Shown here one piece after another: positions 1 to 51,333 of a stretch of DNA of 51,333 bases (its first letter is position 1; each line of letters starts with the position of its first letter). The notes below the pieces were generated by a model. The model saw only the letters and a program-made list of their open reading frames with translations. It ran no database searches and was not told where the DNA came from. This DNA is from an uncultured Spartobacteria bacterium (GTDB taxonomy: Bacteria; Verrucomicrobiota; Verrucomicrobiia; Chthoniobacterales; Chthoniobacteraceae): NCBI GenBank assembly GCA_903882875.1, contig CAIRYQ010000037.1:1-51333 (forward strand), in the 5' to 3' direction. The translations under genes were made by a program, and so were the position numbers.

Positions 1-666
1 GCCCACCTGACGCTGAAGCGCCGTGGCCTGTTCCTTGATCGAGTCGAGCAGGCTCGCGCGCTGCGCCATCGCCTGCTTGGCCGCCGCCAGCGTCTTGTTG
101 TCCTCGCTGCCGAAGAGTTTTTCAAAGAGCACCTCGGGCCGGTTTTCGGGCGTGATGGGCGTGTGGTTTTTGCTCCACGAGAGCGTCATGGGGAAAGGAC
201 CGCCGAAGCCTGTCTCGCGCACCGTGCCGAGCACGAGCGAGGGAAAGCGCGTCGCGCTGCCGTGATGCAACGCGAGCTGCTGGTCCACCGACATGAGCGT
301 CTTCGCATTGCGCACCGTGTTGACCCCGGTGAGCAGGCAGCAGCACGAGCCGTGGCCGCCGGTGAAGGACGTGAGTTCCGTCATCACCGTGAGGTCGTCC
401 TTGAACGGCGCGAGCGCCGCAAGCGGAGGCGTGAGCGTATAATTTTTCCCCGTGTCCGGCGGCGTGAAGCCCGTGATCTCCACGCCAAGTCCCCAATAGG
501 TGAACATCGCGCGGCGCGGGATTTCGTTCGCTGCCATCGAGCCCGCCGTGGTGATGGACTTCGCGTTCTCGCTCATCACTTCGAGCCACGGCAGCGCGAC
601 GGTCGCGCCGAGGCCTTTGAGAAATGTGCGGCGCGCCATGCGCCAGGAGTTCGTTTGGATGTTCAT
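1..666 (-). CDS. DUF1552 family secreted protein (3' part beyond window edge)
   Basis: The first 222 codons are visible and the frame runs open off the left edge, so the C-terminus is missing. The N-terminus carries a twin-arginine signal (ARRTFLKGLG, arginines 12-13) followed by a hydrophobic stretch, so Tat export is likely. The body has DUF1552-type segments such as MFTYWGLGVEITGFTPP and a GGHGSCCCLLTG stretch. The family is common in Planctomycetes and Verrucomicrobia and is nearly always beside a DUF1592 protein, as here (15 nt after it). The molecular function of the family is not established; a role with the cytochrome-like partner in periplasmic oxidation or polymer attack is inference. 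The start was chosen because it directly precedes the Tat motif. Confidence 0.85.
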   Translation of the reverse strand, partial: MNIQTNSWRMARRTFLKGLGATVALPWLEVMSENAKSITTAGSMAANEIPRRAMFTYWGLGVEITGFTPPDTGKNYTLTPPLAALAPFKDDLTVMTELTSFTGGHGSCCCLLTGVNTVRNAKTLMSVDQQLALHHGSATRFPSLVLGTVRETGFGGPFPMTLSWSKNHTPITPENRPEVLFEKLFGSEDNKTLAAAKQAMAQRASLLDSIKEQATALQRQVG

Positions 667-681
667 GCTGTGCGGTCGTGG

Positions 682-3417
682 TTACTTGGTTTGAAAAAAG
701 GAGCTGGCGACTGTGGCCTGGATGATTTCCTGCAGCCGGTATTCGTGCTTCGCCGCGTGCGCGGTGATTTGTTCGACAGTGAGATGATCTGCGTAGCCGA
801 TGGGCCGACCGAGCGCATAGCAGAGCAGCTTTTCCGCGAAGCCTTTCACGAACTTTTCCTTCTCGGCGAGCAGCGCAGCTTTGAATTCCTGCACGGTCTG
901 AAATTCCGCGCCACCCGGCAGCTTTCCGCTCACGTCGAGCGCGGGCGAACCTTTGTCGCCCCTCATGCCTTCGCCGTTCTGGCGGTCGCGCCACATGCCG
1001 GTCGCGTCGTAATTTTCCAGCGCCATGCCGAACGGATCCACGCGCACATGGCAGCTCGCGCAATTCTCCGTGGTGCGGTGCTCGTCGAGACGCTCGCGCA
1101 CGCTGCGCGGCTTCTTGTCCTTGAGCGCGGGCAGGTCACCGGCGTTCGGCGGCGGCGACGGCACGGGCTGGTTCCAAAGCGTGTCGAGCACCCAAGTGGC
1201 ACGGCGCACGGGCAGCGTGCGCGTGCCGTCCGCGAGATACGTGAGGATGCCCGACATGCCGAGCACGCCGCCGCGCCGGTCATTGGCGGGCGCGGGCACT
1301 CGGCGGAAGTCGTCACCCTCCACGCCCTCGATGCCGTAGTGCTTCGCCATGCGCTCGTTGATCACGAGGAAGTCGCTTTCGAGGAAACTGGTGATCGGAA
1401 GATCCTTCCTCAGCACCTCGTTGCAAAACTCCAGCGGCTCGCGCTTCGAACTGTCGCGCAGCGCATCGTCGTAATCACGGTAGAAGGCACGGTTCGGAGG
1501 ATTGCCGTTGTCGAAGTTGCGCACGCTCAGCCACTGCCCCGCGAAATTGCGCACAAATTCCCACGCCTTCGGATCCGCGATCATCCGCTTCACCTGCGCG
1601 CGCAGCACCGCGGGATCGCGCAGCTTGTCTTGCGCAGCGAGGCGATACAGCTCCTCGTCCGGCGCGCTGCTCCACAGCAGATACGACAGCCGGCTCGCAA
1701 ACTGCCAGCCATCCACCGCCTGCGGCCCGGACGGCGCTTTTTTCACCAACTTTGAAATTGTTTCATTCGAGGGCGTTTCCTCGCTGCCGAGATACAGAAA
1801 CTTCGGCGAGCACAGCACATTCTTCACGCCCTCGCGCACCGCCTTCGCGAATGAAAGACCGCGTTCGGCTTTCGCCTTCAGCGTCCAGTTCACCACGCGA
1901 TCCAACTCCTCCGGTGTCACTTTCCGGCGGTAGGCTTGCGGAAGCAGCCTCGCGAATATCTCACGCAAATAAGCGTCGTCCCCCCGCTCCTCGCCCGCGA
2001 AGAAAAGCATTTTGCGCCCCTTCGGAGGCCAGTCCACGAGCGGCCCTTCCCATTCCTGCGTGCCAATCCACAGCCGCGGACGCTTGGCAATGTTGAGCTT
2101 CGGATTCCACACCCAATACGGTCCCTCGAAAGTCTTCCGGTTCTCCGTCGCCTTCGCGATCGTTTCCTCGAGCAGCTTCTTCTTCGCCTCGATCTCCTCG
2201 GGCGATTTCTTCTCCGCTTTCGCGCGCGCGATGTCGCCGCCCACGATCACCTGCTTCCACTGCACGTCCCAATACTTCGGATCGGCGATGCACGGCTCCT
2301 TGCGGTCGCCAAAGTCCCAGCGCAGCCGCCACTCGCGGTTCATACCCGGAGGCCCCACTTGCAGATATTGCATGAACTCATAGACCTTCGGCGCACCGAG
2401 CGCCGCATCCACCACGACGCTCTGCACGTTCTCGATGGGACTGCCGAGCGCGTATTGCGAGACGAGCCGCACTTCTTTCAAAGCCTCTTCGTCCTCGCCC
2501 TTGAACGCGCCAGCCTGCACGCGGATGCGATACCAGCCATCGCGCGTCACGCCCTTCTTGCCCCAGTCCACGTTGTAAAAACGGAGCCCCGCGAGGTATT
2601 CGGTGCCGCCGTTTTTCAGCGTCCAGTCATACGGCCCATGCGCCACGTAGCGCCTGTCCTTTGATCCCCACTGATCGAAGTTCGGCTGCGGAATCCAGCT
2701 CAGCGGCTCCTTCAATTTCGCGATCACCTCGGGCACGCTCGTCTCGACGAACTCGCCTGCGTCATTCTTGTAGGCCGTCTGCAAACCGTGCACGTAGCGT
2801 TCCTTCGTGCCGTCATAGGTGAATTTCTGCACCTTCGGCTGCTCGTTGAAGATCGCCTCATCGAGCACGATGTCCGCCACCGCCATGTATTGCGCGAGCT
2901 GGCCCTCGTCCATGAACAGCGCCGCCGAGCCGCGATCAAATCCGCCGACCTTCCCATCCTGCGGCAGTTCCTTCTCGATGCGCCGCGCGAAGTTTTCCTC
3001 CAGCGAAAAAAGATCGCGCACGGTGTTCGCATACTCGACTCGGTTCATGCGACGCATCGGCACGCGTCCGCCTGCGCCTTGCGCGACCTTCGTCGTTTCG
3101 TCGAGCTTATGTGCGATCCACGAGGCCACCGCAAACGCCTCCTTCGCATCGGGCCGCGCCTTTTTTTTCGGCGGCATCTTGCCGGAGTTGATGTTGTCCA
3201 TCACCTCTTTCCACAGGCCCGCATTGTTGCCCGCCGTGAAATCGGCCGTGAGCAAGTCAATGCGGAAGCCCGCGCGCGCGGTGCTCGCGTCGTGGCAGTC
3301 CACGCAGTGCGACTCGATGAACGCGCTCGCCGACTTCGGCGGTTCGGGGGCGGCGTGCCCGGACGGAATCAGGCAGAGCGACGAGGCACCAAGGGCGAAG
3401 AGAAGACGCGGGATCAT
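682..3417 (-). CDS. DUF1592/DUF1587/DUF1588/DUF1585 secreted protein with cytochrome c motifs
   Basis: A 911-residue exported protein with an N-terminal signal peptide ending near residue 22. A planctomycete-type cytochrome domain follows, with heme motif CVDCH at 38-42 and a probable axial Met in SGKMPPK at about 81. A DUF1587 segment starts with MRRMNRVEYANTVRDLF (121-137), and DUF1595, DUF1592, DUF1588 and DUF1585 type regions follow in the usual order. A second heme-type motif CASCH lies at 786-790, before the VDPFGMALENYD signature. Length and order are typical for the family. Biochemical function is unknown; electron transfer coupled to attack on extracellular substrate is inferred from the heme sites and the DUF1552 partner. 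It follows the ThuA-like gene by 16 nt and is almost certainly co-transcribed. Confidence 0.92.
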   Translation of the reverse strand: MIPRLLFALGASSLCLIPSGHAAPEPPKSASAFIESHCVDCHDASTARAGFRIDLLTADFTAGNNAGLWKEVMDNINSGKMPPKKKARPDAKEAFAVASWIAHKLDETTKVAQGAGGRVPMRRMNRVEYANTVRDLFSLEENFARRIEKELPQDGKVGGFDRGSAALFMDEGQLAQYMAVADIVLDEAIFNEQPKVQKFTYDGTKERYVHGLQTAYKNDAGEFVETSVPEVIAKLKEPLSWIPQPNFDQWGSKDRRYVAHGPYDWTLKNGGTEYLAGLRFYNVDWGKKGVTRDGWYRIRVQAGAFKGEDEEALKEVRLVSQYALGSPIENVQSVVVDAALGAPKVYEFMQYLQVGPPGMNREWRLRWDFGDRKEPCIADPKYWDVQWKQVIVGGDIARAKAEKKSPEEIEAKKKLLEETIAKATENRKTFEGPYWVWNPKLNIAKRPRLWIGTQEWEGPLVDWPPKGRKMLFFAGEERGDDAYLREIFARLLPQAYRRKVTPEELDRVVNWTLKAKAERGLSFAKAVREGVKNVLCSPKFLYLGSEETPSNETISKLVKKAPSGPQAVDGWQFASRLSYLLWSSAPDEELYRLAAQDKLRDPAVLRAQVKRMIADPKAWEFVRNFAGQWLSVRNFDNGNPPNRAFYRDYDDALRDSSKREPLEFCNEVLRKDLPITSFLESDFLVINERMAKHYGIEGVEGDDFRRVPAPANDRRGGVLGMSGILTYLADGTRTLPVRRATWVLDTLWNQPVPSPPPNAGDLPALKDKKPRSVRERLDEHRTTENCASCHVRVDPFGMALENYDATGMWRDRQNGEGMRGDKGSPALDVSGKLPGGAEFQTVQEFKAALLAEKEKFVKGFAEKLLCYALGRPIGYADHLTVEQITAHAAKHEYRLQEIIQATVASSFFQTK

Positions 3418-3433
3418 CAGAAATTCTTGTAGT

Positions 3434-4354
3434 CTATTTAGGAGCGCCCGGCAACTCAGCAGGCTTCGGCTTCGGCGGCAGCGGCTCGATTGATGCGGGC
3501 GCGAATGCCGCGAGATCCGGCGCGGCGGTCTTCACACCGTCGGCGGGCACTTCGTGTTTCGCCGTCCACACGATGCCGTTGAGGATGAAGCGGCGCAGGT
3601 CTTCGTTTTTCCAGTTGCGGTAAAAGTGCGGCATCACAATGCCGAATCCGCGTCCGCCATCCGCGCGCTCCACGCACCACGCGACGCGTTCATTTTTCGG
3701 GTCGTTCGGCGGCAGCATCGAAGTCGCGAGCACCGTCACTCCTGCCTTCACCGCGTTCCCCTCCCCGCCGAAGTAGTTGTTGATGTATGGCTCGTCGTTC
3801 AGCGTGAATTCCCTCCAGCCGCGCGACACGGGATGCGCTGGCACCGCGGGCGTGATCGTTGCCGCCGCGTAGATTTTCGCGATGGACTGGTGGTGCTTGC
3901 ACTTCGTCGCGAAGTAGCCGCCGAGCCAGCCGAGCAGCGGATGCGCGCCGTCGTCGCCCACGTCCTCCGCGCGCAGGCCGGTCGCGTAATGCACGCACAC
4001 GATGCCGCACCCGCGCTTCATCATCGCGCCGAGCTGCGCCATGATCGCCACCGAGTCCGGCATCCGCATCGGCGGAAACTGATCGCCGATGAACACCACC
4101 GTACTCGCAGCATCCAGCACCGCCTGCTCCTTCGGCCACTCGGTCACCACGTCCGCCTTCACGCCGCGCACATTTTCCATGTGCTCGATGCAATGCTTCA
4201 TCAGCCGCCCGCCCGCCGCGACCTCGTGCGATCCCGGCGGATGATTGCTCGGCCCGACGACGACGAGCACGCGCGTCTCCGCGAAGGCATCGGTGTTTGA
4301 AAAGAGGACGGTGGCGAGAAACGCGAATGCGGTAATGAGTGGCCGGAGGTTCAT
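3434..4354 (-). CDS. ThuA-like domain secreted protein
   Basis: A 306-residue protein with a signal peptide (cleavage plausible after AFA, residue 25). It is followed by a class I glutamine-amidotransferase-like fold of ThuA type: RVLVVVGPSNHPPGSHE at the start, a VFIGDQFPP strand-loop, and a GIVCVHYATG elbow. ThuA relatives are linked to trehalose and other sugar utilisation, and many PVC-group homologues are exported enzymes of unknown substrate. The tail is proline/lysine rich (LPPKPKPAELPGAPK) and may be a flexible linker end. It sits in a five-gene leftward run of exported proteins, so a shared role in processing an extracellular glycan or glycoconjugate is plausible but unproven. Confidence 0.85.
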   Translation of the reverse strand: MNLRPLITAFAFLATVLFSNTDAFAETRVLVVVGPSNHPPGSHEVAAGGRLMKHCIEHMENVRGVKADVVTEWPKEQAVLDAASTVVFIGDQFPPMRMPDSVAIMAQLGAMMKRGCGIVCVHYATGLRAEDVGDDGAHPLLGWLGGYFATKCKHHQSIAKIYAAATITPAVPAHPVSRGWREFTLNDEPYINNYFGGEGNAVKAGVTVLATSMLPPNDPKNERVAWCVERADGGRGFGIVMPHFYRNWKNEDLRRFILNGIVWTAKHEVPADGVKTAAPDLAAFAPASIEPLPPKPKPAELPGAPK

Positions 4355-4421
4355 GGGGGTGACGGATGATTTTCAAACACAACCCCGCAGCAAGAGACAT
4401 CGTGGAAACAAAGGGCGATGC

Positions 4422-5309
4422 TCAGCGTTTCAGCGCCTCGCGCTGCTGGTGGAGCTTTGTGAAAATTGCGCGGATCTGCCCGGCGGTGCCGGTGGCGAGG
4501 ACGACTTCGTATTCAAAGACAAGGCCGAGAGTGAGCGCAAAAGTCCGCAGCGGCGCGATGTAGGAGCAGTCGGCGACGCTGTCCGCACCGGCATTGCGCA
4601 CACGGTAGGTCGTCGCGAAATCCGTGTGCGGAAAATAGATGCCAAGTCCCTGGTCTTCCGCATCCACCCACGCGGCCCACGGCTCTGCGAACTTCACGAT
4701 CGCGTCCTTCGCGTCCGGCGGGCCAGGCTGCCTGCGCGTGAGCGGCGCGCCGCTCCAGGCGGGCGATCCCTTTTCGCAAAATACGAGCGTTTCGTAACGC
4801 GGCATCACGAAGACGGCGGGCAGTTCCTGATGCGTTGGCTTGTGCTCCGCAGTGCCAGTGCAGGTCATGCGGAATTTTAAATGCGCGAGCCCGCCGTCGA
4901 GCGTGAGCCATTGCTCGAAGATCACTTCATTCACGTCCGCGCCGCTGGCCCACTGCCGAGGCTTCGTCTTCACGTAGAGCGAGTCTTTGGTCTCCTTCTT
5001 CTCCAGCACGGTCGCGGGCGCGCCCCTCCAGCTTCCGCCCTGCACGGGATTGTAGCGCCACGCTTTGCCGTTCCACTCGGAACCGTCGCGGTCGCCGTAA
5101 TACGACTGCTGCACATAGCGCCCGTGGTCGAACGCGTTCAGCAGATTCGCCGACGAGTGCGAATGCGAAAACCAGCCGATGCTCCCGCCCGCGTCCATGT
5201 TCACGCCGAGGCGCACGAGGCCGTTGTCGAGATAGACCCAGTGCTCCTGCGCTTGCAACGCGACTGCCGTGGCCAGCAGCGGAAGCAGGAAAAAAAGTCT
5301 GCGCATCAT
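4422..5309 (-). CDS. Secreted protein, possibly galactose-mutarotase-like fold
   Basis: A 295-residue protein with a clear signal peptide (MMRRLFFLLPLLATAVALQAQ). The mature part is rich in aromatic beta-strand segments (WVYLDNGLVRLGVNMDAGGS, WFSHSHSSANLLN, FEQWLTLDGGLAHLKFRMTC), which resembles the beta-sandwich of mutarotase-like or carbohydrate-acting enzymes. I cannot assign a named family with certainty. It lies between the ThuA-like gene (67 nt) and the ceramidase-like gene (36 nt), all in one direction, so co-expression with secreted hydrolases is likely. The role as a sugar-binding or sugar-processing protein is inference. Confidence 0.6.
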   Translation of the reverse strand: MMRRLFFLLPLLATAVALQAQEHWVYLDNGLVRLGVNMDAGGSIGWFSHSHSSANLLNAFDHGRYVQQSYYGDRDGSEWNGKAWRYNPVQGGSWRGAPATVLEKKETKDSLYVKTKPRQWASGADVNEVIFEQWLTLDGGLAHLKFRMTCTGTAEHKPTHQELPAVFVMPRYETLVFCEKGSPAWSGAPLTRRQPGPPDAKDAIVKFAEPWAAWVDAEDQGLGIYFPHTDFATTYRVRNAGADSVADCSYIAPLRTFALTLGLVFEYEVVLATGTAGQIRAIFTKLHQQREALKR

Positions 5310-5345
5310 GCGTTCAAAATGGGACGAGCGGAAAATATTGGAAAG

Positions 5346-6770
5346 CTACTTCAGCACCTCGCGGATCGCCGCTTTCATCACGGCCTCGCTGCCGGGCGGT
5401 GTCCACGCCCAGTCGCTGAGGTTGCCGTCGTTCTCGCGGAATGCGCGATCGACCGGGATGTAGCCGGGGCCGCATTCGCCGTAGCCCATCACCACCACGA
5501 ACGCATCGGGCCGCTGCTCCTGCGCGAAGAGCTGAAACTCCACGTATGCCTCCGCCGGCAGCAGCACCAGCACGTGCGCGGGATCGAACTCGATCGCCGG
5601 CACCTCGATGCGGTGACCGCGCTTCGCGCGCTCGTACCACGCGAGGCCCATCGCGGCCTCGGCACGATCAAAGGGCTTCACGCCGCTTGCGAGGCGCTGG
5701 CGCAGGATTTCCTCCGTGTGCTTCGGCGTGTCGCGCGCGCCGAGCGGCATGAGCGCGAGCTTGAAAGTGATGCCGGTGAGCGGCGTGCGCGCGGTCTTCA
5801 CCCATGCGCGCTCCATCGCATCGCGCAGACGACCGGCGAGCACGGGTTTGTTCGCAGGATTGCCGGTGTTGTATTTTCCGGCGGTCACGTTGCCTGCGCA
5901 GCCGGTGGTGTAGATCTGCATCGCTTCGGGATGCGCCTGCTGCATGAGCGCGCGCGCTTCGCCGGGAAAATCGGCGGACACTTTTCCCGCGCCGTACGCG
6001 CTCATCGGGTGCACCGCATAGCTGTGCAGCGCGCACACAGGCGTGTCGCCATCCCAGAAGCTCAGCGTGCGCAGCCACGGATCAATGTCACCCTCGTCCG
6101 CGTCCTGCGCCTCCTTGTTCGTCGAGCGGCTGAAGCGCCCGTACGACACCGCGCCCGTGCTCGTGATGAATCGCCGGTTGCTCGCGATGCGCTCCACTTT
6201 CGCCCGGCCGGCGCCGAAATGCGTGACGCGCCTCGCGTGCGACAGGCTCTCGCGCACGGCGGCGGCGACGCGCGGGATGCACGCGTCGTTGAACTCCGGC
6301 TGGCACACGGACGCGGTCTGGATCGCGGCCTTCGGATCGGGCGGCGGGATGTTCTTCCATGCGCCGGTCGCCTCCATATCGCGCAGCAGCTTCTCCGCGT
6401 CCTCGTCCATCACCGGCGCGTCGTGGACGTGCGTGGACGTGACGATCACGCGCTGCGGCTCCGTGCCCGCGGCCTCTGCGAGTGCGCGCTTCCATTTTTC
6501 AAAAGACGTGCCGCGGATCTCACACCAGTCGAACGCCACAAGCACGAACGGCTTCTCCGCGCCCGTGAGCACGAAGCCCTTTGCAAAGAGCGGGTCCGCG
6601 ACGGACTTCGCCGGCGAGATGCCGCCGCCCATGCACGGGTGGCCGATCGGGATCGTCACGTCCACGGAGAACGTCGCGATTTTGAAGTCCGCGGCGTGCG
6701 AGGAGATCGCGGTGACGAAAACGCTGAGCAACGGCAGCAGACCGCTGAAAAGGGGAAACCGGGAGAGCAT
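5346..6770 (-). CDS. Neutral/alkaline ceramidase-like N-terminal domain protein, secreted
   Basis: A 474-residue exported protein with a signal peptide ending near SSHA. The mature start FKIATFSVDVTIPIGHPCMGGG and the later VIVTSTHVHDAP stretch, a metal-ligand-type His pair, are characteristic of the neutral/alkaline non-lysosomal ceramidase N-terminal domain. A further signature is CALHSYAVHPMSAYG, matching the second His-containing region. PVC genomes hold many copies of this domain with unknown substrates, so hydrolysis of an N-acyl lipid is only a family-level expectation. It is the first gene of the leftward five-gene run; the 354-nt region upstream contains no other gene and should hold its promoter. 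Confidence 0.82.
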   Translation of the reverse strand: MLSRFPLFSGLLPLLSVFVTAISSHAADFKIATFSVDVTIPIGHPCMGGGISPAKSVADPLFAKGFVLTGAEKPFVLVAFDWCEIRGTSFEKWKRALAEAAGTEPQRVIVTSTHVHDAPVMDEDAEKLLRDMEATGAWKNIPPPDPKAAIQTASVCQPEFNDACIPRVAAAVRESLSHARRVTHFGAGRAKVERIASNRRFITSTGAVSYGRFSRSTNKEAQDADEGDIDPWLRTLSFWDGDTPVCALHSYAVHPMSAYGAGKVSADFPGEARALMQQAHPEAMQIYTTGCAGNVTAGKYNTGNPANKPVLAGRLRDAMERAWVKTARTPLTGITFKLALMPLGARDTPKHTEEILRQRLASGVKPFDRAEAAMGLAWYERAKRGHRIEVPAIEFDPAHVLVLLPAEAYVEFQLFAQEQRPDAFVVVMGYGECGPGYIPVDRAFRENDGNLSDWAWTPPGSEAVMKAAIREVLK

Positions 6771-6889
6771 GGAAAATGTCTAGCACCGACCAATATGACG
6801 CGACAAGGCGGGTCAGCATGAGCATTTGAGGGGTGCGGAAAAATTCTGAAATTTGTTGTTGCGAAAGTCAGCCGCCTCCCTAAAGTGAC

Positions 6890-6954
6890 ACTTGTTCTGG
6901 GGGGAACAGCCGCCCTCCGGTTGCCAATCGGCACCGGGGGGCGGCACTTTTTTT
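6890..6954 (+). ncRNA. Candidate small non-coding RNA with intrinsic terminator
   Basis: A short hairpin (TGTTC/GAACA, 6894-6908) is followed at once by a long GC stem (6909-6945, 16 pairs including one G-T, one bulged T, loop AATC) and seven T residues (6948-6954). No protein gene on the plus strand ends nearby, so the terminator is not explained by a CDS. A weak promoter-like pair is TTGTTG (6857-6862) and TAAAGT (6882-6887), 19 nt apart. This would give a transcript of roughly 60-65 nt. It could instead be a terminator guarding against antisense transcription into the helicase, or an unrecognised RNA family. No match to a named RNA family was recognised. Confidence 0.4.
6909..6954 (+). terminator. 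Rho-independent terminator (plus strand)
   Basis: GCCGCCC...GGGCGGC outer stem continued by TCCGGT/ACCGGG-type pairing and an inner GCC/GGC, then seven T residues. The T-run is only on the plus strand, so it acts for rightward transcription. Confidence 0.75.
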
Positions 6955-7124
6955 GCCCTGAAACAACGGCGGTGTTTTGGTTTGGCGCGCCTTGGGGAGA
7001 CTAAGGCTAAATTCAGGAGAGCCTGCGATACGGCAGACACGGGCGTCTGCGCTTCGGTGTTCGGCATCCTCTGCTGCTCCCGATGAACTGCACCGACAGA
7101 TTGTCGGCAGCTCCACTTTTTTCC

Positions 7125-8336
7125 CTACTTCCGCCAGCCGAAGCTGTAGCCGGTGAGCGTACGGACGCCTTTGCCGGGGCCGCCGGGCTTGAGGGAGGCT
7201 TCGTCGAAAAGCGCGGTGTAGACGTATTTGAAGCTCGGGAGCTTTTTACGCTCCACCTTCGTCCCGATGTATCGCTCGATTTTGCGTACGGCGTCAATTT
7301 CCGCGGCGGTGAAAATGGTGAATGCGTCGCCGCTCTGCAGCGCGCGGCCGGTGCGGCCGATGCGGTGGACGTAGTCTTCGGGATGTTGCGGCACGTCGTA
7401 GTTGATGACGTGCGTGACGCCCGCGATGTCGAGTCCGCGCGCGGCGATGTCGGTGGCGACGAGCACTTCGTATTTGCCGCTCTTGAATCCCGCGAGGGCC
7501 TCGGTGCGTTCGCCCTGGCTGCGGTCACTGTGCATCGCGGCGACGAGGTGGTTCATTTTCGCAAGCTGGCGGGTGACCATGTCGGCGGCGACTTTCGTCT
7601 GCGTGAAGATGAGGACGCTCTTGTATTCCGTCGCCTCGAGCATCGCGAGGAGGAGATCCATTTTCTGATCCTTCGCGACGGGGTAAAGTGCGTGTGCGAC
7701 GGTATCAGCGGCGCTTTGCCTGCGGCCGATTTCGATGGCGATGGGATCGCGGAGGATCCATTTTGTCAGCGTCTCCAGTTCCGGCGGCAGCGTTGCGGAA
7801 AAGAAAAGTGTCTGCCGATCCTTCGGGGTCTGCTTGATGATTTTCGAGACGTCGGGCAGGAAACCCATGTCGAGCATGCGGTCCACTTCATCGAGCACGA
7901 GGTGGCGCACGTCGCCGAGTTTGATGGTGCCGTCCTCCATGAAATCGAGCAGCCGCCCCGGCGTGGCGACGATGATGTCCGCGCCCTTCGTGAGTTCGTC
8001 GCGCTGATTGCCGTAGCCGACGCCGCCGTGGATGATGACGGTGCGCAATCCGGTGTCCTTGCCGTATGCGGTGAAGGACTGGTGGACTTGCTGTGCAAGT
8101 TCGCGCGTGGGTTCAAGCACGAGCGCACGCAATTTCCCGTGCTCACCGAGCATGGTGAGCAGCGGAAGTGCGAATGCCGCGGTTTTTCCGGTGCCGGTCT
8201 GGGCCGAGCCCATCACATCTTTTCCCTGCAAAACGAGGGGCATCGCCTGCTCCTGGATTGGTGTGGCGTTGAGGTAGCCCTTGGCTTCGACACCGCGCAC
8301 GACCGCTTCGGACAGGCCGAACTCTTTGAAAGTCAT
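7125..8336 (-). CDS. DEAD-box RNA helicase, RhlE-like
   Basis: A 403-residue ATP-dependent RNA helicase core with little extra sequence: Walker A AQTGTGKT (45-52), PTREL, TPGRLLD, motif II DEVD (149-152), FFSAT (179-182), and HRIGRTGR (324-331). Such proteins remodel RNA in ribosome assembly, mRNA decay or cold growth. Motif II reads D-E-V-D instead of the usual D-E-A-D, with the flanking DRMLDMGFLPDV conserved; this is a mild variant and should remain active. The C-terminal tail is short and ends in GWRK. It is transcribed divergently from the membrane protein at 8417; no intrinsic terminator with T-run follows it on the minus strand. Confidence 0.93.
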   Translation of the reverse strand: MTFKEFGLSEAVVRGVEAKGYLNATPIQEQAMPLVLQGKDVMGSAQTGTGKTAAFALPLLTMLGEHGKLRALVLEPTRELAQQVHQSFTAYGKDTGLRTVIIHGGVGYGNQRDELTKGADIIVATPGRLLDFMEDGTIKLGDVRHLVLDEVDRMLDMGFLPDVSKIIKQTPKDRQTLFFSATLPPELETLTKWILRDPIAIEIGRRQSAADTVAHALYPVAKDQKMDLLLAMLEATEYKSVLIFTQTKVAADMVTRQLAKMNHLVAAMHSDRSQGERTEALAGFKSGKYEVLVATDIAARGLDIAGVTHVINYDVPQHPEDYVHRIGRTGRALQSGDAFTIFTAAEIDAVRKIERYIGTKVERKKLPSFKYVYTALFDEASLKPGGPGKGVRTLTGYSFGWRK

Positions 8337-8416
8337 TAGACCTTTCCTGTAACCGCTGGGGCGGCAATCGCAACTATCATTTTGCGCAACGCCTCGGGTT
8401 TCGTCACCTTCGCGCG

Positions 8417-9178
8417 ATGCCCCGTTCCCTCGTCTCCCGCTCGCTCGAACCGCTCGTCGCGATCCTGTGGGGCATTTTTCTCGCGTGGACTGCGTGGCTC
8501 GCCGTGGTGTGGATCACGCCGGTCGGCGCGAGTGCGCTCGGCCTGATCGAGGGCGATCCCACTCCGAAAAATGCCGACCTTCGCCGCGCCGTGCTGCTCC
8601 TCGCGGAATCTGCGGATCTCGTGTGGCTCACACTCGCCGTGATGAACCTGCACCTCATCCTCACGCGTGCCCACGGGCTGCGGACCGCACGCGCGTGGCT
8701 TGCATTTTCCGGCGGCGGCGCGCTGTTGCTCGGCGTGCTGAATGCATGGTCGGGCGTGCTGTTTGGACGGCTGTTTTTTGGCGGTGCGCTCGGCGTCAGG
8801 CTCCTCAGCGTGCCGGTCGGCTGGGTGCTCCTGTGGGTTGTGCTCGTGATCGCCGCACGCGAATCCGTGCTGCGGATGATGCCGCGGGCCAGCCACCGGC
8901 TCACCGCCATTCTCACTGCGGTGCTCGTGCTGGTCACGGTAATGAACGCGGAATGGCCCGCGCGATTGGTGCGCGGCTGGTGGGGCTGGCAGCATGGCGA
9001 AGCTCCTGGGGTGCCGTGGCGTTTCTGGCTCTCGTGGTGCGTCTGGCCGGTGCTGATGGCCTTTGCGATGCGGGAAAAGGACGTCGCTTCCGCATCCGTG
9101 GCGCGGTCGGGGAAGCCTGTGATTCTGCTCGCTGCACTGAACGTGATCGCACTCACCGCGCGGCTGCGGCACGGCTGA
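8417..9178 (+). CDS. Integral membrane protein, weakly carotenoid-biosynthesis (CruF/DUF422)-like
   Basis: A 253-residue very hydrophobic protein with about six or seven membrane spans (first span LVAILWGIFLAWTAWLAVVW). The segment from about residue 175, WPARLVRGWWGWQHGEAPGVP followed by a Trp-rich span, recalls the pattern in the CruF/DUF422 membrane family, where an acidic-proline start, a W-x-W stretch and a G-V-P motif precede a helix. The match is only by pattern and may be coincidental. There is no carotenoid gene nearby. It is divergent from the helicase with 80 nt between the two starts, so the two promoters must lie in that gap. Confidence 0.6.
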   Translation: MPRSLVSRSLEPLVAILWGIFLAWTAWLAVVWITPVGASALGLIEGDPTPKNADLRRAVLLLAESADLVWLTLAVMNLHLILTRAHGLRTARAWLAFSGGGALLLGVLNAWSGVLFGRLFFGGALGVRLLSVPVGWVLLWVVLVIAARESVLRMMPRASHRLTAILTAVLVLVTVMNAEWPARLVRGWWGWQHGEAPGVPWRFWLSWCVWPVLMAFAMREKDVASASVARSGKPVILLAALNVIALTARLRHG

Positions 9179-9237
9179 ACTCGTCACAGAATTCTCCCAA
9201 ACGAAAATCCGGCGGCTGTGTTAAGAAAGCCAGCACC

Positions 9238-9480
9238 ATGAAAATTTTTCAGTTCATTCAGCGCGCACTCGGCAACCCGCCAAAGCTGCATCCGGTGGAT
9301 CACGGTCTCGCTCGGCACTGGACAAAGCAGCGTCTCGCCGCAGTCTTTCCTGATCTGCGTGGCGACGCCCGCCGGCTCGAAGCCGCCTACCGCGCACTCG
9401 ACCTCGCACCGAGGACGAGTGACATAAATCCTTCGGACATGATTTTCGAAATCGGCCTGCATCGGGATATCGAACCCTGA
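9238..9480 (+). CDS. Small conserved-looking cytosolic protein, unknown function
   Basis: An 80-residue ORF starting ATGAAAATTTTTCAG. The product begins MKIFQFIQRALGNPP and has an amphipathic helical middle (DARRLEAAYRALDLAP) and no signal or membrane span. Codon use resembles the neighbours. It begins 60 nt after the membrane protein gene in the same direction and could be co-transcribed. I do not recognise the family. Confidence 0.5.
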   Translation: MKIFQFIQRALGNPPKLHPVDHGLARHWTKQRLAAVFPDLRGDARRLEAAYRALDLAPRTSDINPSDMIFEIGLHRDIEP

Positions 9481-9831
9481 GATCCGGCGGTGGAAGAGGA
9501 AAGAGGCCCGGAGTCGGTTCGAGATACGCGGGCATCAAGGGCGTTCGCTTTTTCAAAACCCGAGGGAGCAGGATGACGAATCATTTACCTTGATATTGTT
9601 TCTTGAACAAAACTCCCGGTGATTCCATCAAAGATCCGGACGCAAAATTTATTTAACCCATTAACTAATGACCGCGCGTGATAAAGAATTTCTTGATTTT
9701 TTGAACAGAGTTTCCGAAAACGCGTCCATACATTGCAGTTACACAACCACATCTTCTCACCGCTCCCAGAGCCCTCACCAATACCGCGCGCGCAAGCTGC
9801 TCCCATAAAATAGAAAGCTCAGGATACCCAT
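9481..9831 (+). promoter_or_regulatory. AT-richer upstream region of the sigma factor gene
   Basis: This 351-nt stretch has no gene I can support and is clearly lower in GC than its surroundings, especially 9590-9760. Several TTGA-type hexamers occur (for example TTGAAC about 9700), but no single -35/-10 pair is decisive. A Shine-Dalgarno-like AGGA (9821-9824) lies 7 nt before the sigma factor ATG. The long leader suggests transcriptional control of the sigma gene from here. Confidence 0.4.
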
Positions 9832-10725
9832 ATGGCCAAATACGACGACTCTGATTCAGGATTCAAAATCTACCTCCGCGAGATCGGCCAGACCCCGCTC
9901 CTCACGATCCAAGAGGAGATCGATCTCGCTGCCAAAATCAAGAAGGGCGACATGAAAGCTCGCGCTCTGATGATCAAGGCGAACCTCCGTCTGGTTGTGA
10001 AAATCGCGCACGACTACGGCAATCTCGGCCTCCCGCTGCTCGATCTCGTCTCCGAGGGCAACATCGGCCTGATGAAAGCCGTCGAGCGTTTCGACCCCGC
10101 GAAGGGCGGCAAGCTCTCGACCTACGCCGCGTGGTGGATCAAGCAGTCCATCAAGCGCGCGCTGGCGAACCAGTCCAAGACCATCCGCCTGCCCGTTCAC
10201 CTCGTGGACAAAATCGCGAAGGTGAAGCGTCTCGCGATGGCGATGAGCGAGGAACTCGGTCGCGAACCCACGGATGACGAACTCGCCGAAGAAGTCGGCA
10301 TTTCCGCCGCGAAACTCTCGCAGCTCCGCACCGTGAGCATCCGCCCCGCGTCGCTCGACGCGCCGATGAATGACGACGACGGAACCGAATTCGGCGAACT
10401 CGTCGGCGACGACACCGCGGTGGATCCGGCCGAAAATCTCTCGGACAAAAACCTCCAGGAGGAACTCGCCGACCTGCTCGGCGTCCTCGACGCCCGCGAG
10501 CGCAAGATCATCAATTCGCGCTTCGGCCTCGACGGCGGCAAAGCACGCACGCTCGAGGAAGTCGGCCAGAAATTCGGCGTGACCCGCGAGCGCATCCGCC
10601 AGCTCCAGAACATCGCGCTGGCGAAGCTCCGTCGCGCCCTGCGCAAGCGCGAGCACCCGATCGAGCACCTCCTCTCATCGAAGCTCGACGCCGAGGACAT
10701 CGCAGCAATCGCAGCGAACAACTAA
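9832..10725 (+). CDS. RNA polymerase sigma-70 family factor (RpoD/RpoS-type)
   Basis: A 297-residue sigma factor. Region 1.2 is DSGFKIYLREIGQTPLLT. Region 2 contains NLRLVVKIAHDYGNLGLPLLD and the 2.3/2.4 stretch LSTYAAWWIKQSIKRAL; region 3 follows; region 4 ends with the HTH in VGQKFGVTRERIRQLQNIA. Region 1.1 and the non-conserved region of large RpoD proteins are absent, as in group 2 or compact primary sigma factors. Whether it is the housekeeping or an alternative factor cannot be settled without the rest of the genome. The start has AGGA seven nt upstream, and a strong terminator follows, so it is probably monocistronic. Confidence 0.92.
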   Translation: MAKYDDSDSGFKIYLREIGQTPLLTIQEEIDLAAKIKKGDMKARALMIKANLRLVVKIAHDYGNLGLPLLDLVSEGNIGLMKAVERFDPAKGGKLSTYAAWWIKQSIKRALANQSKTIRLPVHLVDKIAKVKRLAMAMSEELGREPTDDELAEEVGISAAKLSQLRTVSIRPASLDAPMNDDDGTEFGELVGDDTAVDPAENLSDKNLQEELADLLGVLDARERKIINSRFGLDGGKARTLEEVGQKFGVTRERIRQLQNIALAKLRRALRKREHPIEHLLSSKLDAEDIAAIAANN

Positions 10726-10747
10726 CGCGCCCGAAATCAAATCACAT

Positions 10748-10787
10748 CCGCCCCGCCGACTTTGCAGCCGGCGGGGCGGTTTTGTTT
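10748..10787 (+). terminator. Rho-independent terminator after the sigma factor gene
   Basis: A perfect 11-bp stem (CCGCCCCGCCG at 10748-10758 with its complement at 10769-10779), a 10-nt loop and TTTTGTTT. It lies 22 nt after the sigma factor stop codon. Confidence 0.92.
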
Positions 10788-10868
10788 CTGGATTCTGGAC
10801 AAGACCGGCGCATCAAGGATAGGCGGCCGCAGTTCCAAACCCGCGCTCCTCCCACATTCCGCAGTCCG

Positions 10869-11987
10869 CTACAATCGCCCGACGAAGTCTTGAAAAAACA
10901 CGACCCCGCGATCGAGATCGCGGACTGCGATCCATTCGTCGCGGGTGTGCGCCTGTGCAATGGAGCCGGGGCCCAGCGCGATGGCGGGCATTCCTGTTAC
11001 GGAAAAAATTCCCGCGTCGCTGAACCACGCGGCGCCCACGCACTTCGATCCGCACCGCTGGAGGAGCTGGATCACGGGATGCGAAGCGTCCGTGACCATC
11101 GGCCTCGACGATGTGTGCGCGATTTCCAAATCCGCACATGCGCTCCGCAGCTTCACGCTCACGCGTTCGAGCACGGCGTCGTCCCCGGGCAGATGGCGGA
11201 TGTCCGCCTCCGCGGTGCAGATGTCCGGCACGATGTTGATCTTGCTCCCGCCCCTCACGGTGCCCGCACTGATCGTGGTGCGGCCGAGCAGCGGATGCAC
11301 CGCGTCGCCAAGCACCGCCGGCAATTCGTCGCGGATGCAGCGGAGCACGTCGGCCATCTTGTAGATTGCATTGTCGCCGCGTTCCGGCTCGGCGGCGTGT
11401 ACTGCGCGACCGCGCGTCGTGAGCGTGAGCCACAGCGCGCCCTTGTGCGCGACGACGGCATCAAGCCCCGTCGGCTCGCCGGCGATCACAAAATCAAACC
11501 GCTCCTGCTCCGCAAGCGTGCGCGCGCCGTACTGCCCCGCCTCCTCGCCGCACAATCCTGCGAACCAAATCTCATGCCCGAGCGCACCGAGACGGTCGCG
11601 CGATTCGCGCAGCGCCCACAGCATCGCGGCCATCGTGCCTTTCGTATCGCTCGCACCGCGGCCCCACACGCGACCGTCGCGGATCTCACCGCCGAAGGGA
11701 TCGATTGTCATGCCGCCGACGCTCACCGTGTCCGTGTGCGGCGCAAAAAGGATGCGCGGCTTTTTCCCGCCGCCGTCGGAGAAACGCACGACCACATTCG
11801 GCCTGCCCGGCAGCACGTCGCGCAACTCCACGCGTGCGTCAGGAAATTCCGAGCGGAGCCAGCCCGCGAGCCATTCCGCGATCGCCTGCTCGCCCGTGTG
11901 CGGCGTGCCGGGATCGCCCTCGGGATTGACGCTTGGGATGCGGATGAGCGCCTGGAGAAGTTCAACGGCAGTCTGCGGTGTCGCCAT
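10869..11987 (-). CDS. M20 family deacetylase/peptidase (ArgE/DapE-type)
   Basis: A 372-residue cytosolic zinc hydrolase. Metal and catalytic residues are in place: His84 and Asp86 in FAPHTDTVS, Asp114 in GASDTKG, the Glu148-Glu149 pair in CGEEAGQ, Glu171 in AGEPT and a late His in AQAHTRDEW (about 347). The dimerisation domain (about 180-290) begins near the HKGALWLTLTTRGRAVHAA segment. This class removes acyl groups from acylated amino acids (acetylornithine, succinyl-diaminopimelate and related). The exact substrate cannot be read from sequence, and no arginine or lysine pathway gene is adjacent. It lies 56 nt downstream of the epimerase gene on the same strand, perhaps co-transcribed. Confidence 0.88.
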   Translation of the reverse strand: MATPQTAVELLQALIRIPSVNPEGDPGTPHTGEQAIAEWLAGWLRSEFPDARVELRDVLPGRPNVVVRFSDGGGKKPRILFAPHTDTVSVGGMTIDPFGGEIRDGRVWGRGASDTKGTMAAMLWALRESRDRLGALGHEIWFAGLCGEEAGQYGARTLAEQERFDFVIAGEPTGLDAVVAHKGALWLTLTTRGRAVHAAEPERGDNAIYKMADVLRCIRDELPAVLGDAVHPLLGRTTISAGTVRGGSKINIVPDICTAEADIRHLPGDDAVLERVSVKLRSACADLEIAHTSSRPMVTDASHPVIQLLQRCGSKCVGAAWFSDAGIFSVTGMPAIALGPGSIAQAHTRDEWIAVRDLDRGVVFFQDFVGRL

Positions 11988-12043
11988 GCGGAGAATGAAC
12001 AGCGTTCACCGCAAAAAGGAAAGCGCCGCGCTTTTTCCCGTCG

Positions 12044-12991
12044 CTACCGCTGCGTGCGGAGGAACCACTCCACGAATTTCGGAATGCCTTCGGCGATCTT
12101 CGTCTGCGGGTCGTAGCCGAGCAGCGCGCGGGCCTTGGTGATGTCTGCAAAAGTCACGGGCACATCGCCGGGCTGCTCGGGCTTGCGCTCAATGATCGCC
12201 TTTTTGCCGAGCGCATTTTCGATCAGCGCAATCAGCTCTGCGAGCGTCGTGGTCTGATTTTCGCCGAGGTTGAAGACATCGCACAGCGCGCCTTCGTAGC
12301 CGAGGCTCGCGGTGATGCCGCCGAGGATGTCATCAACGTGCGTGTAGTCGCGCCGCGTGGAGCCATCGCCAAACTGCGCGATCGGGCGGCCTTCGAGAAT
12401 CGCGCGCGTGAACGAATGGATCGCAAGGTCGGGCCGCTGCCGCGGGCCGTACACGGTGAAAAACCGCAGGCTCACCGTGCGCATGCCGTGGAGGTGCGAA
12501 TAGTTCGAGCAGAGCTGCTCGGCGGCGAGCTTCGTCGCGGCGTACGGCGAGATGGTCTGCGTGAGCGCGAGGTCTTCGCGGAATGGCAGCGTCTTCAGCA
12601 CGCCATACACGCTCGAGCTGCTTGCATTGACAAAGCGCGGCACGCCAGCCAGCCGCGCGGCTTCGAGGAGGTTGAAAGTGCCGGTGATATTCGTGTCGAG
12701 ATACAGCTTCGGATCACGGATGGAAGGCCGCACTCCGGCACGCGCGGCGAGATGCGCGATACAGTCAAATTTTCCCGCCTTCACCACACGCAGCACCGCC
12801 TCCGCATCGCGGATATCGTTCCCGTGCATCGGCACGCAGTCCGCAAATTTCGCGACATTCGCGCGCTTGATCGCGGGGTCGTAGAAATCGTTGAAGTCGT
12901 CCATCACCTCGACGGTCTGGCCGGACGCAAGGCTTTGCTCGACAAAATGTGAGCCGATGAAACCGGCACCGCCGGTGACAAGAATCTTCAT
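12044..12991 (-). CDS. NAD-dependent epimerase, UDP-glucuronate 4-epimerase-like
   Basis: A 315-residue extended short-chain dehydrogenase. The Rossmann motif GGAGFIGSH is at 7-15, followed by an acidic VMDDFND that binds NAD. The catalytic pair is Tyr150 and Lys154 (YAATK), with SSSSVYG at about 124-130. The segment HLAARAGVRPSIRDP and the RFFTVYGPRQRPDLA stretch are typical of UDP-glucuronate 4-epimerases and related sugar nucleotide epimerases. It would feed galacturonate-type sugars into surface polysaccharide. No glycosyltransferase is adjacent, so the polysaccharide is unknown. Confidence 0.87.
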   Translation of the reverse strand: MKILVTGGAGFIGSHFVEQSLASGQTVEVMDDFNDFYDPAIKRANVAKFADCVPMHGNDIRDAEAVLRVVKAGKFDCIAHLAARAGVRPSIRDPKLYLDTNITGTFNLLEAARLAGVPRFVNASSSSVYGVLKTLPFREDLALTQTISPYAATKLAAEQLCSNYSHLHGMRTVSLRFFTVYGPRQRPDLAIHSFTRAILEGRPIAQFGDGSTRRDYTHVDDILGGITASLGYEGALCDVFNLGENQTTTLAELIALIENALGKKAIIERKPEQPGDVPVTFADITKARALLGYDPQTKIAEGIPKFVEWFLRTQR

Positions 12992-13071
12992 CGGTTCACA
13001 CTATGCAACCGCGCAAAATACCATGGAACAAGGCCGGCGCACCCCAAGAGATCGCACATCATTCCGATCGC

Positions 13072-13602
13072 TCAGTGGCTCATATCCGAAAGCGAACTCA
13101 TGGTTCCGTTGGAAAGAATGATCAGATTGCCGCGATCATGCATACCAGCAATTTCAATAAACCAAGGGAAAGGATTTGCCGGCTTAGGGCTGGTTTGCTT
13201 CTCATCAAAAGCCATGCCGATGTAGTCCACGCGGTAGGTGCTGGGATCATCGATACCGGAAATCGGCTCGCCACGCAAACGCTGAATGGATGGGCAAATC
13301 CAAGTTACGTGAGTGATTCCAAAAGGCAGCAATGCAGCCACCCATTGTTGTGCGTAAGTCTGGGGATCCGCCTTGATGAGAGAGTTTGAGATTTGGGGCC
13401 AAGATCCTTTTGAATCTAAGTATGCCGAAGCTCCAATGTATAGATTCTTTAAGTTTGCAGCGCAACTGGCCTCGTCCGCCCGTGCCCGGATTCCGGCACT
13501 GATCGGGAGGAGCATGGTCGCCAAGATCAGAATAATGACCACTACGACAGCAAGTTCCAAAACCGTCACTCCACGAATATTTTTTACGCGAAGTGAAATC
13601 AC
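13072..13602 (-). CDS. Prepilin-type N-terminal methylation protein (pseudopilin-like)
   Basis: A 176-residue protein with a class III signal: a short basic leader, Gly11, then VTVLELAVVVVIILILATMLLP with Glu at mature position +5, the site used by prepilin peptidase. The mature domain has the CAANLKNLYIGASAYLDSKG pattern common in verrucomicrobial pseudopilins. It is apart from the main secretion operon at 44-48 kb and lies beside a Thr-rich secreted protein. Base composition is clearly lower in GC than the flanks, hinting at a separate origin. It could be exported by type II secretion or act as a specialised pilin. Confidence 0.82.
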   Translation of the reverse strand: MISLRVKNIRGVTVLELAVVVVIILILATMLLPISAGIRARADEASCAANLKNLYIGASAYLDSKGSWPQISNSLIKADPQTYAQQWVAALLPFGITHVTWICPSIQRLRGEPISGIDDPSTYRVDYIGMAFDEKQTSPKPANPFPWFIEIAGMHDRGNLIILSNGTMSSLSDMSH

Positions 13603-13649
13603 TGGAAAAGCCTCTCTAACAGAGTCCCCTCGAAGGATTTAAAAACCTG

Positions 13650-14327
13650 CTAATTCGACTCCGAAAGAACAAATGCGGGCGGAGTCGCGGTGCTGGTCGA
13701 AGTCAGATAGCCTACAACATCATACGTCGCAGGTGTCCCGACTATCGTATTGCCCGTGTTTGTTGTTACCGGTGGACTTCCCGTAGTCGTGGTGCCGGTA
13801 ATAATAAAGATATTCGCAACAATCAGACTCGCAGTCCCGGAAATCTCCGAATAGGTTATATTTTTCACCAAGGACTTGGCGAGGGTCAGTCTGCCTGCAA
13901 GAGTCTCGGCCCCTGTTGAGGGAGTCACAGTACCCGTAGAATTGCCTGTGGTAGTAGTTGTTGATTGAAGCGAGTACTCGCTCCCCGAAACCATGCATAT
14001 CAACTGACCCGTCTGAGGATTGGTAAGCCCATTGGCCTTTCCCAGAAACGTATTCCCGGTCTGAGAATCAAAAAGAAGGATATTCCCAACTGCAGGACCG
14101 CTGGCTGGAGCGCTGATTGTGAGCAATCCCAGACCATTCCCAATTTGGGGAGGTTGCACTGGTTGCCCACTTTGAGTCAAATCATAGAGCAGGGAGTTCT
14201 GGACCAAGATGGCTGAATAAACCCCAAAGAGCTGTCCATTGCCATTGGCACCCGGCCCGCCACGCATGGCGAAAGTTTCCGCTTGGAGGAAGACGTAGCA
14301 CATCAGGAGGGAGAGGATCTTTTTCAT
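13650..14327 (-). CDS. Thr/Gly-rich secreted protein, unknown function
   Basis: A 225-residue protein starting MKKILSLLMCYVFLQAETFA, a typical signal peptide. The mature part is rich in Thr, Ser, Gly and Asn with runs such as STTTTTGNSTGTVTPSTG and ITGTTTTGSPPVTTNTG, and almost no charged residues. This suits an extracellular or surface beta-rich protein. An in-frame upstream extension exists but lacks a signal, so the ATG at 14327 was chosen. It precedes the pseudopilin gene by 47 nt on the same strand, which suggests co-expression and perhaps export through that system. GC content is lower than its neighbours. No family recognised. Confidence 0.65.
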   Translation of the reverse strand: MKKILSLLMCYVFLQAETFAMRGGPGANGNGQLFGVYSAILVQNSLLYDLTQSGQPVQPPQIGNGLGLLTISAPASGPAVGNILLFDSQTGNTFLGKANGLTNPQTGQLICMVSGSEYSLQSTTTTTGNSTGTVTPSTGAETLAGRLTLAKSLVKNITYSEISGTASLIVANIFIITGTTTTGSPPVTTNTGNTIVGTPATYDVVGYLTSTSTATPPAFVLSESN

Positions 14328-14410
14328 GATGCTCGCAAGCAAAGCTTCCCGCCGCGGAGTGTCAATGCGATTTTGTAAATTTTTTTGGGGTTTGCGGCCA
14401 TTGACGGCGC

Positions 14411-15736
14411 GTGCCGGATCCCCCACCGTCCGCCCCTTTCGTGAAGCTGCCATTCAGCCTATTTCTCTCACTGCGCTACCTGAAGCCGAAGCGCACCTTC
14501 GTCTCCATCATCACCGTGCTCTCGGTGCTCGGAGTGGCGTTTGGCATCGCGTCGCTCATCGTCGTCATCGCGGTGATGAGCGGCTTCGACCGCGAACTGC
14601 GCTCGCACCTCGTCGGCTTCGAGCCGCACCTGCGCGTGGCGAGCACGGACGGCCCGTTGAAAGACTGGGAGGCGCTGCAGGAGCGGCTGCAAAAGGAGTA
14701 TCCCACTTTCAAAGGCGTGTCGCCGTACGTGATGGGGGCGATGCTGATTGATTTCGACGGCATGTTCACCGGCGCCACGCTCCGCGGCGTGCAGCCGCAA
14801 GGCGAACTGAAGCTCGTGGACATCCCGAATTTCATCCTCCCCGGCGGACGCTACGAGCTGGACAGCGAGAAGTGCGTGATGGGCTGCGAACTCGCCGACA
14901 ACCTCCACGTCGAAGTCGGCGACAAAATCAAACTCCACGGCCCCGGCAACCTCACGAAGATCGCCGAAGAACTCAAGCGGCTCGAAGAGAAGGATCCGAA
15001 CGCGAAGAACATTGGCGACATCAAAGCCCTTGTCCGGCCCGTGGAACTGGAAGTCGTCGGTCTTTTCAAAAGCGGCGTCTTTCAATTCGACGCCGGCGTG
15101 GTCATCGTGCCGCTTTCCATCGCGCAGGAAATCTACGGCTTCGAGGACGGCGTCCACGGCATCGGCATCCGCACGCAAGATCCCGACTGGGCCGAACGCA
15201 TCCGCAAGGATGTCGCTGCAAATCTCGGCCCGAACTTCAAGGTCGAATCGTGGATGGATGCCGACCGCACGCGCCTCGAGGCCGTCGTGCAGGAGCGTGT
15301 GATGATGATCTTCATCCTCATGATTATTGTCGTCGTCGCCGCGTTCTCCATCGCGATCACGCTCATCACCGTCATCGTCCAGAAAAAGCGCGAGATCGGC
15401 GTCATCAAGGCCCTCGGCGCGTCGCCAATGCAGATCGTGAACGTCTTCATCGGCCAAGGAATCTTCGTCGGAGTATTTGGAAATGCCGTCGGACTGCTCC
15501 TCGCCTGGGGCGTCCTCGCCTGGCGTAACGAAGCCCGCCAGCTCATCATCAGATTCATGGGCCGCGACATCTTTCCCGCCGCCGTGTACCAGCTCAACGG
15601 CATCCCCGCCGCCATCACCGCGCAGGACATCCTCCTCATCTGCGGCATCGCCATGCTCATCTGCATCGCCGCCGCCTACATCCCGGCGCGCTTCGCCGCG
15701 AAGCTCGATCCCGTGAAGGCGCTGCGGGAGGAGTGA
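14411..15736 (+). CDS. LolC/LolE-type lipoprotein-releasing ABC permease (FtsX domain)
   Basis: A 441-residue inner-membrane protein. The N-terminus KLPFSLFLSLRYLKPKRTF followed by a first span (SVLGVAFGIASLIVVIAVMSGF) is the LolC/E hallmark. A large periplasmic domain (about 60-290) follows, then three C-terminal spans with the FtsX-type EIGVIKALGASPMQIVNVFI loop. Family role: extraction of outer-membrane lipoproteins with a LolD-type ATPase. No ATPase gene is adjacent. The start is uncertain: GTG at 14411 and GTG at 14441 are both in frame, and the second gives an N-terminus closer to the family. The 5' end is divergent from the Thr-rich protein gene. Confidence 0.85.
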   Translation: MPDPPPSAPFVKLPFSLFLSLRYLKPKRTFVSIITVLSVLGVAFGIASLIVVIAVMSGFDRELRSHLVGFEPHLRVASTDGPLKDWEALQERLQKEYPTFKGVSPYVMGAMLIDFDGMFTGATLRGVQPQGELKLVDIPNFILPGGRYELDSEKCVMGCELADNLHVEVGDKIKLHGPGNLTKIAEELKRLEEKDPNAKNIGDIKALVRPVELEVVGLFKSGVFQFDAGVVIVPLSIAQEIYGFEDGVHGIGIRTQDPDWAERIRKDVAANLGPNFKVESWMDADRTRLEAVVQERVMMIFILMIIVVVAAFSIAITLITVIVQKKREIGVIKALGASPMQIVNVFIGQGIFVGVFGNAVGLLLAWGVLAWRNEARQLIIRFMGRDIFPAAVYQLNGIPAAITAQDILLICGIAMLICIAAAYIPARFAAKLDPVKALREE

Positions 15737-15744
15737 GTGGAAAA

Positions 15745-15823
15745 CGTGATTGGTGACTGGTGAATAGTGACTGGCAATTCGCTGCTCCGGGCGGCGGGTG
15801 ACTATTCACGAGTCACCAGTCAC
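15745..15823. repeat. Imperfect inverted repeat of GTGACTGGTGAATAG type
   Basis: The left arm contains GTGACTGGTGAATAGTGAC (15753-15771). The right arm, 15798-15823, contains GTGACTATTCAC followed by GAGTCACCAGTCAC, which is complementary apart from a short insertion. It lies in the gap between the permease 3' end and the convergent yebC gene. It could work as a two-way terminator, but it lacks T-runs and looks more like a dispersed intergenic repeat. Confidence 0.6.
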
Positions 15824-15872
15824 AGCGGTGAATCTCGCAAATCGTCCAAGCTGCAACAACGTCGGCGCTCCA

Positions 15873-16604
15873 TCACTTCATCGCCGCCCACACGCGATGC
15901 ACGTCGTCGTGGTCGTCGAGTTCCTGCAAAAATTCGCCGACATCCGCGCGATCCGCATCGCTCAGCTCCGGGCAATTCTTCGGCACGTAGCCCAGTTCGC
16001 TCGTCACCACGCTCCAGCCGTATTGCGCAAGCCATTTCGAAACCGCCGCAGTCGCCTTCAGATCCGTGATGAACCGCGCGCCTTTCTTGTCCGCCGGAAT
16101 GTCGTCGTTCTGCTCGTGCGAGAGCGGCTCGACTTCATTCGCGCCCGCCTCGATCGCCGCCTCCTCGATGTCCGCATCCAGCTTCGCCGTGTGCGCCTCG
16201 ACGAGCCCCACGTGCTCAAACAAAAACTTGTTGCTCCCCGGCGCGCCGAGCTGCCCGCGTTTGAAAAGCTGGCGGATCTCCGGCGCCGTACGGTTGTTGT
16301 TGTCCGTGAGCACCTCCACGATCAGCGCGACTTTGTGCGGCGCGTAGCCCTCGAAGACGATGTGCTCCATCACCATCTTCTCGTCGCCGATGCCCGCGCC
16401 TTTTTTGATCGCCCGCTCGATCGCATCGCGCGTCACGGAATTGCGCCGCGCCTTTTCCACCGCCGCAAAAAGCCGCGCGTTCGAATCGGGATCAGCCCCG
16501 CCGAGTTTCGCAGCGACCGCGATTTCCTTGGTCAGTTTGCCGACGACCGCGCCTTTGCGCAGATTCGCGACTTCACGTTTTGCTTGGAGCCATTGACGTC
16601 CCAT
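15873..16604 (-). CDS. yebC: YebC/PmpR (TACO1) family protein
   Basis: A 243-residue protein. Recognisable blocks include GKLTKEIAVAAKLGGADPDSNARL near the N-terminus, AIERAIKKGAG, the VFEGYAPHKVALIVEVLTDN stretch and NDDIPADKKGARF late in the protein. Family members help translation of proline-rich stretches and some were described as DNA-binding regulators. Length is normal (about 240). The N-terminus starts MGRQWLQAKREVANL, slightly unlike the usual MAGHSKW start. It converges with the Lol-type permease gene. Confidence 0.9.
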   Translation of the reverse strand: MGRQWLQAKREVANLRKGAVVGKLTKEIAVAAKLGGADPDSNARLFAAVEKARRNSVTRDAIERAIKKGAGIGDEKMVMEHIVFEGYAPHKVALIVEVLTDNNNRTAPEIRQLFKRGQLGAPGSNKFLFEHVGLVEAHTAKLDADIEEAAIEAGANEVEPLSHEQNDDIPADKKGARFITDLKATAAVSKWLAQYGWSVVTSELGYVPKNCPELSDADRADVGEFLQELDDHDDVHRVWAAMK

Positions 16605-16739
16605 AGTCCCCGCTTTCTAAACACACCCGCGCAGAAAGTGAACAGAGAATCGGGTTCCGCCGCAAAATTCCGCAGATCGCGGGCGTCCGCCGCAGCGTGC
16701 GGTTGCATGGCCTGCGGGTTCGTCTAGCGTCCGGCGCAC

Positions 16740-18374
16740 ATGAAGCCCGCCGACGAAATCCTTCGCACCCTCCGCGCGCTGCGGTGGAGGATGGCGCTCG
16801 GTGATTTTTTGCGGAGCGCGGCGCGGGCGGCGCTGTTCTTCTTCGGCGTGCTCGTGGTGTTCACGGCGGTGGCGTGGTGGCGCGACGGATTCCGCCCCGA
16901 TCTGACGGCCGTCCCGATCGCGCTCACATGGCCGTTCATTTTCGGCGTGGCCGCCGCGATGCTGATCACCGCGCTGAAATTCCCGCCGCAGGAACGCGTC
17001 GCGCGGGCGCTCGATGCTGCGGGCGCGACGCGGGATCGTTTCGTCACCGCGCTGCGGCTGGCGGAAAAATCGCACGCGGACGAATTCGAGCGCACCGCGC
17101 TGGCTGAAATCGCGGCTTGGGCGCGTGCCCGGAAACTCGGCGCGCTGCTGCCGCTGCGCCTGCCGCGCGAACTGCCGTGGATCGCAGCGCCCGTCGCGAT
17201 GCTCGCGCTGCTGTGGTGGAGCGCGATGAATGCCAACGCAATCAAGGACGCGCGCGCGGCGCAGGAGACGGCGGCGATTTCCAGCACGGCGAAGCAGCTC
17301 GACCGGCTCGGAGCGGCTGCGGACATTCTCGCGCAGGAAAATGACGACAAGCTGCTGAAGCTCGTCGCCGATCGTCTCCGCCAGAGCGCGGAGCAGATGC
17401 GCGCGGAAGCATCGGAAGGAAAGGACGCGCACAAGGCGGCACTGCGCGAGCTGGCGCAGCTCGATGATTTTGTGAAGGATCTCCGCCGCCCCGAGGCCGC
17501 GACGCCGGATGAACTCAAGGCGCTCGCCGATGCGCTCGCGAAGCACGAACAGACACGCGAGGCGGCAAAGGACATCGCAGGCGGCAATCTCGCCGAAGCC
17601 GCGAAGAAGCTCGCGGAGACCGCGAAGGATGAATCTTCGGCGGAACAGGTGAACGCGACTTTGAAACAGGCGCTCGATCATCTCGCGGAGCGGCGCGAGG
17701 AGGTGTCGAAGCAGATCGAGAAACTCCAGCAGGCGGGCGAGGGCGGGCGGCGGGATTTGCTGAAGCGGATCGCGGAGGCGCTGAACGATCTCGCGCAGCA
17801 GGGAAAGAACGTCGCGCGCGACGGCAAGGGCTCGCCGAAGAGTGAGCAGAAAAAGATGACCGACGATGATCTGCGGCGGCTGCTCGGCGCGCTGGAAGGC
17901 ATCAAGGATCAGCAGCAGCGTCAGCAGGAAGGCGACGGTCCACAGGGCGGCCAGCCGCAGCCGGGCGAGCAGAAGGAAGGCGAAGCGAACGGTGATGGCA
18001 AAGTGGCGATGCTGAATTTTCCCACTGGCGAAAAACCGGGCGAGACGCCCGGGGAGAGCATCCATTTTCCCTCGGGAAAACCGGGCAACGGCACGGATCG
18101 CGACACGACGAAGGATCCGTTCGGAGCAAAGTCCGCCGCGCCGAACGACGCCGCACGCAAGGAGCAAAACGCGGGGCAGCTTGGTGAAGGCGAGTCGCTG
18201 TCGGCGCTGATTCCGAGCGCGGCGGCGGGCGACGAAAAGGCCGTGCGGCGCTACCGCGAACTTTACGATGCGGCGGCGTTCGCCGCGGAGGATGCGGTGA
18301 CGCAGGAGAACATCCCGCTTGGCGCGCGCTTCCTGATCAGGCGTTACTTTCAGGCGATCCGGCCGAAGCAATAG
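16740..18374 (+). CDS. Membrane protein with long coiled-coil, upstream of MoxR
   Basis: A 544-residue protein with about three membrane spans (FFFGVLVVFTAVAWW; a second near 58-80; APVAMLALLWWSAM near 155). A long Ala/Lys/Glu-rich coiled-coil region covers about 180-400, then a low-complexity Gln/Gly/Pro segment (about 400-480) and a short C-terminal helical domain ending RRYFQAIRPKQ. It recalls the large membrane/coiled-coil proteins (DUF4175-like) that accompany MoxR-DUF58-VWA operons. No named family can be fixed by eye. The next gene is MoxR, 143 nt on, with an inverted repeat between them; the pair probably forms a chaperone and membrane target system. Confidence 0.7.
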   Translation: MKPADEILRTLRALRWRMALGDFLRSAARAALFFFGVLVVFTAVAWWRDGFRPDLTAVPIALTWPFIFGVAAAMLITALKFPPQERVARALDAAGATRDRFVTALRLAEKSHADEFERTALAEIAAWARARKLGALLPLRLPRELPWIAAPVAMLALLWWSAMNANAIKDARAAQETAAISSTAKQLDRLGAAADILAQENDDKLLKLVADRLRQSAEQMRAEASEGKDAHKAALRELAQLDDFVKDLRRPEAATPDELKALADALAKHEQTREAAKDIAGGNLAEAAKKLAETAKDESSAEQVNATLKQALDHLAERREEVSKQIEKLQQAGEGGRRDLLKRIAEALNDLAQQGKNVARDGKGSPKSEQKKMTDDDLRRLLGALEGIKDQQQRQQEGDGPQGGQPQPGEQKEGEANGDGKVAMLNFPTGEKPGETPGESIHFPSGKPGNGTDRDTTKDPFGAKSAAPNDAARKEQNAGQLGEGESLSALIPSAAAGDEKAVRRYRELYDAAAFAAEDAVTQENIPLGARFLIRRYFQAIRPKQ

Positions 18375-18393
18375 ACGCATTTTCGGAGGAGAA

Positions 18394-18502
18394 AACCACG
18401 AATGGACACGGATGGACACGAATCCCAGGCATTCGCGCTGAGGGTGAATGTGCTTCGCGGAAGTCTTTCCTTATTCGTGTCCCTTCGTGTTCATTCGTGG
18501 TT
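18394..18502. repeat. Inverted repeat of CACGAATGGACACG units
   Basis: The left arm (18394-18423) reads AACCACGAATGGACACGG and onwards in ATGGACACG steps. The right arm (18471-18502) is its near-perfect inverse, ending ATTCATTCGTGGTT-like sequence. About 27 of the first 30 positions match. It separates the coiled-coil gene from MoxR. The style matches short dispersed intergenic repeats seen in many environmental genomes. It makes the upstream GTG (18497) an unlikely MoxR start. Confidence 0.7.
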
Positions 18503-18517
18503 CCAAACACGCCCCTG

Positions 18518-19507
18518 ATGACCGACTCACTCGAACCACGCCTCGCGCAATTCCGCACCACGTTCCGCCGCATCCAAAGCGAGATGGCGAAGATGATCGT
18601 CGGGCAGGATGATGTGATCGAGAGTGTGCTCGTCGCACTTTTTACCGGCGGCCATGTGCTGCTCGAAGGCGTGCCGGGGCTCGGAAAGACGATGCTCGTG
18701 CGGACGCTCGGCGAGGCGGTGAATTTGCAGTTTTCGCGGATTCAATTCACGCCGGACCTGATGCCGGCGGACATCGTCGGCACGAACATCATCCACGAGG
18801 ACGAGCATGGACGGCGCACGTTTCAGTTCCGCGCGGGGCCGGTGTTTGCGAATCTGCTGCTCGCGGATGAGATCAACCGCGCGACCCCGAAGACGCAGAG
18901 CGCGCTGCTCGAGGCGATGCAGGAGGCGCACGTGACGGTGGGGGGAGTGCGGCACGAATTGCCGCAGCCGTTCCTCGTGCTTGCGACGCAAAATCCGCTG
19001 GAAATGGAGGGCACGTATCCGCTGCCCGAGGCGCAGCTCGACCGGTTTTTGTTCAAGGTGAAGGTGCGCTTCCCGAGCAACGAGGAGCTGCACTCGATCC
19101 TCGATCGCACGACGAGCGCGCACTCGCCGCGCGTGGAGAAAGTCGTGAACGACGCGGCGGAGGTGCTCGCGCTGCGCGACGTGGTGCGGCAGGTGCCGCT
19201 CGTGCGCGAAGTGCAGGAGCATGCGGTGAAGCTCGTGCTCGCGACGCATCCCGAAGATCCCGGCGCGACGCCGCTGGCGAAGAAATATGTCCGCTACGGC
19301 GCGAGCCCGCGCGGCGCGCAGGCGCTGATCCTCGCGGCGAAAATCTACGCGCTGCTCGACGGGCGGTACCACGTCGCAAAAACGGACATTGCGAAGGGCG
19401 CGCACGCGGCGCTGCGCCATCGGATCATTTTGAACTTCGAAGGCGAGGCCGAGGGCCGCACGAGCGACGAGGTCATCGCGGAAATCCTGCACGTGAATCC
19501 GGCGTGA
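18518..19507 (+). CDS. MoxR family AAA+ ATPase
   Basis: A 329-residue AAA+ protein. Walker A GVPGLGKT (51-58), Walker B region LLLADEINRA (113-121), sensor 1 in LVLATQNPLEMEGTYPLPEAQ and an arginine-finger region ending in QLDRFLF; a C-terminal AAA lid with GASPRGAQALILAAK follows. MoxR proteins act as chaperone-like ATPases that assemble or activate partners containing VWA domains. Here the expected DUF58 and VWA genes are absent downstream; an ABC ATPase follows instead. ATG 18518 was chosen because the upstream GTG lies in an inverted repeat. Confidence 0.92.
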   Translation: MTDSLEPRLAQFRTTFRRIQSEMAKMIVGQDDVIESVLVALFTGGHVLLEGVPGLGKTMLVRTLGEAVNLQFSRIQFTPDLMPADIVGTNIIHEDEHGRRTFQFRAGPVFANLLLADEINRATPKTQSALLEAMQEAHVTVGGVRHELPQPFLVLATQNPLEMEGTYPLPEAQLDRFLFKVKVRFPSNEELHSILDRTTSAHSPRVEKVVNDAAEVLALRDVVRQVPLVREVQEHAVKLVLATHPEDPGATPLAKKYVRYGASPRGAQALILAAKIYALLDGRYHVAKTDIAKGAHAALRHRIILNFEGEAEGRTSDEVIAEILHVNPA

Positions 19508-19545
19508 TGCGTGCCATGAGTTTTTTCGAGAACGAGAAACCAACC

Positions 19546-19681
19546 ACCGTAGCCGCCGACGGAAGGAGGCGGGCTGATCGTAGTTTGGTTCTCCAGAACT
19601 GCGCCTCACGCACCCCGCACAGCTCTGGAGAGCTATGCTACAACCAAAGCGTGCCCGCCTCCTGCCGTCGGCTGCTACGGT
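19546..19681. repeat. MITE-like inverted-repeat element abutting the ABC ATPase start
   Basis: Terminal inverted repeats of 29 nt (ACCGTAGCCGCCGACGG at the left, its inverse at the right) match at 27 positions; both arms carry the AGGAGGCGGGC motif. A second inner pair, CTCCAGAACTG and CAGCTCTGGAG, sits near the centre. Total length is 136 bp. There is no coding capacity, so it is non-autonomous. The right end lies 1 nt before the ATG at 19683. The element also supplies its own ATG at 19635 with a GGAGAG sequence just upstream, in frame with the ABC gene. Confidence 0.7.
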
Positions 19682-19682
19682 T

Positions 19683-20417
19683 ATGAAGCTGCGGCTCGAC
19701 GGCGTGCGGAAGGCTTTCGCGGGGAAGACGGTACTCGACGGAATCTATGCCGACTTCGGCGATGCGCGCGCGGTCGTGTTCATCGGGCCGTCGGGCGGCG
19801 GGAAGAGCACGCTGCTGCGCACCATTGCGGGACTCGAAGCGCCGGATGCGGGCAGCGTGACGTTTGACGGCGAGCCTGTGGATTATTCGTCCGAGGAAAA
19901 GTTGCGCGCGCACCGGCGGCGGCTCGGGATCGTGTTCCAGGCGTTCAATCTTTTCCCGCATCTCACGGCGCTGGCGAACATCACGCTCGCGCTGGAAAAA
20001 GTTCACGGCCACACGCCGGAGCAGGCGCGCGAGACGGCGATGAGCACGCTGCGGCGCTTCGCGCTCGACGCGCATGCGATGAAAAAACCGGCGGAACTTT
20101 CCGGCGGGCAAAAGCAGCGCGTGGCCATCGCGCGCGCGATTGCGGCGCAGCCGGGACTGCTGCTTTTCGACGAGCCGACCTCGTCACTCGATCCGGAAAT
20201 GACGGCGGAGGTGCTTGAATTGATCGAGGAGCTGAAGGCCGAGGGGCGCAGCTTCATCCTCGTCACGCACGAGATGGGATTCGCGCGTCGCGTGGGCGAC
20301 ACGGTGGCATTTCTCGCGGACGGGAAGATCGTGGAGAAAGAAAGCGCGGCGCAGCTTTTCGACGTGCCGCAGTCGGCGGAGTGCCGGGATTTTCTGGCGA
20401 AGGTGCTGCGCTACTGA
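19683..20417 (+). CDS. ABC transporter ATP-binding protein, polar amino acid (GlnQ/HisP) type
   Basis: A 244-residue ATPase with Walker A GPSGGGKS (35-42), Q-loop in VFQAFNLFPHLTALANI, signature LSGGQ (139-143), Walker B LLFDEP (160-165) and the H-loop ILVTHEMGFARR. The FQAFNLFPHLT stretch is typical of the amino acid uptake group. No permease or substrate-binding gene is adjacent, so it is an orphan here. No Shine-Dalgarno is visible before 19683. An in-frame ATG at 19635, inside the repeat element, has GGAGAG before it and would add 16 residues; either start is possible. Confidence 0.9.
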   Translation: MKLRLDGVRKAFAGKTVLDGIYADFGDARAVVFIGPSGGGKSTLLRTIAGLEAPDAGSVTFDGEPVDYSSEEKLRAHRRRLGIVFQAFNLFPHLTALANITLALEKVHGHTPEQARETAMSTLRRFALDAHAMKKPAELSGGQKQRVAIARAIAAQPGLLLFDEPTSSLDPEMTAEVLELIEELKAEGRSFILVTHEMGFARRVGDTVAFLADGKIVEKESAAQLFDVPQSAECRDFLAKVLRY

Positions 20418-20497
20418 CCGCGGAAAAAAACAGCCGACTCCCGGCGGTCGCGGAAAAAAATTCGCCTTCACGGGACTTGACGACTGCATTCATCCCG

Positions 20498-20704
20498 ATG
20501 AACCCGATGCAGCAATGCTGTCTCGATGTCACGCGCCGGCACTTCCTCCACGACTGCAGCGTGGGCCTGGGAAAGATCGCGCCGCAGGACTGCTCCCCGA
20601 TTCACTGCGCGCAGAAGTGGCCGCAAATTCGCTCGCGCTACGCGGGCCGCGGCTTCCGGCTCACCGATGTCCACGGAAAAGTGGTGAAGGCAATCCTTGC
20701 TTGA
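20498..20704 (+). pseudogene. DUF1501 gene relic with internal deletion
   Basis: A 68-codon reading frame joins the two ends of a DUF1501 protein. The N-terminus MNPMQQCCLDVTRRHFLHDC then SVGLGKIA is the Tat-type start of that family, and the C-terminus YAGRGFRLTDVHGKVVKAIL is its typical last segment. Normal DUF1501 proteins have about 450-500 residues, so nearly the whole body is missing while the frame stays open. It may still be translated as a short exported peptide, but loss of function is more likely. DUF1501 proteins usually partner DUF1549/DUF1553 cytochrome-type proteins; none is adjacent. Confidence 0.65.
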
Positions 20705-20736
20705 GCCGCACTCATGACGCTGCCAGTCTCCGCACC

Positions 20737-21075
20737 GTGAAGTATCTCCTGCTCCTCGCATTCGCCCTCCTCGCCGGCTGCGAGACAACCCGATCCAAGA
20801 AGAAATCGGACGACGAGGATGACCGAAAATACACGAAGCTCTCCGTGACCGATCTCAGCGGCAACATGATGTCCGAATGGCTTGCCGAGGGCCGCGTGAA
20901 AAAGGCGGAGCAAGGCTACACCATCAATGCCGTCGAGCGCCACACCGCACCACCCTACCCGACGGACTCGAAGTATCCGAACGGACGCATTTGTACAGTC
21001 GTCGGCCCGAACATCATCCTCGAGGATGTGGAAAAGCCCGACTGGCTCAAGAAGCTCGACGGGGAGAAAAAGTAG
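20737..21075 (+). CDS. Small lipoprotein, unknown function
   Basis: A 112-residue protein starting at GTG. The N-terminus has a short basic start, a hydrophobic stretch (LLLLAFALLAGC) and a lipobox LAGC with Cys at about residue 15, followed by a charged KKKSDDEDDRKY linker. The mature part is small and polar with the NGRICTVVGPNIILEDVEKP segment. It is anchored in a membrane by lipidation, with no recognised domain. It converges with uvrC, 30 nt away. GTG was chosen because it gives a complete lipoprotein signal. Confidence 0.7.
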   Translation: MKYLLLLAFALLAGCETTRSKKKSDDEDDRKYTKLSVTDLSGNMMSEWLAEGRVKKAEQGYTINAVERHTAPPYPTDSKYPNGRICTVVGPNIILEDVEKPDWLKKLDGEKK

Positions 21076-21105
21076 CGGCCGTCACGCGCACGCCGCGGAC
21101 ATGGC

Positions 21106-22740
21106 CTACCCTCGTTCCTTCAAAAACTGCGCGATCGTCTCCGCGAGCTTTGCGCCGATGCCGGACACTTTCGCGATGTCCTCCGCACTCGTGCGCCGCA
21201 ACCGCGCAACGCTGCCGAATTTCCGCAGCAGCGCCTGCTTGCGCGACTCGCTCACGCCAGGGCAGTCGTCGAGCGTGCTCTCGGCGATGCGGCGTTTCAT
21301 GAGGAGCTGGTGGTAGCCGTTCGCCCAGCGGTGCGCCTCGTCGCGAATACGCTGGAGCAGCTTCAGCGCGCCGCTGTCCTTCGGTAAAAGCTGCGGCAGC
21401 GATTTTCCCGGCCGGTAGATTTCCTCGAACTCCTTTGCGAGCCCGATGATGGGCACGTCGTGCAGCCCGAGACACTGCAGCTCTGCACATGCGGAACTGA
21501 GCTGGCCCTTGCCACCGTCCACGATGATCAGGTCGGGTAATTGCGGATTGCGGATTGCGGATTGCGGATTTGCGTCCGCCTCGATTCGTCCGACACGCGC
21601 GGCGATTTCGGGCACGGACTCCTGCGAAAATGAATAGTCAATCTGCTCGCGAACGACGCTGCTTTCCGAATTTGCGTTCTGCAATCTGTTGTCTTCAATT
21701 TCCCCGAGCACGCGCGCGTACCGCCGTCGAACCACCTCCGCCATGCTTGCGAAATCATCCTGCCGGCCCTCGATGCTCTTGATGCGGTAGCGGCGGTAGA
21801 GGTGGTTCGCCGGCTTGCCGTCGAGGAAACACACCATGCTCGCGACGACATGCGTGGTGCTGATGTTGGAAATGTCGAAACACTCCATGCGGCGCGGTGG
21901 CCCCGCGAGGCCGAGCGCCTCGCCAAGTTCCGCGAGATCGGCGGCGGGAGCGATTGCGCCGGGCAGCTTCAACCGATGGCGCATCGTCGTCGTGTAGCGC
22001 GTCATCGGCTTCGTAGTCTTGCGCAGATCGTCGAGCATGTTGCGGATTTCTGCGGCGCGCTCGAAGTCGAGCCTCGCAGCCGCGGCCCTCATTTCATCTT
22101 CGAGCGGCGCGAGCAGTTCCTTCGACTGCCCCTCCATAAACTGGCACGCGAGTTCGACGCGCTCGCGGTATTGCTCGGGCGTCGTCTCCGCGAGCTTCAT
22201 CGGCACCTGGTAGGTGCTCGACTTGCGTTCGCGTTCGCTCGGCGAGCCGCGACCGAATGTCATCACGCCGAATTTTTTCCGCATGAAAGTGAGCGTCTGC
22301 CGCAGCGCGCCCGAGTGCGCGAACGGCCCGAAATAGCGCGCGCCGTCGTCGGGGTTTTTCACGCGCGTGAGGCGGAAGCGCGGCCACTCTTCGCGCACTT
22401 CGACCTTCACGAGGAGGAATCGCTTGTCGTCGCGGAAGCTCACGTTGTAGCGCGGGCGGTATTCCTTGATCAGCTTGCCCTCGAGCAGCAGCGCCTCGGG
22501 TTCGCTGCCCGCGATGTGCCAGTCGAAATCATGGATCGCCTCAATGAGCGCGCGCACTTTCGGATCGGCACGCATGAGGCGCGACGGTGTGAAGTAGTTC
22601 GACAGCCGTTTGCGGAGATCGCGCGCCTTGCCGACGTAGATCACGCGGCCGAAGCGGTCGCGGTGCAGGTACACGCCCGGCTTGTGCGGCACGTCGCCGA
22701 GCTTTTTTTTGAAGTCCACTTTTTCGCGGGGAACGCTCAT
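21106..22740 (-). CDS. uvrC: UvrABC excinuclease subunit C, with in-frame insert
   Basis: A 544-residue nucleotide excision repair nuclease. GIY-YIG domain: PGVYLHRDRFGRVIYVGKAR at 21-40. A UVR motif lies near 205-235 (LDFERAAEIRNMLDDL), then the RNase H-like domain (MECFDISNISTTHVVASMV) and C-terminal helix-hairpin-helix (LDDCPGVSESRKQALL and VSGIGAKLAETI). Between RRRYARVL and LPDLIIVDGGKGQL, where most UvrC proteins have only a few residues, there are 55 residues (coded by 21541-21705). They end in a heptamer-repeat stretch that reads NPQSAIRNPQ. The start MSVPREKVDF was chosen over an upstream in-frame ATG that has no family similarity and would overlap the transglycosylase gene. Confidence 0.93.
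   Translation of the reverse strand: MSVPREKVDFKKKLGDVPHKPGVYLHRDRFGRVIYVGKARDLRKRLSNYFTPSRLMRADPKVRALIEAIHDFDWHIAGSEPEALLLEGKLIKEYRPRYNVSFRDDKRFLLVKVEVREEWPRFRLTRVKNPDDGARYFGPFAHSGALRQTLTFMRKKFGVMTFGRGSPSERERKSSTYQVPMKLAETTPEQYRERVELACQFMEGQSKELLAPLEDEMRAAAARLDFERAAEIRNMLDDLRKTTKPMTRYTTTMRHRLKLPGAIAPAADLAELGEALGLAGPPRRMECFDISNISTTHVVASMVCFLDGKPANHLYRRYRIKSIEGRQDDFASMAEVVRRRYARVLGEIEDNRLQNANSESSVVREQIDYSFSQESVPEIAARVGRIEADANPQSAIRNPQLPDLIIVDGGKGQLSSACAELQCLGLHDVPIIGLAKEFEEIYRPGKSLPQLLPKDSGALKLLQRIRDEAHRWANGYHQLLMKRRIAESTLDDCPGVSESRKQALLRKFGSVARLRRTSAEDIAKVSGIGAKLAETIAQFLKERG
21540..21567. repeat. Four tandem ATTGCGG heptamers inside uvrC
   Basis: Four exact copies of ATTGCGG in a row, then a degenerate fifth (ATTTGCG). 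They encode the end of the extra segment of UvrC on the minus strand. Because seven is not a multiple of three, a change of one copy would shift the uvrC frame. Confidence 0.9.
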
Positions 22741-22753
22741 CGCGGGATTAGGA

Positions 22754-23338
22754 TTACTGCCGCTGCGCGAGGTAACGCTGGTAGCGGCGGATGACTTCGT
22801 CCACATACTGCCGCGTGCTCCATGCGGCGGTACGCATCATCTTCTGCGCGTCCGCACCGTCTGCCGCCCATCTTTCCACGAGGACGCGTCCGGCGTTGTA
22901 TTCCGCGAGGGCGAACGGGAGCGGATCGTCGCGATCCTTCCAGCGTTCGAGCGCGCGGCCGAGGTGCCAGGTGCCGGCCTCGATGTTGGTCCTTGCGTCA
23001 AAAAGATCGGCGTACACGAAGACCTCGATCCTGTGCGCGGCGGCCCACTCGCGCGCGGCAGACTCGCTGAGCTGCATCAGCCCGCGTTCGCCGGCATCGC
23101 CGATTTTTGTCACCGTGAAACGGCTCTCGCGCCACACGACGGCCTTCACGAGCAGCGGATCCACGCCGTATTTTTTCGCGGCATCGGCGATGAGCCTGTC
23201 GTGCTCCGAGTAACGGCCCAGCGCGGCCATTTCCTGGATGTGATAGGCCGGGTCGGGCGAGCGCCAGAGCACGACTGCAAGCGCGACATTCGCCGCGCAG
23301 AGCAGCACCACGAGCAGTCGGCGGAAGGTTTGCTTCAC
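22754..23338 (-). CDS. Lytic murein transglycosylase, SLT domain
   Basis: A 194-residue protein with an N-terminal membrane anchor or signal (about 8-25), then a compact SLT domain. The catalytic Glu is in WRESRF (Glu71), followed by GERGLMQL (83-90) and AEYNAG (145-150), the three hallmark motifs. It would cleave the glycan strand of peptidoglycan in the periplasm with 1,6-anhydro product formation. Its 3' end lies 13 nt before the uvrC start, so both are probably co-transcribed leftward; this link seems incidental. Confidence 0.9.
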   Translation of the reverse strand: MKQTFRRLLVVLLCAANVALAVVLWRSPDPAYHIQEMAALGRYSEHDRLIADAAKKYGVDPLLVKAVVWRESRFTVTKIGDAGERGLMQLSESAAREWAAAHRIEVFVYADLFDARTNIEAGTWHLGRALERWKDRDDPLPFALAEYNAGRVLVERWAADGADAQKMMRTAAWSTRQYVDEVIRRYQRYLAQRQ

Positions 23339-23417
23339 GGCGTGTGAATAGAGGCGGCGTGACCGCGAATGCGAGAATTATGCGTGCGACATCACGATGC
23401 TTCCGGTCGCCCGCCGC

Positions 23418-24191
23418 TCACAACCGCACGGGCACATCGTGCGTCGCGAGGAAGCGCTTCACGTCGCCGACGGTGTATGTGCCGAAATGGAAAATGCTTG
23501 CCGCGAGCACGGCGTCCGCGCGGCCTTCGCTCAGGACTTCGGCCATGTGCTCCAAAGATCCCGCCCCGCCGCTCGCGACCACAGGAACACCCACAGCCTC
23601 GCTCACGCGCCGCGTGATCACGAGGTCGTAGCCCTGCTTCGTGCCGTCGGCGTCAATCGAGTTCAGCACGATCTCGCCCGCGCCGCGGCGCACTGCTTCC
23701 TCGGCCCACTCGACGGCACTCCACTTCGTCTCCTCACGACCGCCTTTCACGAAGACCTTCCACACACTGGGTGCGGTGCGTTTGCAATCAATCGAGACCA
23801 CGATGCACTGGCTGCCGAATTTCTCCGCGCCCGCCGTGATCAGCTCGGGCGTCGCGATGGCGCTGGAATTGATGCTCACCTTGTCCGCGCCGGCCTTCAG
23901 CATCGCGCTCATGTCGTCCACCACGCGGATGCCGCCGCCGACGGTGAGCGGCATGAAGCAACATGCCGCCGTGCGCTCGATCACCTCCACCATCGTCGCA
24001 CGGCCGTGCGCGCTCGCGGTGATGTCGAAAAAAACCATCTCATCCGCACCCTGCTCATTGTAGCGCTGCGCGAGCGCCACGGGATCGCCGACATTGCGCA
24101 GCCCGCCCTCCTCGGCGCGGCCAAATTGCACGCCGCGGGTGACTTTCCCGTCGTGGACATCGAGGCATGGGATGACGCGTTTGGTGAACAT
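23418..24191 (-). CDS. hisF: Imidazole glycerol phosphate synthase cyclase subunit
   Basis: A 257-residue (beta/alpha)8 enzyme that makes IGP and AICAR with the HisH glutaminase in histidine synthesis. The start MFTKRVIPCLDVHDGKV has catalytic Asp11; the second acid is in IVVSIDCKR (about 130). GGGIRVVDD and VVASGGAGSLEHM phosphate-binding loops are present. Length matches the family. The ATG at 24191 gives the standard N-terminus; the frame is open upstream but without similarity. No other his gene is in the window. It is divergent from the DUF4912 gene with 61 nt between starts. Confidence 0.95.
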   Translation of the reverse strand: MFTKRVIPCLDVHDGKVTRGVQFGRAEEGGLRNVGDPVALAQRYNEQGADEMVFFDITASAHGRATMVEVIERTAACCFMPLTVGGGIRVVDDMSAMLKAGADKVSINSSAIATPELITAGAEKFGSQCIVVSIDCKRTAPSVWKVFVKGGREETKWSAVEWAEEAVRRGAGEIVLNSIDADGTKQGYDLVITRRVSEAVGVPVVASGGAGSLEHMAEVLSEGRADAVLAASIFHFGTYTVGDVKRFLATHDVPVRL

Positions 24192-24252
24192 GTTTTCGGG
24201 TTTGCGTGAAAGGCCGCTCTCTCTAGCCTGAGCGCCGCCCGTGTCCAACTGT

Positions 24253-25035
24253 ATGAGCAAATTCCCCCAGCCTCCCACTCCGAAAAAGGAGGCCATCGCG
24301 CCGCTGCGCGAATCCGCCGCGGGCGAGCCCGACGACGACACACCCACCGAGGATCGGAACTACGGCGAGACCCGGCTGTGGCTCGCCGCGCGCGATCCGC
24401 GTTCGCTTTTTGCGTACTGGGAATTCCGCCCCGAGGAGCATCCCGACGCCATCGGCGAAGACGGACGCCCGCGATTTTTTCTGCGCATCTTTCGTGAAGA
24501 CGGCCACGCGGAAAGCAGCACCGGCATCGAGCCCGGCGCGGGCAATGCCTTCATCCCCGGCGCATCGCCCGGCACCGGCTACTTCGCCGAGCTGGGATTT
24601 TTTGAAGGCGACATCTGGTGCTTCCTCGCGCGCTCCGAAGCCGCACGCACGCCGCCGGAAACGCCCGCCACACCCGAGCCCGCCGTCTTCGCCACGATCC
24701 CGTCGCGCATCAGCTTGGAAAAATTCCGCGCCGCGCTCGCAAGCTCCGCGCTCCCCCGCGAGAGCCTCGCGATGACCGCGGCGCGCGTTCAGAACGATGC
24801 CCAACGCCACGGCGAATGGACGCCCGAACACGAACGCCTCCTCGCAGAAATCCTCGGTACAGACGCCGCGAACGCCGACGCGACGCCCGCAAACTCCCTC
24901 ACGCTCACACAGCGCATCCGGCAAAAACTCGCCGCCGTCGCGAATGCGTCCGCACCCGGCGCTCCGCTTCCCGCGCCGCAGCTCGAAAGCGCACCGACTT
25001 CCCCCTGCGGGAGCTGGCCGACGAGCCCCAGATAG
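24253..25035 (+). CDS. DUF4912 domain protein
   Basis: A 260-residue protein. The core (about 40-135) has RLWLAARDPRSLFAYWEF and GTGYFAELGFFEGDIWCFLA, the pattern of DUF4912, a beta-rich domain of unknown function found in PVC and other phyla. The N-terminal 35 residues are disordered and acidic, and the C-terminal half is Ala/Pro rich. After residue about 250 the frame ends in PTSPCGSWPTSPR. The +1 frame continues as TDFPLRELADEPQIAPSADE up to the next gene, so a frameshift at CTTCCCCCTGCGGG (about 25000) is possible. ATG 24253 was preferred to GTG 24241, both in frame. Confidence 0.75.
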   Translation: MSKFPQPPTPKKEAIAPLRESAAGEPDDDTPTEDRNYGETRLWLAARDPRSLFAYWEFRPEEHPDAIGEDGRPRFFLRIFREDGHAESSTGIEPGAGNAFIPGASPGTGYFAELGFFEGDIWCFLARSEAARTPPETPATPEPAVFATIPSRISLEKFRAALASSALPRESLAMTAARVQNDAQRHGEWTPEHERLLAEILGTDAANADATPANSLTLTQRIRQKLAAVANASAPGAPLPAPQLESAPTSPCGSWPTSPR

Positions 25036-25136
25036 CACCCAGCGCAGATGAGCCTGTCGTCGCACTCTGCGAGTTTGAGCGCGATCCCGAACTGCAAGAT
25101 GATTTGCCACTTTTCTTGTACATTTTCACCCGCACC

Positions 25137-25478
25137 ATGAGCGCCGCAAAAACCATCGTCCTTCTCATCCTCTCCAATGTCTTCATGACCTTCGCGTGGT
25201 ATGCGCACCTGCGCGAGCTGCGCGCGAAGCCGCTCATCATCGCGATCCTCGCGAGCTGGGGCATCGCGCTTTTTGAATACGCATTGCAGGTGCCGGCGAA
25301 CCGCATCGGCTTCGGCATGTTCACGCTGCCGCAACTCAAAATCATGCAGGAGGTGATCACGCTCGCGGTCTTCGTGCCGTTCGCAGTGCTCTACATGCGC
25401 ACGCCGCTCTCGCTGAATTTCCTCTGGGCCGGACTGTGTCTCGTCGGCGCAGTGTTCTTTATTTTCCGCGCCGCGTGA
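25137..25478 (+). CDS. DMT family protein (DUF486)
   Basis: A 113-residue four-helix membrane protein: MSAAKTIVLLILSNVFMTFA, WYAHLRELRAKPLIIAIL, LFEYALQVPANRIG, and a last helix ending FIFRAA. The WYAHL and FEYALQVPANRIG motifs are characteristic of DUF486, a small relative of drug/metabolite transporters. Transport substrate unknown. It follows the DUF4912 gene by 101 nt; the intervening stretch may be a frameshifted extension of that gene. Confidence 0.88.
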   Translation: MSAAKTIVLLILSNVFMTFAWYAHLRELRAKPLIIAILASWGIALFEYALQVPANRIGFGMFTLPQLKIMQEVITLAVFVPFAVLYMRTPLSLNFLWAGLCLVGAVFFIFRAA

Positions 25479-25564
25479 TTTCCCTGATGCCGCAAAGAAA
25501 GACGCGCCAAACCCGCGAACCGATGCACACTCGGCCCCCGGAACTCCTCACCCGCATGATTCCC

Positions 25565-26641
25565 ATGAAACAAATCCTCGCCGTTCTCCTCGTGTCGTTC
25601 GCCGTCCCGCCTGCGCTGATTCGCGCAGCCGACGCACCGCTCACTTTCAACGACCCGAAGCCGCAGCGCTACGAACTCACCGCGCGTGCCAGCGTGATCG
25701 ATCCGCGCGCGAAGCCGCATCCCGAGATTGATTTCGTCTTTGAAAAAGGCGGCAAGCCCGCAGACGTGGAGAACGCCACGGTGGACACGCGCGTGAAGCC
25801 GCAGGGCAAGCTCATGATCTGGCTCATGGGCAACAGCGCGCCGCTCTTCGAGCGCGTGAACAGCTACGGCATTCACGCCATCCGCGTGCATTACGCGAAC
25901 GGATGGTTCGGAAAATTTGGCAACACATCGCCGGGCGACGACGGCCAGCTCCTCGGCAAAATCCGCCTCGAAGCCGCGACCGGCGAGGACGCGAGCCCGC
26001 TCGTGGAAATCCCGAAGCCCGACGGCATGATGGAGCGCGCGCTGCAATTCGTAAAATGGCTCGCGAAGGAAAACCCGCAGGCGCGCTGGGATTATTTTCT
26101 CACGCCGGATGGAAAATCGCTGCGCTGGGATCGCGTGATCATCTCGGGCAGTTCGCACGGCAGCACGACCGCCGCGCGCTTTGCGAAGCAGGTGAAAGTG
26201 GACCGCGTCGTGATGTTCTGCGGCCCGCGCGATCAGCTCGAGTCGTGGCAGTCGCTGCCATCGGCGACGCCGGCGAACCGCTGGTTCGCATTCAGCCACG
26301 TCCTCGACGGCGGATGGACCGGCGGCCACTACTGCCGCTCGTGGGAGATGATCGGACTAAATCAGTTCGGCCCCATCGTGCCAGTGGACACATCGAAGCC
26401 ACCCTACGGCAACACGCGCCGCCTCACGACCGACGCCGATGTGAAGGGCGACGACAAGCGCGCCCACAGCTCCGTGACGCCCGGCGGTGCGGCGGTGAAG
26501 GACGCGTCTGGAAAATTCGTCCACGAGGACGTGTGGCGGTATCTTTTCAACCAGCCCGTCGAGTTGATCGGCCAGCCCGTGCCGCACGATCCCGGCTGCG
26601 AAATGGATCTCCGAGGCAAGGAAAAAAAGGCGAAGAAGTAA
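25565..26641 (+). CDS. Secreted alpha/beta-hydrolase-type protein (BPSS1187-like)
   Basis: A 358-residue protein with a signal peptide (MKQILAVLLVSFAVPPALIRAADA). A nucleophile elbow G-S-S-H-G lies at 195-199 (Ser197 candidate) after VIIS, and the surrounding order of strands fits an alpha/beta hydrolase. His candidates occur in FSHVLDGGWTGGHYC and in the late PVPHDPG. It resembles the BPSS1187 family of exported hydrolases of unknown substrate. ATG 25556 is also in frame and only 9 nt upstream. The tail is lysine rich. No terminator with T-run follows. Confidence 0.7.
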   Translation: MKQILAVLLVSFAVPPALIRAADAPLTFNDPKPQRYELTARASVIDPRAKPHPEIDFVFEKGGKPADVENATVDTRVKPQGKLMIWLMGNSAPLFERVNSYGIHAIRVHYANGWFGKFGNTSPGDDGQLLGKIRLEAATGEDASPLVEIPKPDGMMERALQFVKWLAKENPQARWDYFLTPDGKSLRWDRVIISGSSHGSTTAARFAKQVKVDRVVMFCGPRDQLESWQSLPSATPANRWFAFSHVLDGGWTGGHYCRSWEMIGLNQFGPIVPVDTSKPPYGNTRRLTTDADVKGDDKRAHSSVTPGGAAVKDASGKFVHEDVWRYLFNQPVELIGQPVPHDPGCEMDLRGKEKKAKK

Positions 26642-27067
26642 GCCAAGCTTGCAGCGCTCGCGCGGGCGAGCACAGCGGAGTGCGGGAGGCGCATCCGGCC
26701 TGTCACAATTCCCGGATACCTTCACCCTGCGGGCGCACGCGACTGCAGTTGTGCATGCGCGGCGGTGCGGGCGGACGAACCACATCCCTCCGCACAAAAA
26801 ACCGACCCACGCAGTCACAGGCGCGGCCACGGATCTTCCGGCATCATCGCGGCTGCCGTTCGGAATTTCGATGTTAAATTTTTAACACCTGCGCGGAGGG
26901 GATCGCGGAGCAGCACGATCATCCATCCCGAGTCCCGCGCGGTTTTTCCCGCAGAAAAGTTCGCCGCGCGGCACAAAAATCCACCCTGAAAACGACCCGC
27001 TTTACCTCGTAAATTCCGCCATTTTCCACTTGTCCCGCCCCGCCGCCCCGCATATCACGCCGCTCGT
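26642..27067. other. Intergenic region without a supported gene
   Basis: The 426 nt hold only short, low-quality reading frames. A 6-bp hairpin GCTCGC/GCGAGC (26656-26671) lies just after the hydrolase gene but has no T-run. A short AT patch near 26868-26885 (AATTTCGATGTTAAATTTT) is the only compositional feature; the SWIB promoter should lie between 26880 and 27060. Confidence 0.4.
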
Positions 27068-27349
27068 ATGGCTACCAAACCCAAAAAATCCACCCGTAAA
27101 CCGAACGCCGCATTCATGAAGCCCGTCACGCCTGACGCGCTTCTGGCTGTGATCGTCGGATCCAAACCCCTCCCCCGCACCGAGCTCACCAAGAAGCTCT
27201 GGGTGTACATCAAGAAAAACAAACTGCAGGGCGAAAAAGTGAAGACCGAGATCAATGCCGACGCCGCGCTGAAGGCAGTCTTCGGCGGCAAGGCGAAGGT
27301 CTCCATGTTCGAGATGACGAAGCTCGTCTCGAAGCACGTCAAGGCCTAG
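27068..27349 (+). CDS. SWIB/MDM2 domain protein
   Basis: A 93-residue protein: a basic N-terminal tail (MATKPKKSTRKPNAAFMKP) then one SWIB domain with PVTPDALLAVIVGSKPLPR, the conserved ELTKKLWVYIKKNKLQ helix pair and a closing FEMTKLVSKHVKA. SWIB is mainly eukaryotic (chromatin remodelling) but also occurs in Chlamydiae and some other PVC bacteria. The role here is probably DNA or chromatin-like binding, inferred from the basic tail. It stands alone with a strong hairpin after it. Confidence 0.9.
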   Translation: MATKPKKSTRKPNAAFMKPVTPDALLAVIVGSKPLPRTELTKKLWVYIKKNKLQGEKVKTEINADAALKAVFGGKAKVSMFEMTKLVSKHVKA

Positions 27350-27359
27350 TCCGCCCGTT

Positions 27360-27408
27360 AGCAAACGGGAGGCGGATCAGCCCTGCCGATCCGCCTCCCG
27401 GGTTTGCT
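27360..27408 (+). terminator. Hairpin terminator after the SWIB gene
   Basis: A 12-bp perfect stem (GGGAGGCGGATC at 27367-27378 with its inverse at 27388-27399), extended by AGCAAAC against GTTTGCT after a small bulge. The T-run is short (TTT), so termination may be only partial. Confidence 0.75.
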
Positions 27409-27887
27409 GCGGATGATCGGAGCACACGAGCGAAGCGGGGCCGCATGATTGCGAGTCTCGCCAGAAAAAGAAATGGTCGCGTGTGACCGTGGCCTGAATC
27501 AGACTGCCTCTTTTTAATAACTAGAGCGTCCTCATTGCTGTTCCCCCGGTGATGCTGCCCCGGCAATTTTGCCGGCGTTTCCCATTTCCTCGTGAAGCGG
27601 GTGTGGTGTTGCTGTGGACACGGCAGGTCGCTCGGTGCCATCCGGGCTAAACCTTCCATCTGGTGATAGCACGATCGATCCTGTGCCCATACGGATCGGA
27701 CACCTCCGACGGCGCGGCGCGCAGTCGAAGCGGCGCCTGCTGTAGCGGGCTGTTCCAAACTCGGGATTCCTGACATGAGAGGCGATCGGCGCTGAATTTT
27801 TTACCACAGCACCCCGTCTTGAGCTTCGCGTTTTTGAAGCACGCGTTTTTGAATTGTCCGCACAGTCCACCCGCTTAACATGTCGCA
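27409..27887. other. Intergenic region without a supported gene
   Basis: 479 nt between SWIB and deoC. Open frames on both strands lack start signals, family resemblance or the codon bias of neighbours. No repeat or terminator beyond the one after SWIB stands out. The deoC promoter and leader should lie near its right end. Confidence 0.4.
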
Positions 27888-28823
27888 ATGCCCATCGCTC
27901 CCCCTGGTGCCCTTCGCCGACTGATTGATGATGTCGGCCCCGTGGATGCCATCGGCGTCGAGGAGCGCGTGGCGAAGTATGCGACGCGGAGCATCAAGAA
28001 AAAGTCGAAGCTCTTCGGCCTGAAGCTCGCGGTCTCGATGATCGATCTCACGACGCTCGAAGGAAAGGACACGCCGGGAAAAATCGCGTCGCTCTGCCGC
28101 AAGGCGATCACGCCGCACGAGGGCATGGACGTGCCGAGCACGGCGGCGGTGTGCGTGTATCCCGCGATGGTGAAGCACGCGAAAAAGCATGTGACCGGGA
28201 CGACGGTGAAAGTGGCGTCGGTCGCGACGGCGTTTCCCTCGGGACAGGCACCGCTGAAGACGCGCATCGCGGAAGTGCGCGCGGCGGTCGGCGATGGTGC
28301 GGATGAGATTGACATGGTGATCAACCGCGGCGCGTTCCTCGCGGGCGAACTCGCGCTCGTGCAGGATGAGATCGCACAAGTCGTCGAGGCGTGCGGCGAC
28401 GCCACGCTGAAGGTGATTTTCGAGGCGAGCGAACTGGAGACGTATGACAACATCCGCGCGGCGTCGTTCCTCGCGATGCGCGTGCTGCGGCCCGGCGATT
28501 TCATCAAGACGAGCACGGGCAAGACCTCGGCGAATGCGACGCTCGGCAACAACCAGGTGATGATCGAGGCCATCCGCGATTTTTACCTCGATACGGGCGT
28601 GGCCATTTCCATGAAGCCCGCTGGCGGCATCCGCACGGCGAAGCAGGCGCTGCACTTCCTCATCGCGATCAAGGAGACGCTCGGCGACGCGTGGCTGCAC
28701 CATTCGCGCTACCGCTTCGGCGCATCCGCGCTGCTGAATGATCTGCTGCGGCAGATTGAAAAGGAGCGCACCGGCGCGTATCAGGCGCCGTATGTGTTCA
28801 GTGACGCCACGGAGGGATATTGA
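27888..28823 (+). CDS. deoC: Deoxyribose-phosphate aldolase
   Basis: A 311-residue class I aldolase that splits deoxyribose 5-phosphate into glyceraldehyde 3-phosphate and acetaldehyde. The Schiff-base lysine is in DFIKTSTGKT (Lys207), with Asp142 in EIDMVIN and Lys243 in SMKPAGGIRT. The N-terminus carries about 45 extra residues compared with the short bacterial enzymes, typical of the longer clade. Two small lower-GC genes follow, then two aldehyde dehydrogenase genes in the same direction. The oxidation of acetaldehyde by the ALDH is a natural reading of the order. Confidence 0.95.
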   Translation: MPIAPPGALRRLIDDVGPVDAIGVEERVAKYATRSIKKKSKLFGLKLAVSMIDLTTLEGKDTPGKIASLCRKAITPHEGMDVPSTAAVCVYPAMVKHAKKHVTGTTVKVASVATAFPSGQAPLKTRIAEVRAAVGDGADEIDMVINRGAFLAGELALVQDEIAQVVEACGDATLKVIFEASELETYDNIRAASFLAMRVLRPGDFIKTSTGKTSANATLGNNQVMIEAIRDFYLDTGVAISMKPAGGIRTAKQALHFLIAIKETLGDAWLHHSRYRFGASALLNDLLRQIEKERTGAYQAPYVFSDATEGY

Positions 28824-28855
28824 AATGTTAGGCGTTGCTACGCACCATCCCATTT

Positions 28856-29113
28856 ATGGACACAGAACCAATAATCCAGACAAGCATCGCCGAGTCGCGC
28901 ATCAACGGACACATCATCAAGCTGAACCGGCCCAATGAAGGACTCATCGCCGTTGACGCCATGCTGGAAGTCTGGCCGCGTGAGAGTGGCATCGTCGTGA
29001 TGCCCGTTGCACCATACGATATTCATTCACTCGGCTCACGACCTTTGCGAGTCACCGAGTATGGCGCGCTCACTCAAGAAGAGTTCGACCATTATTTTCC
29101 ATCCACCGTATGA
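28856..29113 (+). CDS. Small hypothetical protein (lower GC)
   Basis: An 85-residue ORF, start MDTEPIIQTSIAESRINGH. It has no signal peptide or membrane span and a mixed alpha/beta look. Its last codons overlap the start of the next gene (ATGA at 29110), so the pair is translationally coupled. GC is visibly below that of deoC and the ALDH genes, which suggests acquisition as a unit. An upstream TTG at 28835 is in frame but ATG is preferred. No family recognised. Confidence 0.55.
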   Translation: MDTEPIIQTSIAESRINGHIIKLNRPNEGLIAVDAMLEVWPRESGIVVMPVAPYDIHSLGSRPLRVTEYGALTQEEFDHYFPSTV

Positions 29114-29643
29114 AAACCAACCTCTGTGGAAAAGTCGCTTATCTAATCGGAACCTTCACTTGCGCGTTATGTTCACTTGCCTCCGCAGAATCGCCCGTCG
29201 AAGTCGTATTGCTTTTGATGGGCAGTTATGAGAATGGATTTTTCATCGGAGACATTTGGCTCCGCGCCAGGTTCAAGAACAATAGCACTAAGGCGTTCTC
29301 AATGGCATCTGCTTTTATCACCCCCAAAGAGTTCAAGGTCGTCCCACCTAAAGACAAAGACCATGAAGCATATCCCACCATCGGCTTGAAAGTCCTAAGT
29401 CCAGATATTTTGACCTATCCATCCGAAACCAGTCCGTGGAAGCCGGGCGATATTGTCACACTGACACGTGATTTTCACCCGTTCGGCGCAGACTCGGAAA
29501 AATCCAAAAACTACGAACAATCGAACCGGGATATGTTCGAGTATTTCACTGTAAAGCTGAAACTGCAGCCCAATGAACTCCTGAATGTCACTAAGCTTGT
29601 AAATTTTCTTTGGGTCTCCGCAACACCTGCCAAATGGAAATGA
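29110..29643 (+). CDS. Secreted hypothetical protein (lower GC)
   Basis: A 177-residue ORF with an N-terminal signal peptide (hydrophobic LIGTFTCALCSLASA then cleavage near residue 26). The mature part has beta-type segments (GDIWLRARFKNNSTKAFSM, DIVTLTRDFHPFG), suggestive of an Ig-like or DUF-type periplasmic domain. It is coupled by ATGA overlap to the preceding small gene. The two genes interrupt the deoC-ALDH order. Function unknown. Confidence 0.6.
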   Translation: MKTNLCGKVAYLIGTFTCALCSLASAESPVEVVLLLMGSYENGFFIGDIWLRARFKNNSTKAFSMASAFITPKEFKVVPPKDKDHEAYPTIGLKVLSPDILTYPSETSPWKPGDIVTLTRDFHPFGADSEKSKNYEQSNRDMFEYFTVKLKLQPNELLNVTKLVNFLWVSATPAKWK

Positions 29644-29672
29644 CCACAATTTGACTCCATAGAAAAGGTCCG

Positions 29673-31172
29673 ATGCCCAAGACCCCCGTCAAAAAATCCG
29701 CTCCACGCCGCGCGTCCGCGCGCGAACTTGTCTTCGGCGACCTGTGGGAATTCGATCCCGCGCCGGAGACGGCGGATCCGAAGCTGAAGAAACGCTACGA
29801 CCTTTTCATCGGTGGCGAATTCGTCGCACCGAAAAGCGGAAAATATTTCCCGACGATCAGCCCCGGCAACGAGGCGAAGCTCGCGGACATCGCGCTCGCG
29901 GGCGCGGCGGATGTGGACGCGGCGTTTCAGTCGGCGCAGAAGGCGTTCGACGGCGCGTGGGGAAAAATGGCGGGCAGCGAGCGGGGCAAATACATCTACC
30001 GCATCGCGCGGCTGCTGCAGGATCGCGCGCGCGAATTTGCCGTGGCGGAGACGATGGACGGCGGCAAGCCGATCAAGGAATCGCGCGACTTCGACGTGCC
30101 GATGGCGGCGGCGCATTTCTTCTACCACGCGGGCTGGGCGGACAAGCTCGACTGCCTCGCGCCGGGCCGCCGCGTCGCGCCGCACGGCGTGGTCGGGCAG
30201 GTCATCCCATGGAATTTCCCACTGCTCATGCTCGCGTGGAAAATCGCGCCCGCGCTCGCGGCGGGGAACACCGTCGTGCTCAAGCCCGCCGAGACCACGA
30301 GCACCACCGCGCTGAAGTTTGGCGAGATTTTGCAGGAGGCCGGATTGCCACCGGGCGTGGTGAACATCGTCGCAGGCGCGGGCGAGACCGGCGCGGCGGT
30401 GATGACGCATCCGCTCGCCGCGAAGGTCGCCTTCACCGGCTCGACGGAGGTCGGCAAAATCATCATGCGCTCGCTCGCGGGCACCGACAAAAAGATGACG
30501 ATGGAACTCGGCGGCAAGGCCGCGAACATCATCTTCGACGACGCGCCGCTCGACCAGGCCGTCGAGGGAATCGTGAACGGCATTTTCTTCAACCAGGGCC
30601 ACGTGTGCTGCGCAGGTTCGCGATTGCTCGTGCAGGAAAGTGTCGCGGCGACCGTGCTCGCGAAACTCAAGCGCCGCATCGCCGTGCTGCGTGTGGGCGA
30701 TCCGCTCGACAAGAACACGGACCTCGGTGCGATCAATTCGCGCGAGCAACTCGATCGGATCACCGCGCTCGTGCAGAGCGGCGTGGACGAGGGCGCGGAG
30801 ATGTTCCAGCACGCGTGCAAGCTGCCCGCGAAGGGATTTTATTTCCGCCCGACGGTTTTCTCGGGCGTCACGCAGAGCCATCGCATCGCGCGGGAGGAAA
30901 TTTTCGGCCCCGTGCTGAGCGTGCTCACTTTCCGCACCGTCGAGGAGGCAATCGAGAAGGCGAATAATACGGCGTTCGGCCTCAGCGCCGGCGTGTGGAC
31001 CGACAAAGGCTCGCGCATTTTGAAAATGAGCACCGAGCTGAAGGCGGGCGTCGTGTGGGCGAACACGTTCAACAAATTCGATCCCGCGTCGCCCTTCGGC
31101 GGATACAAGGAGAGCGGCTTCGGACGGGAGGGCGGCAGGCAGGGGCTGCTCGACTACTGCAAACTCATCTGA
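29673..31172 (+). CDS. Aldehyde dehydrogenase (full length)
   Basis: A 499-residue NAD(P)-dependent ALDH. PWNFPLLMLAWKIAPALAAG with Asn181, the VVLKPAE strand (Lys204), GSTEVGK (256-262), the general-base Glu278 in MELGGK and the nucleophile Cys312 in NQGHVCCAGSR are all present. The C-terminal FGPVLSVLTF and NTFNKFDPASPFGGYKESG segments complete it. A likely substrate is acetaldehyde from DeoC, inferred from order. It starts 29 nt after the secreted lower-GC gene and is followed by the half-length ALDH 8 nt later. Confidence 0.95.
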   Translation: MPKTPVKKSAPRRASARELVFGDLWEFDPAPETADPKLKKRYDLFIGGEFVAPKSGKYFPTISPGNEAKLADIALAGAADVDAAFQSAQKAFDGAWGKMAGSERGKYIYRIARLLQDRAREFAVAETMDGGKPIKESRDFDVPMAAAHFFYHAGWADKLDCLAPGRRVAPHGVVGQVIPWNFPLLMLAWKIAPALAAGNTVVLKPAETTSTTALKFGEILQEAGLPPGVVNIVAGAGETGAAVMTHPLAAKVAFTGSTEVGKIIMRSLAGTDKKMTMELGGKAANIIFDDAPLDQAVEGIVNGIFFNQGHVCCAGSRLLVQESVAATVLAKLKRRIAVLRVGDPLDKNTDLGAINSREQLDRITALVQSGVDEGAEMFQHACKLPAKGFYFRPTVFSGVTQSHRIAREEIFGPVLSVLTFRTVEEAIEKANNTAFGLSAGVWTDKGSRILKMSTELKAGVVWANTFNKFDPASPFGGYKESGFGREGGRQGLLDYCKLI

Positions 31173-31180
31173 TCACGACC

Positions 31181-32050
31181 ATGGCCTCACGACTTCCAAT
31201 AACCAAGACGCCGAAATGCTACGTCGGCGGCGCGTTCATCCGCAGCGAGAGCGGGCGTGTCACGGCGCTGCATGATGCGCACGGGAATTTTTTCGCGAAC
31301 ATTCCGCAATGCACCCGGAAAGATCTGCGCAATGCGGTCGAGGCCGCGGCGAAGGCCGGGCTGGGCTGGGCGAAGCGCTCCGGCTACAACCGGGGCCAGA
31401 TCCTTTACCGGCTCGCCGAGATGATCGAGGCGCGCAGCGCGGAAATGGCGGAGGCCATCGCGCTCGGTGGCGCGAGCGACGCAGCGGCGGCGAAGGAAGT
31501 CAGTGCGAGCATTGACCGGCTCATCCACTACGCGGGTTGGGCGGACAAGTTTGCGCAGGTGCTCGGCAGTGTGAATCCGGTATCGTCACCGCACTTCAAT
31601 TTCACCGTGACCGAGCCGATGGGGATCATCGGCGTCATCGCGCCGGACGAAGCGCCGCTGCTCGCGCTCGTCTCGCTCATCGCGTCCGCGATTACGGGTG
31701 GAAATTCCGTCGTCGCGCTCGCATCACAGTCGCAGCCGTATCCCGCAATCGTGCTCGGTGAAATGCTCGCGACGAGCGACCTGCCCGGCGGTGTCGTGAA
31801 CATTCTCACCGGCCAGCGCAGCGAGATGCTTCCCACGTTCGCCACACACGAGCACATCCGCGCGCTGAGTGGCGTGGCGAATGCCGACGAGCGCAAGCAG
31901 CTCAAGCTCGGCGCGGCGGAGAGCGTGAAGCGCACGCGGCTGCAAAAATCCGAGGACGCCCACGATTGGTTCGCCGACAGCGCGCAGGGCGTACACGAAA
32001 TCCGCGAGCTGATCGAATTCAAGACGACGTGGCATCCCATCGGCGCTTGA
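31181..32050 (+). CDS. Half-length ALDH-like protein lacking the catalytic domain
   Basis: A 289-residue protein that covers only the N-terminal, NAD-binding half of an ALDH: YVGGAFIRSESGR, LYRLAEMIEARS, HYAGWADKFAQV, then TEPMGIIGVIAPDEAPLLAL and GGVVNILTGQRSEMLP. The strand where ALDH have VVLKPAE reads VVALASQSQP, so the conserved Lys is gone, and neither the catalytic Glu nor the Cys exists. It ends after a divergent tail rather than at a frameshift, and the codon use is intact, so it is probably a functional partner rather than a decaying copy. A subunit or regulatory role next to the full ALDH is inferred. Confidence 0.82.
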   Translation: MASRLPITKTPKCYVGGAFIRSESGRVTALHDAHGNFFANIPQCTRKDLRNAVEAAAKAGLGWAKRSGYNRGQILYRLAEMIEARSAEMAEAIALGGASDAAAAKEVSASIDRLIHYAGWADKFAQVLGSVNPVSSPHFNFTVTEPMGIIGVIAPDEAPLLALVSLIASAITGGNSVVALASQSQPYPAIVLGEMLATSDLPGGVVNILTGQRSEMLPTFATHEHIRALSGVANADERKQLKLGAAESVKRTRLQKSEDAHDWFADSAQGVHEIRELIEFKTTWHPIGA

Positions 32051-32071
32051 GCGTGGACGGCAGAGGCGAGG

Positions 32072-33019
32072 TTACTTCAGCGCCTCGTGCAGTTGGTCCG
32101 CGAGGCGGTGGCCTGCGAGTGCGATCTGCCGGTCAGCGACAGCGTGCGCCTTTTCCTCGTAGTCTGCGGGCAGCTCGCCGGCGGTCGCCTCGGTGAGACC
32201 GTAGGTGATCGTGTGCCTGCGCCATCCGTCGCTGATGGCGAGTGCGCGGCTTTCGAGGCTCCAGCTTTCCGGCGTCGTGTGGTGCGTGAGTTCGGGCAAC
32301 GCGGTGCGGGGAAATTTCGCGGCGATTTCCTGCGCCTTGCGCGATGCAGCGAGCAGCAGTGTGGTCGGCACAGGACGAAACGGCGCGGGGCCGGGGCCGA
32401 AGAGCTGATCCCAGAATGCGTGCAGCTTGATCGCGTGGCCGCCGGGCGGCTTCACCCAGGCGTTGTTGCCGCCGCGGTCGCCGTCGGGCTCCTTGAAATT
32501 GTCGTCGAACAGCGTCTCGCAGTGCATCGGCTGGTGGATGTCGCCGACGAGATGGAGCAGGAAACTGAGCATCTTTGACTGCGTGCGTGCGTCGAAGTTT
32601 TTTGTGAGATGCCGCACGGCGCGGGACGATTTCGCGATGCCGGCGAGCACGTCGTCGCCGGACGTGGGCGCGGCCTTCATCGGGAAATCCGGCGGGATGA
32701 GCGGGTAGTCCACGTAGTGCCATTCGGAGAAAGTCTCGGGGTTGTCGTGGTTGCGGATTTCGTCCGGGTAGATGCTCGCGAGCATCGCAAAAAATTTGCC
32801 GCGCGGCAGATCGGGCAGCCCGGCCTCGGGATACGCCTTTTCCCAAGTCGCAAACTTCGTGTGACTTTTCAAAATGCCGTCGAACTTCATGCGCTCCGCC
32901 TCGGTGAGCTGATCGTAGGCGAGCGCGGCGGCGATCATGTGCCCCGGCGCGCTCCACGCGAGGACGCGCATGCCGAGCGGGAGCAGAAAAATGGCGCAAG
33001 CGAGAAGGAGTCTTTTCAT
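32072..33019 (-). CDS. Secreted S1/P1 nuclease
   Basis: A 315-residue zinc nuclease of the S1/P1 family that degrades single-stranded DNA and RNA. A signal peptide ends at LA, leaving the mature Trp22 at the N-terminus, where its amino group ligates zinc. Further ligand regions are APGHM, the HLVGDIHQPMHC motif and LHAFWDQL. Length and order match the family. It would supply nucleotides or phosphate from environmental nucleic acid, fitting the nearby deoxyribose aldolase. It converges with the half ALDH gene (21 nt). Confidence 0.92.
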   Translation of the reverse strand: MKRLLLACAIFLLPLGMRVLAWSAPGHMIAAALAYDQLTEAERMKFDGILKSHTKFATWEKAYPEAGLPDLPRGKFFAMLASIYPDEIRNHDNPETFSEWHYVDYPLIPPDFPMKAAPTSGDDVLAGIAKSSRAVRHLTKNFDARTQSKMLSFLLHLVGDIHQPMHCETLFDDNFKEPDGDRGGNNAWVKPPGGHAIKLHAFWDQLFGPGPAPFRPVPTTLLLAASRKAQEIAAKFPRTALPELTHHTTPESWSLESRALAISDGWRRHTITYGLTEATAGELPADYEEKAHAVADRQIALAGHRLADQLHEALK

Positions 33020-33062
33020 GGCGAGGAGGGGATGGAAATGCTGCTCTTATTTTCTCCAGCAG

Positions 33063-33098
33063 CGGCGGCGCAGCATGTACTGACACGGTGTGCCGCCG
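33063..33098. repeat. Ten-bp hairpin between nuclease and nadA
   Basis: CGGCGGCGCA (33063-33072) pairs with TGTGCCGCCG (33089-33098), a stem of ten pairs with one G-T and a 16-nt loop. A TTTT run follows 7 nt later on the plus strand. It lies in the gap between the divergent genes; a regulatory leader hairpin or a weak terminator are both possible. Confidence 0.5.
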
Positions 33099-33181
33099 AT
33101 GCGGTTTTGTAAAACAGGAACGCGGGCGGTGTGCTACAACCGGGCCTTGAGCCGCGCGGATCGCGGACGTAGGGTGCGCCC

Positions 33182-34120
33182 ATGCCAGTCGCCGGTCTCG
33201 ATCTCACCGCGGAAATCCAATCGCTCAAACGCGGGCGAAACGCGGTCATTCTCGCGCACAATTACCAGGTGAAGGAAATCCAGGAGCTGGCGGATTTCGT
33301 CGGCGACTCGCTCGGGCTCGCGTACAAGGCCGCGGAGACGAAGGCGGACGTGATTGCGTTTTGCGGCGTCCACTTCATGGCGGAGACGGCGAAGATTGTG
33401 AACCCGACGAAGACCGTCGTCCTTCCCGATCTGAACGCGGGCTGCTCGCTCAGCGATTCGTGCCCGGCGGAAAAGCTGGAGGCACACCTGAAGACGCACG
33501 CGGAGAAAAACTACTACGTCGTCGCCTACATCAATTGCTCGGCCGGCGTGAAGGCGCTGTGCGATGTGATCTGCACGAGCGGCAATGCGGCGAAAATCGT
33601 CGAGCGCGTGCCGAAGGATCGAAACATCCTTTTTGTCCCCGATGAAAATCTCGGGCAGTGGGTGATCGAGAAAACGGGGCGGCACATGGATCTGTGGAAG
33701 GGGAACTGCTACGTCCACGTCGAGTTCACGCGGCAAGCCATCGAGCGCATCAAGGCCGAGTGGCCGGACGCGCCGGTCGTCGCGCACCCGGAATGCACGC
33801 GTGCGGTGCGGCTGCTCGCGGACGAGGTGTGCTCGACGGAAAAGATGATCACATTTTGCAAGCAGCACCCGTCGCAGGCATTCGTGATCGTGACGGAGAG
33901 CGGGATGCTGCACCGCCTGCGGCGCGAGGTGCCGGGGAAACATTTCATCGCCGGACCGACGGACAAATGCGCGTGCGCCGACTGCCGCTACATGAAACTG
34001 AACACGCTCGAAAAACTCCACGCGTGCCTGCTGAACCGCGAGCCGCAGGTGCTCATCCCCGAGCCCGTGCGCGCACGCGCCGAAGTGCCGCTGCGCCGGA
34101 TGCTGGAGTGGAGCCGGTAG
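33182..34120 (+). CDS. nadA: Quinolinate synthase A
   Basis: A 312-residue 4Fe-4S enzyme of NAD synthesis that condenses iminoaspartate with dihydroxyacetone phosphate. Typical segments: AVILAHNYQVKEIQELADF, the FCGVHFMAETAKI stretch, LPDLNAGCSL with Cys88, VVAHPECTRAVR, and the late KCACADCRYMKLN cysteines. The three cluster ligands are therefore accounted for. No nadB or nadC is adjacent in this window. The lipoprotein gene follows 18 nt after the stop. Confidence 0.96.
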   Translation: MPVAGLDLTAEIQSLKRGRNAVILAHNYQVKEIQELADFVGDSLGLAYKAAETKADVIAFCGVHFMAETAKIVNPTKTVVLPDLNAGCSLSDSCPAEKLEAHLKTHAEKNYYVVAYINCSAGVKALCDVICTSGNAAKIVERVPKDRNILFVPDENLGQWVIEKTGRHMDLWKGNCYVHVEFTRQAIERIKAEWPDAPVVAHPECTRAVRLLADEVCSTEKMITFCKQHPSQAFVIVTESGMLHRLRREVPGKHFIAGPTDKCACADCRYMKLNTLEKLHACLLNREPQVLIPEPVRARAEVPLRRMLEWSR

Positions 34121-34138
34121 AGCGCGAGCGTGATTGCA

Positions 34139-35143
34139 ATGGTGCGTCCGTCATTTCATCTTCGCCTCTCCCGCACGCTCGCGCTGATTTTTTCCGCGCT
34201 GCTCTGCGGATGCGAGGACCACGGCAGGACTGTGCGCGATGCCGCGGCGGATCTGGCGCGGCTGTTTTCCGAGGGAAAAATTGCCGAGGCCTATGCGCAG
34301 ACCGCGCCTGCATTCCAGTTTCGCCGCTCGGCGAATTACTTTGAGGCACGCCTGCTCGACCTCGGCCTGTGCGACGCGCGGGGCGTGAAATGGGGCGAGC
34401 CGGAACGTAACGGGCGGATCGCGACCGTGCGCGGGATTTTCATACTGCAGGACGAAAGCAGGCTGCCGTTGAACTTCGTCTTCAGCCTGGAGGACGGCGC
34501 GTGGCGCCTCATTGAGGCACGCTCCATTCCCGGATCCGGCGGCATTGCGGAGGACGTGTTCGCAGTCGCAGCACGCACGCGAGACACGGTGAGCACGAGA
34601 GCGGTGGAAATCCTCGAGCCGAACGCCACCGAAATCCCCACGGAACCGCAGCTCCGGCAGCTCGCGGAGGACACGCTGCTGCTCTTCAACGGCGCGATCC
34701 AAAACGGCGGTGATTTTTCCGCGCTCTACACCGCCGCATCCGACCGGTGGAAATATCGCGGACGGAAAAAGGAGGATCTCGAGTATGTCGGTTCCGATCC
34801 GGAGCGAATCATGAGGGCCGATCCGGAAAACCGGGACGACCGGCTGACCATCGCCGCACTGCGCTCGGCGTTCATGCCCTATGTCGAGGCCGGCGTTGAT
34901 CTTTCCCCGATCAAGGGAAAGAGGATGATCCTCTCGTCGCCTCCGCGCGTGAACTCGGACGGAGTTCTGAACCTGAGTGGCACGTTCGACGCGACCGTGT
35001 TCCAGGTCAGCGTACCAGGCCGCCCGCGGCGGGTGGAATTCAGGCTGGAATACGTCCGCGAGGCTGGCTGGTGGAAGCTCATGGGACTCACCGTGCACGT
35101 CTTCGCGGCGGATCAGCCGCCAAAGGTGGGCACCGCACCGTAA
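34139..35143 (+). CDS. Lipoprotein with two similar domains, unknown function
   Basis: A 334-residue protein with a lipobox LLCGC (Cys about 25) after a hydrophobic start, so it is anchored in a membrane. The mature part looks like two NTF2-like or DUF4864-type segments: one with DLARLFSEGKIAEAYAQTAP (about 37-56) and one starting DTLLLFNGAIQNGGDFSALY (about 178). Each ends with beta-strands such as WWKLMGLTVHVFAAD. Such folds often bind small ligands or proteins. It follows nadA closely and may be co-transcribed. ATG 34139 is preferred over GTG 34130. Confidence 0.65.
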   Translation: MVRPSFHLRLSRTLALIFSALLCGCEDHGRTVRDAAADLARLFSEGKIAEAYAQTAPAFQFRRSANYFEARLLDLGLCDARGVKWGEPERNGRIATVRGIFILQDESRLPLNFVFSLEDGAWRLIEARSIPGSGGIAEDVFAVAARTRDTVSTRAVEILEPNATEIPTEPQLRQLAEDTLLLFNGAIQNGGDFSALYTAASDRWKYRGRKKEDLEYVGSDPERIMRADPENRDDRLTIAALRSAFMPYVEAGVDLSPIKGKRMILSSPPRVNSDGVLNLSGTFDATVFQVSVPGRPRRVEFRLEYVREAGWWKLMGLTVHVFAADQPPKVGTAP

Positions 35144-35171
35144 CGCCGGACGCTCCCGTTTGCTTTCCGTT

Positions 35172-36110
35172 TCAAAATCCGCGCAGCACGGCGAGCGCGA
35201 TGGCGAGCGATGCGCAGTCGGTGATGCTCAGCACGGGCGTGTCCTTGCGCGTGCGCTTCACGAGGCCCGCGAGCACGCCGCCGGGGCCGAGTTCGAGGAA
35301 AAGTTCCACCTTCTCGACATCCACGAGAAACTCGATCGTCTCCGTCCATCGCACCGAGCCGGTGACCTGCGCGGAAAGCGCCGCGCGGATTTCCGCGGGA
35401 TCGCCGACGGGCCGCGCAGTCACATTCGCGAAGACGGGAAATGCAGGCGGCTGCATCGGCGTCGAGACGAGCTTCGGCGCGAGCGCGTCCGCGGCGCTCT
35501 GCATGAGTCGCGAGTGATACGCGCCGGCGACATTCAGCTTTGCGCATTTGCGAATGCCGCGGTCGCGCGCGACTTCCAACGCAGCCTCGATTTTCGATTC
35601 CTCGCCCGAGAGCACGATCTGGCCGGGGCTGTTGAAATTCGCGACGTCCACGCCGAAGTCCGCCGCGAGCTGGCGCACGATGGCTTCGTCACCGCCGATC
35701 ATCGCGGCCATCGCGCCGGTCGTGTGCTCGCAGGCTTCCTGCATCAGCCGTCCGCGTTCGGCGACGAGCCGCAGGCCATCGGCAAACGCAAACGTTCCCG
35801 CGGCGGCGTGCGCGGTGAATTCGCCGAGCGAAAGCCCCGCCGCGACATGCACCGGGAATTCGCCGATTACCGTGCGCAGCGCAGCGAGAGACGCGAGGCC
35901 GTGGACAAACAGCGCAGGCTGGCAGTTTGCCGTCTTCACGAGTTTCGACTCCGGGCCGGAGAATGCAATCGTACTGAGCGAACGTCCGAGGATTGCGTCA
36001 GCCTCGCGAAACAATTCAGCGGCTGCGGGAAAGCCCTCCGCGAGGTCGCGGCCCATGCCGACGGCCTGCGCGCCCTGTCCGGCGAAAAGTAGTGCGATGC
36101 GTTTTGTCAT
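35172..36110 (-). CDS. fabD: Malonyl-CoA:ACP transacylase
   Basis: A 312-residue enzyme that loads malonyl onto ACP for fatty acid synthesis. Active site Ser94 is in AGLSLGEFTA, GQGAQ at 11-15 is conserved, and the catalytic His is in the NVAGAYHSRLM region. QVTGSVRWTETIEFL and LELGPGGVLAGL close the fold. Length is normal. No other fab gene is in the window. It converges with the lipoprotein gene. An upstream infA gene is on the same strand, 114 nt away. Confidence 0.95.
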   Translation of the reverse strand: MTKRIALLFAGQGAQAVGMGRDLAEGFPAAAELFREADAILGRSLSTIAFSGPESKLVKTANCQPALFVHGLASLAALRTVIGEFPVHVAAGLSLGEFTAHAAAGTFAFADGLRLVAERGRLMQEACEHTTGAMAAMIGGDEAIVRQLAADFGVDVANFNSPGQIVLSGEESKIEAALEVARDRGIRKCAKLNVAGAYHSRLMQSAADALAPKLVSTPMQPPAFPVFANVTARPVGDPAEIRAALSAQVTGSVRWTETIEFLVDVEKVELFLELGPGGVLAGLVKRTRKDTPVLSITDCASLAIALAVLRGF

Positions 36111-36224
36111 GCCCTCGCATAGTGCAGGCGCGGGCGGGCGCGCAAGTGCGCGGGCGCGATGCAGGTGGCCCCGGCAAAGTCACGACTCCGACCTTGCCCA
36201 TACTCCTCCGCGGATTTGCCCTGC

Positions 36225-36446
36225 CTACCCCAAACGATAAACGATGCGCGCCTTCGAGAGGTCGTAGGGCGACATCTCCATTTTCACGCGGTCTCCCATC
36301 GCGAGGCGGATGAACCGCTTGCGCATCTTGCCTGAGATGTGTCCGAGCACGAGGTGCTTGTTGGCCAGTTCGACACGAAACATGGTTCCGGCGAGGACCG
36401 ACGTGATTTTTCCCTCGATTGTGATGACATCATCTTGAACAGGCAT
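36225..36446 (-). CDS. infA: Translation initiation factor IF-1
   Basis: A 73-residue single OB-fold protein: VITIEGKITSVLAGTMFRVE, then LANKHLVLGHISGKMRKRFI with the RLAMGDRVKMEMSPYDLSKA block and the final RIVYRLG. It binds the ribosomal A site during initiation. The ATG at 36446 gives the standard start. It is the last chromosomal gene before the integrated element, 287 nt from its left core. Confidence 0.95.
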   Translation of the reverse strand: MPVQDDVITIEGKITSVLAGTMFRVELANKHLVLGHISGKMRKRFIRLAMGDRVKMEMSPYDLSKARIVYRLG

Positions 36447-36733
36447 AATTGGTTTGGCTTTTGCGAATGAATTGGCGGGGTTGTGACCTCCGCCGGGTTG
36501 AAAAGCTCTTGAGAGCTGCTTCGACCGGCCATCAGGCCAGTCGAAGGGCGCGGACAGTCGTTCGCATCTGCTATTGCGCAAGTGTTTGTTTCCGCGTCCA
36601 CTCTGCACCGGATTGAGATGTGCGATCAAAATGTCACGCTAAACACGCCGGAAAACACCATGAGCCGGCTGAAGGCTTGATGCCGGAGATCTCTGGCCTC
36701 CGGTGAACGATTCCCAGAGGGACTCTGCTATTA
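36447..36733. other. infA upstream region and outer flank of the integrated element
   Basis: No gene is visible. On the minus strand this region would have followed the last gene of the type II secretion operon before the element entered. A CCGGAG/CTCCGG hairpin (about 36682-36702) could be the old operon's terminator, although it lacks a T-run. The infA promoter should lie nearer 36460-36640. Confidence 0.4.
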
Positions 36734-36748
36734 CGGCGCGTTGTAGCG
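36721..36748. repeat. Left attachment site (attL candidate)
   Basis: CTGCTATTACGGCGCGTTG aligns with the right-end site at 21 of 28 positions; the core CGGCGCGT (36734-36741) is identical. On the minus strand the outer side reads GCGCCG TAA, which would have ended the GspM-like gene as ...Ala-Pro-stop before insertion. Confidence 0.5.
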
Positions 36749-36813
36749 ATCAAATCCTGTAAACAACTGGAAACTTGGCGTTTCCGAGTTCATCACACGC
36801 GCTTTTTGATAAA

Positions 36814-36834
36814 GTCACAACGCCAGTCACCACA
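36814..36834 (+). repeat. Left arm-type integrase repeats
   Basis: GTCACAACG (36814-36822) and the variant GTCACCACA (36826-36834), starting 12 bp apart. The same pair with the same spacing and orientation is present at 44274-44294, next to the integrase start. Confidence 0.6.
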
Positions 36835-36841
36835 AGTCCCC

Positions 36842-37092
36842 CGATTTCCGCCGATGTTTGCGGATGTCTTTCCCCCTCACTTCACGAACCGCCAGCGCGC
36901 TTTTTTCCGCGCCTCTCTTCCGCATTTCGTCGTATCGTCATACCTTCATATTCCAATTTGATATGAGTTTCCTTGTAGGATGTTATGCCGTGATTCTCAG
37001 TGCAACGCTCTGGAAAATAAGCACTTGCGACGCGCACGCTCTTTGCGTGATTTCCGGCGCTTTTCGGGGTGTGTGGAACATTGACGCCAGTC
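36842..37092. other. Left-end non-coding part of the element
   Basis: No convincing gene. A minus-strand frame at 36882-37124 overlaps the end of the RHH-like gene but its codon use and composition give no support. Confidence 0.4.
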
Positions 37093-37350
37093 TCATTTGC
37101 CGCGCTTCGCCCTGCCGTCCTCACTCTGCATTTCCTCCCGGCACGCGAGAAAGCGTTTCGCGTCGAGTTTGGCAGGTGCGGTGCGTAGGAGGAAGCGGAT
37201 CAACTCGCTTGTGTTCGCAAGCGTTTCCGTGTCCGCGAAAAGCCCACCGCGAAGCCGTTTGATTGCAGCCGTATCCTTCGCAAAAAGGGTCATGCTGATT
37301 CTTTCGGCTGTGGCGGGCGCTTCGGGCTGGGGCTTCTTTGCGGCTTTCAT
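37093..37350 (-). CDS. Small RHH-like DNA-binding protein
   Basis: An 85-residue basic protein. The middle, ERISMTLFAKDTAAIKRL followed by NTSELIRFLLRTAP, has the strand-helix-helix order of ribbon-helix-helix (CopG/Arc-like) proteins. It lies at the left end of the element, divergent from the protease gene, and could repress it or the integrase. The direct TGACAG/TGACA repeat just upstream of its ATG (37355-37370) may be its own operator. The family assignment is by pattern only. Confidence 0.55.
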   Translation of the reverse strand: MKAAKKPQPEAPATAERISMTLFAKDTAAIKRLRGGLFADTETLANTSELIRFLLRTAPAKLDAKRFLACREEMQSEDGRAKRGK

Positions 37351-37648
37351 ATTGTGTCACTGTCATACGATGCACGCGGGAGGCTGTCAATCCCAGCGTC
37401 TGCCGCTGGGGTGCGTGAAAGGGGGCACCCCCGCCACCGGTAAGTATTTTCTTTGAGCGTTTGAAAATGGGCGGGTGAACTGAAAGGGCGTCACTCGGGA
37501 ACTCGAATTGAATTTGCGATCCGCCCCTGCGGTCTGCCTCTCGCGCCATTCGGCGCTTGCCATTGCCCATGTCCTCACAGCGGGATTTTAGAGCTTGCCC
37601 GTGATGAAGGAAACTGACAAAGGGGAACCTCACACTGGAGGAATCCCC
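37351..37648. promoter_or_regulatory. Divergent control region with two hairpins
   Basis: The 298 nt separate the RHH-like gene (leftward) from the protease gene (rightward). A perfect 7-bp hairpin CCCAGCG/CGCTGGG (37392-37410, loop TCTGC) is followed directly by a second 7-bp stem GGGGTGC/GCACCCC (37408-37431) sharing three bases. The two stems overlap and could be mutually exclusive. It may hold promoters, an operator, or an origin-type structure for the plasmid-like replication genes. Confidence 0.5.
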
Positions 37649-38959
37649 ATGAAAACCTTGCTCGCTCTCGCTTGTTCCCTCGCATTTTTCTCACCGCTGT
37701 GCGCAGCGGACTTTGCAAAAGGCGACAAAGTCGAGTTGGTGAAAGACTCTCCGATTTATTTCAAAGATGCCGTTCTTCGGGTCGCGCATACCGGCGAGCG
37801 ATTTACCGTCATTCTGCAAAACGCTGCCACCCACAAGGTTTACCTGTCTGCCCAAGATGCGCTTGGAAAAGAAATTGCCGTCAACGTCCTCGATAGCGAA
37901 CTGCGAAAGGCGGGTTCTGAGCCTGCTCCGCAAATCCCGCGAAAGGAATTGCACGAAGCAACACCCGAGCAAGCCGTGTATCTGGCTGAAACGAAAAATA
38001 GTGCGGGTAGCGGCTTTATGGTTCAGATGAACCGCGCGTGTTATGTCGTAACCAATGCTCATGTCGTTACCTCTGCCGCCAAGGTTGAGTTTAAGAACCC
38101 GGTAGGGCGGCTTACGATTGCTAGTGGCCAAGTAGAAGTAGCTGACGATCGAGATTTAGTGCGGTTTCCGTCTGATAGTGATGCGGGATTGTTGCTTGGA
38201 AGGGAAGTCAAGGCGGACGATGAAGTGGTTGCGTATGGCAACAGCGCAGGCGAGGGCGTCGTGACCAAGCTTCCCGGCAAGGTGTTGGGCGTCGGCGTCG
38301 AAAAGATTGAAATCTCTTGCGAAATAATTCCGGGGAATAGCGGTGGCCCTATCTTAAACAGCCAAGGTCGAGTCTTGGCAGTAGCCAGTTATTTGACGCA
38401 TACCGGAAACGTCGCAGAATGGATCAAGAACGGGACGCGATTTGATAAGGCTCGCCGTTTTGCATATTGTCTGAACGACGGAATAAAATGGACTTCAGTG
38501 CCGTTCTCGCAGTTTTTGAACGAATCTTCGCAGGTTGATTCGATTTGGGAGCTTGCCGATTATTTCGCACAAGTCCTGAACCAGCTTCTTTATCACACAT
38601 TTGAAGCCGAACTCGAAAATAAATTCCCGAAAAACGGAGAGTTATCCAACTTCATTACTACTTACAATCGTGCGACAAAGATGCTTAGTAATAAGGATGG
38701 GACTCTCGCGACAGACAGAGAGATCGCCATGTCGAATAGCAAATTGAAAGGCACAGCCAAGTCGCTGACATCAGATTTCGTTCGCATCATTGATGCAACG
38801 GCAAAGGATTTTCAGTTCAAAGGGCAACGTATCAAAACTCCATATTTTAAAAAGCAGGCGCAGGAGGCGCTTCTCGATTTGCGTGAAGCGTCAAGGATAG
38901 TTACTGAAAATGCAAAGTTGGCATCTGGCTCGAATTTCCTAAAAGCTGTTCCTCAGTAA
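37649..38959 (+). CDS. Exported trypsin-like serine protease with helical C-terminal domain
   Basis: A 436-residue protein with a signal peptide (cleavage near LCAA, residue 20). A small N-terminal beta domain (21-90) precedes a compact trypsin-like domain with triad His138 (VTNAHVV), Asp169 (DDRDLVRF) and Ser231 (IPGNSGGP). From about 285 a helical, charged region of about 150 residues follows with no recognised family. An excellent ribosome site GGAGGA lies 7 nt before the ATG. GC is well below that of chromosomal genes, so it looks like cargo. No PDZ domain is seen. It is the only rightward gene in the element. A role in quality control, host interaction or defence is inference. Confidence 0.82.
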   Translation: MKTLLALACSLAFFSPLCAADFAKGDKVELVKDSPIYFKDAVLRVAHTGERFTVILQNAATHKVYLSAQDALGKEIAVNVLDSELRKAGSEPAPQIPRKELHEATPEQAVYLAETKNSAGSGFMVQMNRACYVVTNAHVVTSAAKVEFKNPVGRLTIASGQVEVADDRDLVRFPSDSDAGLLLGREVKADDEVVAYGNSAGEGVVTKLPGKVLGVGVEKIEISCEIIPGNSGGPILNSQGRVLAVASYLTHTGNVAEWIKNGTRFDKARRFAYCLNDGIKWTSVPFSQFLNESSQVDSIWELADYFAQVLNQLLYHTFEAELENKFPKNGELSNFITTYNRATKMLSNKDGTLATDREIAMSNSKLKGTAKSLTSDFVRIIDATAKDFQFKGQRIKTPYFKKQAQEALLDLREASRIVTENAKLASGSNFLKAVPQ

Positions 38960-38987
38960 TAAGCGCAAATTTTCTTGCCTTTCGGGG

Positions 38988-39034
38988 GTTCCAGCGATAG
39001 CGAAGCGAGCTTGCGAGCGCGCTATCGCAGGAAC
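38988..39034. terminator. Long stem-loop between convergent element genes
   Basis: GTTCCAGCGATAGCG (38988-39002) pairs with CGCTATCGCAGGAAC (39020-39034): 14 of 15 positions pair, with a single A-A mismatch. The 17-nt loop is itself rich in GCGAGC. It lies between the protease 3' end and the end of the leftward ATPase gene, so a two-way terminator is the natural reading; T-runs are lacking. Confidence 0.55.
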
Positions 39035-39087
39035 GTCTCAAAGGTTGTTCGCTCGCGCGCTCCTTTGTGGGAATGTCTCCCCACGGC

Positions 39088-40383
39088 TTAGAGACTGACA
39101 CTTTCCCGGCCTACTAACGTAGGGCCGGGCAAGTCTGTCTCCCTTGTTTCGCACGCGAGACTTTCCCGAATCTCGGAAATGGCGGGCAAGTCTCCGGGCA
39201 AGCCTCCTTTCGCGACTTCCGCCTGTGGCTGTTCCGGGGACGGTTGCCTGTGGCGTGAGATGAGCACCATTGGATTGGTTCTACTACGCTTGATGCGCGA
39301 CTCGAAAACATCCTCTGTATCGAGCAATTCCTTCAAAGTGTCGTCAGCGCCTTGTTTCGAGAAACCCGTGTCCCTTGCCTTCGTAAGCAACACGGTTTTC
39401 GGGATAGTCCCTTCGGTCGGGACAAGCGCCTTCATGTCGGCGGCGGTTTTTCTCGGCTTGCGTGCCTTTTTCGCTGCTACCGCCTTTGCGACGCCTTCCA
39501 TGTCTTCCGGCGTTGCCTCGCGCCAATAGAGCCCGTCTGAGGCATGGCAGAAGTGGCGTGTGATAATCCGTGCGCCGTCTTCGTTACTCCAGCCAATCCG
39601 ATTCCCCCGCTTGGCGGCGATGAACTGGAAAACGTGCGGCGAGTGCGTCGGGTCAATCACGATTGCAGCCCGTGTCCAATTCGTGATGTCTGCCGAGCCA
39701 GCGCCCGCGTAGCCCCAATCCGAATCGCGCCAGTCGGACGTTTTGCGATTCGTCACCTTGGGCGTGTGATGATTCACGATGCACGCCACGCGATGCTTTG
39801 CCAGCAACGGATTCAGACCGCCGCGAAGGAAAGCGGCGGTGTGCTCTGCCGCGTTCACGTCCCCGCCCATGTATGCGAGCAATGGATCAATCCGCAGAAG
39901 GTCGAACTGCGACAACGCCAGCCTGCTGGCAACGTAGTCGAGAAAGTCCCCGCCCGTGCGCCCGCATTCGGTTTCGTAGAAAACATTCCCCCTCACTTGC
40001 TCACGGTCTTCACCCGAGAGCCTCAATCCACGGCAAACTCCCTCGCGCATTTCGGCGAGGTCTTCGGCGTCGTTCTCCGCTTGGATCGTCAGGATGCGAA
40101 GCGGGCGGGCGGGATGGATTCCGAATGCAGGACGGCCAAGGCTCCAAAGGATGTCCTGCTGAACGCTGGCGGATGATTTGCCGACGCCAGACGGCCCGAT
40201 GAAAAGCATTCCGCCGCCGATGCAAAGAAACCGATTGCCCAAGACGGTGGCGCGCGGGTCGGGCGTCCCCGGTGCAATATCCATGAGCGGGACAAGTGGC
40301 GCGTGTTCATCCTGTGCGCTCTCGCGCGGATGCCCCGTGCTGTTGCCAGGATGCCCGCCAGCGGCGTTTGTTCGCTGTGTCAT
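39088..40383 (-). CDS. RepA/DnaB-like AAA ATPase (replication helicase type)
   Basis: A 431-residue protein with Walker A GPSGVGKS (63-70), the ILTIQAENDAEDLAEMREG strand-helix, a Walker B region in FDLLRIDPLLAYMGGD, and the VNHHTPK sensor motif. This order is typical of plasmid RepA and related hexameric helicases and of AAA_25 proteins in phage-like elements. The C-terminal part (about 285-350) contains a winged-helix-like stretch (TIPKTVLLTKARDTGFSKQG). It overlaps the nuclease gene by 4 nt (ATGA). It probably drives replication of the excised element. Confidence 0.82.
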   Translation of the reverse strand: MTQRTNAAGGHPGNSTGHPRESAQDEHAPLVPLMDIAPGTPDPRATVLGNRFLCIGGGMLFIGPSGVGKSSASVQQDILWSLGRPAFGIHPARPLRILTIQAENDAEDLAEMREGVCRGLRLSGEDREQVRGNVFYETECGRTGGDFLDYVASRLALSQFDLLRIDPLLAYMGGDVNAAEHTAAFLRGGLNPLLAKHRVACIVNHHTPKVTNRKTSDWRDSDWGYAGAGSADITNWTRAAIVIDPTHSPHVFQFIAAKRGNRIGWSNEDGARIITRHFCHASDGLYWREATPEDMEGVAKAVAAKKARKPRKTAADMKALVPTEGTIPKTVLLTKARDTGFSKQGADDTLKELLDTEDVFESRIKRSRTNPMVLISRHRQPSPEQPQAEVAKGGLPGDLPAISEIRESLACETRETDLPGPTLVGRESVSL

Positions 40384-40724
40384 GGCTTTGCCCTCAGTGC
40401 GTCCAAGTCGCAGTTGCGAAGCATCGCGAAGAAATCCTCCGCGCGCAAAACGATGATGAACGGATGCAGATTGCGGCGCATGGCAACGGTGGGAATCTTT
40501 GACGCTCCCGCGTCCCTGACAGCCTGTGCCAGAAACTCGAAAGGGTTGCCGCGCTCTGTGTGTTTCACTTCAAAGTGAAAGCCGTCCAGCTCCGGGCAAA
40601 CTACGTCCGGTGAATCCGGCGAGCCGGCAAATTGCTGTCCCCGTCTCGCGCTTGTGTATCCTGCCGCGCGCAGTTCATCCCTGAACTGGCGTTCCGCCCG
40701 ACAACCTTTGGAGCGTGAGTTCAT
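40380..40724 (-). CDS. PD-(D/E)XK nuclease, Holliday-junction-resolvase-like
   Basis: A 114-residue protein. The N-terminal Glu in RAERQFRDELRAAGY, the Asp in SPDSPDVV and the FHFEVKH strand (E-x-K) match the small PD-(D/E)XK fold used by archaeal Hjc and phage resolvases. Size fits. It lies between a winged HTH gene and the ATPase with 4-nt overlaps on both sides, consistent with a recombination or replication module of the element. Confidence 0.75.
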   Translation of the reverse strand: MNSRSKGCRAERQFRDELRAAGYTSARRGQQFAGSPDSPDVVCPELDGFHFEVKHTERGNPFEFLAQAVRDAGASKIPTVAMRRNLHPFIIVLRAEDFFAMLRNCDLDALRAKP

Positions 40725-40987
40725 AGGGTGTAGGAGCGGCGTTGCGCCCGCGTCGGCTTCGCCTGCGGTTCGCTGCGTGGCGACAATTCGATTTTGTGCC
40801 CGGCGTCGAACAAGTCCGCGAGTGCCCTGTAAATCGAAGGCTGAGATTTGCCGGTGAAGCGCATCAACTCATCGAGAGACGGATGCCCGCCGAGTTCTTC
40901 GATGGCATAGAACAGCGCAACCGCGCGATCGGGGAGTTTGTGCAATGCCTCAAGCTGCATCGGTGAAAGGGATCGTTTCGAGTTCAT
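40721..40987 (-). CDS. Winged helix-turn-helix DNA-binding protein
   Basis: An 88-residue protein with LSPMQLEALHKLPDRAVALF, then the HTH pattern HPSLDELMRFTGKSQPSIYRALADL and a basic tail PTRAQRRSYTL. It resembles small initiator or copy-control regulators of plasmids. ATGA overlaps join it to the genes on both sides. The start ATG 40987 was chosen for the 4-nt overlap. Confidence 0.65.
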   Translation of the reverse strand: MNSKRSLSPMQLEALHKLPDRAVALFYAIEELGGHPSLDELMRFTGKSQPSIYRALADLFDAGHKIELSPRSEPQAKPTRAQRRSYTL

Positions 40988-41346
40988 TTGCCAACGCCCT
41001 CCGCTGTTGCCGCAGTCTCGCAACGCTCAATGAACGCGAGGACGGAATTTGTCCCTGAGAGCAAAAAGAGGCGGGTGCCTTTGATTTGTCCCGGCTCGCG
41101 AATGGAGACGGAACGGAAGTGGCCCTTGGCCGCGCCCTCGTAAAGTTTCGCACGGGAAAAGCCCGTGTAGTGCTCTGTGCCTGATTTGGGACTTCGCACC
41201 CAGACCGGCAAACCCGCTTGCCGCTCCGCGAGCAAGGTTTCAAGACGTGCAAGCCGCCTTTCGGTTGTGGACTGCTTAGCAAGCTCCGCCGGGCCTGCTG
41301 GTATCGGGGCGTTTCCGCCTGTTTTGCTGGTGATGTCAGTGGACAT
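40984..41346 (-). CDS. AlpA/excisionase-like HTH protein
   Basis: A 120-residue protein. The N-terminal part has a coiled segment (TTERRLARLETLLAERQAG). The C-terminal half, YTGFSRAKLYEGAAKGHF and IKGTRLFLLS then SVLAFIER, follows the MerR-like HTH layout used by AlpA and excisionases. Such proteins steer integrase direction or activate excision. It heads the four-gene coupled operon 41346 to 39088. Family assignment is by pattern. Confidence 0.68.
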   Translation of the reverse strand: MSTDITSKTGGNAPIPAGPAELAKQSTTERRLARLETLLAERQAGLPVWVRSPKSGTEHYTGFSRAKLYEGAAKGHFRSVSIREPGQIKGTRLFLLSGTNSVLAFIERCETAATAEGVGK

Positions 41347-41401
41347 GCGGGGAGTGTTTCACTTCCTCGCGATGTCGAAAAACGGACCTTAATTCGTGCG
41401 A

Positions 41402-42340
41402 TTAGATTTCCGGGAATTCCCTCTGAATCCGTCGTTTTGCACGCCGTGAATCCGAGGTGAAATAGGGGTTGTCCCTGAGTTTTTCAGCTTCCGCTCTTGG
41501 CAAACGGGTGAACACATCCAACGCTTCGATTTCAGTGAATGACTTTCCATTTTTTTCCATCCGGCGCTTTTTTCCTGTGCTTCTTTTCGGCTCTGGAATG
41601 CCGCGTAGCTGGCGCTGTATTTTCAACATGTCTCGAAGGCGATCCAAAATTTCGCGATTACTGCATTCCTTCAAGTTGAAGGCGATCAGTCCGGGTTCAC
41701 TCCAACCGGACTTTGCTTTTTCATGTAGCGATTGGATAAGCCACTCTTCTCTAATCTGTTCTGGCAAACTTAGAGTGTAAGCGGCTGGCCTCTCGTCCGC
41801 GAGCGTGCCACCGTCCTTCGCAATCTTCTGTTTCCATTGACTCGCAACGTTCTCGATTTGCCGAAAGGTGAGTTTGCAGAATGGCACGCCGATCGCATAG
41901 CGCACCTGTGGAGTTTTCGCGTTCCACCCAAACTCGCGTCTTGCGTGAAGCTCATACCAGAACGCGCATTCGCTGAAATGCTTCACATACCATTCACGGC
42001 ACAATTCTTCTTCGTGTTCCTTCAGCGTGAGCGAGCGTCCGTAATGCTTCAAAGTCCATCTTCTGCATAGTTCCTCTTCAACTTCCCTCCCCGTGAGGAC
42101 ACGTCCAAAAACTTTCAAACTCGATTCCCGATAATACTTCGCCAGCGTGGTGCGTGCGGATTTTCCGTATCGCTTCCACCATTCCGGTTTCATAGGAAAC
42201 ATGCCTTTTGTGCCGGGCGGGGGAAGCAGCATTTGTCCTTTGTGATGCGAATCCGGGCTTGCCTTGTAAAGTCGCATCATCGCTTTCGCGCATCCGGGTT
42301 CCTTCCACCACCACGCAAACTTTCGAGCGTGCTTCGTCAC
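41402..42340 (-). CDS. Unknown 312-residue protein of the element
   Basis: A basic protein (many Arg, Lys, Trp) without signal or membrane span. The N-terminal part has WWWKEPGCAKAMMRLYKA and a KPEWWKRYGKSARTTLAKYY stretch. Two similar segments, EVEEELCRRWTLKHYGRSLT and EHEEELCREWYVKHF, form an internal repeat at about 86-125. A low-complexity basic stretch (RSTGKKRRMEKNGK) lies near 260. GC is lower than in neighbours. Not recognised; DNA binding is suggested by the charge only. The start at 42340 is the first ATG. Confidence 0.65.
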   Translation of the reverse strand: MTKHARKFAWWWKEPGCAKAMMRLYKASPDSHHKGQMLLPPPGTKGMFPMKPEWWKRYGKSARTTLAKYYRESSLKVFGRVLTGREVEEELCRRWTLKHYGRSLTLKEHEEELCREWYVKHFSECAFWYELHARREFGWNAKTPQVRYAIGVPFCKLTFRQIENVASQWKQKIAKDGGTLADERPAAYTLSLPEQIREEWLIQSLHEKAKSGWSEPGLIAFNLKECSNREILDRLRDMLKIQRQLRGIPEPKRSTGKKRRMEKNGKSFTEIEALDVFTRLPRAEAEKLRDNPYFTSDSRRAKRRIQREFPEI

Positions 42341-42362
42341 GGTATCGTTCTTGGCGTGCCGC

Positions 42363-42815
42363 TCACAGCTTCACTTTCAAGCCCGCCGCCTTTGCCAGCG
42401 TGGTTTGCCGCCCGTCAAAGGTCAGAAACTCTTTTGCGCCCAATTCCAGCGCGGTGGCGACGTGGAGAATATCAAAGCCGCGATGCCCGCCCTTGCGGGT
42501 GTGCTGTGCGGAGAGCTGTTCCGCGCGGCTGTGAACCTTCGCCCAATCGGGCGGCACGATTTCCACGAAGCCGCTTTCCACGTCGCCCTGCAAATGCGCG
42601 AGCATGGCCGCGCCTTCCCTTTCGCCGTAGCCCTTGCTGGCGTCCCTGCTGTGAAGCCATGTCTGGAAGCGGACGGACTGGCGGAACTCGAAAAGCAGGA
42701 GGGCCGTGACGGGCAGGGCTTCCTTCATCGTGTCGCGGTGCGCGATGGCCCGCGCGGTATTATCCTGCTTGCGATAGAGCGCGCAGAGAAAGGAAGTGTC
42801 CGGGTAGGCGGTCAT
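42363..42815 (-). CDS. VapC-like PIN domain toxin
   Basis: A 150-residue PIN nuclease: the start PDTSFLCALY holds the first acidic residue (Asp6), with further acids in LFEFRQSVRF, in HRGFDILHVATALELGAKEF (Asp117) and in TFDGRQ. These are the usual PIN metal ligands. VapC toxins cut tRNA or rRNA. It overlaps its upstream antitoxin by 4 nt. In an integrated element this is a stabilisation or phage-exclusion module. Confidence 0.85.
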   Translation of the reverse strand: MTAYPDTSFLCALYRKQDNTARAIAHRDTMKEALPVTALLLFEFRQSVRFQTWLHSRDASKGYGEREGAAMLAHLQGDVESGFVEIVPPDWAKVHSRAEQLSAQHTRKGGHRGFDILHVATALELGAKEFLTFDGRQTTLAKAAGLKVKL

Positions 42816-43069
42816 CCTTCCTCGCCCTCCAATTCGGCGTCGCGCATGGCCTTTACCTCCGCCGCGCTGAACACGCGGTCTCCCCACGTTTCCTTCATTC
42901 GCCGCCTGTGCTTCACGGGATCAAAGCGGGGTGCAGCGGGCTTTTCCATCGGCACAAGCTGCGCGAATGCCCTGCCGCGTTTGACGATTTGCACGGCTTC
43001 CCCGTCCTCGATCCACGCGGAGACGCGCCGGAAATGGTTGCGAAGGTCTGCGACGGTGGCGGTTTTCAT
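42812..43069 (-). CDS. Phd/YefM-type antitoxin
   Basis: An 85-residue protein. The N-terminus MKTATVADLRNHFRRVSAW then VQIVKRGRAFAQLVP is the standard Phd/YefM DNA-binding domain; the C-terminal part (DPVKHRRRMKETWGDR) would cover the toxin. It directly precedes and overlaps the PIN toxin. It probably represses its own promoter just upstream (43070-43106). Confidence 0.85.
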   Translation of the reverse strand: MKTATVADLRNHFRRVSAWIEDGEAVQIVKRGRAFAQLVPMEKPAAPRFDPVKHRRRMKETWGDRVFSAAEVKAMRDAELEGEEG

Positions 43070-43106
43070 GGTGATAGGAGGAAGTATCACGAACCGTCTG
43101 CGGAAG

Positions 43107-44273
43107 TCAATGGTGTTTGCCGGGGCCGGGAATCTTGGCGATGGCCGCGCGCAAGGGTGCGAGTTCGTGGTGCGTGTATTTTGCGTTCATTTCCGCGCTC
43201 GCGTGCCCTGCGAATTGCTGGCGGATTTCCTGACTCACTCCCGCATTCGCCATTTCGCTGACAAAGGCGTGCCGCAAGCTGTGAAACGAAAGCGTCCAAG
43301 TCTTGCGCCCCTTGCTGCCTTCCTTCGGTTCGTGAACCGCTTCCCCACGAACGCCCGCCCGCGCCATGATTCGCGCAAATTTTCCACTGAGCCGGGAAAC
43401 ATCGTGCCCCGCGAGTGTCGGGAAGATGAAAGCCTTGCCGGTGTCCGGGGCTGGCATTTCGAGCAAGTGACTTTCGAGCGCGGGGTGCAAGGGGATCGTC
43501 ACTTCCGTTCCGGTTTTCTTCGCGGTGTATGTCACGAGTTTTCCCGGAAGATTGATTGCATCCCATGTCAGATTCCCCACGTCCGCGAGTCGCGCCCCGG
43601 TGCAATAGCTGAACAGAATTGCCCCGCGCCAATCCGCGCTTGTCGCCGCCTCCATGAGCGCCGCGACTTGCTCCGGGGTGAAGGGCTTCCGCGACGATTT
43701 CGACGCGCCCTTGGACTTCGTGAGCGTCGGCATGTCCACCGCTTCCGCCGGGTTGCTCGTGAGAATCCCTTGCCGCCGCGCCACGTTGAACGGGACGCGC
43801 AATTCCCGAATCATCCCGCAAACCGTCGAGGGACTTTTTCCGGTGCCCAGTTGCTCATCACGAAAACGGGAAATGTCCGCCGGGACGATTGCCGTGATAT
43901 TCAGCCGCGCCCGCCCGCCGATGCTCGCAAGAAAGGCTTCCACGGTTTTCCGGTAGGAGCCGTGCGTGCTTTGCGCCGTGGAGACTGCCTTGTTTTTCAG
44001 CCAATCGCGAAGCCAGCCCTCCGCCGTGTGCCGGGGCATCACGTCCCCGGTGGTGCGTTCCAAGATTTCACCGATCAATTGCCGCGCCCGGTTTTCCGTG
44101 AGCGTCCCGCGCCGTGCCATTTCTTCCGCGCGTTCAAGCGTGAGACAGATTTCGAGAGCCTTTTTCCTGTCCGTTTGTTTCGTGGATTTTTGCAGCCGCC
44201 GCCCGTCCGCCGCCGTGTAGCAGGCAATCCAAAATGGGCTTCGTCCTTTCGCGTCTTTTCTCAGTGATGACAT
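43107..44273 (-). CDS. Tyrosine recombinase/integrase
   Basis: A 388-residue phage-type integrase. An arm-binding/SAM-like N-terminus (about 90-190; STHGSYRKTVEAFLASIGG) is followed by the catalytic domain with Arg in CTGARLADVGNLTW, the H-x-x-R box in HSLRHAFVSEM, GHAS and the nucleophile Tyr in AKYTHHE. The start ATG 44273 lies beside arm repeats (44274-44294), so the promoter must overlap them and autoregulation is likely. Its gene end lies 37 nt from the antitoxin start. Confidence 0.95.
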   Translation of the reverse strand: MSSLRKDAKGRSPFWIACYTAADGRRLQKSTKQTDRKKALEICLTLERAEEMARRGTLTENRARQLIGEILERTTGDVMPRHTAEGWLRDWLKNKAVSTAQSTHGSYRKTVEAFLASIGGRARLNITAIVPADISRFRDEQLGTGKSPSTVCGMIRELRVPFNVARRQGILTSNPAEAVDMPTLTKSKGASKSSRKPFTPEQVAALMEAATSADWRGAILFSYCTGARLADVGNLTWDAINLPGKLVTYTAKKTGTEVTIPLHPALESHLLEMPAPDTGKAFIFPTLAGHDVSRLSGKFARIMARAGVRGEAVHEPKEGSKGRKTWTLSFHSLRHAFVSEMANAGVSQEIRQQFAGHASAEMNAKYTHHELAPLRAAIAKIPGPGKHH

Positions 44274-44294
44274 GTCACAACGGTAGTCACAACG
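44274..44294 (+). repeat. Right arm-type integrase repeats
   Basis: Two exact GTCACAACG copies (44274-44282 and 44286-44294), starting 12 bp apart, directly before the integrase start. Same layout as the pair at the left end. Confidence 0.65.
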
Positions 44295-44355
44295 TCCACC
44301 CCTGTCAATAACGTCTCTTAAAGTCTTTATTTCTCTGATGGACGCTCCCAAAACG

Positions 44356-44383
44356 GGCTTTGCTACTTCGGCGCGTACCAGCG
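44356..44383. repeat. Right attachment site (attR candidate)
   Basis: Holds the core CGGCGCGT (44369-44376) and the last codons of the GspM-like gene (Ala-Pro-Lys-stop). If the element recombined at the core, the terminal Lys codon and stop are supplied by the element. Confidence 0.5.
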
Positions 44384-44899
44384 CACGATCGTGAGCGTCG
44401 CGCGGAGCTGCGTCTTGTCGTCCCGGTTCACCTTGATCTCGCAGCCCTCGATCGCCGTGAATTTTTCCGGGCCCTGGAGTTCGAGGAGGAAATTGAACAT
44501 CCCGTCCCATGTGCCCTTCGCGTCGAATTTCACGCCGAGCGCGATGTGCCCCGGCTGGTTGATCGGCGTGCCGGGCGCGGGCGCTTCGAGCGTGACGGTG
44601 TGCTTCTTCGCGATTTCGAGGACGGCCTCGCGCAGCTCCTTGCTCGCCACGTCGGGGTCGCCGAGCACGGGCATCTTTTCGTTCAGCAGCGCGTCGCGGC
44701 GTGCCCAGAGATTGCGCTCGGTCTCGCGCTTCTTGAGCGTGTCAATTTTCATCTGCGTCATCGCGAGCTGCTGCGTGAGGGTGGCGCGGTTTGAGAGGAA
44801 AAATTTGGCCAGGTAAAAATTCAGCAGCACGCCGATGACGATGGCGGTGACAGTGAGGAGCGATTTCTCCCGCTGGTTCATGTTCGCGACGAGGTTCAT
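44363..44899 (-). CDS. GspM/PilO-like inner-membrane protein
   Basis: A 178-residue protein with one N-terminal span (LLTVTAIVIGVLLNFYLAKFFL), a coiled-coil (QLAMTQMKIDTLKKRETERN) and a small periplasmic alpha/beta domain ending TLTIVRWYAPK. The layout fits GspM/PilO, which joins GspL to form the inner-membrane platform of type II secretion. It is the last gene of the leftward operon, joined to the GspL-like gene by ATGA. The integrated element sits at its 3' end. Confidence 0.82.
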   Translation of the reverse strand: MNLVANMNQREKSLLTVTAIVIGVLLNFYLAKFFLSNRATLTQQLAMTQMKIDTLKKRETERNLWARRDALLNEKMPVLGDPDVASKELREAVLEIAKKHTVTLEAPAPGTPINQPGHIALGVKFDAKGTWDGMFNFLLELQGPEKFTAIEGCEIKVNRDDKTQLRATLTIVRWYAPK

Positions 44900-46116
44900 C
44901 GCGGCTTGCCGGTGACGGTGAATGTGACGGTGTTTTCTTTCACCGGCTGCTCGGGCGGCGTGTACAGCTCGAAGCCGTCGAGTTCCTTGTCCGCCTTCAG
45001 CTTCGTCACGAGCGCGAACCGCGCGTCGGTCGTGCCCTCGCCTTTCGCGATCCACTCGCGCGGACTGAACGAGAACGACGTGAAGCTCATGCTCTTGTCC
45101 TCCGGGATCGCCGTGATGAGCCGGTGCAGCACTTCGGTGATGTATCGCTTCGGATCGAGCACGGGCGCGAGTCCGTTCCAGCGATCCATCTGTTTCTCGA
45201 TGCCGGCGAAGCGCGGCTTCATCGCGAGGTGCTCGCGCTCGACGGCCTGCACGCGGTTCTTCAGCCACGCGAGGTAGCCGAACGCCGCGGCGACGAGCAC
45301 GAGCCAGACGACGCCGGCGACGAGCAGGTTCTGCCGCAGCGTGTCGCCGCGCGCGCGGCTGCGCAGTTCCGCCTGCCACGCGGGCGGGAGCAGATCGAGG
45401 GACGACTTCGCGCCGGGCAGCGCACCGAGTTTCTCCACGGGTTTTCCAAAATGCTGCGCGAGCGCGTCAGCGAGATCGCCGGCTTCCTCGGAGATCCGGA
45501 TCTCGGAAAAATCCCCGGGCACGCCCTGGAGTTCCGCGGAAAGCAGGAGGCCTGGCAGTTCTCCCAGCACCGCATCCGGGCCGAGTGCGGCGATCGGCTG
45601 CGCCCACGCGAGTTTGCCGTCGCTCACGATCGCGCACGCGGTCTGGCCCTGCTCGGGCCAGAGCGCGAGGATGGTGCCGGTGTCCGGGCAGGATGCGGCG
45701 ACTCGCAGCGCCTGAAGCGTGATTCGGCCGGGGATGCGGCCCTTTTCACGCAATGGCGCGCAGAGCGTGTCGAGCTGCGCCCGCGACGCCGCGAATGTGA
45801 GCACGGTGCTCTCATTTTCACCCTGCGAGAGGATCTCGAAGCCGTGGCTCACGTCCTCGATCGGGTATGGCAAAGTTTTTTCGAGCTGGAGCTGGAGCAT
45901 GTCGGCCAGCTCCGCGCGGTCGGTGGACGGGAGCTTGTGCCGCTCGATGAGGACGGACTGGCAGGGCAGCGCGAGTTCGACGTTCGCACTCGCGGGCAAT
46001 GCAGTGATCGCCTCGCCCAGCGTCGCGACACTCTGCTCCGCGCCACTGCCGACGCTCACGCGCCAGCCGTGTGCATCGGGACCGAGGAGGGCCGGGGGTG
46101 CGCCGTTTTGCTTCAT
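44896..46116 (-). CDS. GspL/PilM-like cytoplasmic-membrane protein
   Basis: A 406-residue protein. The N-terminal cytoplasmic half (1-240) looks like a reduced actin-type fold as in GspL/PilM (LALPCQSVLIERHKLPSTDR; DMLQLQLEKTLPYPIEDV). A span near 264-285 (LLVAGVVWLVLVAAAFGYLAW) follows, then a periplasmic PilN-like part (RYITEVLHRLITAIPEDK). It would link the secretion ATPase with the pseudopilus. ATGA overlaps join it to both neighbouring genes. Confidence 0.78.
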   Translation of the reverse strand: MKQNGAPPALLGPDAHGWRVSVGSGAEQSVATLGEAITALPASANVELALPCQSVLIERHKLPSTDRAELADMLQLQLEKTLPYPIEDVSHGFEILSQGENESTVLTFAASRAQLDTLCAPLREKGRIPGRITLQALRVAASCPDTGTILALWPEQGQTACAIVSDGKLAWAQPIAALGPDAVLGELPGLLLSAELQGVPGDFSEIRISEEAGDLADALAQHFGKPVEKLGALPGAKSSLDLLPPAWQAELRSRARGDTLRQNLLVAGVVWLVLVAAAFGYLAWLKNRVQAVEREHLAMKPRFAGIEKQMDRWNGLAPVLDPKRYITEVLHRLITAIPEDKSMSFTSFSFSPREWIAKGEGTTDARFALVTKLKADKELDGFELYTPPEQPVKENTVTFTVTGKPR

Positions 46117-47021
46117 TCTTGCCAGTTCAGGATCTGAGGGTTCTGGCTTCCTTTACGGACGACGACGGTCGCTTGTCGAACGACTTTTCCGGACCAGCCC
46201 TCGGAAATGATCTGCCAGGCGTTATCGTGAAGCCCGATGAGGCCGCCGAGCTGCTGCCACTGCGTCTTGTTCAGCCCGAGGAATCCCTGCACGGTTTCGA
46301 GTTTCTGGATCGGGGGATCGTCCGGCGTGCCGTCAATGCCGTCGGCTCCGCGCCGCCATTTGAGAAAGCTGTCGATCGCCAGGTCGCCGACGCCGGGGAG
46401 CAGGCGGAGGATGTTCGCATCCGCAGATGAGAGATCGATCGGCCCCGACGAATAGATGGTGAGGTCATCCTTCCAACCGGGCTGCGAGGTGAGCGGCTCG
46501 GTGCCGGCGACCTCCGCGAGTTCCTCGACGGAGATGAACTGCCCGCGGTTCGGCGGGTGGTAGCCGGGGCCGTCCTCCTGTCCGTTCGTGCGTTTCACAT
46601 TGTCCGCGTCGAGCCAGTCGAGGATGCAGTCCACCATGCGATCACGCGCCTGGGAATCAATGCCGCGCGACTCGAGCCAGCGGCGGAACATGTCGAGCTT
46701 GCGCGGGTCTTCGCCGGCAAAAAGGAAGTTGAGGTTCAGCTTCGCACCCTCGCTGATCATGCGCACGCGGAAGCCGGGGTCGTTGTTTTCCTCGAGCCTC
46801 AGCGCGCCCGTCTCCTTGCTCGTGAGCGGGTGCATCGCGATCGCCAGCCCGCTGTGCGCCATCGCGCGCGCCTCCACGTCATTGAAGGTCTCGCCGGATA
46901 CCGCGACCGTCTGCCGGATGTATCCCGCCCAGAGCAGCACCGCGCCCGTGAGCACGATGATCGCCCACAGTGCGATGAGCAGCGCCGCGCCGGCCCGTGT
47001 GGATTTTTTCAGAGGCATCAT
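46113..47021 (-). CDS. GspK-like minor pseudopilin
   Basis: A 302-residue protein with a prepilin-type start TRAGAALLIALWAIIVLTGAVL lacking Glu at +5, as usual in GspK. The large body includes MVDCILDWLDADNVKRTNG and the repeated helix-hairpin-type RLLPGVGDLAIDSFLKWR with LETVQGFLGLNKTQW. GspK caps the pseudopilus with GspI and GspJ. The start ATG 47021 overlaps the upstream gene's stop by 4 nt. Confidence 0.85.
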   Translation of the reverse strand: MMPLKKSTRAGAALLIALWAIIVLTGAVLLWAGYIRQTVAVSGETFNDVEARAMAHSGLAIAMHPLTSKETGALRLEENNDPGFRVRMISEGAKLNLNFLFAGEDPRKLDMFRRWLESRGIDSQARDRMVDCILDWLDADNVKRTNGQEDGPGYHPPNRGQFISVEELAEVAGTEPLTSQPGWKDDLTIYSSGPIDLSSADANILRLLPGVGDLAIDSFLKWRRGADGIDGTPDDPPIQKLETVQGFLGLNKTQWQQLGGLIGLHDNAWQIISEGWSGKVVRQATVVVRKGSQNPQILNWQE

Positions 47022-47677
47022 TGCACGGCGGAAATGGGAATGCGCAGCACGGCCTCGTAGGGCACGTCGTCGCCCTCGCGCGTGATGCTCATGATGACAA
47101 ATGCGGGCCGCACCGTCGGATCGCGCCACGAGTCGAGGAGCTGTCCGAGCCGCGAATCCCAGTACCGGATCCGCAGCGCCGACACATGCTGAAGCAGCGG
47201 CACCCAAGTCGCATCATTGTCGCTGCCGCCGGCGACCAGACCGCCTGGAGTCTCCAGCAACGCGGGCCTGCGCCAGTAGCCGATCTCGTACTGGGTCGAA
47301 TTTTTCTCCACCGGCTGGATGCGCAGCTTCACGCGGTACTCGCCAGTTGCTGCGGTCGTCATCAGCCCCGGCCCGCCGCGCGAACGCCATTCGATCGAGT
47401 CAAAATCCGCGCCGTTCAGCTTGATGCTCTCGCCCTGGATGTTGATCGTCTGGCCGTGCGCTGGCAGGTTGTAAAATTCCTCCTGCACGAGCGCCACGAG
47501 CCGGTCCACGCGGAGCTGCTCCTCCGTGTCCTCCACCGAAACCGCCACCGCGCGCACGGTGGACTGGATGAAGCGGAAAATGCCGATCGTCGTGAAGCCG
47601 ATGATCGCGACCGCAAGCATCACCTCGAGCAGCGTGAAGCCGCCGCGCCTCATGGCAGATGGAAGCGGGATTTTCAT
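47018..47677 (-). CDS. GspJ-like minor pseudopilin
   Basis: A 219-residue protein with a canonical prepilin site: RRGG then FTLLEVMLAVAIIGFTTIGIF with Glu at +5. The middle TEEQLRVDRLVALVQEEFYN and IEWRSRGGPGLM stretches fit GspJ. It is part of the pseudopilus tip. Joined to neighbours by ATGA overlaps. Confidence 0.85.
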   Translation of the reverse strand: MKIPLPSAMRRGGFTLLEVMLAVAIIGFTTIGIFRFIQSTVRAVAVSVEDTEEQLRVDRLVALVQEEFYNLPAHGQTINIQGESIKLNGADFDSIEWRSRGGPGLMTTAATGEYRVKLRIQPVEKNSTQYEIGYWRRPALLETPGGLVAGGSDNDATWVPLLQHVSALRIRYWDSRLGQLLDSWRDPTVRPAFVIMSITREGDDVPYEAVLRIPISAVQ

Positions 47678-48087
47678 TGCTGCTTCGGATAAACGATGAA
47701 CGACAGATCGCGGTGGACCGTCTCGCTGCCGGCCTTCCAGCTCACGTCGAGATGCACTTTGAAGAGGCCGAAAAGATCCTGCTCCTTTTCATTCTGCAGC
47801 TTCATCGGTTCGCGCGTGATGTTCATCGTCATGCCCGCCCACGCGCCCTTGAGCTGCTCGGTCATCGTGTCCGCGAGCGGCAGCGCCTCGGTCTCGATCT
47901 GCGTCTGGTAATTCGCGAGCACGCGCTGCGCGAGGCCCTCCTCGCGGCGGATGCGCTCGGAGCGCATGCAGTTCTGCACGCATCGGCTCAGGCCGATCAC
48001 CGCGAGCGCGAAGATGGCCACCGCGAGCATCGCATCCAGCAGCATGAAGCCCGCGGATTTTTTAACGGAACGGCGGATCGCTTTCAT
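47674..48087 (-). CDS. GspI-like minor pseudopilin
   Basis: A 137-residue protein with a prepilin leader KKSAG then FMLLDAMLAVAIFALAVIGLS. The usual Glu at +5 is replaced by Asp, a conservative change that may affect methylation or assembly. Short mature domain with VLANYQTQIETEALPLAD. Position between GspH- and GspJ-like genes supports the GspI call. Confidence 0.82.
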   Translation of the reverse strand: MKAIRRSVKKSAGFMLLDAMLAVAIFALAVIGLSRCVQNCMRSERIRREEGLAQRVLANYQTQIETEALPLADTMTEQLKGAWAGMTMNITREPMKLQNEKEQDLFGLFKVHLDVSWKAGSETVHRDLSFIVYPKQQ

Positions 48088-48581
48088 CGGATCGAGAGAT
48101 CGGTGAGTTCCCCGTGGCCGGTCAGCGGATCGTACTGCGCGGTCCACGATCCCTCGGGGCCGCTGTAGCTCACGATCACCGGCTCGCAGGTGCCGCTGCG
48201 CCAGAAAGTCCACACGCCCGGCGTGTCCTTCGGCGCGAGCAGCGCGGCGTGGCGATCGAGCGTGAAGACCTCCTCTTTGGAAATCGGCAGCTCCTCCGGC
48301 TGCGCGTCGCCGCTCTCGACTTCCTCGGGCTTCGGGTCATCCGGCTTGAGCACGATCCGGTCTTGTTCCCACGAAATGGACCACGGGCGCTGCTGGCGCA
48401 CGGCATTGAGCTGCGCCTTGCGCGCGAGCCCGTCGAACCTCTCAAACGTCTCGCGCAGCCTCCGCTCGCGCGACACGCCGCGCATGTTCGGGATGGCCAG
48501 CACCATCACCGCGATGGCAATGGCGATCGCGAGCATCATCTCGATGAGCGTGAATGCACGCCTGGAGGAGAGGTTCGTCAT
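48084..48581 (-). CDS. GspH-like pseudopilin
   Basis: A 165-residue protein with a prepilin start RRA then FTLIEMMLAIAIAIAVMVLA. Ala replaces Gly at -1 of the cleavage site, which is unusual and may slow processing. The middle RRLRETFERFDGLARKAQLN fits GspH. It heads the visible part of the operon; the major pseudopilin and the core secretin genes are not in the window. Divergent from the AI-2E transporter gene, sharing a 147-nt promoter region. Confidence 0.82.
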   Translation of the reverse strand: MTNLSSRRAFTLIEMMLAIAIAIAVMVLAIPNMRGVSRERRLRETFERFDGLARKAQLNAVRQQRPWSISWEQDRIVLKPDDPKPEEVESGDAQPEELPISKEEVFTLDRHAALLAPKDTPGVWTFWRSGTCEPVIVSYSGPEGSWTAQYDPLTGHGELTDLSIR

Positions 48582-48728
48582 GAGCCCGGAAAGATGCCCG
48601 TGCCGACGGAAAATGCGAGCGGCTTTAGTTTGCGCGACAGCCACAATTTGCCGACATCCCGCCGCACTGCGGAACAGGGCGCGCACTTGTGCTTGCCCGC
48701 CGCAGTGACAGCGCGCACTTTGCCCGCG

Positions 48729-50165
48729 ATGAACCCGCCGGAATTCCCGACGCCATGGCAGCGCAAGACGATGTGGACGGCGCTCGCGACCGTTTCCGTC
48801 GCCGCGACCCTCACGCTCGTGGTCGCGTTCATCTACATCTTCTCGCAGGTGATGGCCTACCTGCAGCCGATCCTCGTCCCGTTCGCGATCGCCGGCGTGC
48901 TCGCGTACCTGCTTGAGCCGCTCGTCGCATGGCTCGTGAGGCTCGGCACCACGCGCCGCCGAGCGGTCACCGCGGTCTTCGCCGTCACCACGCTCGCGTT
49001 CGTCGGCATCATGTTCTGGCTCGTGCCGATGATCTCCGGGCAGACGAAGAAGCTCGCAAAGAAGGTGCCCGAGATCACCAAGCAGGTCCGCCACGGCATC
49101 TCCGGCCTCGCGCTCTACGTGCGGGAAAGAACGGGAATCCGGATCATCCCCGACGAGTTGGTCGAAATCGCGAAGACGACGCCCGCGCCGACTCCCGAGC
49201 CGAAGCACATCGAGCCCGAAAAAACGAAGACACCGCCAGTGACCGTACCGCCCGCTCCGGTGGGAAAAACGGATCCGGCGTCTCCTGCCACAGACCCGGC
49301 AACACCACCGGCGGAAACCGATCCGAAGCCTGCGGCTGCACCCACGCCTGCGCACGGATCGTCAAACCCCGAGGAAGTCATCCGCAACATCAGCACCGGC
49401 GAATGGCTCAACAAGGCGCTGCCGAAAATCTTCCAAAGGGTGTGGGACTTCTTCACTTCCAGCCTCGGCGGGTTTCTCGGCCTCTTCGGTTTCCTGCTCT
49501 CGCTCATCATCGTCCCGCTCTATCTTTTTTACCTCCTCGCCGAATCGCCGCACATCTCCGCTTCGTGGACGAAGTACGTCCCGCTGCGCGCGAGCGAATT
49601 CAAGGACGAGGTCGTCGCGTGCATCACCGAGGTGAACAGCTACCTCATCGCATTTTTTCGCGGGCAGCTCGTCGTGAGTACCATCAATGGCGTCGCCACC
49701 GGCACTCTGCTCGGCATCGTTGGGCTGGACTTCGGCATCCTCATCGGACTCGGCCTCTGCTTTCTCGGCATCATCCCATATGTCGGCATCACGCTGTGCT
49801 GGATCCCCGCCGTCATCATCGCATCGGTGCAGGGCGGGAGCTGGCTCGTGCCGGCGAGCGCGGCGTGGTGGGTGTTCCCGGTCGTGGTCACGGGCGTGTT
49901 CGTCGTCGTGCAGCAGGTGGACGGCATCTTCGTCACTCCGAAGATCGTCGGCGAACGCGTCGGCCTGCACCCGGTCACGGTCATTTTTTCCGTCTTCCTG
50001 TGGTCGCTGCTGCTCGGCGGACTGCTCGGCGCGATCCTCGCGGTGCCGCTCACCGCCACGTCGAAAGTCATCCTGCGCCGCTACGTCTGGGAGCGCACCA
50101 TCGTCGCGCATCCGGAGGAAAATGTGCCGCCCGTGGAAAAGGAAACCGCCGTGGAAAAATCGTAA
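48729..50165 (+). CDS. AI-2E family transporter with proline-rich insert
   Basis: A 478-residue membrane protein with the family's order of spans: two at the N-terminus (TLVVAFIYIFSQVMAYLQPI; LVPFAIAGVLAYLLEPLVAW), one near 85, then a helical loop, and a cluster at the C-terminus (GLFGFLLSLIIVPLYLFYLL to LLLGGLLGAILAVP). The LQPILVPFAIAGVLAYL and QQVDGIFVTPKIVGE motifs are diagnostic. A Pro/Thr/Ala-rich linker of about 65 residues (about 150-215) interrupts the first loop. The substrate of this family varies; autoinducer-2 export is only one case. Confidence 0.9.
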   Translation: MNPPEFPTPWQRKTMWTALATVSVAATLTLVVAFIYIFSQVMAYLQPILVPFAIAGVLAYLLEPLVAWLVRLGTTRRRAVTAVFAVTTLAFVGIMFWLVPMISGQTKKLAKKVPEITKQVRHGISGLALYVRERTGIRIIPDELVEIAKTTPAPTPEPKHIEPEKTKTPPVTVPPAPVGKTDPASPATDPATPPAETDPKPAAAPTPAHGSSNPEEVIRNISTGEWLNKALPKIFQRVWDFFTSSLGGFLGLFGFLLSLIIVPLYLFYLLAESPHISASWTKYVPLRASEFKDEVVACITEVNSYLIAFFRGQLVVSTINGVATGTLLGIVGLDFGILIGLGLCFLGIIPYVGITLCWIPAVIIASVQGGSWLVPASAAWWVFPVVVTGVFVVVQQVDGIFVTPKIVGERVGLHPVTVIFSVFLWSLLLGGLLGAILAVPLTATSKVILRRYVWERTIVAHPEENVPPVEKETAVEKS

Positions 50166-50168
50166 GCC

Positions 50169-50564
50169 ATGAACGCGACGCCCGCACCCTCCTCACCGAA
50201 AGCGCCGCGCCCACGCGTCATCGTCTCGGGGGTGAACCGCCGCGACGTCATCATCGGCGTGCTCGTCGCGCTCGCCGTGATTGGGTTCATCGCATTCGCC
50301 GTTTTCAACTCCGGCGGATACAAGGAGCGGAACAAGCTCGACGGCATCGTCCGCGGCCACCTTGCGCCCGGCCCGCGCGAAATGCTCATGACCGTGAGCC
50401 GCAAAGGCGTGTCTGAAAAAACTGCCGACACCGGCTATTCGCTGAAGGTCTGGGTCGAATCCGAGAAGCGCGAATACGAGGTGATGGTGAGCAAGGAGGA
50501 CTTCGACAAAACGAAGGACGGCGACGAGATGAGCTTCCTGCGCCCGAAGAGCGAGCAGCATTGA
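50169..50564 (+). CDS. Small single-span membrane protein
   Basis: A 131-residue protein: Pro-rich cytosolic start, one span (VIIGVLVALAVIGFIAFAVF), then a periplasmic-side charged domain with ADTGYSLKVWVESEKREYEV. It starts 4 nt after the transporter stop, so it is in the same operon. No family recognised; an accessory or anchoring subunit is inferred from its position only. Confidence 0.65.
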   Translation: MNATPAPSSPKAPRPRVIVSGVNRRDVIIGVLVALAVIGFIAFAVFNSGGYKERNKLDGIVRGHLAPGPREMLMTVSRKGVSEKTADTGYSLKVWVESEKREYEVMVSKEDFDKTKDGDEMSFLRPKSEQH

Positions 50565-50708
50565 GCGCACCGCGAAGGGCCGCGCGCCTCCGACGGGCCA
50601 CGGTCAAAATGTGAAGGGCCGCTTTCTCGTCAGGCGCGAGGATCGCCGGTCATCCATCAGTCCGAATTCTCAAGGAAGGCGCGGGCCGCCCGGCTCATCT
50701 CACTGCCC

Positions 50709-51053
50709 TCAGAGGCGCACGATGCAGTGGCCGAAATCCATCGTCCTGCCGCCCTCCGGCGTTGCCGTCACTTTCACAAAGGGAGCGAGCCGGTAGTGCT
50801 GCCGGCGTTTGTTGCCCGGATCGTATTCCGACTCGACCAGTCCGGCCTTCACCAGCACGTCGAGGTGTTTGCTGTTGTTGTCAAAGTGCTTGGGATACGT
50901 CCCGCCGAGAGACCGGGCGGGGTGGAACTGGCCGTCCGACAGCGCGAGAAGAAGCCGCCGCCGGGACGGTTCGCCCAGTGCGACGAAAACGGTATCGGCA
51001 TCCACGGTGGGGACGTTTGGAGGCACGGACGAGGGAGTAAGGGGCTCGTTCAT
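50709..51053 (-). CDS. ArsR-like winged-helix regulator
   Basis: A 114-residue protein. DADTVFVALGEPSRRRLLLALS then the HTH region HFDNNSKHLDVLVKAGLVES and a wing (DPGNKRRQHYRLA) fit the ArsR layout. No metal-binding CxC motif is visible in helix 3, so the ligand is unknown. The N-terminal 18 residues are Pro-rich. The start at 51053 was chosen because it precedes the conserved part directly. The target is unknown; the tandem repeat upstream begins about 90 nt before it. Confidence 0.78.
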   Translation of the reverse strand: MNEPLTPSSVPPNVPTVDADTVFVALGEPSRRRLLLALSDGQFHPARSLGGTYPKHFDNNSKHLDVLVKAGLVESEYDPGNKRRQHYRLAPFVKVTATPEGGRTMDFGHCIVRL

Positions 51054-51140
51054 GAGGCTGGAGATTATCCCACCGGGAATCCTCCGGCAATCGCGGAGAT
51101 GCCGCGTGGGCAAAATGGCTTTCGAGAGGGTTCTCAGGAA

Positions 51141-51333
51141 ACTCCCGGGTGGAAGGGCGAATCCCGGCGGAGCATGGGGGAGACTCCCGACTGGAAGGAC
51201 AAATCCCGGCGGAGCATGGGGGAGACTCCCGACTGGAAGGACAAATCCCGGCGGAGCATGGGGGAGACTCCCGACTGGAAGGACAAATCCCGGCGGAGCA
51301 CCGGGGAGACTGCCGACTGGAAGGACAAATCCC
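51141..51333. repeat. 42-bp tandem repeat running off the window edge
   Basis: About 4.6 copies of a 42-bp unit starting at 51141, 51183, 51225, 51267 and 51309; key words in the unit are ACTCCCGACTGGAAGGACAA and CGGCGGAGCATGGGGGAG. The first and last copies carry a few substitutions. 42 is a multiple of three, so all three frames per strand stay open where one unit lacks stops. On the plus strand an ATG at 51099 opens a frame encoding a 14-residue repeat (containing MGETPDWKDKSRR) that continues past the edge; coding status is unclear. Confidence 0.9.

Follow-up and report, generated by a model that had tools for sequence, protein, structure and literature searches.

Why should a strong terminator stand on the plus strand between two genes that are both read from the minus strand? 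The question was raised by a 51,333-nt stretch of DNA from an uncultured Spartobacteria bacterium (the whole stretch analysed, hereafter the window), in which a preliminary description had placed a candidate orphan small RNA (sRNA) with its own promoter. Both flanking genes, encoding a 474-aa protein and a DEAD-box helicase, do read the opposite way (Table 1); for the 474-aa protein, neither Pfam nor NCBIfam gave a match at E 0.001. The two consecutive hairpins and seven T residues described for the plus strand were recovered at 6893-6954, and the fold of positions 6890-6957 has an energy of -42 kcal/mol, compared with a dinucleotide-shuffle mean of -25.4 (sd 3.2, z ~ -5; matched by 0 of 200 shuffles). 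In the window copy hairpin 2 starts directly at the 3' end of hairpin 1, with arms of 17 and 16 nt, an AATC loop (as DNA) and one bulge. A simple terminator scan of positions 5800-8000 did not pick it up; the scan requires an unbroken stem, and the loop-proximal bulge is the probable cause of the miss. It returned only two other sites, fewer than in shuffles. A weaker second hairpin followed by CACTTTTTT is found on the plus strand at 7085-7122, just past the helicase stop codon (z -1.6); it may be the end of plus-strand transcripts, or chance. Directly after the T run, GCCCTGA is present in the window (6955-6961) and in several divergent copies of the element, perhaps as a downstream DNA signal.

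Table 1. Coordinates of the element and its flanking genes in the window
Feature	Position	Strand	Remark
474-aa protein gene	5346-6770	-	Flanks the element
Sigma-70-like promoter	6859-6886	+	-35 TTGCGA (6859-6864), 16-nt spacer, -10 TAAAGT (6881-6886)
Predicted transcription start	6893	+	7 nt past the -10 box (+/- 3 nt), from promoter-hairpin distances
Hairpin 1, UGUUCU-GGGG-GGAACA (TGTTCTGGGGGGAACA)	6893-6908	+	Almost invariant across the family
Hairpin 2, GC-rich terminator stem with AAUC loop	6909-6945	+	Sequence varies in the family, pairing kept
Intrinsic-terminator tail: AC spacer, then seven U	6946-6954	+	T residues at 6948-6954
DEAD-box helicase gene	7125-8336	-	Flanks the element

The weak promoter said to lie at a fitting distance corresponds to the sigma-70-like site of Table 1, whose -10 box ends 6 nt 5' of hairpin 1. 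With 8 of 12 consensus bases it falls short of the 9 that the simple scan requires, and its score was equalled by 1 of 100 shuffles of its upstream stretch. Alignment of the window copy with those of loci L045 and L053 placed counterparts of both boxes at the same spacing (TTGCGA-16-TACAGT and TTGCGC-16-TACTCT, respectively); conservation sets in at the -35 box and ends with the T run, with little kept on either side.

The element is not alone in its genome (G000). Pattern search with the 16-mer of hairpin 1 returned five exact copies, one each on contigs C37, C47 and C80 and two on C78, and a covariance model likewise found five. Each copy has a stem-loop and then a T run 3' of the 16-mer, and four clearly different terminator stems occur among the five, the C47 copy and the second C78 copy being near-duplicates (52/60 upstream and 43/45 downstream bases alike). 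A sixth 16-mer match with one mismatch, on C107, is without terminator. DNA search of the same genome yielded three partial matches that were confined to the element and shared 61-72 bases with the window copy. Tandem copies of the RNA gene, ~195-330 bp apart, were seen at L051, L147, L157 and L168 and on contig C59 of genome G046.

Allowing at most one mismatch, the 16-mer was found in 53 of 57 relatives and 24 of 26 genera, with 1-7 matches per genome and some genomes holding a single copy. A reversed-pattern control gave 0 matches in all 57 at this stringency and one match, in G000, at two mismatches. The covariance search for the two-hairpin pattern, suggested with the preliminary description as a check, was run with a model (R1) built from 65 distinct copies. 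At E 0.01, 51 of 54 relatives were matched, of which 50 count as having genuine copies because what was matched in G029, once and at 24 bits, is a terminator that lacks hairpin 1; the other relatives without a genuine copy are G012 (88% complete) and two 0.9-Mb genomes. When R1 was applied to a class sample of 113 genomes at E 1e-4, 16 were matched: 13 of the same order (the own genome included), with best scores of at least 52.5 bits, and 3 outside it, at 28.1 bits or less. An intact hairpin 1 was found neither in these three matches nor in four other weak matches inspected. Similarly, a strict pattern ending in CTTTTT occurred in 15 of 236 genomes of the class, namely in 15/40 of the own order and 0/196 of the others. 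Scanning genome contigs for the 16-mer together with ACTTTTTT retrieved 58 stretches, 57 of them titled Spartobacteria, Chthoniobacter(-ales, -aceae) or Verrucomicrobia(-ota). The 58th, L056, comes from a MAG that bears the title Prosthecobacter debontii; the label may be wrong or the bin mixed. As far as sampled, the family defined by these sequences has so far appeared only in one order, for which the name Chthoniobacterales was taken from the titles of the relatives. A plasmid search gave no match to the element. Viral carriage was considered and rejected: three pattern matches in viral contigs scored 25.0-28.5 bits with R1, and in none did a GC-rich stem adjoin hairpin 1. At L238:573-633, in a 150-kb viral contig, an intact hairpin 1 is followed 15 nt on by a short A+U-rich stem and six T, next to the end of a minus-strand ORF; given the size of the collection, chance is likelier here than a distant relative.

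Stem 2 is held by pairing. In the 65-sequence alignment all of its counted pairs (12/12) were changed on both sides in some sequence, doubly changed cells numbered 177 (53 in shuffles), and the signal vanished when the partner was shifted along. The second loop has 3-4 nt in most copies, the gap between the two hairpins is 0-2 nt across all 65, and a T run follows stem 2 in the aligned copies. The four inner pairs of hairpin 1 were identical in 65/65 sequences, and its loop-closing pair was a weak U-G in 64 and C-G in one. Part of this invariance is built in, since a near-exact hairpin-1 pattern served to collect most copies; about a dozen strong model-found matches provide an independent test, and among these L218 is missing the 5' arm. 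The one-mismatch 16-mer matches were altered at base 1 or 6, with three exceptions. Searching 100 loci with the model gave 104 matches, of which 96 retained hairpin 1 with at most a few base changes, mostly at base 1, 6 or 16; the eight others were L218 (41.1 bits) and seven matches at 32.2 bits or less. The preliminary description had named a lack of conservation beyond the terminator stem as speaking against its reading, and this is not what was found: hairpin 1 is conserved, and the -35 and -10 boxes are kept in near relatives.

When minimum-energy folds were computed with a 14-nt leader, the four inner pairs of hairpin 1 were missing in 36 of 142 copies. TTTTCC is present in the leader of 11 of these 36 and may mask the G run in long forms of the RNA (see below); the fold of L217 loses the inner pairs because of an extra G. 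A helix closing the leader on the tail was rejected as a general feature, with at least 5 pairs in 56/142 copies compared with 117/426 control leaders and at least 3 pairs in the minimum-energy fold of 10/142 copies. Copy totals (135, 142 or 145) differ between analyses because filters and deduplication differ. Left out of both the fold (142) and the promoter (145) sets was L152 (16-mer with one mismatch, terminator not seen); L220 was left out of the promoter set and L047 of alignment A2 (T run not found). Copies less than 70 nt from a locus end and the duplicate loci L001, L005, L007 and L017-L022 were also excluded.

Across the family, the sigma-70-like score was reached by at most 20% of a copy's own shuffles in 72 of 145 copies (at most 5% in 25), and the promoters of the remaining 73 were no better than ordinary (more than 20% of shuffles as good). 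Among the 72 better promoters, the distance from the end of the -10 box to the hairpin was 5-6 nt in 23 and 16-21 nt in 44, with 5 elsewhere. A second promoter type, CTAA(C/T)-17-GTCT(T/C)A, was present in 13/145 copies (broader search pattern in 17 of 14,500 shuffles), ending 5 nt from the hairpin in 12 of the 13 and 19 nt from it in one. Upstream of the hairpin in L006, L025, L044, L047, L048, L101 and further loci, this type takes the form CTAAC-17-GTCTTA, which resembles a site for an alternative sigma factor. Since there are two promoter distances, two forms of the RNA would seem to exist: a short one, represented by the window copy, whose 5' end is at hairpin 1, and a long one that carries a ~13-nt leader. 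Leader sequences vary between copies. A longer common upstream stretch, CGTTCGGAAACGG-like, was seen in six copies (L002, L046, L049, L059, L063, L078) and may form a further small hairpin within an extended leader.

The neighbouring genes bear on whether the element belongs to one of them. In the window the copy next to the helicase gene is on the other strand from it, and in L045, from a congener, both share a strand; the promoter moved together with the flipped copy. Recurrent neighbours, mostly in soil MAGs, were a gene that we take to be of the DUF4230 type, downstream on the same strand at 33 loci (34 calls), and, upstream, presumably a YqgE/AlgH-like gene at 19 and a holA-like gene at 9 loci. 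The structure is terminator-competent, and it might be merely an intrinsic terminator or 3'-UTR element of a neighbour gene, or a leader attenuator of the next one; a leader role is possible where the DUF4230-type gene follows, since it does so on the same strand. However, in the window both neighbours lie opposite, and the upstream neighbour points away in 46 of the 82 copies having an upstream call (87 rows; crude gene calls, with the window's own row miscalled). Promoters also stand at preferred distances, and hairpin 1 is better conserved than the terminator. That the element is only a terminator or leader of a neighbour is, in our judgement, very improbable.

Three further rivals we rate lower still. 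The dyad TGTTC-N6-GAACA might be read as a LexA-like DNA operator instead of an RNA hairpin, its half-sites being the same as those of Verrucomicrobia LexA, for which the motif is reportedly TGTTC-N4-GAACA. Yet the spacing is N6, not N4, the central TGGGGG is itself invariant, and the gap between dyad and terminator stem stays at 0-2 nt while the promoter distance takes two values; an operator would be a most surprising answer. A dispersed repeat of the REP or MITE kind would explain five similar copies, the agreement of C47 and the second C78 copy over promoter and stem, the flip near the helicase gene and the tandem copies in some genomes. Against it, the window copy has just 61-72 bases in common with the others, stems differ with compensation, promoters are retained and many MAGs show identical neighbours, and we give it equally little weight. 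CsrB-type RNAs work as multicopy GGA hairpins, and hairpin 1 could serve through its GGA as a sponge for CsrA. CsrA was, however, absent in 15 of 19 genomes, including all 10 searched of the own genus, and 13 of these 15 carry the RNA; this rules out a CsrA sponge as a general mechanism, and we regard the idea as next to negligible.

We conclude from these comparisons that the element is very probably a stand-alone sRNA gene, one of five siblings in its genome and part of a family of one order. By sequence it has the makings of a sibling (multicopy) sRNA: several copies per genome with one common module, and a promoter and terminator of its own. The orphan sRNA proposed at the outset is supported by the five own-genome copies and by the genuine ones in 50/54 relatives. 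Its two-hairpin reading held up; the preliminary description had seen neither the multicopy family nor hairpin 1 as its invariant part.

What would such an RNA do? RNA polymerase would initiate from the sigma-70-like promoter, at hairpin 1 or shortly 5' of it, and terminate at the intrinsic terminator next to that hairpin. The product would measure ~62-65 nt, nearly all of it in double-stranded form. The short form has few free bases besides loops and tail, and hairpin 1 is therefore likely the active part. Because its arms and loop are fixed and the adjoining stem drifts, the pattern fits sequence-specific recognition. Hairpin 1 may accordingly be a protein-binding handle or decoy, a tentative reading that we place a little short of an even chance: as the active end of the RNA, it would offer an RNA-binding protein a sequence-specific site in trans, and siblings under different promoters would supply the identical hairpin under different conditions. 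Hfq and ProQ were each found in 0 of 19 relatives (control detections in 5 and 1, respectively, of 14 named genomes), so the partner, if a protein, would be a different one. G042 encodes an RRM_1 RNA-binding protein whose tail is rich in glycine (L201:535-840); tblastn with this protein gave none in ~1.15 Mb of G000. One can picture an sRNA hub of an order without Hfq or ProQ, in which an RNA-binding protein, possibly of RRM type, reads the G-loop hairpin and siblings under housekeeping and alternative sigma factors act as stress-dependent decoys; this we think rather unlikely.

The main rival is a trans-acting antisense sRNA whose hairpin 1, through its G-rich loop and then its 3' arm GGGGGGAACA, would pair with a C-rich stretch in one or a few target RNAs without Hfq. 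The G loop is among the few unpaired stretches of the short form, the loop-closing U-G pair is weak, and a seed in the 3' arm would also hold the 5' arm constant. Some C-rich words occur more often in start windows than in gene bodies (CCCCCA, 4/644 vs 0/1833 in G042; 8/796 vs 4/2316 in G000). Loop seeds usually allow stem covariation, and the stem of hairpin 1, by contrast, does not covary. Nor were complementary C-rich words enriched relative to permuted words of the same composition in the start windows of 644 G042 and 796 G000 genes, a test that used crude gene calls (Shine-Dalgarno-like word in 219/644 G042 windows), covered 800 kb of G042 and 1.15 Mb of G000, and would be escaped by one conserved mRNA target. 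TTCCCCCC had 3 occurrences in 800 kb of G042, both strands counted. The G loop is also predicted to pair with the anti-Shine-Dalgarno sequence of the G042 16S end at -9.5 kcal/mol (perfect Shine-Dalgarno, -11.6), and such pairing is possible but would be unspecific. Antisense action is to our mind doubtful, though to be reckoned with. Taken as a whole, an sRNA gene with hairpin 1 as protein handle or decoy is the best explanation overall, and as a joint statement we would give it an even chance.

Rfam 15 (4227 families) had 0 matches in the window. Around the element there were 7 sub-threshold matches at E up to 10, the best being SECIS_2 at 20.9 of the required 70 bits, and the only match in 20 further copy-bearing loci was to a tRNA (L003:632-705) outside the element. 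Literature searches by sequence and for small RNAs of Chthoniobacterales, Spartobacteria or Verrucomicrobia, with subscription papers outside their scope, brought up no description among the matches listed, and the sibling-sRNA family is apparently undescribed. The LhrC RNAs of Listeria, a different phylum, are likewise multicopy sRNAs. LhrC pairs through C-rich single-stranded motifs.

By the features tested, the element is not a FopS, 6C or ANTAR-target RNA. FopS, a paralogous sRNA family of Bacteroides thetaiotaomicron, shares multicopy siblings, own promoters and an intrinsic terminator (PMC11697453). It has a conserved single-stranded 5' seed and associates with the RRM protein RbpB, whereas in the present family conservation centres on a closed hairpin, transcription of short-form copies is predicted to begin at hairpin 1, and leaders vary. 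FopS is also said there to be in Rfam (PMC11697453), and the Rfam scans gave no match on our element. The 6C RNA of Actinomycetales, named for six-base homopolymer stretches in its stem-loops and of unclear function (PMC4046766), is similarly a small RNA with a homopolymer-run stem-loop in one bacterial group; it is described there with two C-rich stem-loops in ~100 nt, in contrast to one G-rich hairpin and a variable terminator hairpin here. ANTAR-target RNAs, which are protein-bound, also consist of two neighbouring stem-loops (PMC8164766), but with hexaloops carrying A1 and G4 in both stems and a 2-25-nt linker; the loop here is GGGG (UGGGGG if the U-G pair is open) and the linker 0-2 nt in the 65-copy set.

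In the table of a 2022 review, 8 sRNAs are recorded for Planctomycetes-Verrucomicrobia-Chlamydiae, compared with 345 for Proteobacteria (PMC9029176). The hosts of the present family are soil and freshwater bacteria of a group with few recorded sRNAs, and in them a nearly fixed 16-nt hairpin may be a direct bait for an RNA-binding protein, or for a target, that would replace the role of Hfq or ProQ.
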